A stretch of 64,000 bases of DNA from Paenibacillus sp. FSL H8-0548. Lineage in GTDB: Bacteria > Bacillota > Bacilli > Paenibacillales > Paenibacillaceae. The translations under genes and the position numbers were made by a program. The notes beneath the pieces were generated by a model that made no database searches, was not told the DNA's origin, and saw nothing but the letters and a program-made list of their open reading frames with translations. Within the stretch, counting starts at the first letter, position 1; every line of letters starts with the position of its first letter. Below are positions 1 through 64,000 of this stretch, piece by piece. The stretch lies in NCBI RefSeq assembly GCF_038630985.1, contig NZ_CP152049.1, positions 3,739,501 through 3,803,500 of the forward strand. The letters are read 5' to 3'.

Positions 1-52
1 CAGATCTGCTGCTTTTCCTCGTTAAATTCACTTGGGAAATTATTCTCAGCCT

Positions 53-346
53 TCAATTAGAAGGTTCAGTCACTAAACGTTCTTTCAGATACATAATTAA
101 TGAATAAAGCTGTAAATGCAATTCTTGATTTGTTTCTGAAAATGGAGTCTGATCTATTCCATGAGCATCACGTCTAAGTAGTTCTCGGTTAAGTTTTGAA
201 ATATTGCTAATTAATGTGTGGTTATCCCAATTCTCAATTATAGCATTCATGCGCGGTTGTTTATCATGCTCAACATTATTAAACGCTAGAAAGTTTGGAC
301 TGAGCATGAAATCGCTAAAAGAAATTTTTTCAGAAGTTGTTGACAC
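53..346 (-). CDS. Small hypothetical protein, weakly Spo0E-like
   Basis: A protein of about 97 residues that I do not firmly recognise. The start is uncertain: a GTG at 355 opens the frame, but the AGGTG ribosome-binding sequence overlaps it and lies 6 nt before a GTG at 346, so 346 is preferred. The C-terminal half has two amphipathic helices around a short loop (ISKLNRELLRR, then NQELHLQLYSLIMYLKERL). This resembles the helix-loop-helix of Spo0E-type aspartyl phosphatases. The family SQxLD signature would be NQELH here, so the phosphatase motif is degenerate at best. The gene stands alone between the window edge and a TetR gene of the same strand. Confidence 0.5.
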   Translation of the reverse strand: MSTTSEKISFSDFMLSPNFLAFNNVEHDKQPRMNAIIENWDNHTLISNISKLNRELLRRDAHGIDQTPFSETNQELHLQLYSLIMYLKERLVTEPSN

Positions 347-419
347 GATGTGCACCTGCTTTTTTTTATAAATAATTGTAGCATTATTGTTTCGTTATTT
401 AAAGCTGCCTGCTCAGGTA

Positions 420-1019
420 CTATAACTGATCTACCGGTGAGTCTTCAGCGGCCGAGCCCTTCTCGTGCATCCTCAGAAAATAAATGAGCTGTTCGTTCAT
501 ATATTCTGGGCTGCGAGCGAAGCCATCATCGCTCCACTCGATGAGCAAGCCCATAATTGCATTAGCCTGATAAGCGACTAGCAAGGGGACGTCTACATCT
601 TGTAATTGGTCGACCGAAGTACTTTCATGCATCAAGCTTTTTATTTTCTCTAATAATGAATAATAGTAAGACAACGATGATTTCTTATCAAACACGATCT
701 CATAGAATGTCTGGTATTTCTTCACATGATGAAAAATACGTATCGTCGTAGGGTCTAGGTGGCTCGGAATTAAATGTGACACATGCCGGTAAGGCTCGTA
801 ATAGGACTCCTCCAAATCTTTGAGCAAATAATGAAGATGCTCGTCAAATAATGCTCCAATGTCTTTATAATGCAAGTAAAAGGTACCTCTATTGACTACA
901 GCCTCTCGGCAAAGCGTGGATACGGATAACGATTCGAGCGTACTTGTTTTTAACAGAGCCAAGAGTGCTTGATGTAATGCTTTTTTTGTCTTAACAACTC
1001 TTAAATCATTTTCATTCAT
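420..1019 (-). CDS. TetR/AcrR family transcriptional regulator
   Basis: A 199-residue one-component repressor. Residues about 8-55 form the TetR N-terminal helix-turn-helix (LSVSTLCREAVVNRGTFYLH, ending in the typical GTFYLHYKD recognition-helix region). The rest is an all-helical C-terminal ligand/dimer domain of the kind common in Bacillales TetR proteins. The ATG at 1019 has AGAGGTG and GAGGAC just upstream. Inverted TGAAC/GTTCA half-sites lie in its own upstream region, and a near-identical perfect palindrome lies before the SDR gene ending at 1308. I infer that it represses both itself and that dehydrogenase. The ligand is unknown. Confidence 0.88.
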   Translation of the reverse strand: MNENDLRVVKTKKALHQALLALLKTSTLESLSVSTLCREAVVNRGTFYLHYKDIGALFDEHLHYLLKDLEESYYEPYRHVSHLIPSHLDPTTIRIFHHVKKYQTFYEIVFDKKSSLSYYYSLLEKIKSLMHESTSVDQLQDVDVPLLVAYQANAIMGLLIEWSDDGFARSPEYMNEQLIYFLRMHEKGSAAEDSPVDQL

Positions 1020-1058
1020 GTCCTCTATTCACCTCTTGTAAAATAAAATATGTATTGG

Positions 1059-1090
1059 TTTAATGAACGATTTTGAACTCGTCTGTTCAA
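1059..1090. promoter_or_regulatory. Imperfect TetR operator half-sites upstream of the tetR gene
   Basis: TTTAATGAAC (1059-1068), TGAAC (1074-1078) and GTTCA (1085-1089) lie about 40-70 bp before the TetR start. TGAAC/GTTCA form an inverted pair with a 6-bp spacer. The same TTTAATGAAC arm builds the perfect palindrome at 2088-2111. Autoregulation is inferred. Confidence 0.45.
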
Positions 1091-1183
1091 TAGCTTTAAT
1101 ATGAAGTGTATTATATAACGTTTTCTTCAAAATGTGTACTTTTTTGCGACGACTCTGACGTCTCTTAGCAGCACTTGAAAGAG

Positions 1184-1221
1184 AAAAAAGGCTGCAAGCA
1201 GTCTAGCTGCCTGTAGCCTTT
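1184..1221 (-). terminator. Intrinsic terminator of the SDR gene
   Basis: On the minus strand the stem AAAGGCTACAGGCAG pairs imperfectly with CTGCTTGCAGCCTTT and is followed by TTTCTC. It lies about 90 bp after the SDR stop codon. Confidence 0.6.
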
Positions 1222-1307
1222 GTGTCAAACGTAATAAAGTATATATATCGCCTAGCATTAATTTCAATCATTGCTTATTCTGCTTAAGCAAAGTGCAGAT
1301 CGCAAGT

Positions 1308-2069
1308 TTAGAAACCTGCCGTCCAGCCACCGTCCGCGGCAATTACAGCGCCATTTACAAAGCTGGATTCATCGGATGCCAGGAACAGAGCCACCTGTGC
1401 AATTTCTTCCGCTTGTCCAACACGTGGGATAACACCTTGCGTAACCTTCGTGCGCGAAGCGCCAAATTCATTTACGTTATTGATTGTGTTAGCGATATTT
1501 GTCATCGTTGCGCCTGGAGCAATCGCATTACATCGGATGCCTTTTTGCGCATACATAAAGCCTGTATTTTTGGTTATGCCGATAACGGCATGTTTGGAAG
1601 CTGTATAAGCAACACCCGCATGAGCACCGCTGAAGCCCCCTGTTGAGGCTGTATTAATAATAACGCCATTTCCTTTCTCAAGAAAGATCGGAAGTGCTTT
1701 GCGGATCGCCCGCATAACGCCTTTTGTATTAATATCGAAGATAAGATCCCATTTTTCGTCATTTACATCACCAGCAGCTGCCATGTTGTCCATAATGCCG
1801 GCATTGTTAACCAAAATATCAAGTGTTCCGTATTCTTTAACGGCGGTATCGATCATAGCATTAATGTCATTCAGGTCGGCAACGTTGGTTTTTACTGCGA
1901 TTGCTTCCCCACCAGTTGATTTAATAGCGGTGGCAACAGCTTCCGCACCCTCGATGTTCAAATCTGAGACAACGACACGTGCTCCTTCTTTCGCGTATAG
2001 CTCCGCAATGGCTTTACCCATGCCCGACGCAGCTCCTGTAACGACAGCAACCTTTCCTTCTAAACGCAT
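1308..2069 (-). CDS. SDR family NAD(P)-dependent oxidoreductase
   Basis: A classical short-chain dehydrogenase of 253 residues. The Rossmann nucleotide-binding loop TGAASGMGKA sits at about residues 11-20. NNAG is near residue 88, and the catalytic Ser plus YxxxK (YTASK) lie near 140-160. The C-terminus FVNGAVIAADGGWTAGF is typical of the FabG-like glucose/alcohol dehydrogenase branch. An acidic residue after beta-strand 2 (SDLN) suggests NAD preference, by inference. The substrate cannot be read from sequence. A strong operator palindrome directly upstream and the adjacent tetR gene suggest substrate- or stress-inducible expression. Confidence 0.88.
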   Translation of the reverse strand: MRLEGKVAVVTGAASGMGKAIAELYAKEGARVVVSDLNIEGAEAVATAIKSTGGEAIAVKTNVADLNDINAMIDTAVKEYGTLDILVNNAGIMDNMAAAGDVNDEKWDLIFDINTKGVMRAIRKALPIFLEKGNGVIINTASTGGFSGAHAGVAYTASKHAVIGITKNTGFMYAQKGIRCNAIAPGATMTNIANTINNVNEFGASRTKVTQGVIPRVGQAEEIAQVALFLASDESSFVNGAVIAADGGWTAGF

Positions 2070-2087
2070 GATGAATCCCTCCTGATA

Positions 2088-2111
2088 TTTAATGAACAGT
2101 TGTTCATTAAA
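2088..2111. promoter_or_regulatory. Perfect operator palindrome of the SDR gene (TetR-type)
   Basis: TTTAATGAACA (2088-2098), GT, then TGTTCATTAAA (2101-2111): 11-bp arms without mismatch around a 2-bp centre, ending 18 bp before the SDR start. The half-site recurs upstream of tetR. The size and symmetry suit a TetR dimer site. Confidence 0.7.
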
Positions 2112-2147
2112 ATTATACTAATTCTATGGGGAGGTTGTCAATTTTTT

Positions 2148-2245
2148 AAAAATATAGGCGGAGTATAAGTTTCACATTAATACTCTGCCTATATTTTGCG
2201 AGAAACTTATTGTCCTTAGACAAGGACAGCGGCTCACTGAGTCCA
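2148..2245 (-). repeat. Dispersed two-hairpin element, copy A
   Basis: The reverse complement matches the elements at 32638, 52018 and 57219. It has a stem TGTCCTTGTCTAAGGACA, then TTTCTCGCAAAATATAGG. A second near-perfect hairpin follows: on the plus strand, AATATAGGCGGAGTAT (2151-2166) pairs with ATACTCTGCCTATATT (2180-2195). It lies between convergent or tandem genes and outside any plausible ORF. Confidence 0.7.
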
Positions 2246-2309
2246 CTCGGTGAATTCGGCTGGAAGGTAGTATGGATTTACCTAAGATCTATTTAATATC
2301 CGTCGGTTT

Positions 2310-2678
2310 CTACGCCAGTTCATTCATTTTCGTTATAGATTCACGGAGACTCTTAGGAAGATTTCCAACAACCAAATCGTAAGAGTGATCAATCATTTCA
2401 AAAACATCCATCTCTGGCATGGAGCCATCGATTGTAATTGTATTCCAGTGCTTTTTGTTCATATGGTACCCTGGTCGAACGGCCTCGTGCTGCTCTCTTA
2501 AGTTCTCCGCAATCATCGGGTCACATTTCAGGTTGATCTGAAGATACTCTTCTTTTCCCTCGAAAATAAGCGCGAACATTTTACCTTCAATTTTAAGAAC
2601 CATTGAATCGGGTCCGAAGGGATATTCCCTAGCCGCTCCTTTTTTCATTAAACAGTATTTGATGATATTATTTTTCAA
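2310..2678 (-). CDS. MmcQ/YjbR family protein
   Basis: A 122-residue protein of the MmcQ/YjbR fold (CyaY-like, double-wing DNA-binding type). Hallmarks are an early EYPFGPDSMVLKIEGKMFALI, then LQINLKCDP and a GYHMNKKHWNTITIDG segment before a C-terminal helix. Members are small single-domain proteins of unresolved cellular role, and this one has the full family length. It stands alone between the dispersed repeat and the VTT gene. No regulation is visible. Confidence 0.85.
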   Translation of the reverse strand: MKNNIIKYCLMKKGAAREYPFGPDSMVLKIEGKMFALIFEGKEEYLQINLKCDPMIAENLREQHEAVRPGYHMNKKHWNTITIDGSMPEMDVFEMIDHSYDLVVGNLPKSLRESITKMNELA

Positions 2679-2724
2679 CGCTCTATCTCTCCTTCGTTAT
2701 TAAACACACTATGCACTAGAAGCT

Positions 2725-3354
2725 TCATCTTAAAGAACGGCGCTTCATAATAAGTTGATATACGATATAAGTAATTGTCAGAAAGACCCCATAAATGCTG
2801 ATTGCCATAATCCATTCATTAGCTCCGGATTGAATGTTATCTCCAACATAGGTTGAAACTAGAATGAACGGTATTTTACCTAGAATCGTTGCAGTCAGAA
2901 AGATCTTAAATTGCAAACCGAATACACCAGCATAAAGATTTATTAGAGCTGCAGGCATTACCGGAATCAATCGAGCTGTTAAAATCGACCAAAAGATACG
3001 TTTTCGCAAAAAACTATCTATTCGACGTAATTGCGTAGATTTTTCCAGCCAACGTATCCCCCAATCTTTAAATAATTTGTACATTAGAGAGTATACGATT
3101 GCAGCTGCAATTGTCGAAGCAACTAAATTAAGGACTCCGCCAGTTATTAATCCATATTTAGCACCAATAATTCCGCTTACTAAACCAAAAGGTATTCCAG
3201 GAATAACAGCGAGCAGCACGACCAGGAGAAATACAAGCGGAAAGAAACTGTAGTCGTCATCTTTTAGCCAAATCAGCAGCTCTTTCCAATTTAATATCAG
3301 GATGAGTACAACGATGATATTAATAACAGCAAAAGTCCATCTACTATAATTCAA
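2725..3354 (-). CDS. VTT/TVP38-DedA family membrane protein
   Basis: An integral membrane protein of the SNARE-associated/VTT family (TVP38/TMEM64, DedA superfamily). It has an N-terminal hydrophobic helix, a proline-rich re-entrant segment (VIPGIPFGLVSGIIGAKYG), a GGVLNLVAST transmembrane helix, and the second signature ILTARLIPVMPAALINLYAGVFG. The open frame extends to 3483, but its first ~40 codons run through the terminator palindrome. I therefore choose the TTG at 3354, which has AGGAAAGG eight bases upstream, giving about 209 residues. Family members are proposed lipid scramblases or flippases; the substrate is unknown here. Confidence 0.82.
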   Translation of the reverse strand: MNYSRWTFAVINIIVVLILILNWKELLIWLKDDDYSFFPLVFLLVVLLAVIPGIPFGLVSGIIGAKYGLITGGVLNLVASTIAAAIVYSLMYKLFKDWGIRWLEKSTQLRRIDSFLRKRIFWSILTARLIPVMPAALINLYAGVFGLQFKIFLTATILGKIPFILVSTYVGDNIQSGANEWIMAISIYGVFLTITYIVYQLIMKRRSLR

Positions 3355-3417
3355 ATGCTTCACCTTTCCTTTGAAAAAAGAACGAACCGCTAGAGAACCT
3401 ATGTTCTCTTCACATAT

Positions 3418-3471
3418 TATATAACAAAAAGGTTGATCTTCAATATTGAAGATCAACCTTTTTGTTATATA
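3418..3471. terminator. Long perfect palindrome, bidirectional terminator after gndA
   Basis: Two 27-base arms (3418-3444 and 3445-3471) are exact reverse complements with no spacer. The arms contain AACAAAAAGGTTGATC and its complement, so a U-run follows the stem on either strand. It ends the pentose-phosphate operon just after gndA. Confidence 0.8.
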
Positions 3472-3490
3472 GGTAAAGTTCACGCCGTTG

Positions 3491-4909
3491 TTATTCGTTT
3501 TTGTCCATCCACTGGAAGTGGAAGCTTCCCTCTTTATCTAGCCGTTGGAACGTGTGTGCCCCAAAATAATCCCTTTGTGCTTGCAGCAAATTAGCTGGCA
3601 GCCTCTCCGAACGATAGCTGTCATAATAGGCTAAAGCAGAAGCAAAAGCAGGAACTGGGATTCCTCTAGTAACGGCAAGTGAGATGACTTTTCTCCAAGC
3701 GTCTTGATAGTTATCAACGATTTCGCTGAAGTATTCGTCCAAGAACAGGTTGCTTAGAGCTGGATTCCGATCATAGGCATCCTTAATATTTTGCAGGAAA
3801 CGTGCACGGATAATACATCCTCCGCGGAATATCATCGCAATGCTGCCATAGTTCAAATCCCACTTGAATTCGTCAGAAGCAGCTCTCATTTGTGCAAAGC
3901 CTTGTGCATATGATGCTATTTTGCTCGTATACAAAGCTTTGCGAACAGCCTCGATAAATTCTTTAGGATCGCCGTCATAGCTGGACACTGCAGGTCCATT
4001 CAACAGCTTGCTGGCGGCTACACGCTCTTCTTTCATCGCTGAGATAAAGCGTGCAAATACAGATTCCGTAATGATGGACAATGGGACGCCCAAATCCAAT
4101 GCGCTTTGGCTAGTCCATTTGCCCGTTCCTTTTTGCCCTGCCGAATCGAGGATAACATCTACCATCGGTTTTCCTGTTTCTGGATCTATTTTCTTGAAAA
4201 TATCAGCAGTAATCTCGATCAAATAGCTATCCAGTTCACCGTTATTCCATTCTGTGAAAATGTCATGCAGCTCGCTAGTGCTGAGGTTCAGCACATCCTT
4301 GAGCAGCTGATAAGCTTCGCCGATGAGCTGCATATCACCGTATTCGATGCCGTTGTGTACCATTTTGACATAATGGCCAGCGCCGCCTTCTCCAATATAA
4401 GTCGAGCAGGCATCGCCGTTCACTTTTGCGGAAATGGCTGTCAGAATCGGTTCTACCAGCTCATACGCATCTTTTTGCCCACCTGGCATAATGGCAGGAC
4501 CCTTCAATGCGCCCTCTTCGCCTCCGGAGACTCCTGCGCCGATGAATCGGAAGCCTTGAGCCTGCAGATCCTTGTTTCTGCGCTGTGTATCAGGGAAATA
4601 TGCGTTTCCGCCGTCGATCAGAATATCGCCTTGATCGAGGTAAGGCACAAGCTGATTAATGGTATCGTCAGTTGGTTGACCAGCTTTGACCATAATGAGA
4701 ATTTTACGCGGCGTCTCCAGCGATTGAACAAATTCTTCGATGGTGTAGGTGCCTACGAAATCCTTTCCTTGCGCTTCTGCCAATAGTTCATTTGTTTTTT
4801 CCGCCGAACGATTGAATACGGCAACGGAAAATCCTTTGCTCTCTATGTTGAAGGCCAGGTTTTTACCCATAACGGCTAACCCGACCACGCCAATTTGTTG
4901 TTTCTTCAT
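3491..4909 (-). CDS. gndA: 6-phosphogluconate dehydrogenase (decarboxylating, NADP+)
   Basis: A 472-residue enzyme converting 6-phosphogluconate to ribulose-5-phosphate, CO2 and NADPH in the cytosol. The N-terminal Rossmann domain has GLAVMGKN at about residues 10-17 with NRS after beta-2, as in NADP-dependent enzymes. The substrate-binding signature [21 protein letters not shown] lies near 125-145. The catalytic Lys/Asn segment [17 protein letters not shown] is near 180, and [11 protein letters not shown] is near 365. Length and sequence match Bacillales GndA rather than the short bacterial Gnd. It is the last gene of zwf-tkt-tal-gndA and is followed by a strong terminator. Confidence 0.97.
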
Positions 4910-4971
4910 TACTAGCTTCCTCCTATCATTACTGCCAGTTGCTGATAAATGCTTTAAGAGCAGAGCTCAAC

Positions 4972-5640
4972 TTAAAGTTGAGCAGTTTTTTTCCAATCAG
5001 CTGCGAATTTCTCCATGCCTTGATCCGTTAGAGGGTGTTTCGAGATTTGTTCGATAACTGAGAATGGAATAGTTGCAATATGCGCGCCAGCCATAGCTAC
5101 ACGTGTCACGTGATCCGGATGACGAACAGATGCTGCGATGATTTGTGCATCCAAGTTATGCGTGCGGAACAATTCTGCGATTTTGGAGACGAGTAGAACG
5201 CCATCTTCCGAAATATCGTCCAAGCGGCCAAGGAATGGAGAAACATAAGTCGCACCAGCGCGAGCAGCCAAAAGTGCTTGGTTCACGGAGAAGATCAATG
5301 TTACGTTTGTTTTAACACCTTTTTCCGTCAGGTAACGGCATGCTTCCAAACCTGCTAATGTCATCGGAAGCTTAATTGTAATATTCTTGTCATTGTTGTT
5401 GATCTTGATTAGTTCATTGGCTTGTGCAATCATTTCTTCAGCTGTTACTGCATCAGGAGTTACTTCAGCAGAAACGGATTCAACCTCAGGTACTTCACGT
5501 AAAATCTCAGCGATGCGATCTTCAAATTTTACTCCTTCTTTGGCAACCAAGGATGGGTTAGTCGTAACGCCGGATAATACACCGATTTTATAAGCCTTTT
5601 TGATATCTACCAAATTTGCAGTGTCGATAAAGAATTTCAT
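4972..5640 (-). CDS. tal: Transaldolase (small, FSA/TalB-like subfamily)
   Basis: A 222-residue single-domain transaldolase. It moves a dihydroxyacetone unit between sedoheptulose-7-P and glyceraldehyde-3-P. The start [16 protein letters not shown] and the following [13 protein letters not shown] are the family N-terminal signature. The Schiff-base lysine is in ITIKLPMT, about residue 90. [14 protein letters not shown] [10 protein letters not shown] and the C-terminal [13 protein letters not shown] are also present. The size fits the short family (fructose-6-P aldolase/transaldolase, as in Bacillus), so aldolase activity cannot be ruled out. Its place between tkt and gndA supports the transaldolase role. 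Confidence 0.94.
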
Positions 5641-5755
5641 AATAATTACCTCCGTTTTTTGGTTTTATTTTTATATTACTTGTATTGACCTAATTTGTCT
5701 TGAGAACAAAGTTTATCTAAGCTGCTTCGAATGTTCTGTTTATTAGTTCTATTTA

Positions 5756-7747
5756 CTATAGTAATTCTTTCGCCAAACGAACGACATTATCCACGGAGAA
5801 ACCAAAGTATTCCAAGACCTCAGTACCAGGACCCGAAGCTCCAAAGGTATCGATAGACAATACTTTACCGCTTGGTCCGGTGTAACGTTCCCATCCGAGC
5901 GAAATGCCGGCTTCAATAGCTAAACGCTTAGTGACGGCAGCAGGCAGTACGGATTGCTTATATGCCTCGGATTGACGGTCGAACAGCTCACGGGACGGCA
6001 TAGCAACTACTCGTACAGAGATATTTTCCTTCTCAAGCTCAGCTTTGGCGCTCACTGCCAAGGAAACTTCGGAACCAGTTCCAATTAGAATAACATCAGG
6101 TTGATCATTGGTTTCCATCAGCACATATGCGCCTTTGGCAACCCCGTCCACATTCCCTTTTGTCGCTTCGTATATAGGCAGGTTTTGTCTGCTTAGCACT
6201 AATGCTACCGGACCTTCATTTTGCTGCAAGGCATAAGCCCATGCGTTAGCTGTTTCATTTGCATCGCTAGGGCGAATGACCGTTAGACCTGGAATAGTAC
6301 GCAGCGCTGTCAAATGTTCTACTGGCTCATGCGTAGGTCCATCTTCGCCGACAGCTACTGAATCATGAGTAAATACATAAGTAACAGGCAGTTTTTGCAG
6401 TGCAGCCAGTCGTATTGATGGGCGTAAATAATCGCTGAACACGAAGAATGTGCTTACGAAAGGTTTCACGCCGCCGTGAAGCGCCATGCCGTTGCCAGCC
6501 GCGCCCATTGCATGCTCGCGTACGCCGAAGTAGATATTGCGTCCCGCATAAGATTCAACCGCAAATACTTTCTCTCCGGTAATATCGGTCATCGTCGAAT
6601 GAGACAAGTCGGCACTGCCGCCAAAAATCGAAGGAACAGATTTAACGAAATGATTAATCGATTGACCGCTTGCGACGCGAGTTGAAAGTGTCTTGGAAGA
6701 ATCGAAGGTAAGGATGTCTTTGGCTTCGATCACAACGGAACCATGAATGACTTGTTCAAGCTCTTCGCCTAACGCTGGATGCTCTGCTTTATATGAAGCG
6801 AACAGTTTGGTCCAAGCGGCTTCTTTGGCCTCGCCATTTTGTTTAAGCTGCGCAAAATGAGCTTTGACTTCAGCAGGTACCGTGAACTCCTCCTCATACT
6901 TCCAGCCATAGGCTTCTTTCGTTGCTTTTGCCTCTTCTTTGCCAAGCGGGTTGCCATGGGCTTTATTCGTTCCTGCTACTTTACTTCCATAACCAATAAT
7001 CGTCCGGATCTCAATAATAGTTGGCTGCGAATCATTTTGCTTTGCTGTTTCGATCGCTTTAGTAATTTGATCGATGTCGTTTCCGTCTTCGACTCTCAAA
7101 TACTGCCAATTTACGGATTCTGCTCTTTTTTGGATGTTCTCTGCGAAGGAAAGATTGAGTTCACCATCCAAGGAGATATCATTGGAATCATACAATACAA
7201 CTAATTTGTCTAATTTCATATGTCCTGCCATGGACATCGCCTCGTAGGAGATCCCTTCCATCAGACAGCCATCTCCGACAAGCGCATACGTGTAATGATC
7301 AACGACTGGGAAACCGCTTTGGTTGAATTTCGAAGCTAGGTGAGCTTCAGCCATCGCCATACCAACGGCATTCGCAATACCTTGTCCAAGAGGACCGGTT
7401 GTTGCATCTACGCCATCTGTATGGCCAAATTCAGGATGACCTGGCGTTTTGCTGTTTAGCTTGCGGAATTGCTTCACATCTTCAATGGAAACGTTATAGC
7501 CAGACAAATGCAGAAGACTGTAAAGCAAAGCCGAGCCATGACCCGCGGATAATACGAAACGATCGCGGTTGAACCATTTTGCATGAGCTGGATTGTGATT
7601 GAGCAGCTTGCCCCAAAGCGCATACGCCATAGGTGCAGCTCCCATTGGGAGCCCTGGATGTCCGGAATTGGCGGCGTTGATAGCATCAATGGATAGAGTA
7701 CGGATCGTATCAACAGCCAGTTGATCAATGGTTTGTGTGATAGGCAT
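5756..7747 (-). CDS. tkt: Transketolase
   Basis: A full-length 663-residue thiamine-diphosphate enzyme transferring two-carbon ketol units in the non-oxidative pentose phosphate pathway. Features seen: [18 protein letters not shown] near residue 28, the TPP motif [19 protein letters not shown] near 155, the pyrimidine-domain [19 protein letters not shown] with the catalytic Glu near 410, and [17 protein letters not shown] near 465. The ATG at 7747 has AAAAGGAG 6 nt upstream. That start lies inside the 3' end of zwf (a 23-bp overlap), implying translational coupling. Confidence 0.97.
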
Positions 7748-9248
7748 ATTGTTCTCCTTTTATGGTTTCGATTTCTTGTTCTGACTTATCATCGAACCAC
7801 CAATGATAGCCGTCTTGTGCGAGCAGCTCATCCGATTCAGCGGGTCCATAAGTACCAGCCGAATAGAGATGAAGCGGCACTAGGTTTTCTTTGTATGCGT
7901 CTAAGATAGGTTGAACCCATTGCCATGACAATTCTACTTCGTCCCAATGCGCGAAGAAAGTAGAATCTCCTTGAAACGCATCGTAAATTAAATTTTCGTA
8001 AGCTTCGGGTACATTGTCTTTCACCTCATGAAAGTTGACTTTCATGGGCTTGAACTCCCCATTGTTCAGAGGATCTCTTGTATTTAGTTGGAGCAGGATG
8101 CCTTCGTTTGGACTGATTTCGAATACGAGCAGATTAGGTGTTGTATGATCCTCATTTGTTGCTGATTGTTTTAAAGGTTCTTTGAACTCGATCACGATTC
8201 GTGTCGATTTGTCCTTCATTCTTTTGCCTGTGCGGATGTAGAAAGGAACTCCCCGCCAAAAATAATCGTCGATTTGCAGCTTAGCTGCAATAAAGGTGTC
8301 ATTTGTTGAGCCTGCGGAAATATTGGGTTCGGATGTGTAACCGACCACCGGTTTACCTTGGATCGTTCCTTCACCATACTGTCCGCGGACTACATGGGAT
8401 TTGACATTCTCTTTTTGCAGCAGCTCCAGGGAGTCCATCACCAATTTTTTCTTGAAACGGACATTTTCTGAAGTACTGTTGTTCGGGAGGTGGATCGTCA
8501 GCATCATAAGCAATTGCAGCATATGGTTTTGGAACATGTCTCTTACAGCACCAACATGATCGTAATAGCCAGCTCGTTCTTCAACACCGACAATTTCATT
8601 CGCTGTTATTTGGACGTTGGCAATGTAACGCTTATCCCATAATGCCTGAAGGACTGGATTGCTCTGCTGCAGAACCTCAAGCTTCTGCACCATCGGCTTG
8701 CCGAGATAATGATCGATTCGAAAAATCTCTTCTTCCGTAAAAGCTTTGCTCAGATTTTTATTCAAATCCTGAGCAGATTGCAAATCATGGCCAAAAGGCT
8801 TCTCAATCACCAAACGCTTCCAGCCATTCGCAGAGCCTAACCCGCTTTCATCAATGTTGGCTGCAATCGTTTCAAAAAACTCAGGGCCTACGGACAAATA
8901 AAACATCCGATTTGGCGTGATACGAAGCTCTTTTTCCCGTTGCTCAATCATCTCCAGCAGTTTTTGATAATCCTCTTTATGGCCTACATCGAGAACGCTA
9001 TAGCGAAATGCACTCAAGAAGCTTTTAATTAAAACAGGATCATTCGCTTCGCGTCTAGAAAACATACGAAGAGATTGCTCGACATTCGCTTGAAAAGTAT
9101 GATCGGAAAGCTCTCTTCTTCCAAGGCCGATTACAGAGAAAGATTGTGGTAGCTTCTGATCTACGAATAAATTATAGAGGGCAGGGTAAATTTTTCTTTT
9201 TGCTAAATCCCCTGTTGCTCCAAACAAGACAAAAGTGGTTGCCTCCAT
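7725..9248 (-). CDS. zwf: Glucose-6-phosphate 1-dehydrogenase
   Basis: The first enzyme of the oxidative pentose phosphate pathway (glucose-6-P to 6-phosphogluconolactone, yielding NADPH), about 507 residues. It has the N-terminal dinucleotide loop [19 protein letters not shown], the [11 protein letters not shown] strand and the active-site [12 protein letters not shown] with catalytic His. The frame is open to 9302, but the ATG at 9248 has ACGGAGGGAG at ideal distance and gives the usual family N-terminus, so I prefer it. It heads the operon, with a divergent LysR gene 145 bp upstream. No lactonase gene is present in the cluster. Confidence 0.96.
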
Positions 9249-9393
9249 TTTTCTTCTCCCTCCGTTACGTTTTATTTGAAATACAGGAAGTATAAGTTTC
9301 ATCTTGTTAGCACTGGTTTCTATTTCTTAATTCCACTATAATACCAATAAGACCTATACAGGTAATTAATATATTTTACAGGAGATATAGACC

Positions 9394-10275
9394 ATGTCTA
9401 TGATCAATTACGAACTATATAAGGTTTTTTATTGGGCCGCGAAGACGGGGAGCTTATCTAAGGCCGCCAAGTCGTTGTACATCACCCAGCCAAGCGTCAG
9501 CCATGCCATAAAGCAATTGGAAGACAATTTTGGCATTATTTTGTTTTATCGGAATTCCAAAGGCGTGTCCTTAACCCCAGAGGGTGCCACCCTTTATTCC
9601 TATATCGAGAAGTCTCAGATCTTAATTTCGCTCGCGGAAGAAAAGATGGCGGCACTTAAAAATTTGGACAGCGGCGAGCTGCGGATCGGCGGCAGTGATT
9701 CATTGTTCAAGCACTATATGCTGCCTTATCTGGAAAGCTATCTTCAGACGTATCCCGGCATTAAATTACATCTGAATCATGGGACAACACCAGAAACCAT
9801 CGCTTTCTTGAAAGAAGGTAAAATCGATATGGGCGTCGTTCGTATGCCGATCGTCGATTCCCAGCTTGAAGTCATGAGAGGAATTGAACTGCAGGATTGT
9901 TTTGTAGCGGGGTCTCGTTATGCCGAGCTTAAGAACAAAGTGCTCTCATTGAAGCAGCTGCTTGAATATCCCATTATTCTATTCTCGCGTAATAGCCGGG
10001 TACGGATGGCCATCACGGAGCTATTTGAAAGCTACGGTCATCAAATCAAACCTGAAATTGAGGTGGGCAGCGTGGATCTGCTCATCGAGTTTGCGCGGAA
10101 GGGTCTCGGAATTTCTTATGTCACAAAAGAATTCATATCGAAGGAACTGGAAGAGGGCTCACTCTTTGAAATTGAATTAGATATCAAGATGCCGCCCTCC
10201 CAAGTGGGATTCATGATTATGCGCAATATGCCCCTTTCCAATGCGGCAAACAAGTTTATTGAGCTTGTGAAATAG
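9394..10275 (+). CDS. LysR family regulator, divergent from zwf
   Basis: A 293-residue LysR-type regulator. The winged helix at residues about 5-64 includes KTGSLSKAAKSLYITQPSVSHAIKQLED. A periplasmic-binding-like effector domain follows (SGELRIGGSDSLFKHYMLPYL onward). An ATG with ACAGGAG upstream starts it. It faces zwf across a 145-bp gap, the standard LysR layout, so it probably controls the pentose phosphate operon and itself. No single T-N11-A box stands out. The regulator at 61454 is a clear paralogue, sharing the SLSKAAK/NLTRAAQ and ITQPSVS.AIKQLE stretches and a SGELRIG junction. Confidence 0.9.
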   Translation: MSMINYELYKVFYWAAKTGSLSKAAKSLYITQPSVSHAIKQLEDNFGIILFYRNSKGVSLTPEGATLYSYIEKSQILISLAEEKMAALKNLDSGELRIGGSDSLFKHYMLPYLESYLQTYPGIKLHLNHGTTPETIAFLKEGKIDMGVVRMPIVDSQLEVMRGIELQDCFVAGSRYAELKNKVLSLKQLLEYPIILFSRNSRVRMAITELFESYGHQIKPEIEVGSVDLLIEFARKGLGISYVTKEFISKELEEGSLFEIELDIKMPPSQVGFMIMRNMPLSNAANKFIELVK

Positions 10276-10295
10276 CACCAAATTGGAGAAACAAG

Positions 10296-10338
10296 AAAAA
10301 GCATCCGCAGCCCGATTTAACGGGCTGGGATGCTTTTC
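10296..10338. terminator. Bidirectional terminator between lysR and the uvrA-like gene
   Basis: AAAAAGCATCC and AGCCCG pair with CGGGCT and GGATGCTTTTCTT. This GC-rich stem with flanking A and T runs suits both convergent genes. Confidence 0.8.
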
Positions 10339-10359
10339 TTATTTAAGAGCTCGCTGCGT

Positions 10360-12864
10360 TCAGAGCCCACCAGCCAAAACCCTTCGCAAAAACATCCCCG
10401 TGTACGATGCTGCTACTTCTGTAACCTGTTCTGGTGTTCCTTCAGCTACCAATGTGCCTCCAGCTGCACCGCCCTCCGGGCCGATATCGATAACCCAGTC
10501 GGATTCCCGAATCAGCTCTAGACTGTGCTCAACAACAACAACGGTATTGCCCGATTCGACCAGCTTATTCAGCAAAATATGAAGCTGCTTGATGTCTGAC
10601 GGATGCAGTCCAGTTGTTGGCTCATCGAGTAAATATAATGTATGATTTTTTGACGGCTTGCTCAGCTCCTTCGCTAGTCTGATTCGCTGTCCCTCGCCGC
10701 CAGATAAGGTTTTGACTGATTGGCCCCATTTCAAGTAGCCAAGCCCAACCTCGCATAACATCTCGATTAAACCTGCAATCTTCGTCTCTGTCTTAAGAAT
10801 CGGCAGGCTTTCCTGCACCGACATATTGAGCAGATCCGATATGGAATAGCCTTCATACTGAACCTGTAATACCTCGTCGGTAAATCGTCTGCCATTGCAG
10901 TCGTGACACCTGACTTCCAGATCGGGGAGGAAGTTCATGTCTAAAGATAACACGCCAAGTCCCTGACATGTCTCACAACGCCCTCCCGACGTGTTAAAGG
11001 AGAAATGTTTCGTTGTCAGTTTTCTTTTCTTGGCTTCTGGCAAGCCGGCAAACAGCTGGCGCAGCTGCGTAAACATATCGGTGTAGGTCGCGACATTTGA
11101 GCGCTGAATTCTTCCCATTGGAGATTGGTCAAAAATAACGATATTGCCGACCTGTTCTAAGCCCGTAATCTCCTGGCATCCCGTCTGGTCAAGACCATTC
11201 GCACTTCCTTGTGCTAGAATGTCGAAGACGAGCGTGGATTTTCCCGAGCCTGAAACTCCCGTTACCGATACTAGACAGCCAAGTGGAAAAGAAACCGCTG
11301 GTATATTGATATTTCGCGCTTGTGCCTGCCGAATCGTGATTTGCTGTCCGTTCCCTGTTCTGCGAATCCGAGTAGGGGGCTGCAGCCCTTCATCTCTTAA
11401 ATAGGCGCCCGTAACAGAATGCTCACTGGCCATCAAATCCTCCAAGCTTCCTTCACCAACAACATTTCCGCCATTTAAGCCGGCACCTGGCCCGATATCG
11501 ATAATATGATCAGCAGCGCGCATCATCTCAATATCATGCTCAATAACAAGTACTGTGTTGCCTAGATCACGAAGCTGTTGAAGCACTCGAATGAGACCGA
11601 CAGTATCCCGAGGATGCAGGCCCGTTGTCGGTTCATCCAGAATATACAATACGCCTGTTAGGCCAGAACCAAGCAGCGATGCGAGCCGCAGCCGCTGTGT
11701 TTCCCCGCCAGAGAGCGTTACGGTCTGGCGGTTCATCGACAGATAGCCAAGACCGACATCTATAATTCGCTTTAGCCGCGTGGGAAGATCAGCAAGGATC
11801 GGCTCCAATAGATGCAGCCCTTCGGGTGGCAGCGCCGTTTGAAGACTGCTCGTCCACTCGAATAGCTCACCGAGCGACCAGTCCATCACATCGGAGATGG
11901 AAGCGTCTGCTACCTGTACAAGACGCACCTCTTCCTTGAGGCGTGCTCCCAGACATTCGGGGCAAAGCTGTTCTTGAAAAAATCCTCCCTCTTTTTCCTG
12001 GGCGCCTGCCTCCCCTTCTTTTTCTTTATAGCGTCTCCACAAACTGGGGATGACACCTTCGAATTTGGTGCCTTGGACTGCCTTCGCATTCGGATAATGA
12101 CGCTTGAATGCTTCACTCTCGGCACCGCAGTATAATAAATCACGTTGAACCTCGCCAAGCTCTTTCAACGGCTGATCCGGATCTAATTCAAAGCCATAAT
12201 GCTTGGCAGCAGCCATTAAAATACGAATTTGAATATCCCGATGGACGCCATTTAGAGAAGCTACTCCTCCATCACGCAAGCTAAGCTCGGGATTGAACAC
12301 AGCAGCTTCATTTATACTGGCGACATGCCCAAGTCCACTGCACGCTCCGCATGCTCCTTCCGGCTTGTTGAAGGAGAAATGAGCCATTCCGAGCTTCTCA
12401 AGCTCTGCCCCGCAATGCGGACAGCCTATGGTTTGGGAGCCCCATCCCTCATCTTCCTCTGCCATTAAACCAGTCGGTTCAAAGGTTGGCGGAATGCTGC
12501 CGCTGCAAGAAGGACATATCCTCTCACCCAGTCTGGCAAAGATAAAGCGGATAAACGTGTAGATATCTGTCACGGTTCCAACTGTCGAGCGCGGATTTCG
12601 ATTGGTGACATGCTGGCCCACACTGATGGACGGAGATAGTCCTTCAATGGAATCAACCTTCGGCTTGCCAATCGTATCTGCTGTCATTCTCATGGAGTCC
12701 ATGTACTGTCTCTGGCATTCACGCTGGAGCGTATCCATAGCTAGTGTGGATTTACCTGATCCAGAAGGTCCTGTCAAAACAACCAGTTTATATTTAGGAA
12801 TCGAAAGCGAAATGTTTTTTAAATTGTTTTCTCGGGCACCCTTAATTAATATGGTATCTTTCAC
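10360..12864 (-). CDS. UvrA-like ABC ATPase (short UvrA paralogue)
   Basis: An excinuclease-A-like protein of about 834 residues with two ABC modules. Module 1 has the Walker A GPSGSGKST near residue 32, signature LSGGETQRLRLAS and ILDEPTTGLHP. Module 2 has GVSGSGKST, LSGGEGQRIRLAKEL and LLDEPTTGLHP. Zinc-finger cysteines occur as CPSC, CPHC/CGAC and CETC/CHDC pairs. It is roughly 100 residues shorter than housekeeping UvrA, as in the class-II paralogues that lack the UvrB-binding region and are linked to DNA-binding-drug tolerance; that role is inferred. A GTG at 12864 with GGGGGGAT upstream gives the canonical KDTILIKGAREN start. It is divergent from a MarR gene. Confidence 0.9.
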   Translation of the reverse strand: MKDTILIKGARENNLKNISLSIPKYKLVVLTGPSGSGKSTLAMDTLQRECQRQYMDSMRMTADTIGKPKVDSIEGLSPSISVGQHVTNRNPRSTVGTVTDIYTFIRFIFARLGERICPSCSGSIPPTFEPTGLMAEEDEGWGSQTIGCPHCGAELEKLGMAHFSFNKPEGACGACSGLGHVASINEAAVFNPELSLRDGGVASLNGVHRDIQIRILMAAAKHYGFELDPDQPLKELGEVQRDLLYCGAESEAFKRHYPNAKAVQGTKFEGVIPSLWRRYKEKEGEAGAQEKEGGFFQEQLCPECLGARLKEEVRLVQVADASISDVMDWSLGELFEWTSSLQTALPPEGLHLLEPILADLPTRLKRIIDVGLGYLSMNRQTVTLSGGETQRLRLASLLGSGLTGVLYILDEPTTGLHPRDTVGLIRVLQQLRDLGNTVLVIEHDIEMMRAADHIIDIGPGAGLNGGNVVGEGSLEDLMASEHSVTGAYLRDEGLQPPTRIRRTGNGQQITIRQAQARNINIPAVSFPLGCLVSVTGVSGSGKSTLVFDILAQGSANGLDQTGCQEITGLEQVGNIVIFDQSPMGRIQRSNVATYTDMFTQLRQLFAGLPEAKKRKLTTKHFSFNTSGGRCETCQGLGVLSLDMNFLPDLEVRCHDCNGRRFTDEVLQVQYEGYSISDLLNMSVQESLPILKTETKIAGLIEMLCEVGLGYLKWGQSVKTLSGGEGQRIRLAKELSKPSKNHTLYLLDEPTTGLHPSDIKQLHILLNKLVESGNTVVVVEHSLELIRESDWVIDIGPEGGAAGGTLVAEGTPEQVTEVAASYTGMFLRRVLAGGL

Positions 12865-12967
12865 AAATATCCCCCCCGCATTCAAATTCTAAATGACTTT
12901 GCAATTGATTAATGTTTCCGATACAATAAACTTTAATAATCCACTTCATCAAGTATCTCAATACTAA

Positions 12968-12988
12968 ATATCTCGATAATCAAGATAT
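12968..12988. promoter_or_regulatory. Candidate MarR operator in the marR/uvrA-like intergenic region
   Basis: ATATCTCGAT (12968-12977), one base, then ATCAAGATAT (12979-12988): 9 of 10 positions pair. It ends 26 bp before the marR start. A related AGTATCTCAATACT lies just upstream near 12952-12965. Its placement would let one dimer control both divergent genes. Confidence 0.55.
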
Positions 12989-13014
12989 AAACATCATAGA
13001 AGGAGGTTTGTCTT

Positions 13015-13509
13015 TTGTCAAGCCAACAACAGGGTCAGCCTACCGATCCGAAGGAAAATTTTGTTTTACTCATGCGTGGACTAGGAACACGGACCGTACA
13101 ATACCAGCAAAATGTTGCTGCTTCTCTCGGGCTATACAATCATGATTTTATACCGGTCGATATTTTGCGTGAGAAAGGTCCAATCACCGCAGGGGAATTG
13201 TCCAAATTAACTGGTCTTGCTACAGGCAGTGTTACCGCATTAATTGATCGGCTTGAAAAAATCGGCTACGTTCGCAGACAAAATGACCCAAAGGACCGTC
13301 GAAAAGTGATTATTGTTCCTGAGTATGAAAATAAAGAAGAGGTTAGCAATACATACCAACCCCTGCACGATGCTATGATTAATCTGGCCTCTTCCTATAC
13401 GGATGATGAACTTGCTCTTATTACGCAGTTTTTAAGCAAGGCTGGCACGGTTCTAGAAGAGCAGATTCATCAGCTCAGCTCCACGACAGATCAAAAATCC
13501 TCTTCTTGA
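13015..13509 (+). CDS. MarR family transcriptional regulator
   Basis: A 164-residue winged-helix regulator. It has helices around PVDILREKGPITAGELSKLTGLATGSVTALIDRLEKIGYV (residues about 45-84), then the wing RRQNDPKDRRKVIIV, the core MarR signature. It starts at a TTG with AGAAGGAGG nine bases before it. Given the intergenic palindrome and the divergent UvrA-like gene, it most likely represses both until a toxic ligand binds. The ligand is unknown. Confidence 0.9.
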   Translation: MSSQQQGQPTDPKENFVLLMRGLGTRTVQYQQNVAASLGLYNHDFIPVDILREKGPITAGELSKLTGLATGSVTALIDRLEKIGYVRRQNDPKDRRKVIIVPEYENKEEVSNTYQPLHDAMINLASSYTDDELALITQFLSKAGTVLEEQIHQLSSTTDQKSSS

Positions 13510-13527
13510 TCCTTGTATAGTAAGTTT

Positions 13528-13580
13528 AAAAAGGACGATATCCGGAAAGTCGCTAGACTTTCTGGATACCGTCCTTTTTC
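13528..13580. terminator. Bidirectional terminator between marR and telA
   Basis: AAAAAGGACG plus TATCCGGAAAGTC pair with GACTTTCTGGATA plus CGTCCTTTTT around a GCTA loop. It serves both convergent genes. Confidence 0.82.
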
Positions 13581-13590
13581 CTAATATCGA

Positions 13591-14730
13591 TTACAAGCCG
13601 AGTCTCTGCCCTTTCTCTAAACGTACAATTTGCTGTTCACCCGTATTAGCGAGTTCCCTGAATTGATTGATCGTTTCACGCATTTTTGGAAGTGCCTCCT
13701 GCTTGTAAGTACTTATTGAATCTAAAGCTGACAGCACGTCGGTGAAAGCCACTTTTAATGTGTCTACAGAAATACTTGCTTCAAGGGATTGCTTGTGAAT
13801 AGCGGCGCCTTGGTCTTTAAGCATTCTTGAGGTACCGCTGATAAGACTGTCCGTGGTTTGATTTAGAAGCTCGATCTTCTTCAGGACAATTCTTTGATTG
13901 TAGAGCGCACTGGCTACCGTTATTGAAATTTTTAAGGCAGATACGGTAACATTTCTAGCTCGGTCTACTCCTCTGATTAGCTCTTTATTATTTCTCATAA
14001 CGACTTCAATAGCCATGATTCCTTGTTGATTGACAACCAGCATTTGCTGCAGGTCCATCACGCGCTGCCGCAGTGGAAACAATACTTCCTCTGTAATAAA
14101 CCTGATTTTATCTTCAGACTCATTACGAATCTTGGCTGCTCCAATCTGGGATTCGATCTCTTCATCCATCAACATACCAAGCTGGATTTCCTTTTGAAGC
14201 TTCTTGGTGAGCTCCCGGAGTGCTTGCTGTTCAAATTCTAAAGTAGTATTGTCATTTCTTAATACGGACTTTCCTTTATCAAGCGAAATGATAATGTCCG
14301 AAATGACAGCATCTGCTTTTTGGTATTTGGCAAAGTAATTTCGCAAAGGGTTAAAGAACTTACCTAGAAAACCACTTTTTGCGAAATCAACAACACTGGG
14401 GTCCAAATCCTTCAACTGGAGATGCAGCTCAGTTAGGCCTTTGGCTACTTGACCGCCTTCATCCCCTGTTTTGGATAAATTCGCTACAGATACCTGCAAG
14501 AGGGAGTTTTTCTCCGAGGACGACCTCATCGAGCTTATGCCGAAGCTATCAATGGATTGCAAGACCTCCTTCCGCTTTTCCAATGATTCAATATTTAATT
14601 CCAAAATCGTTGTAACGTTGTTTAATGCCAGCTCCTTTAGCTGCAACACTTCCTCGGGGACCGGCTTTACTTCTTCTTCAATTGCAGACTTTAGCTTCTC
14701 AGGACTTACGACTTCCATAGTAAATGACAT
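13591..14730 (-). CDS. telA: Toxic anion resistance protein, TelA family
   Basis: A 379-residue, largely helical cytosolic protein of the TelA/YaaN/KlaA family, with the family-typical LKDLDPSVVDFAKSGFLGKFFNPLRNYFAKYQKADAVISDIIISLDKGK block at about residues 108-155 and long coiled-coil helices after it. Family members are linked to tellurite and other toxic anions or to cell-envelope stress; the biochemical activity is unknown. It is the last gene of an operon with a VWA protein and an XpaC-like protein, echoing the xpaC-yaaN pair of Bacillus. AAGGAGGGG precedes its ATG. Confidence 0.9.
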   Translation of the reverse strand: MSFTMEVVSPEKLKSAIEEEVKPVPEEVLQLKELALNNVTTILELNIESLEKRKEVLQSIDSFGISSMRSSSEKNSLLQVSVANLSKTGDEGGQVAKGLTELHLQLKDLDPSVVDFAKSGFLGKFFNPLRNYFAKYQKADAVISDIIISLDKGKSVLRNDNTTLEFEQQALRELTKKLQKEIQLGMLMDEEIESQIGAAKIRNESEDKIRFITEEVLFPLRQRVMDLQQMLVVNQQGIMAIEVVMRNNKELIRGVDRARNVTVSALKISITVASALYNQRIVLKKIELLNQTTDSLISGTSRMLKDQGAAIHKQSLEASISVDTLKVAFTDVLSALDSISTYKQEALPKMRETINQFRELANTGEQQIVRLEKGQRLGL

Positions 14731-14753
14731 TTTTCCCCTCCTTAAAATAAAAA

Positions 14754-16442
14754 TTACATCTGAACATTGAGCAGATTGCTGATTTTATATACAACATCGT
14801 CTGTATCTGCGTTAATACTTGCTGCCTCATTAATACTTGATATGCTTTGAAGCGCCTTAATATTTGCATTGTAGCCAATGGTGTACACTGGAATTTTGAA
14901 TGTCTCAATTAATTCTCGTATATCCTTCAGTGAATGCCCTTCATTCGTTTCTCCATCACTAAGAACAAAGATCAGAGGCTTTAAATCAGGGTTTAAAGCT
15001 AACTCCTCCTGAAGCATTTTCATAGCGACCAAAATCCCATCAAATGTAGCTGTACCGCCGGCAGCCTGAAGGCTATTAATGGCTCCGACAAACATCGACT
15101 GCTGATTCGTATCGTACTTCCCTATAGGAAGATTGATGGAAACATTACTCGAATACGAAACAAATCCGATTCGATTCTCTCTGCCCAAATACTTTTGGCC
15201 TGTTAGCAGTGATTCTTTTAATCGGTTTAGCGGCTCACCACTCATGCTCCCGGATACATCGGCTACGAATACTGCCGCAATCGGTTTATTTCCATCCTTC
15301 TTTTCCTTCCATAGCTTCTGTGCCGAGGACAAGAGACTGCCATCAACAGCACTAAGCTCGGATTGATAATCGTTAAGGCCGTTAAAGCCTCTGTCGGCAG
15401 CTAAGCTCTGATATTTTTCTTGTTCAACAAACTCTGCAAATCTCTTCAAAATGTTTAGCTTATCCTGTGTTAAGCCGCCCAAAGCATAAAGCGGGCTATC
15501 ATGCCGTACTCCAAAAGGTGTAAATACGTATCCGCTCTTCAAATCCGGCGCATTCACAAAGGTTTGATACTCCAGCACAAAGGCGTCGAGCATTCCAGAC
15601 TTGGCTGCATCACGCATTTGCAATGTTGTGGACGCAATAAAGGGTACATTGGCCTGGAATCTTTCAAACCCTTGAACAGCCTTTTCCCCCAGCAAATCAG
15701 AGCTATCAAAGCTTTCAAGGGCGGTGACCAAAAAATTCAGCCCCGTCGAGCTAGCAAAAGGATCTGTATAGCCCATAGCCAGCTCATTATCCGCTATTGC
15801 ATCTGTAATCGTCTTGACGTTTAAAGAACCGTATTTATCTACTAACTCATCATATTTTGTTTTTGTTGATACAATACCTGCGACATTGCCGACTAATCGT
15901 TTCGAAACAAGCAGTGTCTCGATCCCATTCGCTTTTACCATTTCTCCCCATAGCTCGTTTGAAGGAGTAAAGGCATCGGGTACATATTTACCAGATCTGA
16001 TGTAATCTGCCGCAGTGCCTGAAGGAATATTGCGAATTTTGACGGATACAGCTTTCCCATCCAGCACAATATTGACATTATTGAAATCTGTTGCTACTTC
16101 ATTTAACCAGCCATCATTGCCTGTTCCGGATTTTTCGGTGGATGAGAAAATTTCCACGAAATGATCCGTAGTATTCGCAACTGATATTGGGAACTTTGAG
16201 ATATCGGGCAATGAGTCACCGGCAGCTGCAGGATCAAGGTCTATCTGACCCTTTATTAATTCTTCTGTCCTTACTGTGATGTTCTTATATAATTTATCCA
16301 AACGTTTCGTCGCATCTTCCGAAGTAACCTGTGTTTTGGTTTTGCCTAAATCAGATGTAAAAGTGATTCCTAAGTATACCAGCACGAAAACTACGATTGT
16401 AATCATTACTAATACGGTTATCGCTTTACCTTTACTGGCCAT
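14754..16442 (-). CDS. Membrane-anchored VWA-domain protein
   Basis: About 562 residues. One N-terminal transmembrane helix or uncleaved signal (VLVMITIVVFVLVYLGITFT) is followed by an extracytoplasmic region resembling a substrate-binding protein (IRSGKYVPDAFTPSNELWGE, FASSTGLNFLVTAL). A C-terminal von Willebrand A domain begins near residue 390. Its metal-ion-dependent adhesion site is intact: DVSGSMSG (DxSxS) and later LSDGETNEG. The ATG at 16442 is preferred over 16448 because AAAGGGAG lies 6 nt before it. It sits between xpaC-like and telA genes, 13 and 23 bp away, so the three probably form one envelope-stress module. Confidence 0.85.
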   Translation of the reverse strand: MASKGKAITVLVMITIVVFVLVYLGITFTSDLGKTKTQVTSEDATKRLDKLYKNITVRTEELIKGQIDLDPAAAGDSLPDISKFPISVANTTDHFVEIFSSTEKSGTGNDGWLNEVATDFNNVNIVLDGKAVSVKIRNIPSGTAADYIRSGKYVPDAFTPSNELWGEMVKANGIETLLVSKRLVGNVAGIVSTKTKYDELVDKYGSLNVKTITDAIADNELAMGYTDPFASSTGLNFLVTALESFDSSDLLGEKAVQGFERFQANVPFIASTTLQMRDAAKSGMLDAFVLEYQTFVNAPDLKSGYVFTPFGVRHDSPLYALGGLTQDKLNILKRFAEFVEQEKYQSLAADRGFNGLNDYQSELSAVDGSLLSSAQKLWKEKKDGNKPIAAVFVADVSGSMSGEPLNRLKESLLTGQKYLGRENRIGFVSYSSNVSINLPIGKYDTNQQSMFVGAINSLQAAGGTATFDGILVAMKMLQEELALNPDLKPLIFVLSDGETNEGHSLKDIRELIETFKIPVYTIGYNANIKALQSISSINEAASINADTDDVVYKISNLLNVQM

Positions 16443-16455
16443 TCTCATCTCCCTT

Positions 16456-17199
16456 TCACTGCTTATAAAATTTAGTTTGCTTTATCAAAGCATCGATTTC
16501 CTTCATGCAGGGCATTTCTTCGACATCTCTATAATCCGCACTGCCGAGTAGTGTGATTTCCAGAAGCAGCTTATCCAGCTTAAGCAGTATCTCTTCATTT
16601 GCATCTAGATACCCTGTCACATAAGCAAAGTACTCATGGTATAGCGCTGTTTTTTCTTGCAACAGTTTATGAGAAGAATGCGTTAATTTTTGCTGGCTGA
16701 CGAAAGTAGAGAACTCTGAAGCATCCAACACACTAAGCTTGTTGAGGATTCCTCTAATATTGAGGTAAAAAAGCTTTTCGACTTCATAGATGACAGAAAT
16801 AAATTTTTTGAAGCTTAGCTCCGTTGGGTCAAATCGCTGCCGCAGTACGTTTAATATCGTGTCCTTCTTCTTTTCTATTCGATCCAGCTGATCGATAGCC
16901 AGGAAAATTTCTTTTTTTAAAACTTTTACATTACGGTACACGATAAGGGCATCTTTATAATCCTCATGTGTTTTTATGTTTTTGACAGATGTCATAGCTG
17001 CTGGCTTGAAAAGTGTGACATAGCTTCCATATAGCAGAACGATGGGACTTACAAGGAGTAAGGTTATGCCTGAAGCTGTCTCAATTGCACTTTCTCCCCC
17101 GATTTGCAATCCTAATAATCCTGGCGACAAAACGAAAATATTTAGAAATACGACGCAAGCTATTAGTCCGAGCAGCTTCATAATTCTCGAGCTATCCAA
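16456..17199 (-). CDS. XpaC-like membrane protein
   Basis: About 247 residues. Two N-terminal transmembrane helices (LLGLIACVVFLNIFVLSPGLLG and ITLLLVSPIVLLYGSYVTLF) are followed by a helical cytoplasmic domain with a YRNVKVLKKEIFLAIDQLDRIEKKKDTIL coiled region. This layout and the neighbouring telA match XpaC (5-bromo-4-chloroindolyl phosphate hydrolysis) family proteins, which pair with TelA-like YaaN in Bacillus. The match was judged by eye, so the family call is moderate. A GTG at 17208 overlaps the AGGAGG, so the TTG at 17199 seven bases after it is the likelier start. Confidence 0.68.
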   Translation of the reverse strand: MDSSRIMKLLGLIACVVFLNIFVLSPGLLGLQIGGESAIETASGITLLLVSPIVLLYGSYVTLFKPAAMTSVKNIKTHEDYKDALIVYRNVKVLKKEIFLAIDQLDRIEKKKDTILNVLRQRFDPTELSFKKFISVIYEVEKLFYLNIRGILNKLSVLDASEFSTFVSQQKLTHSSHKLLQEKTALYHEYFAYVTGYLDANEEILLKLDKLLLEITLLGSADYRDVEEMPCMKEIDALIKQTKFYKQ

Positions 17200-17303
17200 A
17201 TTACGCACCTCCTCTACTATTGCATTGCGTATACCTATATATATGGCTTAGCTCTGCTATGAATTCTTTTTATCCTTACGGATTTCCTTAGCGCTAGCAA
17301 AAT

Positions 17304-17338
17304 AAAAATCGCTCCACCCGAGAGGGAGGAGCGATTTT
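17304..17338 (-). terminator. Terminator of the PadR-like gene
   Basis: AAAATCGCTCC pairs with GGAGCGATTTT. On the minus strand it is followed by TATTTTG. It lies 15 bp after the stop codon. Confidence 0.75.
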
Positions 17339-17353
17339 CTGCATCAAGAAGCT

Positions 17354-17752
17354 TTATTTAAGGTTCACTTTATCAAATTTCCCTACATATTTATCAAAAC
17401 GATTGTAGACCTGCTGCGCTCTGGACACTCGATCAGGGAGCTCACGAAGTAATTCTTTGAAATATTCCAAGCCAGAAGCCGTAATTCGGTAAAATCGATT
17501 GTAACGATTGTCACCCTCCCAGTTGCGAAGCACATGTCCTTTATCGGCTAATGTTTTTAAACGTTGGCTTAGGTAGGCATCATTAACGCCAACATTGCCT
17601 CCGAGCACCTGAATAATACGCTGCTCTAATTCACTGGCATACAGCTGTCCGTTCTGAAGCTCAGAGAGGACAATGAAGTCAATGACTTGTTGAACTTTAA
17701 CGACATGACCAAGGGATTCAGATTTTTCAATAGGATTCTCATTACGTGCCAT
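17354..17752 (-). CDS. PadR-like winged-helix regulator
   Basis: A 132-residue protein with a winged-helix core: IDFIVLSELQNGQLYASELEQRI, then DAYLSQRLKTLADKGHVLRNWEGDNRYNRFYRITASGLEYFKELL. The YRIT..G wing end is typical of PadR-type regulators. A C-terminal helix (RVSRAQQVYNRFDKYV) probably dimerises it. The TTG at 17770 opens the frame, but the ATG at 17752 lies 9 nt after GGAAAGG and is preferred. It is monocistronic with its own terminator. The target is unknown. Confidence 0.72.
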   Translation of the reverse strand: MARNENPIEKSESLGHVVKVQQVIDFIVLSELQNGQLYASELEQRIIQVLGGNVGVNDAYLSQRLKTLADKGHVLRNWEGDNRYNRFYRITASGLEYFKELLRELPDRVSRAQQVYNRFDKYVGKFDKVNLK

Positions 17753-18118
17753 ATCATCCAACCTTTCCAATCGATCATTTCAATATTTAGCCTATCTTTC
17801 CATTATACTTCATATATGCCTGTTTACAATATACTTGTTAACACTCTTTCAATTCGCTATTATGCAGCATTTAATTCCACTGCGTACCTATCCCTATTCG
17901 CTAATCCCCTACTTCATCTATATCTAGAATACGATTAAAGACTAAAATCAAAATCAGTAGAAATGGAAAACCACAGTCCGAAGTAGTTGTCCACCCATTT
18001 CCTATACTATTTAAAGTATTTGATATGCTTTTTAGGGTGGGAACCTTAACAGGAACAGGTTAAAGTTTATATTATACGCTTGGCTTATGCAGGCAATTTA
18101 TTTGCGGAGGTCTTGGAA
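17753..18118. other. Intergenic region without a recognised gene
   Basis: AT-rich spacer between the divergent PadR-like and GH8 genes. It presumably holds both promoters. I see no convincing -35/-10 pair, RNA element or repeat. Confidence 0.5.
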
Positions 18119-19276
18119 ATGACAACCAAACTTGGTACTGGTGCTTTTTATACAGAGAAATACCGTAATTTATTTGAGGAGTATGGTTATAGCAAAGAGG
18201 AAATTCAGACACGTGTTGAGAATACTTGGACGGAGTTATTTAACGGAGATGAGCTGACACGTATTTATTTCGAGTCTGAGGATGATATGGGATATTTGCT
18301 TGATACTGGAAACATTGATGTGCGTACAGAGGGTATGTCCTACGGGATGATGATGGCCGTCCAAATGGATCACAAAGAAACTTTCGATCGTATCTGGAAG
18401 TGGACAAAAACTTATATGTACATGACGGAGGGTGAAAATGCGGGGTATTTTGCTTGGTCATGTAATACCGATGGAACTAAACGTTCAAATGGCCCCGCGC
18501 CAGACGGTGAGGAGTACTTTGCGCTTGCCCTTTTCTTCGCGTCACACCGCTGGGGAGATGGAGCAGCGCCTTTCGATTATAGCGTCCAAGCTCGCAATTT
18601 GTTGCATAGCTGCGTACATAAAGGCGAAAATAACGACGGCAATCCGATGTGGGAGCCTTCCAATCAGTTGATTAAGTTTATTCCTGATTGTCACTATTCA
18701 GATCCGTCCTATCATCTGCCGCACTTTTATGAATTGTTCGCGCTTTGGGCAAATCCAGTAGATCGCAGCTTTTGGAAGCAAGCGGCAGCCGCAAGCCGTA
18801 ATTATCTCCAGCTTTCATGCCATCCGGTCACCGGTCTCGCGCCCGAGTATGCTTATTATGACGGAACGCCGAATAATGAACGCGGCTACGGGCATTTTTT
18901 CAGCGACTCCTATCGCGTTGCTGCGAATATCGGCTTGGATACAGAATGGTTCGGCGTTGATGAATGGCAGCAGATGGAAGCGAACCGAATTCAAGCCTTT
19001 TTCTCTGGCATTGATCCTTCCGATTATAGGCGCTATACGATAGCAGGAGAGCCATTTGATGAGAAGTCGCTTCATCCCGTTGGATTATTGGCGACGAACG
19101 CAATGGCCTCACTTGCTTCAGCAGATGGACCGTATGCCAAATCTAGTGTTGAACTGTTCTGGAATACCCCTCTTCGTACTGGTGAGCGCCGCTATTATGA
19201 CAATTGTCTTTATTTGTTCGCCATGCTTGCACTTAGCGGTAATTTCAGAATGTGGATGCCTGAACAACAGATTTAG
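18119..19276 (+). CDS. GH8 reducing-end exo-oligoxylanase (Rex-type)
   Basis: A glycoside hydrolase family 8 protein of 385 residues with no signal peptide. It would act in the cytosol on imported xylo-oligosaccharides, releasing xylose from the reducing end (EC 3.2.1.156 type). The general-acid region DVRTEGMSYGMMMAVQ is near residue 60. Typical helices (YFAWSCNTDG, NGPAPDGEEYFALALFFASHRWGDG) follow, then FSDSYRVAANIGLD and YYDNCLYLFAMLALSG of the (alpha/alpha)6 barrel. The ATG at 18119 has GCGGAGG eight bases upstream, better than the upstream start at 18080. No xylan transporter or xylose genes are adjacent. Confidence 0.9.
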   Translation: MTTKLGTGAFYTEKYRNLFEEYGYSKEEIQTRVENTWTELFNGDELTRIYFESEDDMGYLLDTGNIDVRTEGMSYGMMMAVQMDHKETFDRIWKWTKTYMYMTEGENAGYFAWSCNTDGTKRSNGPAPDGEEYFALALFFASHRWGDGAAPFDYSVQARNLLHSCVHKGENNDGNPMWEPSNQLIKFIPDCHYSDPSYHLPHFYELFALWANPVDRSFWKQAAAASRNYLQLSCHPVTGLAPEYAYYDGTPNNERGYGHFFSDSYRVAANIGLDTEWFGVDEWQQMEANRIQAFFSGIDPSDYRRYTIAGEPFDEKSLHPVGLLATNAMASLASADGPYAKSSVELFWNTPLRTGERRYYDNCLYLFAMLALSGNFRMWMPEQQI

Positions 19277-19323
19277 TTCGCATTAATAATGATCAGCTAA
19301 TTTTATGCATATGTTTTCAAAAA

Positions 19324-19354
19324 AATAGAACCTGCATGAGATGCAGGTTCTATT
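19324..19354. terminator. Bidirectional terminator
   Basis: AATAGAACCTGCAT, GAG, ATGCAGGTTCTATT: perfect 14-bp arms between the convergent GH8 and Ycf48-like genes. Confidence 0.82.
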
Positions 19355-19381
19355 CGGGATGTTTTAGATTGATCTCAATCA

Positions 19382-20518
19382 CTATTCATTCCTATCACGT
19401 GGAATACTGATTTTCTTTGACCATGTTTTTCCACCATCTGTTGTCCTGTAAACAGCAGAATCAGTTATACTTGTATCTGCCATCCATCCTAGATCCTTGC
19501 TTGTAAAGGAAATAACACTCTCATAACCTCTGATTGGCTTAAGATTTGACCATGTTTTTCCTGCATCTAATGAACGGCCAATACCAATGACCTCGCCCGC
19601 AGGAGAAAAAGCTCCAAGAATCGCTGCTCCATCAACCAATTCAAAATTGCTTGGATGACCGCCCGGCGAAGCAGGTCCTTCCTTCACAACTCCTTCTGCG
19701 CCGCCAGGAGCAGCACCTCCTCCTGCAGTAGCCTGACTGATTACTTTTCGCCAATTAGATCCGTTGTCTGAAGAGGCATAAAGAGAATAAGATTGCTGAG
19801 ACATTCCTGCGCCTCCATAAAACTCTGCCCAAACCTCACTGCCGCTTGTGTGAATTTCCCCTCCACTGATTTCATCAGATTTCACCGATAATTTTGTTGT
19901 CCATGTCTCGCCTCCATCCAATGTTCTGGAGAGCTTGTATCCAAAACCCGGGACTACGATTAAAATCCAACCATTCTTCGCATCTTTAAAGTTTGCATAA
20001 CGAGTATTGGGTAATGTTGAAATTTTGGTCCATGTGTTCCCGCCGTTCGAGGTCTTATAGGCAAAAGCTCTCGTGTAGCCAAAGCCGTTTTGATCATCGA
20101 TAAAATGGATACGCTCGAGTTCTAAAGTGCCGGTTCGTATTTTCGTGAAGGTACTTCCACCGTCAGACGTATAAATAAGAGCGTTCGGTCCCGTTCTTGA
20201 AGACCTAGCAAGTGCCCAGCCAGTAGTATTCGATAAAAATTCAAGCTGAGTAAACTGCCACGTCCCAGTGTAGATCGATTGCCAGGATGATCCTGCATCC
20301 GAGGTTCCGAGCAGAAATCCGTTACCTGCTGCACGGCCGGTTGAGCCGTTAAGAAATTGAATAGCGCTGAAGTGGTACGGTAGGTCCCCTGCGGGAGTAC
20401 CGCTGAATAGATTATTTGCACTCGTTCCTTCAGATGCTTGTGTGACGGATACAGAAGATAGCAGACCCACCGCCAGCACCGCTGCGACTATCCTTCGTTT
20501 GAATTTAAATAGATTCAT
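19382..20518 (-). CDS. Secreted Ycf48/BNR-repeat beta-propeller protein
   Basis: About 378 residues. An N-terminal signal peptide (FKRRIVAAVLAVGLLSSVSVTQA, cleavage after the ASEG region) is followed by repeated BNR/Ycf48-type blades: TSDAGSSWQSIYTG, TSDGGSTFTKIRTG, TSNGGNTWTKIST, TLDGGETWTTKLS, SSDNGSNWRKVIS, SLDAGKTWSNLKP and TTDGGKTWSKKIS. I count seven Asp-box-like repeats, enough for a seven-bladed propeller. Despite the photosystem-related family name, in a Firmicute it is simply an exported propeller of unknown ligand. A Gly/Ala-rich loop (ATAGGGAAPGG) interrupts the fifth-sixth blades. AAGGAGG precedes tandem ATGs; the second is at better spacing. Confidence 0.85.
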   Translation of the reverse strand: MNLFKFKRRIVAAVLAVGLLSSVSVTQASEGTSANNLFSGTPAGDLPYHFSAIQFLNGSTGRAAGNGFLLGTSDAGSSWQSIYTGTWQFTQLEFLSNTTGWALARSSRTGPNALIYTSDGGSTFTKIRTGTLELERIHFIDDQNGFGYTRAFAYKTSNGGNTWTKISTLPNTRYANFKDAKNGWILIVVPGFGYKLSRTLDGGETWTTKLSVKSDEISGGEIHTSGSEVWAEFYGGAGMSQQSYSLYASSDNGSNWRKVISQATAGGGAAPGGAEGVVKEGPASPGGHPSNFELVDGAAILGAFSPAGEVIGIGRSLDAGKTWSNLKPIRGYESVISFTSKDLGWMADTSITDSAVYRTTDGGKTWSKKISIPRDRNE

Positions 20519-20627
20519 CATATGCCTCCTTCGGAAATTTAAACTATATTTTTTCCTTGCATAGAATAAACTACCCTTCCTCGGAGTAAACGAAACTTGC
20601 GAGAGCTATATCCTATATGCCATCAAC

Positions 20628-20677
20628 AAAAAAAAGCAGTCCATCAATACCAGAAGGTACGATGAACTGCTTTTTTT
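20628..20677. terminator. Terminator of the GNAT gene (minus strand)
   Basis: AAAAAAAGCAGTCCATC pairs with GATGAACTGCTTTTTTT, with A and T runs on both sides. It lies 15 bp after the minus-strand GNAT stop. Confidence 0.78.
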
Positions 20678-20691
20678 GTTTCGGAATTGGC

Positions 20692-21501
20692 TTAACGCCC
20701 AAAGGTGGAACGGGTCCACGCGACTTGCATGCCAGCACGCTCCATATTCCGTTGACTGGAAGATCCAAAGCGAGCTTGCGCTACCACAAGCTCACATCCC
20801 GCCAGCTGTGCTTCAAACATCCGATGGTTTAAAAGTGCGGTTTGCAGCCCTTGATTACGGTATGGCGGAGCAGTTGCTGCTAATGTGCAGGAGGCAATGC
20901 CTCCGTTAATATACATCACTCCGACACCAGCAGGCACATCGTTTAAATAAGCCAAAAAGATTTTCCAGCCTTCTCGATTCAATAACCCGATGTTATTATT
21001 CACAAAATGATGCTTATCGGCTAAGGACATGCCAGAGCCTAAACAATGAATTTCAGCATAATGCTCAAAATGCTGTTCACTATCTACTTCAATAATGCGA
21101 ATATTAGACGGCTCTGTTGCTCTATTCTCTCGTGGCAATCCGTATAGCACGGAGTGAAACCCATTTTGGTAAAAACCTAGCGCAGAGATCTTTTTGAATA
21201 GGTTAGCTGAGCAATGCACCGGATTTAGATCGATTTGGAAAGACCTGTCTCTAGCTGCGAAGAATGCTGCAATATCCTCTAAATAGCTGCTGTCCTCATC
21301 GGATAATCCCTTTGCACAATTAAAAATGGTCCATGGCATAGTTTTGATATAATAAGCGATTGTCTTGCCGAAGGCTTTAATTACGACACCTTCCGGATTC
21401 CCCTCTCGCTCGCCAATCGAGCTAATTCTTGACGTTAAATAATTGATTTCAGACTGTTGTATCCGCAGGGAAAGCTCTTCATCCATTACAGGGAGCAGCA
21501 T
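20692..21501 (-). CDS. GNAT family N-acetyltransferase
   Basis: A 269-residue protein. The C-terminal ~110 residues carry the GNAT fold: IRIIEVDSEQHFEHYAEIHC, a beta-bulge with VGVMYINGGIASCTLAATAPPYRNQGLQTALLNHRM (acetyl-CoA pyrophosphate loop RNQGLQ) and SSSQRNMERAGMQVAWTR. The N-terminal half is less conserved and may bind the acceptor. GAGGAAG lies eight bases before the ATG. The acceptor is unknown. It is followed by a terminator and is probably monocistronic, or read with the TerB-like gene 65 bp upstream. Confidence 0.82.
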   Translation of the reverse strand: MLLPVMDEELSLRIQQSEINYLTSRISSIGEREGNPEGVVIKAFGKTIAYYIKTMPWTIFNCAKGLSDEDSSYLEDIAAFFAARDRSFQIDLNPVHCSANLFKKISALGFYQNGFHSVLYGLPRENRATEPSNIRIIEVDSEQHFEHYAEIHCLGSGMSLADKHHFVNNNIGLLNREGWKIFLAYLNDVPAGVGVMYINGGIASCTLAATAPPYRNQGLQTALLNHRMFEAQLAGCELVVAQARFGSSSQRNMERAGMQVAWTRSTFGR

Positions 21502-21566
21502 AGTGGAATCTTCCTCACATTCAACTGGATTTTGAATTATGAAACCTAATCATCAATTAGTATTCC

Positions 21567-21974
21567 TTATTGGTTCAAAATCAGCTTTAATCCTTCAATT
21601 TTCAGCTGATCCATCCGAATAACCCAATCCTTAAACGCTTCATAGGTCTCGTCAGAGAAACCGAACTGCTGCTTCATTTCCATAGCAATTTTCTTTTCAT
21701 CGTCGTTATAATCTCCATCAACAAATATGAGCAGCAATATTTCCGCAAAGAAAATATGTTTCACATGCTCATCCTTCAGGTTGCCTATAATATCGGAAAG
21801 GTGCTTCTCAGATGAAAAGCTGGTCTCTGTCTGCTGGATTTCCATTTCTTCCATATAGGACTGCAGATAGCCTCTTTCTTTTTTATGCACGAATCCATCC
21901 GCATTTGCTACAAGATAAGCTAATTCGAGAAAAGCTACTTTATGTTCCTTCGATTGTAAAAAATGCAAAAACAA
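21567..21974 (-). CDS. TerB-like small acidic helical protein
   Basis: A 135-residue protein resembling TerB/DjlA-N domains: LELAYLVANADGFVHKKERGYLQSYMEEM, then AEILLLIFVDGDYNDDEKKIAMEMKQQFGFSDETYEAFKDWV. The two DG(D/F)...E segments could bind metal, as in TerB. A GTG at 21983 abuts the ribosome binding site; the TTG at 21974, eight bases after AGGGAG, is a better start. TerB proteins accompany tellurite-resistance systems, but no other ter genes are near, although a telA family gene lies 7 kb away. The function is unknown. Confidence 0.65.
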   Translation of the reverse strand: MFLHFLQSKEHKVAFLELAYLVANADGFVHKKERGYLQSYMEEMEIQQTETSFSSEKHLSDIIGNLKDEHVKHIFFAEILLLIFVDGDYNDDEKKIAMEMKQQFGFSDETYEAFKDWVIRMDQLKIEGLKLILNQ

Positions 21975-22126
21975 GCGATTCACTCCCTAGTTTCAAAAAA
22001 TGACTGTCTATAACTCTTATTCGACGCAGAGTGATACATTCCTACAATCATTTATGTCGTTTTCTTTTTTCTTATATGTTTAGTGCTCCTTCCTTTTTGT
22101 TTACATGTTTAAGAAAGGGACGGTGA

Positions 22127-22996
22127 GTGCTGATGCTACGAAATTCTAGTACAATGCAATTTTTCAAAGGTTTATACGGTCGCTTCAAAGATGATGATGT
22201 TCCAGCATTAGGAGCACAGCTTACCTATTATTTAATTCTATCGTTTTTTCCATTTCTTATTTTCTTGGTTAGCCTGCTCGGATTTATCGAGCTATCGGGA
22301 GATAGCGTCATCGCAGAGTTCATTCGCCTGCTCCCTTCTGATGCGAGCAAGATGATTACAGATATACTGGCGGAAGTGGTGAATAACGGCAGCGGGACCC
22401 TGCTCTCTATCGGGATGATCGCAACGCTTTGGTCAGCCTCTAACGGTATTAATGCTATTATTAAAGGCTTAAATAAGGCTTATGACATTAAAGAGCAGCG
22501 TCCCTTCTGGAAGGTACGAGGCATCTCACTGGTTACGACTATTTTTCTCGTTGTGGTCATTGCTTTGGTCATGCTGCTGCTCATTTTAGGCAAAGCTTTT
22601 GGTCAATATCTATTTGAATGGCTGAATGCTCCAAACAGCTTTCAGTGGATATGGAGCGTTCTTACCTATGCTATTCCGATTGCCGCCATGATTGGTGCGT
22701 TTACTCTCCTTTACTGGATTGTACCAAGCCGAAAGCTTGCGCTCAGAGAGGTGCTTCCAGGCAGCATCTTCACAACCTTCGGCTGGATGATTACTTCGCT
22801 GCTTTTTCAACTATACATGAACAGCTTCGGCAATTATTCAAAAACCTATGGCAGTCTGGGAGGAATGATCATTTTATTAATTTGGCTCTACATAAGCGCA
22901 ATCATCATCATTCTTGGCGGTGAGATCAATGCTACATTAGCGGCTAAGAATGTACGTACACCGCACAAAGAGGCTGCTCAGCATTGGCAGTTCTAA
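22127..22996 (+). CDS. YihY/BrkB family inner membrane protein
   Basis: A 289-residue polytopic membrane protein. The N-terminal YGRFKDDDVPALGAQLTYYLILSFFPFLIFLVSLLG is the YihY/UPF0761 hallmark. It is followed by WSASNGINAIIKGLNKAYDIKEQRPFWKVRGISL, then three further transmembrane helices and the C-terminal YGSLGGMIILLIWLYISAIIIILGGEINA. About six membrane helices are visible. The family was once called ribonuclease BN in error and its function is unclear. The GTG at 22127 or ATG at 22133 are both plausible starts after AAAGGGA. Confidence 0.92.
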   Translation: MLMLRNSSTMQFFKGLYGRFKDDDVPALGAQLTYYLILSFFPFLIFLVSLLGFIELSGDSVIAEFIRLLPSDASKMITDILAEVVNNGSGTLLSIGMIATLWSASNGINAIIKGLNKAYDIKEQRPFWKVRGISLVTTIFLVVVIALVMLLLILGKAFGQYLFEWLNAPNSFQWIWSVLTYAIPIAAMIGAFTLLYWIVPSRKLALREVLPGSIFTTFGWMITSLLFQLYMNSFGNYSKTYGSLGGMIILLIWLYISAIIIILGGEINATLAAKNVRTPHKEAAQHWQF

Positions 22997-23084
22997 GTCG
23001 GCTTGAAACTTGATTTGTTCACGCAGAAGAACCTCGCAGTGATTTGGGCATATGCTGAATCATCTGATATCGAGGAGTAATGTT

Positions 23085-23909
23085 ATGTATTCCAATGAAC
23101 AAAATAAGTTGAACGGAATGAATCCGTTTATTCATCCATATACCACCTTCCTTCAATGGAGAGCACCTTACCTGCCGCTTACCTTCGTTCTTGTGCATGG
23201 TGCATGGGCGGATGCCAGCTTTTGGGATGAAACCGCATTTGAATTACGCAAAATGGGCCATATCGTCTATACGCCAGAATATGCAGGACACGGTGCTGAC
23301 ACTAATAAAAACGTTACACATGGGATGATAACGAAATCCGTGGTTGATTTTATAGTCGGAAATAATCTTCAGCAGATTATTCTTGTTGGACATAGCTTCG
23401 GAGGCTCGGTCGTTCAGAAGGTGGCAGAGCAAGTTCCAAGCCGAATCAAACGGCTCGTTTTCTGGGATGCCTTTGTGCTGAATGATGGTGAGGCAGTAGC
23501 AGATGAGTTTCCAGAAGCAGCTAATTCATTTTTTCAGCAGCTAAGAGAAAGCTCTGGCAATGATACCATTATGCTTCCCTTCCCATTTTTTCGTGACACG
23601 TTTGTAAATATAGCGCCACTAGAGGTAGCACTGCAAATTTACAGTAAAATAACGCCTGAGCCTGCTAAGCCATTTTACGAGAAACTAGATCTCAAGAAAT
23701 TTTATAGTCTCAGCATACCTAGGAGCTACATCTACTTTACAGAAGACAATGTATTGCCTCAATTCAATGCGAATTATGGATGGCATCCTCATATGTCCAG
23801 TAGACTCGGAATATTTCGATACATTCAAGGCAATAGCGATCATATGTCAGCAACAAAGATGAATCCGGCAATGCTAGCTCAAAAAATCTATGAAGCAGGA
23901 AGAGATTGA
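23085..23909 (+). CDS. Alpha/beta-fold hydrolase
   Basis: A 274-residue cytosolic hydrolase of the AB_hydrolase type. It has the oxyanion strand FVLVHGAWADASFWD, the nucleophile elbow GHSFGG near residue 115, and a C-terminal acid/His region ending IQGNSDHMSATKMNP. The HGAWADAS and DHMSA..P features recall the salicylate-esterase/hydroxynitrile-lyase-like plant-type family and EstC-like bacterial esterases. The substrate is unknown. The ATG at 23085 sits seven bases after GAGGAG, so it is preferred over the ATG at 23052. Confidence 0.83.
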   Translation: MYSNEQNKLNGMNPFIHPYTTFLQWRAPYLPLTFVLVHGAWADASFWDETAFELRKMGHIVYTPEYAGHGADTNKNVTHGMITKSVVDFIVGNNLQQIILVGHSFGGSVVQKVAEQVPSRIKRLVFWDAFVLNDGEAVADEFPEAANSFFQQLRESSGNDTIMLPFPFFRDTFVNIAPLEVALQIYSKITPEPAKPFYEKLDLKKFYSLSIPRSYIYFTEDNVLPQFNANYGWHPHMSSRLGIFRYIQGNSDHMSATKMNPAMLAQKIYEAGRD

Positions 23910-23915
23910 TGTAAC

Positions 23916-23957
23916 AAAAAAAAGAGCAAGCAGCCTGATTGAGGCAGCTTGCTCTTT
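23916..23957. terminator. Bidirectional terminator
   Basis: AAAGAGCAAGC and AGCC pair with GGC and GCTTGCTCTTT. It separates the hydrolase from the convergent exported-protein gene. Confidence 0.8.
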
Positions 23958-23971
23958 ACGATTTATTATCA

Positions 23972-24481
23972 TTATGGAACATATTGCTGCACGATTCGAG
24001 AGATCTCTCCATCCTTCACAGTCAAATGATAGGGAAAGCTCTTCATATCCAAATCATCCTCAGTATTGATCAGTTCAACGAATTTCTCAACAGTGATAGA
24101 CTCATTCCATACGATATCTGCCTCTAGCACGTTTCCAGTACGATTGTATAATTGCATCAATACCTCCGCATCCTCGGCGATCACCAAATCATGCAAAGTT
24201 TCATCATCATTAATGATGTAATAATCGTTTGGGGGTCCATCAAGCTCCTCGCTGCCTTCTCGCTCAAGGAACTTCTCAGTTGCTTCAGAGCCTTCATACC
24301 AATTGATTTGATCAACAGACAAGTGATAGCGGTCATTCTTCAGTTGTACACGATCAATATAGCCCGTCTCCATTTCCGGGGTTTGTTCTACCGGTACATA
24401 ATCACGGCCTCCCGTCGGCGCAAAGCTAAAGGCCGTGAGACAAGCTATCGCAACTAATGCGATCATTGTATATTTTTTCAT
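23972..24481 (-). CDS. Small exported hypothetical protein
   Basis: 169 residues. The short positive start MKKY and hydrophobic TMIALVAIACLTAFSFA look like a signal peptide; the AIAC segment is a poor lipobox, so a lipoprotein is less likely. The mature part is acidic (ETGYIDRVQLKNDRYHLSVDQINWYEGSEATEKF, ADIVWNESITVEKFVELINTEDDL). It may be a small beta-rich secreted domain; I do not recognise the family. AAGGAGC precedes the ATG. It is monocistronic. Confidence 0.72.
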   Translation of the reverse strand: MKKYTMIALVAIACLTAFSFAPTGGRDYVPVEQTPEMETGYIDRVQLKNDRYHLSVDQINWYEGSEATEKFLEREGSEELDGPPNDYYIINDDETLHDLVIAEDAEVLMQLYNRTGNVLEADIVWNESITVEKFVELINTEDDLDMKSFPYHLTVKDGEISRIVQQYVP

Positions 24482-24587
24482 AGCGCAGACGCTCCTTTTA
24501 TATGGTCTATATTCTTATTCTGCTTACTTATAGTTTATAACGAATCCAGTGTGAAATAAGTTACAGAAAAGCTACAAAAAAAATAAA

Positions 24588-24611
24588 AACCTGTGTCATG
24601 CGCAGGCTTTC
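24588..24611 (-). terminator. Weak terminator after mmgE
   Basis: On the minus strand AAAGCCTG pairs with CAGGTTTTT and is followed by a T-rich run near 24575-24590. The stem is short. Confidence 0.45.
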
Positions 24612-24613
24612 AT

Positions 24614-26056
24614 TCATATGACAAAAAGATCGACAAACTGCTGCACGGACGTTTGCTCTAATGACTGCTGATTTTTGCACAGCTCCAGTATTTCAAGTGT
24701 TTGCTTAGCAGGAAAACGGCTTTTTAAATTCGTTTCGAATTTTTGGATAAGCTGCGGAATGGCCTCTTCGCGTCTGCGCCGATGCCCGATGGGATACTCG
24801 ATCTCTACACGATCCGAAGCGGTTCCATCCGTGAAAAAAATCTGAATCGCATTCGCAATGGAGCGTTTATTCTCATCCATATAATCAAGTGAATAGGCCG
24901 CTTCTTCCATTGTAATCATTTTGCTGCGCAGCTCATCAATTCTTGGATCGAGCGCAGACTCTTCTTCATAATGGTCAGCCGTTAAATTCCCATAAAGCAG
25001 AGCAATAGCTACCATATATTGAAGACAATGATCACGATCCGCAGAATTATGAAGCGGCCCTGTTTTGTCTATGATTCGCAAAGCTGACTCATGGGTAGTA
25101 AGGACAATTTTATCGATCTCATCTAATCTGCTCCGTATAAGCGGATGAAGCAAGATGGCACATTCCACAGCCGTTTGACCGTGAAACTCCGCAGGAAACG
25201 AAATTTTAAACAATATGTTTTCCATCACATAGCTTTCAAATTTACGATTTATAGAAAATGGATTGCCTTTAAACAAAACATCATAAAATCCCCATCCTGG
25301 TGCGGTAAGCGCAGATGTGTAGCCCATTTCTCCCTTTAATGCCAAGAGCGACAGACGTACAGCTCGGCTTGTTGCATCTCCGGCTGCCCATGATTTGCGT
25401 GTTCCCGTATTGGGAGAGTGCCGGTAGGTGCGAAGGGGATGCCCGTCAAGCCAAGCATGGGAAACCGCAGCAGCTATCTCGTCCTTTGATCCCCCTAGCA
25501 AAGCGGTTACAACTGCTGTGGAGGCAACCTTCACCAAAATGACATGATCGAGCCCGACTCGGTTAAAGCTGTTCGCAAGAGCAAGAACACCTTGAATTTC
25601 ATGCGCTTTAATCATGGCACTAAGCACATCGCGCATCGTTAGCGGAGCTTTGCCTTCGGATATATTTTTCCTGCTTATATAATCAGCTGCTGCGAGAATA
25701 CCCCCTAAATTGTCGGATGGATGTCCCCATTCTGCCGCAAGCCAAGTGTCGTTATAATCGAGCCAGCGAATCATACAGCCAATATTAAAAGCAGCTGTAA
25801 TCGGATCAAGCTGAAAGCTGGTTCCCGGAATCCGCGCCCCATGCGGTGTCACTGTTCCCGGGACGACAGGCCCTAATAGCTTCGTGCATTCGGGATATCT
25901 TAGCGCAAGAATACCACAGCCTAGTGTATCCATAAGGCAATACCGAGCAGTCTCGTAGGCTTCATCGCTTTCGATTCTGTAAGCTGCAGCATACTCTGCA
26001 ATCTCAACGATCACGCGGTCAAATTCTGTTCTTATGTTGCTAGTATTTATTAACAT
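24614..26056 (-). CDS. mmgE: 2-methylcitrate dehydratase, MmgE/PrpD family
   Basis: A 480-residue MmgE/PrpD-fold enzyme that dehydrates 2-methylcitrate in the methylcitrate cycle for propionyl-CoA disposal. Visible family segments are [27 protein letters not shown], the conserved [32 protein letters not shown] (Asp/His-rich active-site region near residue 105-135), [24 protein letters not shown], and [18 protein letters not shown]. The frame is open to 26107, but the ATG at 26056 with GGAGGAGG upstream is the proper start. It is the last gene of the seven-gene operon. Confidence 0.94.
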
Positions 26057-26079
26057 AAGATAGGTTCCTCCTCCGAGAG

Positions 26080-27201
26080 TTAGGATCGTTCCATGATCGG
26101 AAGCCACGGTAAACGCTCCGGTCCCGTGTAAGCAGCATTTGGCCGAATGAGCCTGTTGTGAGCACGCTGTTCAATGATATGTGCGGACCAACCGCTAATC
26201 CGGGACATAACGAAAATAGGGGTGAAAAATGGCGTCGGTATGCCAAGTAAATGATAGGCTGATGCGCTATAGAAGTCTAGGTTTGGAAATAGCCCCTTCT
26301 GACTGCGCATAATGGACTCGATTCGTTCGGAAATTTCATAGAGTCGTGTACTTCCGGCATCCTCCGATAATCGTTTCGACCATTGTTTGATTCTATCTGA
26401 TCTTGGATCACGGATGGTATAAACACGATGGCCGAAGCCCATAATTAACTGCTTCTTTGACAGCATTTGAAGCAATCCGCTTTCGGCTTCATCTGGACTA
26501 GCAAATCGCTTTATTAGATCCATCGCTGCTTCATTCGCGCCGCCATGAAGATTCCCGCGCAGCGTACCTATGCCTGTTGTCACTGCGGAGTAAAAATCGG
26601 ACAATGTCGCTGATGTAACCCGCGCAGCAAAGGTTGAAGCATTGAATTCATGCTCTGCATATAGAATGAGAGAAGCGTCGAGTGCTTTCTCATGGAGCCT
26701 GCTTGCCTTTACGCCATGAAGCAGCTGCAGAAAATGACCTGCAATACTGTCATCATCCGTGTCAGTCTCTATTCGAATGCCGCTTGTATGATAATGATGC
26801 CAATAAAGCAGCATCGAGGCGCTGCATGATAGCAGGCGATCAGCAATATCGTACTGACTATTGCCTGCCTCTTCCGGCTCTAAGGCGCCCAGCGCCGAAA
26901 CAGCTGTTCTCAGCACATCCATCGGATGCGTGCTCATAGGGAGCAGCTCCAAAATAGCCATTAGGCTTGCAGGAAGACTGCGAAGAGCACGCAGCTTGCC
27001 CTTATACGCCATCAGCTCAGATACATTCGGCAGCTTGCCATAGATGAGCAAATAAGCCGTTTCTTCAAAGGAGCCGTAGCTCACGAGATCCTCAATTGCA
27101 TAGCCCCGATAGGTGAGTTCTTTGCCTTCCTTGCCGACAGTAGAAATAGCTGTTTGCCCCGCGATTACATCTGCGAGTCCGCCTGTTTTTTTAGTCGCCA
27201 T
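26080..27201 (-). CDS. mmgD: 2-methylcitrate synthase / citrate synthase family
   Basis: A 373-residue citrate-synthase-fold enzyme condensing propionyl-CoA (and often acetyl-CoA) with oxaloacetate. Catalytic features are [13 protein letters not shown] with the first His near residue 220, [19 protein letters not shown] with the second His near 260, and [38 protein letters not shown] with the catalytic Asp. The short size and position in a methylcitrate cluster favour 2-methylcitrate synthase. The ATG at 27201 lies after GAGGAGG and overlaps the last codons of prpB by 11 bp, indicating coupled translation. Confidence 0.93.
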
Positions 27202-28090
27202 CGCTTTTGTCCTCCTCACGACTGCTATACAGCTGATCAAGCTTCTCCTCATAGCTGAAATAGTCTAGAAAATCATAAAGCTCAGCCCTCGTTTGCATCT
27301 GTTCTAGAACCGTTTTTTGCGTACCCTCGCGTCTGATTGTCTGGTAGACCTGCAGCGCGGCGGCGCTCATCGCTCGAAAGGCCGATAACGGATAAAGAGC
27401 TAGACTGACGCCAGCGCTTCTTAGCTCCTCGGTAGTATAAAGCGGGGTTTGGCCAAATTCTGTGATGTTCGCTAGAATGGGCACCTTGACCGCATCGGCA
27501 AAAGCACGGTAATCCTCGAGTCTTGCAACCGCTTCAGGGAAAATCATATCGGCACCAGCCTCGACGCATGCACATGCCCTCTCGATCGCAGCATTTAATC
27601 CCTCGACTGCCAGTGCATCTGTACGAGCCATAATAACGAATTGTGAATCCTCCTTGGCGTCCGCCGCAGCTCTGATTCGATCGACCATCTCTTCTTGACG
27701 CACGATCGCTTTATTAGGTCGGTGACCGCATCTCTTGTCGGCAATTTGATCCTCGATATGGACACCTGCAGCTCCTGCTCGGGTCATAAGCTTTATCGTG
27801 CGAGCGATTTGAAAAGCGCCGCCAAAGCCCGTATCCACATCAACTAGCAAAGGCTGCTCGGTCGCGCTTGTAATTCTCCTAACCTCCTCAAGACTGTCCT
27901 GCAGCGTTGTTATGCCCAGATCCGGCAAGCCAAATGCTGCATTCGCTACGCCTGCGCCAGATAGATATAAAGCTCGAAACCCTACTCTCTCCGCCATAAT
28001 TGCCGAATAAGCATTTATCGTTCCAGCCACCTGCAGCGGCTTTTCGAGTGTTAGCGCTTTACGAAGTCGATCTCCAGCTGAATGACCCAT
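27191..28090 (-). CDS. prpB: Methylisocitrate lyase
   Basis: A 299-residue isocitrate-lyase-superfamily TIM barrel that splits 2-methylisocitrate into pyruvate and succinate. Family residues include [39 protein letters not shown], the metal-binding DVDTGFGG and the catalytic loop [18 protein letters not shown] (KRCGH near residue 120). The open frame reaches 28198, but the ATG at 28090 behind AAGGCGGTGG gives the usual PrpB start. In Bacillus the orthologue (yqiQ) follows mmgE; here it precedes mmgD, a reordered operon. Confidence 0.95.
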
Positions 28091-28121
28091 TCCCACCACC
28101 GCCTTCTGAGAAAAAAAACGA

Positions 28122-29264
28122 TCACTTAAGAATTTTGCTGCTAATGACAATTCGATGGATTTCATTCGTGCCCTCATAAATCTGTGTCGCCTTGGCATCC
28201 CGGAACAGTCGCTCCAAAGGCAGCTCCTTCATACATCCCGCTAAACCAAATAAAGAAATCGCCGCATCGGTCACTGCAACAGCTGTGTCGGATGCGAACA
28301 TTTTGGCAATGGAAGCCTCCTTCGTACAAGGCAAATCCATTTGACGCAAATATGCCGCTTGGTATACAAGCAATCTCGATGCCTCCACCTGAGCAGTCAA
28401 ATCGGCTAGCACAGCATAGCTCGGTTTATAAAGTGGTCGTTTTTTTTCTGTACCGCTTACTAGAGGTAGAAACTGCTTCTCGAGCTGCTGCAATGCTGAC
28501 TCCGCAATTCCGAGCGCCTGCGCTGCAATTCCGATTCGACCGCCATCAAGTGAAGCTTTTGCAATTGTAAAGCCTTCCCCTTCTTTGCCAAGTCGCTGAG
28601 ATAAAGGTACTTTAAGCTGATCAAATATGACTTCACAGGTGCTAGAGCCGTGCAAGCCTAGCTTTTTTTCTTTTCTGCCGATGGTCAGTCCTTCCATATC
28701 TCCTTCTACAATAAATGCAGTAATTCCGCGTGAGCCCATAGTCGAATCAGTAACCGCAAAGGTGACATACGTATTTGCAGCGCCAGCGTTCGTAATAAAA
28801 AGCTTTGAACCATTTAGTATATAGTGCTCACCGTCTAGTACAGCTGAAGTGCGGATAGCGGCTGCATCCGATCCAGCACTGGCCTCCGTTAATGCGAAAG
28901 CACCCAACCACTGCCCAGCGGCAAGCTTACTTACATATTTAGAAATTTGAGCTTCTGTACCATATTGCAAGATAGGGAGAGTGCCGACAGAAGTATGAAC
29001 GGAGAGAATAACACCAACGGCTGCACTTATTTTGGAAATTTCATGGATAGCTATGATGTAAGAAATATAATCGGCTCCTGCGCCTCCCCATTGAGGCTCG
29101 ATAGGAAGGCCCATAAAACCGAGCTCTGCCAACCTAGCAATAAGCCGACTCGGAAATTCATCCTTTTGCTCCATAATTGGAACAGCCGCGGCAAGCTCAG
29201 TCTCAGCGAATTGCCGAACCACTCTTTGCAGCTCTGCTTGCTGCTGCGTAAATCGGAGCTCCAC
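28122..29264 (-). CDS. mmgC: Acyl-CoA dehydrogenase (MmgC-like)
   Basis: A 380-residue FAD-dependent acyl-CoA dehydrogenase catalysing the first beta-oxidation step. It has the N-terminal helical domain [25 protein letters not shown], the FAD-binding [18 protein letters not shown] and YVTFAVTDS, and the C-terminal catalytic region [27 protein letters not shown] with the catalytic Glu in YEGTNE. It starts at a GTG nine bases after AAGGAG. Its length fits short/medium-chain enzymes. It sits between hbd and prpB in the operon. Confidence 0.93.
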
Positions 29265-29301
29265 AACTCATCACTCCTTCCAGACCAACCTCTCATCTCT
29301 G

Positions 29302-30156
29302 TTAGGAATACAAGTAAAACCCGCGACCTGACTTGCGTCCCAGCCAACCCGCCTGCACATATTGGCGCAGCAGCGGACAGGGCCGATATTTGGAATCGCC
29401 AAAGCCCTGCTGCAGAGTCTCCATAATCGCTAAACAGGTATCAAGGCCAATGAAATCAGCAAGCGCGAGCGGTCCCATCGGATGATTCATTCCGAGCTTC
29501 ATAATTTGGTCGATCGCCTCTGGTTCAGCGACACCTTCATAAATCGCATAAATCGCTTCATTAATCATCGGCATAAGAATGCGATTAGCGATAAAACCTG
29601 GAAAGTCCTTCGCCTCTACAGGTGTTTTGCCTAGAGCTTGTGTCAGCTTCTTCACTTTTACACGCGTTTCTTCAGTGGTTGCAAGCCCACTTATGATCTC
29701 AACCAGCGGCATCACAGGGACAGGGTTCATAAAGTGCATGCCGATGACGAGCCCCGGCCGCGATGTTGCAGAAGCAATGTCCGTAATGGATAAGGACGAG
29801 GTATTGGTTGCCAAAATCGTATCTGCCTTGCATATGCGATCCAGTTTTTTAAACAACGACTTCTTAATTTCCATTTGCTCGGGAGCCGCTTCAATGACAA
29901 GGTCTACAGACTCGGCATTTTTCAGGCTTATAGTAGGTGTAAGCTTTGCAAGAAATTGTTCGCGCTGCTCCTTGGTCAGCTTTTCCTTATCCACAAGCCG
30001 TTTTAAGGATTCCTCAATCAAGCTCATTCCCCGATTAACCGCAGCATGCTTAATATCGTAGAGCGTCACCTCTCCACCGCTTTGGATAAGCGTCTGAGCA
30101 ATGCCGCAGCCCATTTGGCCGGCTCCAATCACCATCGTTTTTTGCAGCACATTCAT
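29302..30156 (-). CDS. mmgB: 3-hydroxyacyl-CoA (3-hydroxybutyryl-CoA) dehydrogenase
   Basis: A 284-residue NAD-dependent enzyme oxidising 3-hydroxyacyl-CoA. It has the Rossmann motif [21 protein letters not shown] at residues about 8-28, [11 protein letters not shown], then the catalytic His in [17 protein letters not shown] and the C-terminal [23 protein letters not shown]. The ATG at 30156 is preferred (GAGG 11 bases upstream); a GTG at 30168 and ATG at 30165 are too close to it. It matches MmgB of the Bacillus mmg operon in length and layout. Confidence 0.93.
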
Positions 30157-30175
30157 CGTCTTCATCACCTCGGCA

Positions 30176-31348
30176 TTAGCCTTGTACCTCTATCATTACC
30201 GCATCTCCCTGCGCCCCGCCGCTGCAAATAGCCGCTATGCCAAGACCGCCGCCTCTGCGCCGCAGCTCATTGACCAAGGAAAGTAAAATTCGAGCACCGC
30301 TAGCGCCTATTGGGTGGCCAAGAGCTATAGCTCCTCCATTTACGTTTACCTTTTCTGTGTCCCAGTCCAGTATTTTCCCGCAGATTAATACAACCGAAGC
30401 AAACGCTTCGTTCACCTCAAACAAGTCGATATCCTCGATCGAAGCGCCGGTTTTGCGCAGCAGCTTCTGAATGGCCAGCGCTGGTGCTGCAGCCAAATAT
30501 GGCGGCTCCGTTCCAATCGTGCTATGCCCGATAATTTTGGCTAGCGACTGACTTCCTGTTCGGATCGCCTCTTCATTAGACATTAATACGAGGGCCGCAG
30601 CACCATCATTGACACCGGGAGCATTGCCTGCTGTAATCGTACTGTTCACATTATGAATCGGCTTTAGCCGAGCAAGCTGTTCTAGGCTTGCATCCGGTCG
30701 CGGCGACTCATCAAGGTTAGGCAGTGAGCCTCGTGACTGAGAAACCCCTGTAATTTCCTCAGCGAAAAAGCCTTGTTGTATAGCAGCGCTCGCACGCACA
30801 TGGCTTCGGAGTGCCCAAGCATCCTGCTCAGACCGACTAATGCCATGTTCAGATGCGTTTTGATTGCCGTGTACAGCCATTAGAACGTCATCAAAGGGAC
30901 AAAGTAAGCCATCATGCAGCAGCAGATCAGTTAGCTCCGTATGGCCTAACCGGCTTCCCCATCTTGCTGTTCGGACGGCAAACGGTGTTTGGCTCATGCT
31001 CTCCATTCCACCAGCAACGATCGTGTCCGCATCTCCTGCCCGTATAATTTGCTCTGCCAAGGTAATGGCACGCAGTCCTGAGGCGCATACTTTATTAATC
31101 GTATCAGAAGGCACCTGCCAATCCAGTCCGGCAAGCCTTGCTGCTTGTCGTGCAGGATTCTGTCCACAGCCCGCTTGCAGCACCATACCCATCATGACCA
31201 CATCAACTTGGGCAGCCTTAATTCCGCTCTGCAGCATTGCTCCGTTGATCGCTGCTGCTCCGAGCTCAACTGCCTTAACATCCTTAAACATGCCGCCTAG
31301 TTTTCCGAATGCGGTTCTTTGTCCGCCTACGATGACGGTATGACGCAT
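30176..31348 (-). CDS. mmgA: Acetyl-CoA C-acetyltransferase (thiolase)
   Basis: A 390-residue thiolase that splits 3-ketoacyl-CoA (or condenses acetyl-CoA). The active-site Cys lies in [17 protein letters not shown] near residue 88. The His in NEAFASV and the Cys in [18 protein letters not shown] near the C-terminus complete the triad; [25 protein letters not shown] is also typical. AGGAGG lies nine bases before the ATG. It is the second gene of the operon; only 13 bp separate it from the upstream acyl-CoA dehydrogenase. Confidence 0.94.
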
Positions 31349-31361
31349 AACGAATTGCCTC

Positions 31362-32483
31362 CTAACTGGGCAATATATTGGAGTTACAATCTATCCTCAT
31401 ACCGCCTGTTCCCATCTCTGATTGCAAGCATTTAGCATCTCGCAGCATTCTTTCCATCCGGTATTCCTGCATATAGCCATAGCCGCCAAATATCTGAATA
31501 GCTTCAATTGCTGCAGACACAGCTATATCCGCTGTATATTTACGAGCTATCGCAGCTGCTTTGCTGCAAGACAAGCCCTCATCTTTCCGCCACGCCGCCT
31601 GGTAAGTGAGTAGTCGTGCAGCTTCAATCTTTGCAGCCATGTCGGCAAGCTTAAAGGAAATTCCCTGCTGTTTGCCAATGGTTGTGCCGAACTGCTTGCG
31701 CTTCTTAGCGTAATCTACTGCTGCCTCCAGCGCTCCCTGTGCAAGACCAAGCGATTGTGCCGCAGCTCCGATATGACCAATATCTATTAATGAACATGCG
31801 ATGTTCTGTCCTTGACCCTCATTCCCTAATCTCGAGCTCACTGGAATGCTGCACTGTCTAAACTCAAATTCAGAGGTCATTAGAGATCGTAAGCCTAGCT
31901 TTTGAGCTTTTTTCCCGATCCTGCATCCAGGCGCATCATTCTCAATTAGATAAACGCTGCAGTTCATTTCCCTCTTGTTTGCTCCTGTACGTGCGAAAAC
32001 AACGGTGCAATCCGCAGCTTCACCATGAATGACAAAGGAATGCTTGCCGTTTAACACAGCCTCTGTTCCCTTTATCCGAGCGGCGAGGCTTGCTGGTTTG
32101 GCCTGAGGCAGTGCGCAGCCCCCAATACGCGTTCCACTCGTTAGCTCAAGGAGATGAGTGCTCTTAGCTTCGTTGCTGCCATATGCATAAAGCGGCCATG
32201 CGGCATATAAGGTGTGGGCGTTTAATACTGCTGCTGTGGATGCACATACTCTTGAAAGCTCCTCGATCACGATGGCATACGTCAGCCAGCTGCCTCCGGC
32301 CCCACCATAGCGCTCTTCGATTGGGATGCCCGTTAAACCGAGTAATGCTATTTTTTGAAAAAGCGTTCGATCAAGCTGACCAATTGCATCTCGTTCTCCT
32401 GCACGCGGCGCAAGCTCGTTTTCTGAAAAATCTCTTACGACAGATCGGGTGAGCTCTTGCTCCTCGGATATAGAAAATCGCAT
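31362..32483 (-). CDS. Acyl-CoA dehydrogenase, first gene of the mmg-like operon
   Basis: A 373-residue acyl-CoA dehydrogenase paralogous to the one at 28122-29264, more divergent at the FAD-binding [16 protein letters not shown] (the usual TE.gSD is replaced). Its C-terminal half is well conserved ([66 protein letters not shown]). The usual catalytic Glu loop reads [12 protein letters not shown], not YEGTNEI. Substrate or activity may therefore differ. The ATG at 32483 follows GGGGGAGG; an earlier start at 32510 lacks a binding site. No counterpart precedes mmgA in the Bacillus operon. Confidence 0.86.
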
Positions 32484-32539
32484 CTCCCTCCCCCTCTCAT
32501 GACAGCTCAAGCATGGTGGACAAAGTTCGACGGGATCCG

Positions 32540-32557
32540 CATATACCGTAGTATATG
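32540..32557. promoter_or_regulatory. Inverted repeat at the mmg-like operon start site
   Basis: CATATAC, CGTA, GTATATG: perfect 7-bp arms overlapping the proposed -10 and start point of the operon promoter. It could be a repressor site, or chance symmetry of an AT-rich promoter. Confidence 0.4.
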
Positions 32558-32579
32558 AACGCCTCCACCTTAAAAATGA
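32550..32579 (-). promoter_or_regulatory. Candidate SigE promoter of the mmg-like operon
   Basis: On the minus strand TCATTTT (32579-32573), 15 bp, then CATATACT (32557-32550). Against the SigE consensus KMATATT-N14/15-CATACAHT I count one mismatch in each element. The Bacillus mmg operon is known to be SigE-dependent in the mother cell, so the match is expected. The start of the first gene is about 60 bp downstream. Confidence 0.55.
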
Positions 32580-32637
32580 CTAGTACCGTCCCCTTTAAAT
32601 GAGGCTTCTGCGTACTCATTGCTCGCATTAAAACTAC

Positions 32638-32735
32638 AAGGTGAAACGACTACGTCGTCCTTGTCTAAGGACAAGTGGTTTCTCGCAAAAATATAGGTGG
32701 AGTATACATGTGAACCGTATACTTTCTTATATTTC
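32638..32735 (+). repeat. Dispersed two-hairpin element, copy B
   Basis: It begins AAGGTGAAACGACTACGTCG, has TCCTTGTCTAAGGACA, TTTCTCGCAAAAATATAGG, then TGGAGTATACATGTGAACC, and ends TATACTTTCTTATATTTC. It shares the element core with copies at 2148, 52018 and 57219. Confidence 0.7.
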
Positions 32736-32907
32736 AAAAAAAACCATGATCGCCTTGTCCACTTTTTTTAAAAAATGTGACAAAGGCATCATGGCTTTAA
32801 ATAAAAAAAACACTTCGGATGAAATGGCTGACGAAGCGTATTCGTCGATAAATTTTAGCGTTAGATTCAGACTCCGTGCTCCTCCGCATTCGCTCCGTCC
32901 GCGCCGA

Positions 32908-32967
32908 CTGAACCCCCCTGATCGCTTGCATGCCATGCAAGCGCCACCCCAGCTGAGCTAAGCCCCC
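32908..32967 (-). pseudogene. tRNA-Ala(GGC)-like fragment
   Basis: On the minus strand from 32967: GGGGGCTTAGCTCAGCTGGG matches a tRNA-Ala acceptor and D-arm start. CTTGC ATGGCAT GCAAG is a perfect anticodon arm with anticodon GGC. The 3' D-stem is altered (GTGGC for GAGC), and after GGGGGGTTCAGTC the T-arm and 3' acceptor strand (expected AGCCCCC) are missing. It should not give a functional tRNA. It may be a decayed gene copy or a relic of integration at a tRNA. Confidence 0.6.
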
Positions 32968-33042
32968 GTGATCATTCTAAAATTCAGGTATTCATTTATT
33001 CTTGGGATGTGTAATCAACAAACTCGTACTCGTACGAGCAAA

Positions 33043-33230
33043 CCTATCCTGTACTCACGCATTATAGCTCGTCATTTCCCTCAACTTTCCCCACGCTCGA
33101 TGCCGCTCCTCAAATCCTCACGCCTCCTACGCCCAGCGCGGAAGCTATCCTGCACTTTTGCATTAACTTCGTGCGTTTGGGGCGCTCTAGCTAGCCTATC
33201 CTGTACTCACGCATTATAGCTCGTCATTTC
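33043..33230. repeat. 36-bp direct repeat pair
   Basis: Identical 36-bp units occupy 33043-33078 and 33195-33230, both beginning CCTATCCTGTACTCACGC and ending AGCTCGTCATTTC. Between them, near 33147, lies a related GCTATCCTGCAC. There is no plausible ORF. Confidence 0.75.
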
Positions 33231-33262
33231 AGCTCATTTCCAGCCATCTGATCTCCATTGTT

Positions 33263-33346
33263 GGCAGCTATCCTGCTTACGTGCAGGATAGCTGCCCTAA
33301 ACCATTAAAAAGAGTAGGCTACCCTGCAAATGTGCAGGATAGCCTA
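33263..33346. repeat. Two adjacent CTATCCTGCA-type hairpins
   Basis: GGCAGCTATCCTGC (33263-33276) and GCAGGATAGCTGCC (33283-33296) form a perfect 14-bp stem. TAGGCTACCCTGCA (33315-33328) and TGCAGGATAGCCTA (33333-33346) form a second stem with one wobble. Both contain the same core as the direct repeats upstream. Confidence 0.7.
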
Positions 33347-33446
33347 GTATTACACATTCTTATGATTGACTGTCACGGCAAAGCTCATGCTGCTGCAGCA
33401 GCATCGTGATCAACAGGTTCGGAGAATACATAGTTTCCTATATAGC

Positions 33447-33480
33447 AAAAAAAAGCCAGTCCGTTAAGACTGGCTTTCTT
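33447..33480 (-). terminator. Terminator of the GNAT gene
   Basis: AAAGCCAGTC pairs with GACTGGCTTT, with A8 and TTCTT flanks. It lies 45 bp after the GNAT stop. Confidence 0.75.
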
Positions 33481-33524
33481 AATACTGCGAATATTTAATG
33501 TAATTAATTATTAAAATGACGATT

Positions 33525-34121
33525 TCAGGACCATTTATCCAAATAGTTATCAATATGTAGTCGCAAACTAATAGGCTTGTTTCTCTCTCCGTGGTTCGTC
33601 TGGAGCAGATTTTCTTCAAACCCAATTTTCGTATTTGTGTAATAAGAAAGTCGGTGGGCGTAGCAATCTAAAGTAATAAACTTTACGCCGCCTACTGTTT
33701 CTCTCATTATTAATGCTTTTGAGACGGCGAATGAAATTAAGGTCGTCCCAATTCCATGCTTTTGATAATCTTTGTGTACTGCCAGTCTTGCTATTTTTAA
33801 AGAGGGAAACATCTCATATCCGATTGCTCCATTGTTTCGCTCTTTGTAATTTAATCTAATGGCGTCTGCACAAAGTGAAATATAGGCAATAACTAGGCCA
33901 AGAGAATCTCTTAATAAGTAGGTTGTATTATAGCCTTCCTCTTGCTCCTCTAACGCTTCATAAATGAGAAATCGATTCATATCCTTCGAGTGATCTTCCA
34001 GCCGTTTCTTTGCTCTGCGCTCGATTGCTGCGTATTCTTCCGTATTTAAACAATCAAAAATAGCTAGATTATCACGATCTGCTTCGGATAACCTAGCTAT
34101 AGTGAGTTCGTCTAGAAACAT
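33525..34121 (-). CDS. GNAT family N-acetyltransferase, coupled to a short ORF
   Basis: 198 residues. The GNAT core is FPSLKIARLAVHKDYQKHGIGTTLISFAVSKA (acetyl-CoA loop QKHGIG near residue 118) followed by GVKFITLDCYAHRLSYYTNTKIGFEE. This RLAV..Y...GIG..L / ITLDCYA...YY...GF pattern occurs in stand-alone GNATs and in GNAT toxins of TacT/AtaT type. Its ATG begins 4 bp after the stop of a 58-codon basic ORF, so translation is probably coupled. It could be an ordinary acetyltransferase or the toxin half of a toxin-antitoxin-like pair; the sequence does not decide. Confidence 0.83.
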   Translation of the reverse strand: MFLDELTIARLSEADRDNLAIFDCLNTEEYAAIERRAKKRLEDHSKDMNRFLIYEALEEQEEGYNTTYLLRDSLGLVIAYISLCADAIRLNYKERNNGAIGYEMFPSLKIARLAVHKDYQKHGIGTTLISFAVSKALIMRETVGGVKFITLDCYAHRLSYYTNTKIGFEENLLQTNHGERNKPISLRLHIDNYLDKWS

Positions 34122-34124
34122 TAA

Positions 34125-34301
34125 TTATTTCCCTTTCTCCATTGCTTTGAAAAAATTAACAAGCTTCTTTCCGTTAGCTTTTGATTTTTCAGTAGCTCTA
34201 TCGTTTAAAGAATTCAATAAATTTTGAGCATCTTTACCTTTTAGGATTGGAGTAGCAGCAATTTGAGTTGCCATCTTTTTCCCTCCTTTTTTTTTGGCCA
34301 T
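34125..34301 (-). CDS. Short basic protein upstream of the GNAT gene (antitoxin-like position)
   Basis: A 58-codon ORF: lysine-rich MAKKKGGKK, then ATQIAATPILKGKDAQNLL and NSLNDRATEKSKANGKK, ending FFKAMEKGK. Two starts are well supplied: ATG 34301 with AGGAGG 5 nt upstream, and ATG 34274 (codon 10) with AGGAGGG 6 nt upstream, giving a 49-residue form. The TAA lies 3 bases before the GNAT start codon. It has no ribbon-helix-helix pattern that I can see, unlike known GNAT-toxin antitoxins. The ATPILKGKDA segment looks like a conserved motif, but I cannot name the family. Confidence 0.62.
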   Translation of the reverse strand: MAKKKGGKKMATQIAATPILKGKDAQNLLNSLNDRATEKSKANGKKLVNFFKAMEKGK

Positions 34302-34467
34302 GTCTACCTCCTAGAATTTTTCTAGTGATAGATATGATAGATTTCATAACAATATGTTAAAAAAACTCCCAGACTGGAAACATTATAGGGTTCGGAAGAT
34401 GCCTTATACTCCTATTTTAACATTTCAACTACCTAGAGTAAAGATTTAACAGGGAAGCTACTCCCTG

Positions 34468-36039
34468 CTATACCGACTGCTGATTAATGCTACCGCCGGG
34501 CTCAAAGGTGAGCAGCTTTGTAGCTATTTTATCTATAAAGAAACGATCATGGCTTACAGTCACCACTGCCCCGGGAAAATGAATTAATGCCTGCTCCATG
34601 ACCTGAATGCTTGTCAGATCTAGATGATTAGTAGGTTCATCCAAAATAATGATTTCCGAACCAGACAGAAGGCATTTCGCCAGCGCTACACGTGCCTGCT
34701 GTCCACCGGATAATGTTCCAATAACCTTCTGGAGATCGGCTTCTGAAAACTGCAGCATAGATAGAAATTTATTCACTTTTTTCCTCGGTGCATTCAGGCC
34801 AAGCCCAAAAATATTAACTGCATGGCTAACCGTGTCCTTCTGATCAAGCTCGTCCCACATTTGATTGAAATAAGCATAATTCACACCTTTGCTAAAGCGA
34901 ACGGCCCCCGTATCAGCCGACTCTTGACTTGTCAGCACCTTAATTAGTGTGGACTTACCGCTGCCGTTAGAGCCGATAATTGCTATTCTATCTTCTTTCT
35001 GAATGTCAAAGCTGACGTTTTCAAATATTAGGCGGTCTGCGTAGCTCTTGCTGATGGATTCAACTGTACATAGATTATTTGGAAAACGCAGGTTTTCATA
35101 AATATCGGTAATCAACACGTTTACGGGATGCGGCTCTACTCGCTTCTTCATATCCGCCAGCTTGCGCGAAAGGCGATCCTTCGAGGATTTTCGTTTGGAA
35201 CGATCATCAATCTCTTCAGCCTCCATAAGTAGAAGCTCCTCTTCCCATTCAAATTGCCGGTCCAGCTCCTTCTTGCGCAGCTTCTTCTTACGAACATAGT
35301 CGGTATAATTGCCTTCATACTCCTGAAAATGATAGTTCTCAATTTCAATCGTTCGGGTAACTACGCGGTCGATGAATTGACGATCATGGGATACCAGCAC
35401 CATAGTGCCGCTGAAGCGATGCAGCCATTGCTCCAGCCAGGCAAGTCCATCCAAGTCCAAAAAGTTTGTCGGCTCATCCAGAAGTACGACATCAGGAGCT
35501 TCGATGAGCATTTTAGCAAGAGCAGCACGATTGCGCCAGCCGCCAGAAAGCTGATCAACAGGCTGCTGACGCGACTGTTCATGGAAGCCGAGCTTCGTAA
35601 GCACCGTATCGATCTCAACAGCTGCATTCCATCCATCATGATGATCCATTTGTTCAAAAAGCTCCGCTTGCCGATTCAATAAACGATCCATTTCGCGATC
35701 ATCGGTTACGCTCCCCAGCTGCTCGCCAATTTCCTTCAGCTCACTCTCTATGCTCCAAATATGCTCATAGCAGAGCTCAAGCTCCTGCTGAACAGAACGT
35801 GAACCGCTAAGCTCTGAAAACTGCGAGAAGTAGCTGATCTTAACCTGAGGATCAACCTCGACCTTCCCTAAGGTAGGCTCTTCTCTTCCAAGAATCAGCT
35901 TGAATACGGTCGATTTTCCTGCACCGTTTCTACCAATTAGACCAATTCTCTCGCCCTTGTTTATGCGAAAATAAATATCGCGAAAAATAAGAGTATCCCC
36001 ATATTTTTTTGTTACATTTTCTAACCGAATGACGCTCAT
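34468..36039 (-). CDS. ABC-F family ATPase
   Basis: A 523-residue soluble twin-ABC protein without membrane domains. ABC1 has GRNGAGKST near residue 35, LSGGWRNRAALAKML and LLDEPTNFLDLDGLAWLEQWL. A charged linker follows (YVRKKKLRKKELDRQFEWEEE, RSKRKSSKDRLSRKLADMKKRVEP). ABC2 has GSNGSGKST, LSGGQQARVALAKCLL and ILDEPTNHLDL. ABC-F proteins act on ribosomes as translation factors or give ribosome-protection antibiotic resistance. Which applies cannot be settled without phylogeny. The ATG at 36039 follows AGAGGTG, preferred over 36093. It has its own promoter and does not belong to the nas operon. Confidence 0.92.
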   Translation of the reverse strand: MSVIRLENVTKKYGDTLIFRDIYFRINKGERIGLIGRNGAGKSTVFKLILGREEPTLGKVEVDPQVKISYFSQFSELSGSRSVQQELELCYEHIWSIESELKEIGEQLGSVTDDREMDRLLNRQAELFEQMDHHDGWNAAVEIDTVLTKLGFHEQSRQQPVDQLSGGWRNRAALAKMLIEAPDVVLLDEPTNFLDLDGLAWLEQWLHRFSGTMVLVSHDRQFIDRVVTRTIEIENYHFQEYEGNYTDYVRKKKLRKKELDRQFEWEEELLLMEAEEIDDRSKRKSSKDRLSRKLADMKKRVEPHPVNVLITDIYENLRFPNNLCTVESISKSYADRLIFENVSFDIQKEDRIAIIGSNGSGKSTLIKVLTSQESADTGAVRFSKGVNYAYFNQMWDELDQKDTVSHAVNIFGLGLNAPRKKVNKFLSMLQFSEADLQKVIGTLSGGQQARVALAKCLLSGSEIIILDEPTNHLDLTSIQVMEQALIHFPGAVVTVSHDRFFIDKIATKLLTFEPGGSINQQSV

Positions 36040-36061
36040 GTCTTTCACCTCTGTATATGGT

Positions 36062-36089
36062 TTTAAACTACTTGAGACCATTGTGTCAA
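36062..36089 (-). promoter_or_regulatory. Candidate SigA promoter of the ABC-F gene
   Basis: Minus strand TTGACA (36089-36084), 16 bp, then TTTAAA (36067-36062). It lies between the nas operon terminator and the ABC-F start. Confidence 0.5.
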
Positions 36090-36103
36090 GCAAGGCGCAT
36101 GAA

Positions 36104-36148
36104 AAGACCGAGCCACATGCCTTAATAGCAGCGTGACTCGGTCTTGTT
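36104..36148 (-). terminator. Terminator of the moeA-nasB-nasC operon
   Basis: AAGACCGAGTCAC pairs with GTGGCTCGGTCTT on the minus strand and is followed by TTCATG. It lies 5 bp after the nasC stop. Confidence 0.78.
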
Positions 36149-36152
36149 TCAG

Positions 36153-38306
36153 CTATTGCTGTTCAATGCTTGAATACGTTAAGCGCAGCGGTCTAATGTT
36201 AACGGTTGAGGTTTTAAAACCAGGCATTTTACAATTCGGATCAAGATCTGGACTTGTTGCTTTATTAACATTTTGGACTCCACCCCAATGCATGGGCACG
36301 AATAACGTATCTTCTCTTATTTTTTCGGTATATCGACTTCGTACGCTAAAGCTGCCTCTGCGTGAAGTTACCTCCACCCACTCACCATCTTCTATATTAT
36401 ATCTTTTGGCTGTACGTGGATGGATTTCAATGTAGTTTTCAATATTTCTGGCGGCTAAGGTAGGGCTTCTATGCGTTTGAACTCCAGTCAAATAATGTGC
36501 GAGTACTCTTCCGTTCGTCATCGTAAGCGGAAAATCACCGTTAGGCGTTTCATTCGGCTTTTGGCTGGATACAGGCACGAATAGCGCTCTGCCATCCGAA
36601 TGGGCAAATGATTTCTCGAACATCATGCCTTGATTGCCTTCTTCCTGAGTGCTAGGGCAGGGCCAGTAAACTCCACCTTCCCTCCGTAATCGGTCATACG
36701 TTATGCCATAATAATCGGCAACACCACCGCGGCTAGCTACTCTAAGCTCATCAAAAATTCGCTCTACATTCGTGTATGAAAAATACCGCTGCTTCCCTAG
36801 TCCCTCCGCAATGTCGCATAAAATCGACCAATCATGCCTTGTCTCCCCAGGAGCAGCTGCTGTCGATTCACGCAGAAGCACCCGTCCTTCAAGATTGGTT
36901 AATGTCCCGTCGTTTTCTAGATAAGCGGTTATAGGCAGTACAACATCTGCCATGCGAGCCGTTTCAGACAGGAACATGTCTGCTACCACTAGAAAATCTA
37001 AACCTGCTAATCCTTCCTCTACAAAATCAGCGTTCGGATTCGAGACGACAGGATTCGAGCCCATAACGAACAAGGAGCGAATCGTCTTCTGATGAATAAG
37101 CTCCATCATTTCATAGGCAGATACCCCCTTGCGAGGGAGCTCTGACGGATCAATTCCCCACACGCTGGAAACGTAAGCGCGATCCTGCTCATCCTCAATA
37201 CTCCGATAGCCGGGCAATTGGTCGCTTTTTTGTCCATGCTCCCGTCCCCCTTGCCCATTGCCTTGTCCGGTAATTGCTCCATAGCCGCAGCCGGGCTTGC
37301 CGATCTTCCCCGTTGCAAGGACAAGATTTAGAAAGTTTCGTACCGCCATATGCCCATCCGTCTGCTGCTCAACACCGCGCGCGGTGAAAATGATGCCCGT
37401 TTCCGCTTGCCCATAGGCAAGAGCTGCCTTTCGAAGAGCAGCCTCCTTCAAGCCAGTAAGCTCAGCCACCTCATGCAGATTTATCGATGCCATATGCTCC
37501 TTAAGCTCGTCGAATCCATTCGTTCTATTATGGATAAAGGACTCATCCAGCAGCTTCTCATCCAACAGTACCTTCAATAGGCCATTAGCAAGCGCGGCAT
37601 CTGTACCTGGCTTTAACTGCAAGTGAATATCAGCGATAGCCGCCGTAGCCGTTACCCTTGGATCAATTACAATAATGACGGCTCCATTTTCCTTTGCTTT
37701 ATTGAAATAAGGCATTAGCGTCGGCTGGCATTCAGCGATATTCGTACCGGCTAATATAATGCACCGAGCAAGTGGAATATCGGATAGTCTACAGGTTAAA
37801 CCGCGATCAACACCAAAGGCTTTATTGCCTGCGGATGCGGCAGCTGACATGCAGAATCGGCCATTGTAGTCCACATGCTTCGTTCGAAGGGCTACTCTAG
37901 CAAACTTGCCAAGCAGATAGGCTGTTTCATTAGTAAGCGAGCCTCCGCCATAAACACCGAGTGAATCAGAACCATAGGTTTTGCTAATCGATTCAAGCTT
38001 ATTCACAATCGTAAATATCGCCGTTTCCCAAGAGACAGGGACATGCTGTCCATTTTGCATGATTAGAGGCTGGAGAATACGATTGGAGCTGACCGCATGC
38101 TGATGGGCGTTCATTCCCTTCACACATAAGCGTCCTTCTGAGGCTGCATTAGGAAGACCTTCAATTGCATACTTGAAGCGGCGCGAGCCTGGAATCGGCA
38201 GCTCTTTCGTAATGCGCATTTTGCATTGCACACTGCAAAACGGACATTGTGTATCTATAACTTCAATCGCACCTTGTCGATCAGCTGTATTCGTCAATTG
38301 CCGCAT
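36153..38306 (-). CDS. nasC: Assimilatory nitrate reductase catalytic subunit
   Basis: A 717-residue molybdopterin-guanine-dinucleotide enzyme reducing nitrate to nitrite in the cytosol. The N-terminal [4Fe-4S] site is Cys21-x2-Cys24-x3-Cys28 (CPFCSVQC) plus Cys in GRLCVKGMN. The NasA/NarB-type segments HVDYNGRFCMSAAASAGNKAFGVDRG (the Mo-ligand Cys would be in GRFCMSAA), GSNPVVSNPN, DVVLPITAYLENDGTLTNLEGRVLL, and the C-terminal MPT domain ending VPMHWGGVQNVNKAT are clear. No TAT signal is seen, consistent with the assimilatory type. It overlaps nasB by 13 bp, so translation is coupled. No nitrite reductase gene is in the window. Confidence 0.95.
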   Translation of the reverse strand: MRQLTNTADRQGAIEVIDTQCPFCSVQCKMRITKELPIPGSRRFKYAIEGLPNAASEGRLCVKGMNAHQHAVSSNRILQPLIMQNGQHVPVSWETAIFTIVNKLESISKTYGSDSLGVYGGGSLTNETAYLLGKFARVALRTKHVDYNGRFCMSAAASAGNKAFGVDRGLTCRLSDIPLARCIILAGTNIAECQPTLMPYFNKAKENGAVIIVIDPRVTATAAIADIHLQLKPGTDAALANGLLKVLLDEKLLDESFIHNRTNGFDELKEHMASINLHEVAELTGLKEAALRKAALAYGQAETGIIFTARGVEQQTDGHMAVRNFLNLVLATGKIGKPGCGYGAITGQGNGQGGREHGQKSDQLPGYRSIEDEQDRAYVSSVWGIDPSELPRKGVSAYEMMELIHQKTIRSLFVMGSNPVVSNPNADFVEEGLAGLDFLVVADMFLSETARMADVVLPITAYLENDGTLTNLEGRVLLRESTAAAPGETRHDWSILCDIAEGLGKQRYFSYTNVERIFDELRVASRGGVADYYGITYDRLRREGGVYWPCPSTQEEGNQGMMFEKSFAHSDGRALFVPVSSQKPNETPNGDFPLTMTNGRVLAHYLTGVQTHRSPTLAARNIENYIEIHPRTAKRYNIEDGEWVEVTSRRGSFSVRSRYTEKIREDTLFVPMHWGGVQNVNKATSPDLDPNCKMPGFKTSTVNIRPLRLTYSSIEQQ

Positions 38307-40441
38307 AGGCTCTCACCTAGCCTTTCATCACTTTTATTCGTGATAGTCGCTGCCGCTTGCTCGACAAGCTCTATACGATAATCTAAGTCAAGTACCGATT
38401 CTCTTATGTTTGCAAGCCCTTCTCTCTCGATCCATTTCCAAAGCGGCTCACCAAATTCTGCATTTTCACGGTAAAGCTGAAGACAGGAAATAAACAGCTC
38501 GACAGCTAATCGATCAGAGTCGGCAATACCAATAAGCTGACCTTGCTTCACGGGATGCTCTGCATGGCCGCCAGCGTATACCTCCCAGCCCGCTGGAGAT
38601 CCGCAGATACCTACATCATGGACGAGCACGCCAGCAGATATATGAATGCTAGATGCGACTGCTGCGCGGACAGGTGCCGGAAATGGCAGGTCCGTACAAT
38701 AGTATTTCAACTGAGAGCCGACATAGCTTGAATGAAAATGGGCGTCTGTATCTTTTTCTGACCCGGAATGTACATCGACTGAGAAATGATTCCTTCCCCT
38801 CTTTGTTCCGCCAGCTATTGCCGCATTAACTTCCTTTGAATTTGGATAATAAAGAGCTGAATAATAGCGTATTGCTGATAAACAAAGGGAACACTCGCCG
38901 AGTCTGATTGAACCGAGCTCTTCTCTGATTTTATTTATAGAGTGGTCATGAGTGGTTTTCATATAAGCTTTAAGCATGTCGTGACTGATCTCAGCACAGC
39001 TGCAGATCGGTGAAATGATGAGAGCTCCCGCCTCTCGATCATGTGAGAGCGCATAGCGCACGATTGCTTCAACCATCGGGCGACAGCCTCCGCAAGAGCT
39101 TGATGCCTTCGTACGATCACGGACCTGCTCAACCGATTGCAGCCCATCTTCCATTACCGCGCACATAATTGCTGATTTATTTACGGCATTGCATGCGCAG
39201 ACCGTCTCGCGATCAGACATGCTTGCAACTATATGATCGCTATCGCTTTGGTCATCAGCCTTTGCGGTCGTTAGCTCGGCAACCGGCGCGCCTCTTTTGA
39301 CTAAGCCCAGCAATGCCGTTCCTTCCGACGTCTGACCAAATAGAATGGCGCCGCTCACCTTTCCATCCTTCATCGTTACTTTTTTGTAGGTGCCATGGAT
39401 GCCGTCATATATTTGAATCGCTGTATCTGCCTCACCCGATTGAATTTGGCCTACCGAGAACACCTCTACCCCGGAAACTTTAAGCTGTGCATAGGGGATA
39501 GAACCTGTATAGGGCTCTGTATGGTTTCCACATAGGGTACCTGCCAGCACCTTCCCTTGCTCATATAGCGGTGCAACGAGTCCATAGGCAACCCCGCGGT
39601 GCTCTGCGCACTCACCAACCGCATAAATGGATGGGACACTCGTTCTCATGTAGTCATCAACGATAATCGCTCTATTCGTTTCTATGCCGCTTTGTTTGGC
39701 AAGTGCAATGTTCGGCCGAATTCCGACAGAGATAACGATTAAATCTGCCTCTATCGTGCTGCCATTCGTAAACCGAATCCCTTTGGCGCGATTTAGCCCA
39801 ATGATACTCTCTGTTTCCTTGCTTAATGAGAATCGCATGCCCTGCTGCTCTAATTCCTTGCGCAGCATGTCTGCGGCTATGACATCAAGCTGTCGATTCA
39901 TTAAATAGGGCGCATTATGGATAACCTCTGTTTGCATGCCAAGATTTAATAGACCGCGTGCAGCTTCAAGTCCTAGCAAGCCGCCGCCGATGACTGCTGC
40001 TCGCTTGTATTTTTTCGCATACGCAAACATCGTCGCACAATCTTCCATGCTGCGAAACGAAATAACTCCCGATTTATGGACACCTGTTATAGGAGGGATA
40101 AAGGCAGAAGAGCCCGTTGCAATAATAAGGTGATCATATTCTGCACAAATGCCAGACAAGGTGGTTACCTGCTTCGTATTCGTATCAATCTGAACGACAG
40201 TCTCACCTGTAAATAAGCGAATATTTCGCTCCTCATACCAGGACCAGTCATTAATTACGATACTGTCAATTGAAGAATCCCCTTGCAGCACCTTTGACAA
40301 TAATATGCGGTTATAATTGGGATGCTTCTCACTGCCAAACACCGTTATTTGAAACTTTGACGGCGACAGCTTTATAATTTCATCCAGGCATTTAATGCCT
40401 GCCATGCCATTTCCGATTACAATTAACTTTTCTCTACTCAT
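38294..40441 (-). CDS. nasB: Nitrate reductase electron-transfer subunit (NasB-like, NirB-related)
   Basis: A 715-residue flavoprotein that probably passes NAD(P)H electrons to NasC. An FAD-binding VIGNGMAGIKCLDEI starts it; LIIATGSSAFIPPI and an NAD-binding AAVIGGGLLGLEAARGLLNLG follow. A BFD-type [2Fe-2S] site (CACN near residue 420 and CGGC about 33 later) comes next. A C-terminal region similar to the sulphite/nitrite-reductase half-domain has a VGICGSPAGWEVYAGG tail. The siroheme-cluster motif expected just before it (SGCPRNC type) is absent; the stretch reads ASSIHISAGVLVHD. So this is a diaphorase subunit, not a nitrite reductase. It follows moeA by 28 bp. Confidence 0.88.
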   Translation of the reverse strand: MSREKLIVIGNGMAGIKCLDEIIKLSPSKFQITVFGSEKHPNYNRILLSKVLQGDSSIDSIVINDWSWYEERNIRLFTGETVVQIDTNTKQVTTLSGICAEYDHLIIATGSSAFIPPITGVHKSGVISFRSMEDCATMFAYAKKYKRAAVIGGGLLGLEAARGLLNLGMQTEVIHNAPYLMNRQLDVIAADMLRKELEQQGMRFSLSKETESIIGLNRAKGIRFTNGSTIEADLIVISVGIRPNIALAKQSGIETNRAIIVDDYMRTSVPSIYAVGECAEHRGVAYGLVAPLYEQGKVLAGTLCGNHTEPYTGSIPYAQLKVSGVEVFSVGQIQSGEADTAIQIYDGIHGTYKKVTMKDGKVSGAILFGQTSEGTALLGLVKRGAPVAELTTAKADDQSDSDHIVASMSDRETVCACNAVNKSAIMCAVMEDGLQSVEQVRDRTKASSSCGGCRPMVEAIVRYALSHDREAGALIISPICSCAEISHDMLKAYMKTTHDHSINKIREELGSIRLGECSLCLSAIRYYSALYYPNSKEVNAAIAGGTKRGRNHFSVDVHSGSEKDTDAHFHSSYVGSQLKYYCTDLPFPAPVRAAVASSIHISAGVLVHDVGICGSPAGWEVYAGGHAEHPVKQGQLIGIADSDRLAVELFISCLQLYRENAEFGEPLWKWIEREGLANIRESVLDLDYRIELVEQAAATITNKSDERLGESLCGN

Positions 40442-40469
40442 CTCTGCTCACATCCACTCGCGCAATATG

Positions 40470-41735
40470 CTAAATCGAAAGCGTAATCCAGCGAACCTCC
40501 TCTCCAGCAGCAGCTCCAGCGCCTCCTGCTTTAATAAGCATAAGAGCATTAGCTCTTGCAAAGGCAGCGATATTCCCGGATTTATCATTGCGCAGCGGCT
40601 CGACCAGCCACTCTTTTTCATGACGATAAACGAAGGCTCTTGCATATCGCGGGTAAGGCGATGGTTTTGGAATCGAATCGATTAAACGTCCCTCCATCCA
40701 CTCAGAACGATAATCATTTCTTCCAGAAGCCTTCAAAACAATGGGACGCAGCAGCAGCTCAACACCTGTAAAGCAAGCCGATGGATTGCCAGACAGGCAA
40801 ATCATGAGCTTCGATCCCAATAGATAGGCTGATGTCGGTGTTCCTGGCCTCATAAGCACCTTCGTGAACAAAGGTGACCCGCCAATGCTCTCGGCCGCTC
40901 GCTTCACGAAATCATAGTCCCCTACGGAGACGCCGCCTATGGTCACCACTAAATCTGCTGTATCAAGAGCAGCTTTCATAGCCGCCTCAATCGTGAACTG
41001 ACAATCGGCAATTGGAGCTTGACGGATTACGTTTGCTCCAAGCTCACGCAGCCGCGCACTTACCATGAAGCTGTTTGCATCGAAAATACTGCCAGCCTGA
41101 AGAGATTCTCCTGGCAAAGCCAATTCATCTCCTACAGGTATAATGGCAACCACAGGTTTTCTATAGACTGTTATGCTATCTTGGCCAAAAGAGGCTAACA
41201 CCGCGATTTCCTTGGCCTTGATCGCCGTACCTCGGTAAAGCATCTTCATACCTTGCGGAACATCTTCGCCTTTCTCCGCGATATGCTGCCCTTTTGGACA
41301 AGCACGATCAATTTGTATAGCAGGATAACTGCGCAGTCCTCTACGCTCTTGCACTGTCTCTTGCATAACAATCGCATCATAGCCTGTGGGGACAGGCGCA
41401 CCAGTAAATATACGGACAGAATCCAATAACTCCGGTTCTGACGAATTGGATGGATTCCATTGTCCGGCTCGAATTTCATCACTAACTTTCAACAGCACGG
41501 GTTGCTCCTTGGAAGCATGAATAGAAGAAGCGGAAAAAATCGCATAACCATCCATAGCTGCACGGCGAAAAGGCGGTAAGGAGAACGGACTTTCAAAGTC
41601 TAAAGCAAGTACACGGGATAATGAATCCTCTAAAGGAGTTTCTTCCATAAGAGGCTCCCTTACTTCTCTTGCCATCTTCATAACGGCTTTGGATACAGAA
41701 GCTGTCAGCGGCTCTGCCGCGGTTACGATCGACAT
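40470..41735 (-). CDS. moeA: Molybdopterin molybdotransferase MoeA
   Basis: A 421-residue enzyme inserting molybdate into adenylylated molybdopterin. Features: N-terminal LEDSLSRVLALDFESPFSLPPFRRAAMDGYA (PF.RsaMDGYA signature near residue 60), FTGAPVPTGYDAIVMQE near 115, the Moco-binding VTIGGVSVGDYDFVK near 245, and LMICLSGNPSACFTGVELLLRP. It is the first gene of a moeA-nasB-nasC operon, supplying cofactor for the reductase it is transcribed with. AGGGGAGGG precedes the ATG. Expression is probably gated by the leader at 41777-41840. Confidence 0.95.
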   Translation of the reverse strand: MSIVTAAEPLTASVSKAVMKMAREVREPLMEETPLEDSLSRVLALDFESPFSLPPFRRAAMDGYAIFSASSIHASKEQPVLLKVSDEIRAGQWNPSNSSEPELLDSVRIFTGAPVPTGYDAIVMQETVQERRGLRSYPAIQIDRACPKGQHIAEKGEDVPQGMKMLYRGTAIKAKEIAVLASFGQDSITVYRKPVVAIIPVGDELALPGESLQAGSIFDANSFMVSARLRELGANVIRQAPIADCQFTIEAAMKAALDTADLVVTIGGVSVGDYDFVKRAAESIGGSPLFTKVLMRPGTPTSAYLLGSKLMICLSGNPSACFTGVELLLRPIVLKASGRNDYRSEWMEGRLIDSIPKPSPYPRYARAFVYRHEKEWLVEPLRNDKSGNIAAFARANALMLIKAGGAGAAAGEEVRWITLSI

Positions 41736-41776
41736 ATTATCCCTCCCCTGTCACTAGTTGATTTCAAAATAAACAG

Positions 41777-41840
41777 AAAAATCCCTTTCCCGTAAATGGG
41801 AAAAGGCATCGTTGCCGCATGAGTTGGCACGCCACTGTGC
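41777..41840 (-). promoter_or_regulatory. ANTAR-type two-hairpin antitermination leader of moeA-nasB-nasC
   Basis: Read on the minus strand. P1 at 41840-41827 is GCAC, loop AGTGGC, GTGC. P2 at 41816-41805 is GGC, loop AACGAT, GCC. The terminator at 41807-41777 is GCCTTTTCCC, ATTTAC, GGGAAAGGG, then ATTTTT. Both loops are hexamers with A at position 1 and G at position 4, the known ANTAR recognition pattern. The 3' arm of P2 (GCC) is also the start of the terminator stem, so P2 and terminator exclude each other. An ANTAR protein (NasR/NasT type) encoded elsewhere should stabilise P1-P2 and permit read-through. Confidence 0.7.
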
Positions 41841-41860
41841 TCGACTCGTTCTATAGTGTA

Positions 41861-41900
41861 AGATTAATCCACGATCAAGCTAATGTCAACAAAAATGACA
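41861..41900 (-). promoter_or_regulatory. GlnR/TnrA-type box and promoter, moeA side
   Basis: TGTCAACAAAAATGACA at 41884-41900 fits TGTNA-N7-TNACA exactly. On the minus strand its distal half gives a TTGACA -35 (41889-41884), 17 bp before TAATCT (41866-41861), a weak -10. An alternative is TTGATC with TATAGA (41855-41850). Either would start the transcript just upstream of P1. Confidence 0.6.
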
Positions 41901-41933
41901 CGGGTTATCGTTACAATCAAATAAAAATATTAA

Positions 41934-41973
41934 TGTTATATATATTGACATATACATTACGTATACATATAAT
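41934..41973 (+). promoter_or_regulatory. GlnR/TnrA-type box and SigA promoter, nasA side
   Basis: TGTTATATATATTGACA at 41934-41950 fits TGTNA-N7-TNACA. Its last six bases are a perfect TTGACA -35 (41945-41950), with 17 bp and a perfect TATAAT at 41968-41973. The box start is exactly 50 bp from the moeA-side box. The box covers the -35, so direct binding should repress, unless activation works from the other box. Confidence 0.7.
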
Positions 41974-42014
41974 TCGAGTTGAGGTTACAACTTAGTAATC
42001 CAAATACGTGAGGG

Positions 42015-42087
42015 TGCACAATGATGTGCAGCCGATGGCAATGAGGCCGCTTTTCGTTCCTGTATAAGGACGGATTGCGGCTTTTTT
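42015..42087 (+). promoter_or_regulatory. ANTAR-type two-hairpin antitermination leader of nasA
   Basis: P1 at 42015-42030 is TGCAC, loop AATGAT, GTGCA (extendable by GG/CC past a mismatch). P2 at 42036-42049 is TGGC, loop AATGAG, GCCG. Both hexaloops have A1 and G4. The terminator runs 42046-42087: GCCGC...GCGGC with an inner CGT.CCT/AGGACG helix and then TTTTTT. Its 5' arm is the 3' arm of P2, so the two structures are exclusive. This is the textbook layout for nitrate-responsive ANTAR antitermination. Confidence 0.75.
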
Positions 42088-42115
42088 AATTAAAGAGGAT
42101 AAGGGAGAGATTGGG

Positions 42116-43357
42116 ATGGAGAGAAAAGGATTTTGGCAAAGCGGTCACAAGCCAACATTATTTAGCGCGTTTTTGTATTTTGACATGAGCTTTATGATTT
42201 GGGTGTTAATTGGCCCGCTCAGCGTAATTATTGCAGCAGATTATCCGATGGACCCTGTTCAAAAAGCAAATTTGGTAGCACTTCCTATTTTAGGAGGCTC
42301 TATTTTAAGATTAGTATTAGGTTTTATGACAGATTATATTGGACCTAAACGAACGGCACAATTCGGAATGCTCTTTACCATTATCCCGCTAGTCATGGGC
42401 TGGAAATTCGTACATTCTTTGGATCATCTTTATATTGTTGCGCTTTTGCTCGGTGTTGCCGGCGCATCGTTTGCAGCAGCCCTGCCGCTTGCCAGCCAGT
42501 GGTATTCCAAAGAGCATCAAGGCCTTGCCATGGGTATTGCTGGAGCCGGAAATAGCGGAACGGTCATTTCCACCTTGTTTGCTAACCGTCTGGCCCAGCA
42601 TTATGGCAGCTGGGAAGTCGTTTTTGGACTTGCGATTATTCCAATCGTTATCGTTTTTATTATCTTCACAATTTTCGCGAAAAACAGTCCGAATCGCCCT
42701 GCCCCGAAGAAGCTATCGCAATATGCGCAAGTTTTAAAGCAAGGTGATGCTTGGATATTCTGTGCTTTTTATTGTGTGACCTTCGGCGGCTTCGTCGGAC
42801 TCGCCAACTATCTAACCATATTCTTCAATACACAATATGGACTTTCACCAGTTAGGGCAGCAGACTTTACCACCTTTTGCGTCATCGCAGGCAGCTTCTT
42901 TAGGCCGATTGGCGGCTACTTGTCTGATCGAATTGGCGGTGCGCGAATGCTGACGCTGCTTTATGCTGGCGCTGGAATCATGCTTGCAGCTGTTGCTTCT
43001 ATGCCTGCATTGCCCGTTGTCATTACCATGTTGTTCATCGGCATGATGTGTCTAGGAGCTGGAAACGGCTCGGTATTTCAGCTTGTCCCGCAGCGCTTTG
43101 GCAGCGAGCTTGGACTCATGACTGGCATAATCGGGGCAGCCGGCGGTTTAGGCGGGTATGCACTGCCGCTAATACTCGGGAAGCTCTACCAAACAACTGG
43201 TTCGTACACGTCTGGCTTTCTGATTTTAAGCTTAGTAACACTTGGATCTCTTACTCTGCTGGTCGTTATGCAGTCCAAATGGAAGCACAAATGGATGGCC
43301 AAAGGAGGAAAAGCAAAGTTGGATACCCTCTCCGAGGCATCCCAAGCTAACCTCTAG
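42116..43357 (+). CDS. nasA: Nitrate/nitrite MFS transporter (NasA/NarK family)
   Basis: A 413-residue, 12-helix major facilitator protein importing nitrate. It has the N-terminal FDMSFMIWVLIGPLSVIIAADYPMDPVQKANLVALPILGGSILRLVLGFMTDYIGPKRT (with the substrate-pocket Arg in ILRL), a nitrate signature GAGNSGTVISTLFANRLAQHYG near residue 145, and GNGSVFQLVPQRFGSELGLMTGIIGAAGGLGGYALP near 320. It is divergent from moeA-nasB-nasC, and both are preceded by related leaders and nitrogen-control boxes, so transport and reduction are co-regulated. AAGGGAGAG precedes the ATG. Confidence 0.95.
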   Translation: MERKGFWQSGHKPTLFSAFLYFDMSFMIWVLIGPLSVIIAADYPMDPVQKANLVALPILGGSILRLVLGFMTDYIGPKRTAQFGMLFTIIPLVMGWKFVHSLDHLYIVALLLGVAGASFAAALPLASQWYSKEHQGLAMGIAGAGNSGTVISTLFANRLAQHYGSWEVVFGLAIIPIVIVFIIFTIFAKNSPNRPAPKKLSQYAQVLKQGDAWIFCAFYCVTFGGFVGLANYLTIFFNTQYGLSPVRAADFTTFCVIAGSFFRPIGGYLSDRIGGARMLTLLYAGAGIMLAAVASMPALPVVITMLFIGMMCLGAGNGSVFQLVPQRFGSELGLMTGIIGAAGGLGGYALPLILGKLYQTTGSYTSGFLILSLVTLGSLTLLVVMQSKWKHKWMAKGGKAKLDTLSEASQANL

Positions 43358-43380
43358 CCCATAGGATAATCGTAGATATT

Positions 43381-43432
43381 AAAGAATACCCTTAGATAAG
43401 ATGCAGCTTGTTTATCTAAGGGTATTCTTTTC
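43381..43432. terminator. Bidirectional terminator between nasA and the rpiA operon
   Basis: AAAGAATACCCTTAGATAA (43381-43399) pairs perfectly with TTATCTAAGGGTATTCTTT (43412-43430), a 19-bp stem between convergent genes. Confidence 0.87.
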
Positions 43433-43436
43433 TCGT

Positions 43437-43625
43437 TTATTTGCGTTTTCTTCTCCGCTTTATGAGCTCCATTGACTCTAATGCTCCAATAAAAAAGACA
43501 AATAATATAAACATAATAACAGCCTTCTGACCCGCTATGAGGTTAAAGGACGAAGCAAGCACGGCAGTCGCTCCTACCACAATTATTCCAAGGACAGAGA
43601 GCCTCCAGCCTGTAAACATAGGCAT
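43437..43625 (-). CDS. Small two-helix membrane protein
   Basis: 62 residues with two hydrophobic helices (LSVLGIIVVGATAVLASSFNLI and AVIMFILFVFFIGALESM) and a basic tail KRRRKRK. This predicts both ends facing the cytosol. AAGGAG lies 6 nt before the ATG, and the gene starts 10 bp after the rpiA stop, so it is co-transcribed with rpiA. I do not recognise the family. Confidence 0.7.
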   Translation of the reverse strand: MPMFTGWRLSVLGIIVVGATAVLASSFNLIAGQKAVIMFILFVFFIGALESMELIKRRRKRK

Positions 43626-43635
43626 ATATCACTCC

Positions 43636-44304
43636 TTATTTCGTAAGCTCACGAACGGAGCCGTCCATGTAACCTACGATTACTTGCGTAGCCATATCTA
43701 TAAATAGGCCGTTGTCTACGACTCCAGCAATTAAATTCAGTGTTTGATGAAGCTCCACTGGCTTCTCAATCGTTCCAAAATGACAATCCACGATAAAATT
43801 CCCATTGTCCGTCCTATACGCGTGATCACCCGATACACGCTGCACAGTCTCTGCTCCAAGCTTCTGCAGCTTTTTGATCGTCATTTCATAGCCGAATGGA
43901 ATAACCTCCACAGGCAAAGGGAATTTGCCTAATTGATCGACTATTTTGCTCTCGTCAACGATGATAATCAACTGCTTGCTTGCTGATGCTACAATTTTCT
44001 CGCGGAGCAGCGCACCACCTCCACCTTTCGTAAGATTCCAATTGCAATCAACCTCATCTGCACCATCTATAGTCACATCAATCAGATCAATCTCTGCGGG
44101 AGAAAGCAAGCTTATGCCGAGCTCCCTCGCCAACTCCTCCGATTGCGTAGAGGTTGCGATCGCTCTGACCGATAGACCCTCTTTCACTCGTTTGCCGATT
44201 TTTTGTATCGCCCAATATGCTGTCGAGCCTGTTCCCAAGCCGACGATCATCCCATCTTTTACAAATTCAACAGCTCTTTCTGCAGCAATTCTTTTGGATT
44301 CCAT
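43636..44304 (-). CDS. rpiA: Ribose-5-phosphate isomerase A
   Basis: A 222-residue enzyme interconverting ribose-5-P and ribulose-5-P. Hallmarks are the phosphate loop GLGTGSTAYWAI near residue 22, DVTIDGADEVDCNWNLTKGGGGALLREKIVA (catalytic Asp/Lys region near 75-105) and VDESKIVDQLG, then VSGDHAYRTDNGNFIVDCHFG. It complements the pentose phosphate genes at 3.5-9.2 kb but is unlinked to them and has its own operon with the small membrane protein. Confidence 0.96.
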   Translation of the reverse strand: MESKRIAAERAVEFVKDGMIVGLGTGSTAYWAIQKIGKRVKEGLSVRAIATSTQSEELARELGISLLSPAEIDLIDVTIDGADEVDCNWNLTKGGGGALLREKIVASASKQLIIIVDESKIVDQLGKFPLPVEVIPFGYEMTIKKLQKLGAETVQRVSGDHAYRTDNGNFIVDCHFGTIEKPVELHQTLNLIAGVVDNGLFIDMATQVIVGYMDGSVRELTK

Positions 44305-44545
44305 TTATACACCTCTATTTTTTTGATCACTTCCGTGATTTACTTACGCATCCCACTTATTATAGCTATTTTCTCGAAATATAGGTCGAACGACTGTAAA
44401 TAAATTTAAAAAAACACCTCACTCGGATGATCGCTATTTATGTCGTTAATTATTTAATTTCACCTGCAACAAGCGACAAACATCACATTAAATATCTGAT
44501 AGAATTTTCAATAGGTTGTCCCAACACAGAATAGGAGCGCTGATC

Positions 44546-44833
44546 ATGAATACAATTGCGAATGAACATTTTACGAATGAAACGATTGCTTTTGACGGAT
44601 TTAGCTTTATTGGCTGTACCTTTACGAACTGTGTCATTATTATTACGACATTGGATTTCAACTTTGACAGATGCTCGTTTTTCGAATCTTCCTTGCATGT
44701 CAATCCGAAGCTATCTATTTTTGAAATCTCTCACAAGCTCTCGCAATCCACCTATGATTCGGATACCAACTGCTATCGGAATGACTATAAGTACCCGCAA
44801 ACTGTACTAGACTTGCCTGTTGCAACGATTTGA
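44546..44833 (+). CDS. Small protein with pentapeptide-repeat-like segment
   Basis: 95 residues from the ATG at 44546, which follows AGGAGC; the earlier start at 44516 lacks a binding site. Residues about 15-48 (FDGFSFIGCTFTNCVIIITTLDFNFDRCSFF) have the every-fifth-residue F/C spacing of a short right-handed pentapeptide-type helix, too short for a full fold. The C-terminal half is polar. Its 3' end abuts the left end of the IS91-like element, so truncation by insertion is possible. Confidence 0.5.
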   Translation: MNTIANEHFTNETIAFDGFSFIGCTFTNCVIIITTLDFNFDRCSFFESSLHVNPKLSIFEISHKLSQSTYDSDTNCYRNDYKYPQTVLDLPVATI

Positions 44834-44932
44834 TAAACCAGAAGTTAATCGCCCTGCAAGCGTGCGGCAATAAGAGACTGACGCACGCTCAGAACAAAAT
44901 CACCTACGGTGAATTTACGTACTAGCCGACGG

Positions 44933-45181
44933 TTACTTCTCCGCCGGCTCTTTCTTCCTCACCAAGTCTCCGTTACACTCCGGGCATACGAACACAGGAC
45001 TCTCCTCAGGTCCTAATTCATAAGAACACTCTCCTACGATGAAATCAGGCACAGGATCTAAACATCCGCAATCTACGCAAACATAATCGATAAAGACTTC
45101 TTCCTCCTCATCATCAAAGGAAAATAGTTCAACAGCTTCTTCCTTTTCGCTATCCTGTTTCTTGCCTTTCCTTTCGTTCAT
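44933..45181 (-). CDS. Acidic zinc-ribbon protein overlapping the IS91 transposase
   Basis: 82 residues from the ATG at 45181, which lies inside the transposase 3' end in another frame (32-bp overlap). It has an acidic stretch (FSFDDEEEEVFIDY) and four Cys as CVDC and CPEC, about 32 residues apart, plus extra Cys, forming a rubredoxin-like or zinc-ribbon knuckle pair. GGGGGG lies upstream. A longer frame to 45322 exists but has no good start. Overlap and orientation suggest an accessory gene of the element, perhaps modulating transposition; that is inference. Confidence 0.65.
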   Translation of the reverse strand: MNERKGKKQDSEKEEAVELFSFDDEEEEVFIDYVCVDCGCLDPVPDFIVGECSYELGPEESPVFVCPECNGDLVRKKEPAEK

Positions 45182-46421
45182 TAGCCCGAACCCCCCATTT
45201 CTTCTTATACGCTCGTTCACTTTCCTCATCATAATAATAAATTCGCCCATAGTCTGCATGCCAAATAACCACAAGCAACATGGTTTGTTTGCAGCAGGGA
45301 CAGGCGATCGGATCCCGTTCATAAGTCTCCAACATCCGCTGACGGTACGTCTTTCTTCTCTTTTCCTTCGGCGGGAACGTCATTTCAATCTGTTTATGGA
45401 CCATGTACCGCCATAAGTTAATGATCTTTTGCGACTCCTTATTCTTACTTCTGCTGTACAGGCCATACCTGCCTACCATTCGAAAATGCTTCGGCGGGAT
45501 ATGCTGCACCAGGGCATAAATGAATTTCATGACAGGGGCTACGACATCGATCCTCTTTCCTGTCTGATGATCTTCGTACCAGTAATGTACCGTATGGTAG
45601 TCATACTTTATAATGCGATACTCTGCGATTGCCGGACGAGCCAGATAACGTCCAATATACTTGGCCGCTCCACGGGCATCCTTCATTCGTTGTTCTGCGT
45701 TGACATAAAATCCATGCTTGTACCGACTGTACAGTTGGTTTACCAACGTTTTTACCTTCGCATCGCCAGGATGCCACTTCAACATTAAATCCATAAGTAG
45801 CTTCTGCCATGACTTTCTCAAGTAGGTAAAAGAAATATACTCCACACTCTTCCACTGCTTATGGCAATCTAACGCACCTTCCGTAACCAGGGCATGAATA
45901 TGCGGATTAAACTTTAGATCCCTTCCAAACGTATGAATGACCGTAATGACGCCCACGTCATACTGTTTGCTCTTATTTTTACGCCGATAGTAATATTGGA
46001 TGACCTTCGCCACTTCTTTACTAAGCTCGTTCAAACGACTCCGATCCTCAAAGAAGTATTTCCTCAACTCTTTTGGTACCGTAAACACGGTATGACGATG
46101 GGGGACATTCAGGATTCGCTCCTGTTGCTTTTCTGCCCAGTCATCGGTGTATTTCTTTCCGCATCCATGACAAAACCGACTCTTACAAGTAAAACAGATA
46201 ATGACCGGTTCCGGTTTTCCCTCCGTACAACCCATACATTCATATCTCGCGTAACCCATATCCTTCGTGCCGCATCGCGTTGCCTTGTTTACGGCTTCCG
46301 GTATCGCTTTCTGCAGTTCTTCCGGGAATAGATTCGCATGAAGTTCCCAAAACCCATGAAAATGATCCTTCAAGATCTGTTTCACGATCCCTCGTTTCTT
46401 CCATGTTTCTCGCTTCTCCAT
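45150..46421 (-). CDS. IS91 family HUH transposase
   Basis: A 423-residue full-length transposase. An N-terminal zinc-binding domain has CMGC, CFTCKSRFCHGCGKKY (residues about 62-92). The HUH motif is in FNPHIHALVTEGAL near residue 175. The catalytic tyrosine(s) lie in GAAKYIGRYLARP near 250. C-terminal CPCC (DPIACPCCKQTM) adds a second zinc site. It has no frameshift or stop and may be active. A GGGGGGG block precedes the ATG. Confidence 0.92.
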   Translation of the reverse strand: MEKRETWKKRGIVKQILKDHFHGFWELHANLFPEELQKAIPEAVNKATRCGTKDMGYARYECMGCTEGKPEPVIICFTCKSRFCHGCGKKYTDDWAEKQQERILNVPHRHTVFTVPKELRKYFFEDRSRLNELSKEVAKVIQYYYRRKNKSKQYDVGVITVIHTFGRDLKFNPHIHALVTEGALDCHKQWKSVEYISFTYLRKSWQKLLMDLMLKWHPGDAKVKTLVNQLYSRYKHGFYVNAEQRMKDARGAAKYIGRYLARPAIAEYRIIKYDYHTVHYWYEDHQTGKRIDVVAPVMKFIYALVQHIPPKHFRMVGRYGLYSRSKNKESQKIINLWRYMVHKQIEMTFPPKEKRRKTYRQRMLETYERDPIACPCCKQTMLLVVIWHADYGRIYYYDEESERAYKKKWGVRANERKERQETG

Positions 46422-46496
46422 AACGATCCCCCCCTATTTATTTTTTCGACTCGATTATCCACATTTTTTAGCATCGCATAATTTCCTAAACAACAA

Positions 46497-46529
46497 GAAA
46501 ACCGCTTTCCCAACGGGAATGCGGTTTTT
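46497..46529 (-). terminator. Terminator-like GC-rich hairpin
   Basis: AAAACCGC and TTCCC pair with GGGAA and GCGGTTTTT around AAC. It lies 15 bp beyond the GGDEF-gene stop on the minus strand, and could also mark the IS91 terminal end. Confidence 0.72.
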
Positions 46530-46543
46530 GTGTAGAATGGCGT

Positions 46544-48184
46544 TTAATTAAGCATTCGATTGGCTAAACGCTCGATCCGCAGGACCAGCTCCTGCATATT
46601 GAACGGCTTGACGACATAATCATCCGCACCCATTTGCAGCGCATGAACAATATCTTTTGTATTATTCCGAGCTGTAAGCATCACAATCAACAGCTGCTTC
46701 TCCGGATAATCTTCACGCAACCGTCGCAGCACCTCTAAGCCGTCTAAATCTGGCATGGAACCATCGAGTAGAATGATATATTTTTCGCCTTCCTTATACC
46801 AGTCTGACGTTATAAATGATATACCGCTTGAATATTCGGCGGTTTGAAGCTTCAGATGGTTGACAGGCTTCCAGTTTGCGAAGCTATTGATAACAATGTC
46901 TCTTATAAGCGGATCATCATCGACAATAATAAAATTAAGGGGAATTTCATAGTTTCTCTCGTTCAGCTCATTGGAATAAACAATGGTTTGATTTCTACCC
47001 GCACGTTTTGCGCTATAAAGCGCCTGATCGGCTTCATCAACAAGCTTCTCCGTATAACTATTAGCTTCCGTAATTTCCGTTATACCCGATGAAAAGGTAA
47101 CTTGAAAAATCTCGTTATTCGCATGAAACTTAACCTCATTAAATAAATTTCTAAATTGATCCATTAGAACGGCTGCCTGAATCGCATCAGTTCTCGGCAG
47201 AATGACAGCAAACTCTTCGCCTCCATAACGACACAAAATATCTGTTGACCGAAACGTATCTTTGGCAATGGCAACAAATGCTTGTAAAACCTCGTCTCCT
47301 TGCAGGTGCCCATAGGTATCATTCACGCGCTTAAAGTAATCCAAGTCGAGCATGACCAAGGAAAATATTTCGTTCGAGCGCTTGAAGCATTTGATTTTTT
47401 GTTTCATCATTTTGTTAAAGTGTTTCCGATTATAGGCACCGGTCAGCTCGTCAATAATGATCGAGCGCTGCCAGTCCTGCTTCATGACAAATCGGTTATC
47501 AACTAAGGCAACTAGAAGCTCCACATCAAAAGGTTTGGCAAGAAAATCCATGGCGCCTGAACGGTAGGCGTTGATTTGGTTTTCAACAGAGAAATTTCCG
47601 CTCACCATAATAATTGGGATATGCTCCTGCTTTGCTTTGTCAACGATCTGATTTAGCACATACATTCCGCTATGATCCGGCAGCACAATATCAAGTAAAA
47701 TTAAATTCGGCTTCCATTCATAAAAGAGCTTGAGTCCGCGTTCGGCATTTAATGCTATGCTGACCGGATAATTATGCTTTTCTAAAACCTCTTTCACATA
47801 GGTTACGAAATGGACATCATCGTCAATGACCAATACACGATTTTCAGTATTGATATTGTCATCCAAATCGGAGGATTCCATTGAATTTGCGCTAATTGCT
47901 TCTGTTAAGCTTTCTATTGCGGCAGGAAACATTGTAGTAATCGGGAGCAAATGCTTGGACCATTCATCACGAGTAAAGGCCTTTGTGCTTGATTCCATAA
48001 ACATTTGCTCTTTGATTTCTGAAAATTTCTCTATCTCTAGTAATCCAATAGTCCCGCTTGTTCCTTTAAGATTGTGAAAGAAACGATAAATTTCTCGCTC
48101 TTCCACGCTTTGTTGATCGGACCAAATTTCAATCGTTTCTATAATTTTTTTTTGAATGAGTCTCTTATACTTCTCGGTCTTCAT
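46544..48184 (-). CDS. Hpt-REC-GGDEF-REC signalling protein (diguanylate cyclase)
   Basis: 546 residues. Residues 1-95 form an Hpt phosphotransfer domain with the phosphorylatable His in FHNLKGTSGTIG. REC1 at about 115-230 has LILLDIVLPDHSG. A GGDEF domain at about 245-405 has an active CRYGGEEFAVILP (GGEEF) and LDYFKRVNDTYGH, so it should make cyclic-di-GMP. REC2 at about 415-540 has IILLDGSMPDLDG and ends VVKPFNMQELVLRIERL. I see no RxxD inhibitory site immediately before GGEEF. It is the last gene of a three-gene phosphorelay operon. Confidence 0.92.
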   Translation of the reverse strand: MKTEKYKRLIQKKIIETIEIWSDQQSVEEREIYRFFHNLKGTSGTIGLLEIEKFSEIKEQMFMESSTKAFTRDEWSKHLLPITTMFPAAIESLTEAISANSMESSDLDDNINTENRVLVIDDDVHFVTYVKEVLEKHNYPVSIALNAERGLKLFYEWKPNLILLDIVLPDHSGMYVLNQIVDKAKQEHIPIIMVSGNFSVENQINAYRSGAMDFLAKPFDVELLVALVDNRFVMKQDWQRSIIIDELTGAYNRKHFNKMMKQKIKCFKRSNEIFSLVMLDLDYFKRVNDTYGHLQGDEVLQAFVAIAKDTFRSTDILCRYGGEEFAVILPRTDAIQAAVLMDQFRNLFNEVKFHANNEIFQVTFSSGITEITEANSYTEKLVDEADQALYSAKRAGRNQTIVYSNELNERNYEIPLNFIIVDDDPLIRDIVINSFANWKPVNHLKLQTAEYSSGISFITSDWYKEGEKYIILLDGSMPDLDGLEVLRRLREDYPEKQLLIVMLTARNNTKDIVHALQMGADDYVVKPFNMQELVLRIERLANRMLN

Positions 48185-48202
48185 TACAATAAGCTCCCTT
48201 GA

Positions 48203-51046
48203 TTATCGCATCATGTGTGAAATGGCTGCACTCAGTCTGCCAGGCAAGTACGGTTTCACTAAAAAAGTATTAATTCCCCATTGTGCTGCCTTCTCTTTCT
48301 CTTCGAAGGCACTGGAGATAATGATTGGTTTATTTATAAGAAGCTCTGATTTCTTGATCTTCCTAATAATATCCCACCCCGTGACGTCAGGCTCAAGCAT
48401 CAAATCAATGACCACGATATCAGGATTAAGCTCCTCAATAGCTTCCATTGCCTTCATGCCCTCAGTAAACAGATGAACATAAAAACCGCTGGATTGCAGC
48501 TCATCTCTTAATAAAATGGATAGATTATGGTCATTCTCGATCAGCATGACATGAATCGTCGCTCCAGGCAAGCCTATATCTCGATTTTGCTCCTCATCTT
48601 GAAGCTGCTCTTGTTTATCTGCTAAAGGGACAATAACATTAAATGTACTGCCGTGACCGAATTCAGATTGAACGTCTATGCTGCCTTCATGCCTAGTAAT
48701 AATTTCTTTGACAATGGCAAGCCCTAAACCGGTTCCACCGATTTCCCTTCGGTCCGAATTGTCCACTCGATAAAACTTGTTAAACAAATTCGGCAGCGCA
48801 TCCTTAGGAATCCCTAGTCCATGATCCTTGATTCGGATCAATGCTTTTCCCTCAATCCTGCCACTAAATATTTTAATCTGTCCACCGTTAGGCGAGTATT
48901 TAATCGCATTGGTGAGCAAATTAATAAACAACTGCTGCATTTTATCATGGTCTGCAAGTATAACCGCATCCGGAATTTCATTTTCCCAAATGATTGGATG
49001 GCTTTCTGCTGACATTTGCTGCATATCAATAACTCCATTAATTAATGATGTTAATGAAACTGGCTTTAGATCATAGGTTTGCTTGCCGGATTCCATTCGC
49101 TGCAAGTCAAGGAAATCATTAATTAATGTAGTTAATCTTCTTGCTTCTTGATATATCGTTGTTACATATTTCCGTTGTCGCTCAGGCTTAAGCTCGCGAT
49201 GAAGCATGAGCTCCGTAAATCCAAGCACGCTTGCAAGCGGTGTCCTAAGTTCATGGCTTACGGTACTTACGAACTCTGACTTCATTCGGTCAACCTCGTA
49301 TTCCTTCGTAATGTCTCGATGAACAAGGAGCAATCCGTATTTAATTCCATTCCGATACAAAGGCTCACAGTAAATTTGTATGAATTTCCGTTCCGGCAAT
49401 AAAATTTCATAATTCATGCTACGCTGACCATTCAAATGACCATTGGTTACTAGTGCATCCATAAAGTTAAGGAAAGCTGCTGCTTCAACAATAGAGGTGT
49501 GTACTAAGGTTTTGAATTGCTCCAGCGGCATTTGAATCGAGTCGTCCATATTTTGAAAGAATCCGAATATTTCGGACATTTTACGATTGATTTGCAGGGT
49601 GCTTCCATCTAGATCAAGCAGCTGTATACCTTCTTGCACCGTATTTAACATATCACTGGTCATTAAACGCTGCTTCTCTGATTGCTCATATAAATACAAT
49701 TTATCGAATGCTAAGGAGATTTGCTTCATCATACCCATGATTTCATTCTCTTCTTGCTTCGTGATCATTTGATTCAACTTTGTAATAACGATGCACGCAA
49801 CCATTTCATCCTCAGCGTTTAATATCGGCAAGATTAGATCTGTCGCTTTTGACGAGTGCTCATGATAGCCTTGCTCAGCTGCGGTGCCCTCACGTGTCAT
49901 GCTATATGCTTGCTTCGTATCCTGAGCACGCTGCACGATGCCATCATCTATCGTTCTAATAAATTGTTCAGCGGAGGCGTCAGAAATACCAACTGCTGCA
50001 TAATCGTGCTCACGATTCATCATAACGATTAGCCCTTTGTCTGAATTGGTAATGGCTACGATGTTGGAAATAATACTTTGCAGCAGCTCTTCTTGATCGA
50101 GCGTATTGGAAAGTGATTGGATAAGTAAATTACGCTTTTCCAAATAATTTTCATTTTTCTCCATTAAAATCATTGCTTCTTGCAGTTCCTCTTGCTGAGC
50201 CTGGAGCTCGTCCTGCTGCGCGTGCAGCTCTTCGTTCTGAGAAAGCAGCTCTTCCTCTTTATTTTGTATTTGTATCATCATATTTTGAAATGTTCGGGCA
50301 AGCTCGCCAAGCTCATCCTCTCGGGTAATTTGCCCCAGCTCAATGAATTCACCATCTGCAAAACGCCGAGCATTTAAGGTCAGTTCCTTAAGCGGAGCGC
50401 CGATATCTATGGCTACCCTTCTCGTAATAAAAGAAGAAATAATGAGAATTAAGATGATGTAGGCAATGAAGAAAATCGCTTGAAATGAAAGGCTCTGAAC
50501 AAGCTCATCATTTTTGTTTTCGGCGATAACTTGAACCTGGGACTCAAAATCATGTGAGTATTCAAGAAGCTTGTTTATGGGGTTATTTTCTCCTGCCGAT
50601 ACGAATATACGAAGTTCCTCATAATTTTGAGCTTTGGAGTACTCTATCGCTTTGGGGAGAATATCAACGAAATAACTGGCAAAAAAAGATTCAATATTTT
50701 GCATTACCTCTTGCTCAGAAGCACTTAGCTCGAAGTTCTTTATACTGACGAGCGCTTTTTCAAGCGAATCTTTTTCTACAAATATTTGTTCATATTCAAA
50801 ATCTGATAAGTATACGTAGTAACCGCGAGCCCGTAAAATAATTTCATTCGAATGATCAGCAATTTGTGTAACAAGCTCTTGCTTCTCTCGCATCTGATTC
50901 GTTTCCAATTCATAATTCTTCACAATATTGATGGTTCCCCATAAGACGACAACCGCCCCAACCAAAATGAGCGTTAAAGAGAGCACCATCATGGAAGTGA
51001 ACTGCCTTGTAATACTTTTTTTATAGTAGAGCTTCAGCTTAGCCAC
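48203..51046 (-). CDS. Hybrid sensor histidine kinase with HAMP, GAF, PAS and REC
   Basis: 947 residues. TM1 (MVLSLTLILVGAVVVLWGTI) is followed by an extracellular four-helix-type sensor of about 150 residues, then TM2 (FFIAYIILILIISSFI) and HAMP. A Q/E-rich coiled coil comes next (LLSQNEELHAQQDELQ...), then a GAF domain near 325-460 and a PAS-like domain near 465-590. The HisKA is FVSTVSHELRTPLASVLGFTELM. The HATPase has NLLTNAIKYSPNGG, DHGLGIPKDALPNLFNKFYR and GTGLGLAIVKEI. A C-terminal REC has DIVVIDLMLEPDVTGWD. The start overlaps the upstream response-regulator gene by 8 bp. Its signal is unknown. Confidence 0.92.
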   Translation of the reverse strand: MAKLKLYYKKSITRQFTSMMVLSLTLILVGAVVVLWGTINIVKNYELETNQMREKQELVTQIADHSNEIILRARGYYVYLSDFEYEQIFVEKDSLEKALVSIKNFELSASEQEVMQNIESFFASYFVDILPKAIEYSKAQNYEELRIFVSAGENNPINKLLEYSHDFESQVQVIAENKNDELVQSLSFQAIFFIAYIILILIISSFITRRVAIDIGAPLKELTLNARRFADGEFIELGQITREDELGELARTFQNMMIQIQNKEEELLSQNEELHAQQDELQAQQEELQEAMILMEKNENYLEKRNLLIQSLSNTLDQEELLQSIISNIVAITNSDKGLIVMMNREHDYAAVGISDASAEQFIRTIDDGIVQRAQDTKQAYSMTREGTAAEQGYHEHSSKATDLILPILNAEDEMVACIVITKLNQMITKQEENEIMGMMKQISLAFDKLYLYEQSEKQRLMTSDMLNTVQEGIQLLDLDGSTLQINRKMSEIFGFFQNMDDSIQMPLEQFKTLVHTSIVEAAAFLNFMDALVTNGHLNGQRSMNYEILLPERKFIQIYCEPLYRNGIKYGLLLVHRDITKEYEVDRMKSEFVSTVSHELRTPLASVLGFTELMLHRELKPERQRKYVTTIYQEARRLTTLINDFLDLQRMESGKQTYDLKPVSLTSLINGVIDMQQMSAESHPIIWENEIPDAVILADHDKMQQLFINLLTNAIKYSPNGGQIKIFSGRIEGKALIRIKDHGLGIPKDALPNLFNKFYRVDNSDRREIGGTGLGLAIVKEIITRHEGSIDVQSEFGHGSTFNVIVPLADKQEQLQDEEQNRDIGLPGATIHVMLIENDHNLSILLRDELQSSGFYVHLFTEGMKAMEAIEELNPDIVVIDLMLEPDVTGWDIIRKIKKSELLINKPIIISSAFEEKEKAAQWGINTFLVKPYLPGRLSAAISHMMR

Positions 51047-51404
51047 GAAGCATCTCCTCTACCTTATCAATAAGGTCCAACGGACTAAATGGCTTTGACA
51101 TAAATCCATCGGCGCCAGCGCGAATAACCTTAACCTGCTCGGCTTGCTGGCTCTTCGCAGAGAGCATTAATATTTTTGTCAATTGACAGCTCTCAATCTC
51201 TTTCATTTTTTCAATGACTTCGATTCCAGTCATTTTTGGCATCATATAATCCAGAATGACCAAATTAAAGTCAAATCTCGTAATTTTATCTAATGCCTCC
51301 TCACCGTCGGCCGCTTCTTCGAGTGAATAACCTTCGTCCTCAAGCGTATCCATAATAAGCATACGTAAAATCGGTTCATCTTCTGCAATTAATACTGTTT
51401 TCAT
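51039..51404 (-). CDS. CheY-like single-domain response regulator
   Basis: A 121-residue stand-alone receiver domain. It has the acidic pocket VLIAEDEPILR, the phospho-acceptor Asp in LVILDYMMPKMTGIEV near residue 53, and Ser/Lys in MLSAKS and FMSKPFSPLDL. There is no output domain, so it should act as a phosphate carrier or protein-interaction switch. It heads the operon with the hybrid kinase and GGDEF protein and is an obvious partner of both. Confidence 0.93.
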   Translation of the reverse strand: MKTVLIAEDEPILRMLIMDTLEDEGYSLEEAADGEEALDKITRFDFNLVILDYMMPKMTGIEVIEKMKEIESCQLTKILMLSAKSQQAEQVKVIRAGADGFMSKPFSPLDLIDKVEEMLRG

Positions 51405-51524
51405 TATTCATATCCTCCACTGCAATATACGTTAGCTGGTTTCGACATAAACTGCCACAAAACTACATAGTTAGCATTTCGACATTCAATAAATAAATCC
51501 TTTAATTTGTAGCACTACATAGCA

Positions 51525-51552
51525 AAAAGCAGACAACTCAGAGTGTCTGCTT
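51525..51552 (-). terminator. Terminator of the CD3324-family gene
   Basis: AAGCAGACA pairs with TGTCTGCTT, with an A-rich flank giving a U run on the minus strand. Confidence 0.65.
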
Positions 51553-51568
51553 ACGTGCTTCTATTCCA

Positions 51569-51835
51569 TTATCTCGCCTTTACAATTATCTTTCGTATGC
51601 TCTCGCCTGACAAGTGATATTTCCTCTCCAGCTCGGCAACCGACAGACCATTCGTGTAATAAAGGTAGATCTCCTTATTCCTTTCAGCTAACAGCTTCCG
51701 CGTACCGCTAACCTCTCCCCAATGCGCACGTTGATCAGCAGCCTTGGGCACATAGATCAGATCTCCCTGAATATACTTTTGCAATTCCTTCAATAAACTA
51801 GGGGGAAGCACATCTCTCCCATTTTTGTAATTCAC
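51569..51835 (-). CDS. CD3324-family helix-turn-helix protein
   Basis: An 88-residue protein: NGRDVLPPSLLKELQKYIQGDLIYVPKA, then HWGEVSGTRKLLAERNKEIYLYYTNGLSVAELERKYHLSGESIRKII. The second half is a helix-turn-helix (LSVAELERKYHLSGESIRKIIVKA), similar to Mor-type and CD3324-family regulators common in Clostridia and Paenibacilli. The N-terminal LPP.LL..IQ.Y..G..IYIP pattern is typical of the family. The targets are unknown. It is monocistronic. Confidence 0.82.
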   Translation of the reverse strand: MNYKNGRDVLPPSLLKELQKYIQGDLIYVPKAADQRAHWGEVSGTRKLLAERNKEIYLYYTNGLSVAELERKYHLSGESIRKIIVKAR

Positions 51836-52017
51836 AATAAATGTCCTCCTCGAACAAGCTCATCTTTGTAAGGTTATCCGCTTTGGTATTTCTCAACATC
51901 TTTATTGCCTCCCTTCGATTATTTATATAGCTATATTAAAAGTATATTGTAAGCCTTTTCAATTGACAACTGATTTTTTACATAAATCCCATTAAATGAA
52001 TGGGTGGTTAGCTCATC

Positions 52018-52115
52018 AAGGTGAAACGGCTGTCGCCGTCCTTATGGCGGTGGCGCGTTTCATTCCGGAGAAATATAGAGAAAATATGGCGAAATGATAA
52101 CCTTTCCTATATTTA
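52018..52115 (+). repeat. Dispersed two-hairpin element, copy C
   Basis: It begins AAGGTGAAACGGCTGTCGCC and has GGCGGTGGCGCGTTTCATTC, so GAAACG pairs with CGTTTC. It continues CCGGAGAAATATAGAG and ends CCTTTCCTATATTTAAAT. The first 60 bp are nearly identical to copy D (57219). Confidence 0.75.
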
Positions 52116-52231
52116 AATAAAAGGAGGCCTTTCGGCCTCCTTTATATGGGTGATCTCCGCCTAAACGGAGATCACCTCCAGGTTGTTAATCAATTCGATC
52201 AGCTCCTTTCCTCATCATTCGTCGGCCCGAC
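52115..52231 (-). ncRNA. Candidate short transcript with two strong hairpins
   Basis: A promoter at 52266-52238 would start a minus-strand RNA near 52231. It would end at an intrinsic terminator at about 52147-52115 (AAAGGAGGCC, GAAA, GGCCTCCTTT, then TATTT). A second hairpin precedes it (GGTGATCTCCG, TTTAGG, CGGAGATCACC). Inside is a Shine-Dalgarno AAAGGAG nine bases before a ten-codon TTG ORF (MINNLEVISV). It may be a regulatory RNA, a leader-peptide mRNA or a decayed type I toxin-antitoxin locus. The function is unknown. Confidence 0.45.
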
Positions 52232-52237
52232 TTCATC

Positions 52238-52266
52238 ATTATATAGCCTTATACAATGCTTGTGAA
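52238..52266 (-). promoter_or_regulatory. SigA promoter of the candidate short RNA
   Basis: Minus strand TTCACA (52266-52261), 17 bp, perfect TATAAT (52243-52238). The -35 matches TTGACA at 5 of 6. Confidence 0.55.
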
Positions 52267-52472
52267 AGCGTAAAAACAACTATAAACGAACTTTACCAAT
52301 AATAGCATTGTCAAGGAAAATAAATGAGTTTTTTATTATCATATTTTAATAATTGCCCATTTCTCTAGACGTATCTAGAGCTCGTTTTCTCATAGGTAAT
52401 TTGTGGGTTAATAATCTATGTTATGGTGTTTCTAGTTGATTCACAAACGACCTAAACTATAGGAGGCACAAA

Positions 52473-52982
52473 ATGAACACCACGAACAACAAACGTTTTA
52501 ACAAACTAGTAGCAGGAATAGGGATCAGTCTTTCCATAGCAATCTGCGGGAGCTCGCTAGCCTTGCCACAGGCCGCACAAGCAGCAACTGCATCGGCCTC
52601 TTCTAAAGCCAGCACCGTAGTTTCCGTTGGTAAGAAATACACTGGAGTTCCTTACAAATTTGGAGCGAAATCAGGCATTACTAGCTCGTTTGACTGCTCT
52701 TCTTTTACTCAATATGTGTACAAAAAAGTAGGAGTCAGTCTTCCAAGAACCTCAAAAGCGCAAGCGAAGTCAGGCTCTTATGTATCCAAAAGCAAACTAA
52801 AAGCGGGCGATCTTGTTTTTTCTGATACCAATCGCGATGGCATCATCAATCACGTAAGTATATATATAGGAAATAATAAACTGCTTCATACGTATAAAGT
52901 CGGTGTAGGGGTTACCATTTCTAATTTTTCTGGAAGCACATGGGATAAAACCTATGTTACTGCACGACGCGTAATTAAATAG
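52473..52982 (+). CDS. Secreted NlpC/P60 (C40) peptidoglycan hydrolase
   Basis: 169 residues. A signal peptide (KRFNKLVAGIGISLSIAICGSSLALPQAAQA) is followed by one NlpC/P60 domain. The catalytic Cys is in SSFDCSSFTQYVYKKVG near residue 78. The catalytic His is in INHVSIYIGNNKLLH, with a second His at LLHTYKVG. GVPYKFGAKSG and LKAGDLVFSD are typical. It should cleave gamma-D-Glu to diamino-acid bonds in stem peptides. There is no SH3 or LysM anchoring domain, so it is a minimal secreted enzyme. AGGAGG lies upstream of the ATG. I found no c-di-AMP riboswitch in its leader. Confidence 0.93.
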   Translation: MNTTNNKRFNKLVAGIGISLSIAICGSSLALPQAAQAATASASSKASTVVSVGKKYTGVPYKFGAKSGITSSFDCSSFTQYVYKKVGVSLPRTSKAQAKSGSYVSKSKLKAGDLVFSDTNRDGIINHVSIYIGNNKLLHTYKVGVGVTISNFSGSTWDKTYVTARRVIK

Positions 52983-52985
52983 GGA

Positions 52986-53024
52986 AAGAGAGGCTGATCT
53001 CTAGGAGATCAGCCTCTCTTTTTT
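52986..53024. terminator. Bidirectional terminator
   Basis: AAAGAGAGGCTGATCTC, TAG, GAGATCAGCCTCTCTTTTTT between convergent genes. Confidence 0.86.
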
Positions 53025-53032
53025 ATTATATA

Positions 53033-53812
53033 CTAGTCTTTCAACAAACCAAGCATTTTTAAGCCGTGTAAAATACCATCCTCTGCTACATCCTTCGTAA
53101 TATACCGAGCTGCTTCCTTTACGATATCCGGAGAATTGCCCATTGCTACGCTGTGATAAACATATTGCAGCATTTCAAGATCATTTAGTCCATCACCAAA
53201 TGCATAAACATCCTCATCTCTCACACCCGCTCGCTCAATAAGCGCCTGAATGCCTCTCGCCTTGGAGCCTCCAGGTGGAAGAATATCACTTCCGTATGGA
53301 TGCCAACGGTTGTAGCCAAATTCGGAGAAATTGCTTTTATAATACCCTTCATCCTCTTCCTTGCAGTACAGCAGACATTGATAAATCTCTTTTCCCATAT
53401 AATAATCGGGCTCCACTTGCGGCAGCCGCAGCTTTAACGGCTCATCAACAGCATCCAAGTACGCGCTTTGATCCGTATTCGTGCGCATGCCTTCTGGGGT
53501 CATATATACAAGCGGATGCTTATTTTCAATCGTAATTTGTGATAGCTCCTTCAAGCGAGCTGTATCGATAGGATGACTGTAAACAACCTCGCCATTATAA
53601 ACGACATAGGAGCCGTTAAAGCTAACGTAGGATTCAATATGCAATGCCTCACTTACTGACTTCAGCATAAAAGGGCCTCTGCCTGTGGCGATTACAATTT
53701 CATGCCCTGCTTGTTTCAATTGTGCAATGGCCTGCTTTGTAGAAGGGGGAATCTTTTTTTCATGATCAACTAATGTGCCGTCAATATCAAAAAACAAAAG
53801 CTTCTTATTCAT
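53033..53812 (-). CDS. HAD superfamily Cof-type phosphatase
   Basis: A 259-residue cytosolic HAD phosphatase of the Cof/IIB type. Motif I is FFDIDGTLVD at residues 7-16, motif II ATGR, the motif III Lys in GGSKARGIQALIERAGV, and motif IV FGDGLNDLEMLQYV. A type-2B cap lies between motifs II and III. These enzymes typically dephosphorylate sugar phosphates or nucleotides; the substrate cannot be deduced. It converges with the NlpC gene. Confidence 0.92.
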   Translation of the reverse strand: MNKKLLFFDIDGTLVDHEKKIPPSTKQAIAQLKQAGHEIVIATGRGPFMLKSVSEALHIESYVSFNGSYVVYNGEVVYSHPIDTARLKELSQITIENKHPLVYMTPEGMRTNTDQSAYLDAVDEPLKLRLPQVEPDYYMGKEIYQCLLYCKEEDEGYYKSNFSEFGYNRWHPYGSDILPPGGSKARGIQALIERAGVRDEDVYAFGDGLNDLEMLQYVYHSVAMGNSPDIVKEAARYITKDVAEDGILHGLKMLGLLKD

Positions 53813-53884
53813 ATGCAGCTTATCAATCCCTTATCATCGTTTCTCTAATTATAGCTTATTTTAGTACAGCTCGCTGTTTTCAAG

Positions 53885-54838
53885 CTAATTCTGCTGCAAG
53901 CTAAACCCATTAAGCTTGCGTTTGCGTTTAATAAGCTCTGGTATTGCAATTCCGATTAGAACAACTGCCACACCCGCCCATTGAAGTACACTAACATGCT
54001 CATTCAGAATGAATGCAGAAAGCATGACAGCAACGGGCAGCTCTGATGCTCCAAGAATTCCTGCCATTCCTTCACCTATATGAGGCACGCCAATGGCGAA
54101 CAATACAGGTGGAATAAAGGCCCCAAACAGTCCGAGCAAAAACCCATAGAACATTAAGCTGCTCCAAAGCAGCCCATTAAATAAAAATGCAGGCGGGAAC
54201 AAAATAAATACGAGCACCAAACCACCAGTAATCATCCAAGCACTGCGATAAGCAGGATGGACAGAAGGAACAGCCTTCCCGCTAAACAAAATAAATAAGG
54301 AATAACTAAGGGCTGAAAGCAGCCCAAGCACTACTCCTGTGGCATTAAATTTACCTGCCCCCTGCTCGATAAGGCCTGCTGCAAGCATCGTTCCACCAAA
54401 CAAGATCGCAATCGTTAAGAGCATAATGCCGTTTGGACGCTTTCGTTGACTTATCGCTTGAATTAAAACTCCAATCCAAGTAAATTGGAATAATAAAATA
54501 ATGGCCAAAGAAGCTGGGATATATTGAAGTGATTGATAATACAGTATTCCAGTAATCGCTGTTGGCGTACCTGCTGCCATTAGAAGCAGGCGTTGTTTCC
54601 ATGTCATTTTTTTGGAATGGTTCGTAGCGCTTGCTATCGAGCGCTTGCTGACTCCCTTGCCTTTGGCATCACGCCATTTCATAAATAACGCTAGCATCCA
54701 TGCGAGAATAAATCCAGTAAGCAGCTGGCTGCCTACGACCTCGCCTAGCTTATAGCCGTTGCCATATGCTAGAACTACAATTGTTGACAATATGCCGTAG
54801 CTGGCCGCTCCAAAAAATACGGATAAAATATATTTCAT
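53885..54838 (-). CDS. EamA/DMT family transporter under a purine-riboswitch-like leader
   Basis: 317 residues with about ten transmembrane helices in two EamA halves (ILSVFFGAASYGILSTIVVL; later YGFLLGLFGAFIPPVLFAIGVPHIGEGMAGILGASELPVAVMLSAFILNEHVSVLQWAGVAVVLIGI). The open frame reaches 54973, but that segment runs through the leader. The ATG at 54838 follows GGAGGAG and is the real start. DMT transporters export amino acids, nucleosides or drugs. The riboswitch-like leader wired as an ON switch suggests efflux of a purine or nucleoside, comparable in logic to PbuE, which belongs to another family. That role is inference. Confidence 0.88.
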   Translation of the reverse strand: MKYILSVFFGAASYGILSTIVVLAYGNGYKLGEVVGSQLLTGFILAWMLALFMKWRDAKGKGVSKRSIASATNHSKKMTWKQRLLLMAAGTPTAITGILYYQSLQYIPASLAIILLFQFTWIGVLIQAISQRKRPNGIMLLTIAILFGGTMLAAGLIEQGAGKFNATGVVLGLLSALSYSLFILFSGKAVPSVHPAYRSAWMITGGLVLVFILFPPAFLFNGLLWSSLMFYGFLLGLFGAFIPPVLFAIGVPHIGEGMAGILGASELPVAVMLSAFILNEHVSVLQWAGVAVVLIGIAIPELIKRKRKLNGFSLQQN

Positions 54839-54884
54839 GTGTTGTAATTCTCCTCCTGTTGGTATTAAAACCTGCAATATAAAC

Positions 54885-54945
54885 AAAAAAATCCTAACTA
54901 AGAATATAAGATCATTAAAAAATGATCGCATATTCGTAGTTAGGA
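54885..54945 (-). terminator. Switchable terminator in the EamA leader
   Basis: Minus strand TCCTAACTACGAATAT plus GATCATT pairs with AATGATC plus ATATTCTTAGTTAGGA, then TTTTTTT. The 5' arm contains the 3' strands of P3 and P1 of the aptamer, so ligand-stabilised P1 should prevent it. Confidence 0.75.
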
Positions 54946-55006
54946 AGTTAAGGCTTCCCGTAGAAACCCTCACCCTTTTAAGCCATTTCCGTGAGGTTAT
55001 ACGAAT
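54932..55006 (-). promoter_or_regulatory. Purine-riboswitch-like aptamer
   Basis: Minus strand, 5' to 3'. P1 is ATTCGTA (55006-55000) with TACGAAT (54938-54932). P2 is CCTCAC/GTGAGG. J2/3 is GTTTCTACG, matching the purine-core UUUCUAC. P3 is GGAAG/CTTCC with loop CCTTAA. J3/1 is TAAC, ending in C at the specificity position, which is guanine-type. L2 contains AATGG, able to kiss the CC of L3, but is about 10 nt longer than in canonical purine riboswitches, so a variant ligand is possible. Confidence 0.65.
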
Positions 55007-55041
55007 TATTTAGTTAATGAAAATTGTATTCATTCATTCGA

Positions 55042-55070
55042 ATGTTACATGACAAGTAAGATACTGTCAA
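55042..55070 (-). promoter_or_regulatory. SigA promoter of the EamA leader
   Basis: Minus strand TTGACA (55070-55065), 17 bp, TAACAT (55047-55042). It would start the transcript about 30 nt before P1. Confidence 0.6.
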
Positions 55071-55161
55071 TAGACAATAAGTTGGTAATAATAAAAAAGG
55101 CCGTTATTGTTATGGTAAGATGGAAGTGAATCATGATGAATTTCGAACGGAGTGAACGACG

Positions 55162-57213
55162 ATGAGTACTTCTACACTTAATGGAACCACACGTTCCGTT
55201 TGTCCTTTTGATTGCCCCGATACATGCGGTCTCAGCATAACCTTCGAAGAAGGAATCATCACTAAAATAACAGGTGATACTGAGCATCCCATTACCCGCG
55301 GAGCATTATGCAACAAGGTCCGGCAGTTAAATGACCGCGTCTATCATCCAGAGCGGCTTCTATTTCCGATGCGGCGCTCAGGTCCTAAAGGTGAGCTTGC
55401 GTTCGAACGCATCTCCTGGGAAACAGCCTATGCGGAAATTATTTCTCGCATGAGCAATATCATTGACGAGCACGGCGCGGAAGCCATTCTGCCTTACAGC
55501 TTTTATGGCAATATGGGTGTGCTCAATTCAGAGAGCATGGATCGTCGCTTCTTCCACCGGCTTGGCGCCAGCCAGCTCGATCGAGCGATATGCAATGCTG
55601 CGGGCGCAAAAGGTTATTCGTACACGATGGGCGGCTCCATAGGTATCGATCCTGAGGATACGGTGCATACAAAGCTGTTTATTATTTGGGGCTGCAATTT
55701 AGTATCGACTAATATGCATCAAACGATGCTAGCAACCGAAGCGCGCAAAAACGGAGCCCAAATTATTCATATCGACGTTCATCGCAACCGCACCTCGGCC
55801 TTTGCAGATCGTTTCATTCACGTACGTCCAGGAACCGATGCCGCTCTCGCTCTTGGCATGATGCATGTTATTATCCGGGATGGTTTAGCCGATAGATCAT
55901 TTCTTAAGCAGCATACGATTGGCTATGAGGAGCTTTCTCAGCAAGCGGCACATTATACACCTGAGCATGTAGAAGCGATTACAGGTGTACCCGCGGCAGA
56001 AGTGGAAGAGCTGGGCCGTCTTTATGGGACAACCTCCCCTTCCTTTATTCGTATTGGCAACGGGCTCCAACACCATGACAACGGTGGAATGGTCGTGAGA
56101 ACGATCTCCTGCCTGCCTGCGCTAACAGGTCAATGGAGCCTGCGCGGCGGCGGTGCGATGAAAGGAAACAGCTGGTACTCGCGGCTAAATGCAGAGAAGC
56201 TTGAGCGTCCAGATTTAATGCCCGATCCTAACGTTAGAACCGTTAATATGAATCAATTGGGAGATGCCTTGCTTAATCTGGAATCCCCTGTCAAGCTGCT
56301 TTTCGTCTATAATAGCAATCCGGCAGTCGTGGCACCGGACCAGAACCGTGTTCGAGCAGGTCTGCTGCGAGAGGATCTTTTTACGATTACGCATGATTTA
56401 TTTTTAACAGATACTTGCAAATATTCGGATATTGTATTGCCTGCAACTACTCATTTTGAAAACTTAGATTTGTATACCTCATACTGGCATCTGTATTTGC
56501 AGCTTCATGAGCCGATTTTGCCGCCAATGGGGGAATGCAAATCGAATTTCACACTCTTTAAGGAATTAGCGCTAATGCTTGGCTTCGAGACGGAAGTGTT
56601 CGATTTAACAGAGGAGCAAATGATTTCACAAGCTTTGGACAGCGATCACAACCCTTTCTTGGAGGGCATCACATTCGACACGCTTAAAGCGAATACGTGG
56701 ATGAAGGCTGGCGGGAATAAGCTCCGAGCGATTACTTCGATGATTCCGACTGCGACTGGAAAAATAGAGCTGTATTCAGAAGCGATGCTTCAAAAGGGCC
56801 TTTCTCCTGTTCCTGATCATACGCCGCTTTCCGAGCCGGAAACCTATCCATTTTGGCTGACCACGGGTCCAAACCATAGCTTTATCAACTCGACCTTTGC
56901 TAATCAAGAACGTCTCCAGAAGCTGGAGAAGGAGCCTCAGCTGCATATGCATCAAGATGATGCACAGAAGCTTGGACTGCTTGACGGTGAACGCGTCAGA
57001 ATACGCAATGACCGAGGGGAGCTTGAAATTACACTCCGAATTGGCCAAGACGTACTTCCAGGTGTACTCGTTACGCAGGGGCTATGGTGGGATGATAAGA
57101 ATAAGGGACATCAGGCTGTCAATTCCCTTACACCTCAGCGTTTGGCGGATATGGGCGGCGGCGCTACCTTTTTCTCGAACCGTGTGGAGGTATTGAAGCT
57201 TGATCAAGTCTAA
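55162..57213 (+). CDS. Molybdopterin-dependent oxidoreductase (YoaE-like)
   Basis: A 683-residue DMSO-reductase-family protein. The N-terminal [4Fe-4S] site is CPFDCPDTCG plus GALCNKVRQLNDR. The central domain has FIIWGCNLVSTNMHQ, VYNSNPAVVAPDQNRVRAGL and DIVLPATTHFENLDLY. The C-terminal MPT-binding domain has TTGPNHSFINSTFANQ and GVLVTQGLWWDD. It has no TAT signal, so it is cytosolic. Nothing is known of substrate for this YoaE-type branch; the residue at the Mo-ligand region (AICNAAGAKGY) offers Cys. CGGAG lies upstream of the ATG. It is a second likely user of the cofactor besides NasC. Confidence 0.88.
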   Translation: MSTSTLNGTTRSVCPFDCPDTCGLSITFEEGIITKITGDTEHPITRGALCNKVRQLNDRVYHPERLLFPMRRSGPKGELAFERISWETAYAEIISRMSNIIDEHGAEAILPYSFYGNMGVLNSESMDRRFFHRLGASQLDRAICNAAGAKGYSYTMGGSIGIDPEDTVHTKLFIIWGCNLVSTNMHQTMLATEARKNGAQIIHIDVHRNRTSAFADRFIHVRPGTDAALALGMMHVIIRDGLADRSFLKQHTIGYEELSQQAAHYTPEHVEAITGVPAAEVEELGRLYGTTSPSFIRIGNGLQHHDNGGMVVRTISCLPALTGQWSLRGGGAMKGNSWYSRLNAEKLERPDLMPDPNVRTVNMNQLGDALLNLESPVKLLFVYNSNPAVVAPDQNRVRAGLLREDLFTITHDLFLTDTCKYSDIVLPATTHFENLDLYTSYWHLYLQLHEPILPPMGECKSNFTLFKELALMLGFETEVFDLTEEQMISQALDSDHNPFLEGITFDTLKANTWMKAGGNKLRAITSMIPTATGKIELYSEAMLQKGLSPVPDHTPLSEPETYPFWLTTGPNHSFINSTFANQERLQKLEKEPQLHMHQDDAQKLGLLDGERVRIRNDRGELEITLRIGQDVLPGVLVTQGLWWDDKNKGHQAVNSLTPQRLADMGGGATFFSNRVEVLKLDQV

Positions 57214-57218
57214 TGTTC

Positions 57219-57309
57219 AAGGTGAAACGGCTGTCGCCGTCCTTATAGCGGTGGCGCGTTTCATTCCGGAGAAATATAGGCGGAGTATACATGTGAAACT
57301 TATATTTTA
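57219..57309 (+). repeat. Dispersed two-hairpin element, copy D
   Basis: It begins 5 bp after the oxidoreductase stop: AAGGTGAAACGGCTGTCGCC, then GCGGTGGCGCGTTTCATTCC, GGAGAAATATAGGCGGAG, and TATACATGTGAAACTTATAT. It is nearly identical to copy C in its first 60 bp and to copy B in its last 35. Confidence 0.75.
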
Positions 57310-57317
57310 AAATAACC

Positions 57318-57358
57318 CAAAAACCTGAATCCTTCGAAAAGAGGAATTCAGGTTTTTG
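57318..57358. terminator. Bidirectional terminator
   Basis: AAAAACCTGAATCC pairs with GGAATTCAGGTTTTT between convergent genes. Confidence 0.78.
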
Positions 57359-57372
57359 TTAACTTCCTATTG

Positions 57373-57978
57373 TTAGTAGCAAATGCCGACTCTCTCCTGA
57401 ACAAATGCTTTATTCAAATATTCGGACACAGCAAATTCAGCCGTGTCTGCGAATGAGATTTCCGAGCCTGCCGAAGGTAGAATATTTTTGCGGACACGAT
57501 ATACGCTTGTATGATTAGCTTGAATGAGCCTTGTTGGGCATACGACTGTCCACTCCAAATCGGTTTTCGCTAAAGCAAGGTAGGCTTGCTCATGCTCCAT
57601 AGCAGCAGCATGATTCACCCGTTTATTCTCAGTCGATCGAAATCTTAGCAGCTCTGGCTGCAGCTCACTTTGAAGAATTCCTGCCGTACCTATCGTTACA
57701 ATCCTTTTCACCTCTAACTTCTGCATCGCACGAATGATATGAGTGATACCGCTAATCAGCGTTCCATTGCCTTCTGTATTTAATGCGCAAATGATTCCAT
57801 CTACTCCTGCCATTGCCTCGACTACATCCTGCGAATTTCGAATGTCCCCAAGAAAACAGCCTGATTCCACCTGCTCTGGCAAACGTACGAACCGCTTAGT
57901 CTCGATCCCCCTATCCTCCAAAAAATGATGAATATGTTGCCCCGTCTTTCCTGTAGCTCCAATAAGCAGCAGCTTCAC
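57373..57978 (-). CDS. NAD(P)H-binding atypical SDR protein
   Basis: A 201-residue Rossmann protein. It has LLLIGATGKTGQHIHHFLEDRG (GxxGxxG) at residues 3-23, then FLGDIRNSQDVVEAMAGVDGIICALN and VKRIVTIGTAGIL, and WTVVCPTRLIQANHTSVYRV. It resembles the NmrA/HSCARG-like and flavin-reductase (BLVRB) families, which are redox-sensing or reductase proteins lacking a full YxxxK. No partner gene is adjacent. It starts with the ATG after GGAGGC. Confidence 0.82.
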   Translation of the reverse strand: MKLLLIGATGKTGQHIHHFLEDRGIETKRFVRLPEQVESGCFLGDIRNSQDVVEAMAGVDGIICALNTEGNGTLISGITHIIRAMQKLEVKRIVTIGTAGILQSELQPELLRFRSTENKRVNHAAAMEHEQAYLALAKTDLEWTVVCPTRLIQANHTSVYRVRKNILPSAGSEISFADTAEFAVSEYLNKAFVQERVGICY

Positions 57979-58514
57979 TTACGATAGCCTCCTATTCTAA
58001 TGATAATTTTTAACTATATAAGTTGAACTAAACATTTACGTTTTGGGCGCTGCATGAGAAGATTGTTCCCACGATTGCTGTTGCAGCCAGATTCTTTGAT
58101 TTCCTAAGACATGTAAAGGTTAGAATACGGCTGCAAAGGCGAACACTTCTCGTTTGAGGAGAAGCAGCCTAGACTGCACTTATTACACTATAAACCTCAC
58201 ATGAGAGCTGTTTCGGTTGGCTACATTGTAATTATGCAGTAGAATGAGCTCCAAACCAACGAATATCGCCCTAGAATAGGCCATCTATTGCACAAAGTAC
58301 AGTGTACGTACCCTAGTTAGGCAAGTAACGTCGATTACGTTGTACAAACTGCAGCGTAGCCTCGTCCTATAGCGCTATTGCCTAAACGAACTAACCCTGC
58401 AGGTCGTTATTTCCTTACCATAGGTTTCTAAAACTATATAGTAAATACAAGAAAGAGCCCACCTGTATAAGGTGAGACTCTCCTCTGTATCGATTGCTCC
58501 ACCAGCTGGAAGCT
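57979..58514. other. Intergenic region without a recognised gene
   Basis: 536 bp between two minus-strand genes. I find no ORF with a ribosome binding site, no repeat shared with the rest of the window and no folded RNA I recognise, apart from the terminator hairpin at 58453. It may hold a promoter for the NAD(P)-binding gene. Confidence 0.5.
58453..58482 (-). terminator. Weak terminator of the GNAT gene
   Basis: AGAG and CACCT pair with AGGTG and ACTCT with an internal mismatch; a TTTCTTG follows on the minus strand. Confidence 0.5.
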
Positions 58515-59066
58515 TTACTCGCTAGTGCTATTAACAATCTGTTTTGTTTTTTCGTGCAGCTCCTGCTCATACAAAGCTGAATTAACAATTTTACGCAATA
58601 AATGCATTGGCCCATCGCCGTTATCGAAATCAAACACATGAAGCCGTTCGTAGCCTCTACGCTCATACATAGGAAGCAGCCACGGATGCTTCTCAGCAGT
58701 AGCAAGCGTAACAGCTGCAGCTCCAACCTGATCCCGAATGATCGATTGCTCCACAAAGGTCAACAGCTTATCGCCTAAGCCTGCGCCTTGATAGGCAGGG
58801 TCTACTGCAAACCACTTAATAAATGGAAAGTCCGTTACTGCCTTCACTTCATTGCCTTTGGATAAAGTAACTGTTGCTGCAACAACGCCGTTAAGCTCAA
58901 GAACATAACATTCATTAGCGCTAATATTGTCTTGAATTAAAGCCAAATCAGCATGTGCTGCCGGCCAATGAAGCTCTAGCTCCCTAATCGTAACATATGC
59001 TTCATAAATGACATGAAGAAGAGCTGGCGCGTCCTCTAATGTGGCTAACCGATAAACCTCGCTCAT
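58515..59066 (-). CDS. GNAT family N-acetyltransferase
   Basis: A 183-residue GNAT: YRLATLEDAPALLHVIYEAYVTIRELELHWPAA, AATVTLSKGN, IKWFAVDPAYQGAGLGDKLLTFVEQSI (acetyl-CoA loop QGAGLG near residue 98), TLATAEKHPWLLPMYERRGYERLHVFDF. This is a full-length catalytic domain. The acceptor is unknown. It is monocistronic, and a second ORF in the antisense frame over it is a shadow. Confidence 0.88.
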   Translation of the reverse strand: MSEVYRLATLEDAPALLHVIYEAYVTIRELELHWPAAHADLALIQDNISANECYVLELNGVVAATVTLSKGNEVKAVTDFPFIKWFAVDPAYQGAGLGDKLLTFVEQSIIRDQVGAAAVTLATAEKHPWLLPMYERRGYERLHVFDFDNGDGPMHLLRKIVNSALYEQELHEKTKQIVNSTSE

Positions 59067-59219
59067 CTATTTCACCTCTGCATCGTTTTTAGTTCCTGTT
59101 TAATGCCGATGTGGTTAATCGGAATTACATTTATTCCACTTTAGCATCCTTTGCAAAAGGTATCCAATAGATAATCTCTATTACCTAATAAATAATTAGA
59201 ATGATTGCTGCAAAAGCTT

Positions 59220-60191
59220 CTAGACACTCAGCTCATCCACAAGGTTAGGAGGGGTTTGACCGGTTAGTGCACTGACCAAATTTTGAGCGGCAAGCATAGC
59301 CATATCATTTCTAGTTTGTGTCGTAGCAGAGCCAATGTGCGGCAGCGTCAGTACGTTAGCCATTTGAAGAAAAGGATGATTCGTTTCAATCGGCTCCTTC
59401 TCATAAACATCAAGTCCAGCAGCTGCTATCGTCCCGGCTTGCAGCGCCTCAACTAATGCTTGCTCATCGACCGTTTGACCACGGGATATATTAATGAAAA
59501 TCGATGAAGGCTTCATCATTTCAAATTCTTTTTTTCCGATAAGCTTATTCGTCTCCGCTGTTAAAGGAGCAAGCATTACAACAAAATCTGAAGCAGCGAG
59601 CAGCTCATTTAATTCAGAATAGCGAACGCCAAGCTTCTCTTCCGCCTCTGGCTTGCGACTGCGATTATAGTATGATACTTCCATATCAAAACCGAATCTA
59701 GCTCGACGCGCTACTGCTTCGCCGATACGTCCCATCCCAATAATGCCAAGCTTCGCATGATGCACGTCTATCCCGAACAGCTTCGTGCCGTCGCCCTTCT
59801 TCCAGCTGCCGTCTTTCACATAACGATCCAGCTCAGCAACGCGTCTTGCTGCTCCAAGCATGAGAGCCAGCGCCAAATCAGCAACGGTATCATTTAAGAC
59901 ATGAGGAGTATTCGTACCCATAATCCCCTTTGCCTTCATCGCAGCAAGATCAAAATGATTGTAACCAACACTCATACTGCTTACTACCTTCAAATGCGGG
60001 GCACGCTCAAGCAATTCAGCATCAATGGCTGTCCCTGCTGTCAGCAAACCGTTCGTATTGGCTAATTTTTCAAAAAGAAGCTGGCGTGGAATGGACTCAT
60101 TTCCTTCCCACTTGTCAATTATACAATGTTCGGCTATGTAATCCTCGACCTCTCTAGGCAGCTTGCGATCGATAAACACAGTTGGCTTCAT
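59220..60191 (-). CDS. D-2-hydroxyacid dehydrogenase (glyoxylate/hydroxypyruvate reductase type)
   Basis: A 323-residue D-isomer-specific 2-hydroxyacid dehydrogenase. It has the NAD loop GIIGMGRIGEAVARRARFGFD near residue 150 and the substrate Arg in FINISRGQTVDEQALVEAL. The catalytic Glu/His pair lies in GLDVYEKEPIETNHPF and LPHIGSATTQTRNDM. NRSRKP after beta-2 favours NADPH, by inference. It resembles the glyoxylate/2-ketogluconate reductases of Bacillales (YvcT type). The ATG at 60191 follows GAGGAG, preferred over 60212. Confidence 0.92.
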   Translation of the reverse strand: MKPTVFIDRKLPREVEDYIAEHCIIDKWEGNESIPRQLLFEKLANTNGLLTAGTAIDAELLERAPHLKVVSSMSVGYNHFDLAAMKAKGIMGTNTPHVLNDTVADLALALMLGAARRVAELDRYVKDGSWKKGDGTKLFGIDVHHAKLGIIGMGRIGEAVARRARFGFDMEVSYYNRSRKPEAEEKLGVRYSELNELLAASDFVVMLAPLTAETNKLIGKKEFEMMKPSSIFINISRGQTVDEQALVEALQAGTIAAAGLDVYEKEPIETNHPFLQMANVLTLPHIGSATTQTRNDMAMLAAQNLVSALTGQTPPNLVDELSV

Positions 60192-60281
60192 TATACAGTC
60201 TCCTCTCATCACTTATCGTGATAAGCATATCACAAGACTGGGGAGACAAAGCAACTCGAAAATACATGACCCCCATTATAA

Positions 60282-61337
60282 CTATTCAAACATCGCTGCT
60301 TGTCTTTTCATTAAATCCTCAACGACGATGCAGGCCATCGCTTCAACTACTGGAATAATACGCGGGCAAATACAAGGGTCATGACGTCCGATCGTCTCAA
60401 TCGTTTTCTCCTGTCCATGAATGTCGATCGTTTGCTGCGGCAATGAAATGGATGAAGTCGGTTTAACCGCTATCCGAAAAACAATTTCATCGCCAGTGCT
60501 GATCCCGCCAACGATTCCACCTGCGTTATTGCTTAAGAAACCATCCTTGCTCATTTCATCATTATGCTCGCTGCCAAGCATTTCTGCTGCTGCGAAGCCT
60601 GCGCCGAATTCAATCCCTTTCACAGCGCCTATCGACAGCATAGCCTTCGCAAGCTCAGCATCCAGCTTATCAAATACGGGCTCGCCAATACCTGGCTTCA
60701 AGCCTCTAATTCTACATTCAACAATTCCTCCGCAGCTGTCTCCGATCGATGCTAGATACTCAATCTTTTCTACCATACGTTTTGCAGCTTCTGGATCACA
60801 AGCTCTTACTGGATTTTTCTCAATCTCGTCCTCATGGAAGGAATCACACTTAATCCCGCCGATTTCCTTCGTGTAAGCAACAACGCTAACCCCTTTATTC
60901 TCCAAAAGCTTGCGCGCCACGGCTCCTCCAGCGACACGTCCAGCAGTTTCCCTTCCCGATGCTCTCCCGCTTCCGCGATGATCACGAAGGCCATACTTTT
61001 GCAAATACGTATAGTCGGCATGGCCTGGACGAAAGGAGTATTGAATATCGCTATAAGCGTCAGGTCTCATATCTTTGTTGTGGAGCATAATAAATAACGG
61101 TGTTCCCGTCGTTTTCCCTTCAAACATGCCTGACAAAATACTTATGACATCATATTCCTTACGAGGTGAGGTTACCGATGATTGTCCCGGCTTTCTGCGG
61201 TCCATTTGGATTTGTATATAAGACTCATCGAGCTCTACGCCTGGCGTAACACCATCTACGATTACTCCAACAGCCTCACCGTGCGATTCACCAAAAGTCG
61301 TTATTTTAAAGCTGCTGCCGTACGTGCTTCCTGCCAT
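60282..61337 (-). CDS. aroC: Chorismate synthase
   Basis: A 351-residue FMN-dependent enzyme converting 5-enolpyruvylshikimate-3-P to chorismate. The three family signatures are visible: GESHGEAVGVIVDGVTPG near residue 15, RPGHADYTYLQKYGLRDHRGSGRASGRETAGRVAGGAVA near 105-140, and NNAGGIVGGISTGDEIVFRIAVKPTSSI near 270-295. It is somewhat shorter than the usual ~390 residues, like the compact form of some Firmicutes. AAGGAGGAAC precedes the ATG. It is divergent from a LysR gene, which may control it; no other shikimate genes are adjacent. Confidence 0.96.
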   Translation of the reverse strand: MAGSTYGSSFKITTFGESHGEAVGVIVDGVTPGVELDESYIQIQMDRRKPGQSSVTSPRKEYDVISILSGMFEGKTTGTPLFIMLHNKDMRPDAYSDIQYSFRPGHADYTYLQKYGLRDHRGSGRASGRETAGRVAGGAVARKLLENKGVSVVAYTKEIGGIKCDSFHEDEIEKNPVRACDPEAAKRMVEKIEYLASIGDSCGGIVECRIRGLKPGIGEPVFDKLDAELAKAMLSIGAVKGIEFGAGFAAAEMLGSEHNDEMSKDGFLSNNAGGIVGGISTGDEIVFRIAVKPTSSISLPQQTIDIHGQEKTIETIGRHDPCICPRIIPVVEAMACIVVEDLMKRQAAMFE

Positions 61338-61453
61338 TTATTGTTCCTCCTTGAATTTAGCTTTGACGCTATCGTTATAAGTCCATTATAATTTTTGATA
61401 TGCAATAAATGAAATCAAAATTTAACGACTTTGATATAGATAGGATTGATATC

Positions 61454-62332
61454 ATGAATATGAATATGGATTGGTACCGCATTTTTTGGCATACCGCTAA
61501 ATTAGGCAATTTAACAAGAGCTGCACAGGAGCTGCATATTACGCAGCCATCGGTTAGCTATGCCATTAAGCAGCTAGAAGCCCAGCTGGAGGTGAAGCTC
61601 TTTGATCGATTATCGAAGGGCGTGAAGCTTACTTCAGAAGGTATGGAGGTATTCAAATATGTAGAGAAATCCTTTACGACACTTCAATCCGGTGAAGATA
61701 GGCTGCAGAAGCTTAAAGAACTGTCTGCGGGTGAGCTTAGAATAGGTGCAAGCGGTCCGATCATCAAGCATTTCGTTCTCCCGCTTCTGGATACGTACCA
61801 CGCTGAATATCCTGAGGTGCGCATTCGCCTCTCGCAAGGAAAAACCTCTGATATTAGAGAACGGCTGAAAACAGGTCAAATTGATGTCGGAATCGTTCAT
61901 TTCCCATTTGCTGATCATGAGCTTACCGTACAGCATCTTGCAAATATTCAAGATTGTTTTGTCGTAGGACACGCTTATCAGCATCTGTCTCAGAAGCCTC
62001 TTACTGCTCATGAGCTTTCAAATCTCCCGCTCCTGCTGCTCTCCGAAGGGAGCAGCACAAGAAAGTATGTGGATCAATGGTTTTCCTCACAAGGTATCCA
62101 AGCGGATGCTGATATGGAGCTAAGCAGTATGGATATGCTGATTGAGCTTGCGGGACGCGGCTACGGAGCAGCGTTCGTTACCCAATCCTTTGTGAAGCAG
62201 GAGCTCGCCGAAGGAAAGCTGTTTCAGCTCCATACGAAGGAGCCGATTTCTCCGCGGGCAGTCGGTTTCGCTGCTAGGCGTGACTCTACTCTGTCTATTG
62301 CCGCTACTCGGTTTACAGAGCTGCTTCAATAA
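61454..62332 (+). CDS. LysR family regulator, divergent from aroC
   Basis: A 292-residue LysR-type regulator. The winged helix is WYRIFWHTAKLGNLTRAAQELHITQPSVSYAIKQLEAQLE, and the effector domain begins SAGELRIGASGPIIKHFVLPLLD. The frame opens at 61409, but the ATG at 61454 aligns with the N-terminus of the paralogue at 9394 and has AGGATTG upstream. It is divergent from aroC. It could regulate aromatic synthesis, by location only. The two LysR proteins share about half their N-terminal residues by eye. Confidence 0.88.
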   Translation: MNMNMDWYRIFWHTAKLGNLTRAAQELHITQPSVSYAIKQLEAQLEVKLFDRLSKGVKLTSEGMEVFKYVEKSFTTLQSGEDRLQKLKELSAGELRIGASGPIIKHFVLPLLDTYHAEYPEVRIRLSQGKTSDIRERLKTGQIDVGIVHFPFADHELTVQHLANIQDCFVVGHAYQHLSQKPLTAHELSNLPLLLLSEGSSTRKYVDQWFSSQGIQADADMELSSMDMLIELAGRGYGAAFVTQSFVKQELAEGKLFQLHTKEPISPRAVGFAARRDSTLSIAATRFTELLQ

Positions 62333-62333
62333 C

Positions 62334-62376
62334 AATAAGAAGAGCCTCTTTATTGGCAAAAGAGGCTCTTCTTATT
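62334..62376. terminator. Bidirectional terminator
   Basis: AATAAGAAGAGCCTCTTT pairs perfectly with AAAGAGGCTCTTCTTATT around TTGGC, between convergent genes. Confidence 0.86.
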
Positions 62377-62385
62377 TTCAACAAA

Positions 62386-63417
62386 TTAGGATTCAATATT
62401 CTGGTTATCACGAATTAAATCATATAAATTTAAAACAATCTTCAAAGCCTCTGCTCGAGTCGCATGATCTAATGATACGAATCGATTGTTGCCTCTGCCC
62501 TGGATTAGATGTTGATCTACTGCTGACGTCACGGCAGGTTTGGCCCATATCGGAATTTCATCAGCGTCTTCAAACGTCAGAGCTTGGCCTGCCCCTTCAG
62601 TGACACCAGCTGCCCGCACTGCCATCACAGCCATCTCCACTCTAGATATGTTGCTGCTAGGTCGGAAGGTTCCATCTGGGTATCCCTTTACGATGCCTCC
62701 AGCCACAGCAGCCGATATGGATGATTTGGCCCAATCCGGAATCTTCTGTTCATCTGCAAAACCAAGCTTATCACCTTCAGCTAAATTCAGCACCCGTGTC
62801 AGCATCGTTGTAAACTCAGCGCGATTCACAAGATTTTGCGGCTTAAAGCTTCCGTCTGGGAACCCATTAATCAATCCGAGTGATGCCCCCCTCAGAATAT
62901 CTTCCTTCGCCCAATGCTTTTCAATATCATGAAATGAAAGGTTGGCGTTTGGAGTGATTTTTATACTCAATCCGCTGGTTCCCGTTATCTTCGTCTCAGC
63001 AAGCTGACTATTAATTAGCTTGGCGTCTTTAAGTTCTAATCGGGATTCCCCTTCCATACGACTCTCAAAAGTAATGACAGCGAGCTTTACCGTTCCGTTA
63101 TCGCCAGTCGTATTGCGTCCAACCTTGGTATGGGCAAAAGTGAGAAGCCCGTTTGTAACGATAGGCGGAACCGAGAAGCCCGTGATCGGACTAGCGACGC
63201 TCTTCACATTAAACCGCTTAGGATCAAATTGTAAGTTCAATTCATATCCGTATACATCCTCAAGCTCCTTTCCAAAAACAGAAACTGCAATCGTTTGTCC
63301 TACTTTAGTGCCTTGACTATCCACCTGCAAATATAAAGAAGGCATCTCCTTAGCCCAAACGATTGTAGGCAAGCAGAGGATGAAACAAAAGCATACAAGA
63401 AGGAGCCTCCAATTCAT
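62386..63417 (-). CDS. Exported cohesin-like protein with three SLH domains
   Basis: 343 residues. A signal peptide (LLLVCFCFILCLPTIVWA) is followed by a cohesin-like beta-sandwich (about residues 25-155: SLYLQVDSQGTKVGQTIAVSVFG, YGYELNLQFDPKRFNVKSV, LLTFAHTKVG). Three S-layer homology repeats follow (SFHDIEKHWAKEDILRGASLGLINGFPDGSFKPQ; GFADEQKIPDWAKSSISAAVAGGIVKGYPDGTFRP; TFEDADEIPIWAKPAVTSAVDQHLIQG). SLH repeats bind pyruvylated cell-wall polymer, so this should display a cohesin on the cell surface. It lies 82 bp after a dockerin gene on the same strand. Confidence 0.9.
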   Translation of the reverse strand: MNWRLLLVCFCFILCLPTIVWAKEMPSLYLQVDSQGTKVGQTIAVSVFGKELEDVYGYELNLQFDPKRFNVKSVASPITGFSVPPIVTNGLLTFAHTKVGRNTTGDNGTVKLAVITFESRMEGESRLELKDAKLINSQLAETKITGTSGLSIKITPNANLSFHDIEKHWAKEDILRGASLGLINGFPDGSFKPQNLVNRAEFTTMLTRVLNLAEGDKLGFADEQKIPDWAKSSISAAVAGGIVKGYPDGTFRPSSNISRVEMAVMAVRAAGVTEGAGQALTFEDADEIPIWAKPAVTSAVDQHLIQGRGNNRFVSLDHATRAEALKIVLNLYDLIRDNQNIES

Positions 63418-63444
63418 ATAGATCTCACCCTTTCTGATAAAAAG

Positions 63445-63471
63445 AAGGGGAAATGATCGACCATTTCCCCT
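63445..63471 (-). terminator. Terminator between the dockerin and cohesin-SLH genes
   Basis: AAGGGGAAATG pairs with CATTTCCCCTT, followed by CTTTTTATC on the minus strand. It should reduce read-through between the two genes. Confidence 0.68.
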
Positions 63472-63499
63472 TGCATGAATCTTTTTTATTGCTTGCTGA

Positions 63500-64000
63500 T
63501 TACCAGTTTAAAATCATTTTTGAAAGCATCACAAGATCAACGATGTCAATTTGATTATCACCATTCAAATCGTACTTGCTGACGAGAGACCATCCAGCAT
63601 CCGTTGATTTCATACCATATGACTTAGCCATCACTGCCAAGTCTCCAACGCTTACACGTTGATCATCGTTAATATCGCCAGGTATTGATACAATAACCGA
63701 GCCTTGGAAGCTTTGAAGAGCTGCGGCCAAATCGCTAGTCGCTTGTGCGATTGTATCTTGCGTTACATTGGTGTATTGTGCGACCGCATTTGCTGCATTA
63801 ATCGCTGTTTGTAGAATTGCTTTCGTTCCGGCAGGATATTGGCCAATTAACTTGCCTTCTATTGCCGAATCATGTGCGGCCTGCGCTTGCGAGATTAGTG
63901 TATGAAGTACTGCTTTATCGAGTACATTAATTTGCAGTTGGTGAGTCTCACCAGTAAGTGTCGTTTCAACACCATTTCCATCAGCAACAATGACGTTAGA
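63500..64000 (-). CDS. Dockerin- and FIVAR-containing surface protein, C-terminal part
   Basis: The frame is open to the window edge, so only the last 166 residues are seen and the N-terminus is missing. Visible are a beta-rich end (VIVADGNGVETTLTGETHQLQINV) and a FIVAR-type helical module (LHTLISQAQAAHDSAIEG...YPAGTKAILQTAINAANAVAQ). A type I dockerin ends the protein with two F-hand calcium loops, GDINDDQRVSVGDLAVMAKSYG and YDLNGDNQIDIVDLVMLSKMIL. FIVAR plus dockerin is usual in large secreted glycan-active enzymes, but the catalytic part is outside. It is a candidate partner of the cohesin-SLH protein downstream. Confidence 0.88.
   Translation of the reverse strand, partial: SNVIVADGNGVETTLTGETHQLQINVLDKAVLHTLISQAQAAHDSAIEGKLIGQYPAGTKAILQTAINAANAVAQYTNVTQDTIAQATSDLAAALQSFQGSVIVSIPGDINDDQRVSVGDLAVMAKSYGMKSTDAGWSLVSKYDLNGDNQIDIVDLVMLSKMILNW

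Follow-up and report, generated by a model that had tools for sequence, protein, structure and literature searches.

The nasA-moeA intergenic region

The window analysed here, a stretch of 64,000 nucleotides from Paenibacillus sp. FSL H8-0548, contains nasA on the plus strand and, divergent from it, a moeA-nasB-nasC operon with an element of its own in its leader. The features of this region, in window coordinates and with the basis of each assignment, are:

36153..38306, minus strand: nasC, assimilatory nitrate reductase catalytic subunit (over the NF047855 cut-off)
38294..40441, minus strand: nasB, NirB-like NADH-dependent oxidoreductase (over the TIGR02374 cut-off)
40470..41735, minus strand: moeA-like molybdopterin molybdotransferase (over the TIGR00177 domain cut-off, under the equivalog cut-offs)
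41775..41806, minus strand: intrinsic terminator of the second element, CCTTTTCCC..GGGAAAGGG then ATTTTTCT (stem 41806-41783, then T run; scan, sequence)
41805..41816, minus strand: P2 of the second element, GGC[AACGAT]GCC, moeA-nasB-nasC leader (scan)
41827..41840, minus strand: P1 of the second element, GCAC[AGTGGC]GTGC, moeA-nasB-nasC leader (scan, covariance model)
41884..41900, no strand assigned: second GlnR/TnrA box, TGTCAACAAAAATGACA, overlapping a -35-like TTGACA (41889-41884) of the minus-strand operon (consensus match)
41934..41950, no strand assigned: GlnR/TnrA box, TGTTATATATATTGACA (TGTNA-N7-TNACA), overlapping the nasA -35 (consensus match)
41945..41973, plus strand: nasA sigma-70 promoter, TTGACA-17-TATAAT (12 of 12 consensus positions)
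41983..42000, plus strand: stem GGTTAC[AACTTA]GTAATC at the place of the third hairpin (P0) of relatives, with T at loop position 4 (stem comparison)
42015..42030, plus strand: nasA leader hairpin P1, TGCAC[AATGAT]GTGCA, hexaloop with A1 and G4, closing C:G (sequence, scan, alignment A1)
42036..42049, plus strand: nasA leader hairpin P2, TGGC[AATGAG]GCCG, hexaloop with A1 and G4, closing C:G (sequence, scan, alignment A1)
42043..42087, plus strand: nasA leader intrinsic terminator (sequence, folding, scan, unplaced-terminator search)
42116..43357, plus strand: nasA, NarK-family nitrate/nitrite MFS transporter (298.4 bits to TIGR00886, just under the cut-off of 311.7)

The original prediction described the nasA leader as two hairpins with hexaloops AATGAT and AATGAG preceding an intrinsic terminator, the 3' arm of the second hairpin being also part of the 5' arm of the terminator. 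Both statements are borne out by the sequence at 42015-42087. P1 and P2 are separated by the linker GCCGA, and the GCCG of the P2 3' arm is contained in the terminator 5' arm (GCCGC, 42046-42050), which pairs with GCGGC (42077-42081) ahead of a run of six T (42082-42087). By sequence, P2 and the terminator are mutually exclusive. The consensus promoter, placed 35 bp upstream, matches at all 12 positions and its -10 ends 41 nt before P1, making the distance roughly right.

RNA folding, suggested as a check, agrees with this arrangement. The 96-nt leader folds at −37.4 kcal/mol and none of 200 shuffles is as stable (z −5.0), the terminator contributing most of this. In the minimum-energy fold the terminator and P1 are formed and P2 is disrupted, the look expected of a switch that is off by default. 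In this fold the P1 loop closes one extra A-U pair, leaving a tetraloop; this pair is not general, because many relatives have C at the sixth loop position. An Rfam scan of the leader, riboswitches and T-boxes included, gave no family above threshold, and three matches below threshold (E up to 10) look like chance. Elsewhere in the window, a purine riboswitch (RF00167) is found at 54917-55024 on the minus strand (51.9 bits).

Specificity of the hexaloop arrangement

The window was scanned mechanically on both strands for pairs of A1/G4 hexaloop hairpins whose loops start 17-30 nt from each other, with a terminator beginning at the second hairpin. In its 64 kb the pattern occurs twice, at 42020(+) and 41836(−), and each site lies in the nasA/moeA intergenic region. 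The second is a complete element (41840-41775, minus strand) that the original prediction did not contain; the opening bases of its terminator fall in the P2 3' arm.

As a control, the loop letters of the scan were varied over 1.11 Mb (the window plus loci L003-L057, both strands). The A1/G4 pair gave 58 places and each of the 15 other pairs 1-11 (64 in total), so that A1/G4 stands about 13-fold above the mean of the others, supporting the proposed dual-hexaloop ANTAR recognition code. All but one of the 58 places are in nas/nir leaders (57, with the L025 leader counted twice); the remaining one is in L051. The presence of A1/G4 in alignment A1, and a 2-5 nt overlap of P2 and terminator in 56/56 leaders, are partly by construction, since the scan demanded A1, G4 and a terminator starting near P2.

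An attenuator serving another factor, such as a leader peptide or a different RNA-binding protein, with the ANTAR resemblance being convergent, has to be weighed here: terminators are common in leaders, and ANTAR binding to nas leaders is inferred from sequence. Against it speak the excess of A1/G4 loop letters, a closing C:G pair in 51/51 sequences, the Rfam result for the leader, and ANTAR genes that co-occur with the element and are linked to it. We consider such an attenuator highly improbable and prefer an ANTAR target.

A third element heads nirB, outside the window (L003:8314-8352); its P1 stem deviates from the consensus (ATAC/GTAT). A covariance model, R1, was built from 51 sequences that include the three strong elements of this genome. 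R1 was applied to 150 of the 3087 first-look candidates in the 7.35 Mb genome; the nasA, moeA-nasBC and nirB elements received 47.9, 41.4 and 32.4 bits, and the next of the 27 matches 19.4 bits. These scores are not independent, because most of what R1 found had gone into building it. A search of the 7.35 Mb for the exact pattern CACANNGNNGTG-N6-16-GGCANNGNNGCC returned just the two sites in the window, and nothing when the pattern was read backwards. The 24 weaker genomic matches (13-19 bits) were rejected; a terminator-like pattern lies under them only at an agmatinase leader (L069) and at eight copies of one repeat (L070-L077). A stray R1 match was also seen at L027:8973-9005 (19.0 bits).

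Conservation in relatives

A NasA query fetched 53 loci: 35 intact loci of the Paenibacillus/Cohnella type (among them two records labelled Bacillus sp. and one Gordonibacillus), 16 loci of other organisms, L052, which is without the nasA 5' end, and L057, in which nasA is truncated; the last two were left out of the count. The original prediction was to be judged by conservation of the hexaloops and of the P2/terminator overlap in orthologous nasA leaders. The plus-strand element, hexaloops included, is present at 35/35 of the intact loci (24.9-47.3 bits), while the 16 loci of other organisms (Niallia, Domibacillus, Acidiphilium, Sulfurovum and others) gave no element at E up to 0.1. On the minus strand, an element was found in 27/27 loci with a divergent nas operon, the first gene of which is moeA, nasB or nirB depending on the species. 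The mechanical scan also accepts 53 of the 62 ortholog elements; nine were found by R1 alone (L021, L024 and L027 on the plus strand, L016, L018, L019, L020, L026 and L038 on the minus strand).

When the best terminator was sought without fixing its place, it overlapped the P2 3' arm in 56 of 65 nas and nirB leaders, the window included. Seven of the remaining nine have another best terminator, and the plus-strand leaders of L024 and L027 have none by the rule used. Over 56 leaders, the median energies are −3.2 kcal/mol for P2 and −22.8 kcal/mol for the terminator.

Changes on both sides of a pair occur in 28 cells of paired columns against 10.0 in shuffles, a comparison that ignores relatedness. 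P1 accounts for 27 of these, with such changes in three of its five pairs; its outermost pair is the source of 17 of the 28, yet is unpaired in 22/51 sequences. The GGC/GCC core of P2 is invariant and therefore yields no covariation evidence. The pair closing the loop is C:G in all 51 sequences for both hairpins, and a closing C:G pair was also selected in SELEX with NasR (PMC7496416).

In L057 (3895-4100), nasA stops after 31 codons and the two loop-closing pairs of its leader are both broken (17.6 bits), with the divergent moeA-side element intact (42.5 bits). This is a single case, and an assembly error is possible.

Leader variants

A third hairpin, CAC[ANNGNN]GTG, is present in 20 of 36 nasA leaders (L017-L034, L037 and L043; the window is counted, and is without it). 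Its loop lies 30-38 nt before the P1 loop, near the predicted transcript start. The same hairpin was found in none of 22 minus-strand leaders and is also absent from the nirB leader. When the letters at loop positions 1 and 4 of CAC[XNNYNN]GTG were counted, A/G occurred 20 times, A/A twice and other pairs never; this is a narrower test, because the closing CAC/GTG of P1 is assumed. A count by stem length alone (A/G 15, A/T 11, T/A 10, G/T 9) was dropped as unclean. The close relatives L006 and L008 keep a stem at the P0 place with a loop without G4, as in the window, and the window stem at 41983-42000 is a probable relic of a third A1/G4 hairpin.

Two loci, L035 and L036 (3727-3868), have two element-plus-terminator units in tandem ahead of nasA; their best unplaced terminator is that of the second unit. 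At the other extreme, two agmatinase-like genes that diverge from the second ANTAR gene of the genome have a leader (L004:6840-6905, G000:C1 about 750855) with a lone TGGC[AAAGAG]GCCG over a terminator and without a clear first hexaloop, and the same is seen in both other genomes with a close ortholog of that ANTAR gene (L155, L156). The EutV-RNA structure raised the question of how many hexaloops are needed per ANTAR dimer (PMC8934654). Natural variants with three (20/36 nasA leaders), two (the window) and one (agmatinase leaders of three genomes) bear on it.

Promoters and GlnR boxes

The window holds two GlnR/TnrA boxes in all, by the consensus TGTNA-N7-TNACA drawn from PMC3412718, and both are in the nasA/moeA intergenic region. 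The moeA-side promoter has a good -35 and no clear -10. Among relatives, a box is found within 180 nt 5' of the P1 loop in 51/56 leaders, commonly ending in the -35 TTGACA. Two gates are thus likely: nitrogen limitation acting at the promoter through a putative GlnR, and nitrate or nitrite acting at the terminator. A comparable two-gate control operates in Klebsiella, where Ntr is combined with NasR.

The promoter region that nasA and nasD1 share in P. polymyxa is bound by GlnR, which represses these genes (PMC9948412); the main text of that article has no occurrence of 'ANTAR' or 'terminat'. Together with the boxes in 51/56 leaders, this repression could be taken to mean that GlnR at the promoter does all the regulating and that the terminator is constitutive, fixing a low basal level. 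A fixed terminator, however, would have no use for hexaloops kept in register with its 5' arm, as seen in 56/65 leaders, nor for a linked ANTAR gene, and we give the constitutive reading very little credence.

ANTAR genes and their distribution

The genome contains two ANTAR genes, both over the Pfam cut-off. Neither this result nor the comparison of orthologous nasA leaders refutes the original prediction. As anticipated, a profile search located both outside the window. The first, ANTAR1 (G000:C1:5869562; L003:7530-8147, minus strand), diverges from nirB, the third element lying in the gap between the two genes. The second, ANTAR2, is at 750106, beside agmatinase. Orthologs of ANTAR1 lie beside nirB and an element in L134, L135, L138 and L140-L145, and the gene order nirB-ANTAR-TrpD2-like was found in 10/10 further neighbourhoods from selected genomes. 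In L022, L025, L028, L030, L033, L035 and L036, an ANTAR ortholog is inside the nas cluster. The claim that the regulator acts in trans is therefore apt for this genome, and does not extend to those relatives. ANTAR1, which adjoins nirB, would be the likeliest regulator of the nas elements, acting in trans.

It could be argued that the element is read by ANTAR2, or by both proteins, and not by the nirB-linked ANTAR1. In favour, the domains of the two proteins each exceed the Pfam threshold, and a P2 hexaloop of this kind also lies over a terminator in the agmatinase leader next to ANTAR2. Close ANTAR2 orthologs (>200 bits), however, are present in only 3/197 genomes (G000, G123, G162), as opposed to 139/197 with the element, and ANTAR1 orthologs adjoin nirB or sit within the nas cluster. 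A role for ANTAR2 at the nas elements is thus unlikely, and ANTAR1 is retained as the candidate.

Among the 197 genomes of the family, the element (E up to 0.01) is found in 139 and an ANTAR match in 159; 137 have both and 36 neither. ANTAR is present in 137/139 element-bearing genomes versus 22/58 element-free ones (Fisher p 8e-22, phylogeny ignored). Two genomes have the element without an ANTAR match, G014 with a weak element and G070 with a strong one, and 22 have ANTAR without the element. Genus g6 contributes 11 of the 139; their element matches are weak (E 3e-4 to 0.0095), and the ANTAR protein of this genus is of another type, 191 aa long. Four g6 loci (L116, L117, L119 and L127; L118, from genus g9, is not among these) contain none of the nas, nirB and TrpD2-like genes, so they may represent another ANTAR system. 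Excluding g6, the co-occurrence is 126/128. The element was matched in 136/246 genomes of an order-level sample (E up to 0.001) and in 18/250 of a class-wide sample, two of these outside the family; the family, order and class samples overlap one another. One class member outside the family, L186, has nasA, the element, ANTAR and the TrpD2-like gene.

Proposed mechanism

From architecture, conservation, co-occurrence and linkage, all of them visible in the sequence, we infer binding by an ANTAR protein, antitermination and the nature of the signal. The nasA leader is very probably a conditional terminator of the ANTAR-target type, with twins on moeA-nasB-nasC and nirB, a nitrate/nitrite signal, ANTAR1 as the likeliest regulator and a second gate of the GlnR type. 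When no active regulator is present, the strong terminator (about −23 kcal/mol) would form and transcription would halt some 100 nt from its start. In the presence of nitrate or nitrite, the presumed signal, the ANTAR protein would bind the A1/G4 hexaloops and stabilise the weak P2. Stabilised P2 would take the strand that the terminator needs, and RNA polymerase would continue into nasA. Through the twin elements on moeA-nasB-nasC and nirB, transport, nitrate reduction and nitrite reduction would share one switch, and the GlnR-type box over the -35 would be a second gate, at the promoter.

The mechanism itself is already known; this case adds a member to it, an ANTAR antiterminator in nitrate assimilation for which a likely regulon and a likely regulator can be named. 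What looks new is the receiver-like domain without conserved phosphorylation residues, the TrpD2-like neighbour in place of NasS, and the third A1/G4 hairpin in 20/36 nasA leaders. Among the titles and abstract openings listed by a literature search, none reports such an element for nas leaders of Paenibacillus; the ANTAR targets predicted in PMC3369931 include nitrate transporters of Gram-positive and Gram-negative bacteria, and Paenibacillus sites may already be among them. Nitrate induction in soil- and plant-associated Firmicutes (Paenibacillus, Cohnella) becomes testable in these terms, with GlnR governing the start of transcription and ANTAR its continuation.

Signal input to ANTAR1

An hmmscan of both ANTAR proteins gave no NIT match, and ANTAR1 has no Pfam receiver match. 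A genome-wide NIT search gave no matches, as did its controls. In the predicted structure of the L035 ANTAR1 ortholog (mean pLDDT 81.8, pTM 0.64, 7 sequences), a receiver-like alpha/beta domain is followed by a long helix and the ANTAR helices. The best Foldseek matches of this model are EutV and AmiR (1qo0 included), with modest TM-scores of 0.4-0.6. In alignment A2, the residue ending the third strand is H, S, D or another, and there is no Lys before the conserved 'SM' (register by eye). The receiver-like domain is therefore probably without the conserved phosphorylation and switch residues, making phosphorylation improbable. Compared with the NasR/NasT-like gene suggested in the original prediction, ANTAR1 has a predicted receiver-like N-terminus joined to ANTAR; the protein is not of the NasR type, having no NIT match, and no NasS-like sensor was found by Pfam.

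The gene directly 3' of ANTAR1 (L003:6467-7603) codes for a TrpD2-like protein (PF00591/PF02885). Among proteins of solved structure, those closest to it in sequence are anthranilate phosphoribosyltransferases and YbiB, and the GTGGD-type PRPP motif of TrpD is replaced (by eye). A strong ortholog (182 bits or more) is present in 96 genomes, in 93 of them within 111 bp of a listed ANTAR match; with G104 added, the gene is next to ANTAR in at least 94/96, and G083 and G162 are without a neighbour among the matches listed. This gene linkage is what suggests the TrpD2-like protein as a candidate partner of ANTAR1, and the conserved pair hints at an unexplored type of signal input. A partner of this kind would not account for sensing in L022, L025, L028 and L030, where ANTAR is placed between nas operons and has no TrpD2-like gene near it. 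A Pfam search for NasS returned six NMT1_2 (PF13379) proteins; as all of them begin, by eye, with a sequence of the signal or lipoprotein type, it gave no NasS candidate, and none of the ANTAR1 neighbours that were Pfam-scanned is a kinase. As a tentative and rather doubtful proposal, Paenibacillaceae may have a variant in which an unphosphorylatable ANTAR protein is held or tuned by the TrpD2-like protein, not by NasS, a kinase or NIT, and in which the ancestral nasA leader had three A1/G4 hairpins, the first at the extreme 5' end.

AmiR-AmiC controls genes different from nas/nir. It is alike in the receiver-like fold plus ANTAR domain, as seen in structure 1qo0, and differs in the candidate partner, which here is TrpD2-like. 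EutV-type targets in Enterococcus eut leaders (PMC3369931, PMC8934654) share the two A1/G4 hexaloops, the P2/terminator overlap and an ANTAR protein in the genome; here, in contrast, the genes are those of nitrate assimilation, the receiver-like domain is apparently without conserved phosphorylation residues, and a TrpD2-like gene abuts. NasR and the nasF leader of Klebsiella (PMC7496416) also represent ANTAR antitermination of nitrate assimilation, with A1/G4 loops and a closing C:G; NasR, however, has a nitrate-sensing NIT domain, whereas the ANTAR proteins here have no NIT match and the element is on three separate operons. NasS-NasT of Paracoccus and others (PMC3795266) shares a receiver-like N-terminus on the ANTAR protein, and its model of a regulator held inactive by a partner would fit; the difference is that no NasS-like gene is found here by Pfam, the conserved neighbour being TrpD2-like.

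A further gene in the vicinity of ANTAR1, L003:5188-6402, was considered as a conserved partner and rejected, as it is present in 0/10 fetched neighbourhoods. Its product has an HTH fused to an SBP-like domain (weak, below cut-off), and the gene lies two genes off, beside an ABC transporter operon.
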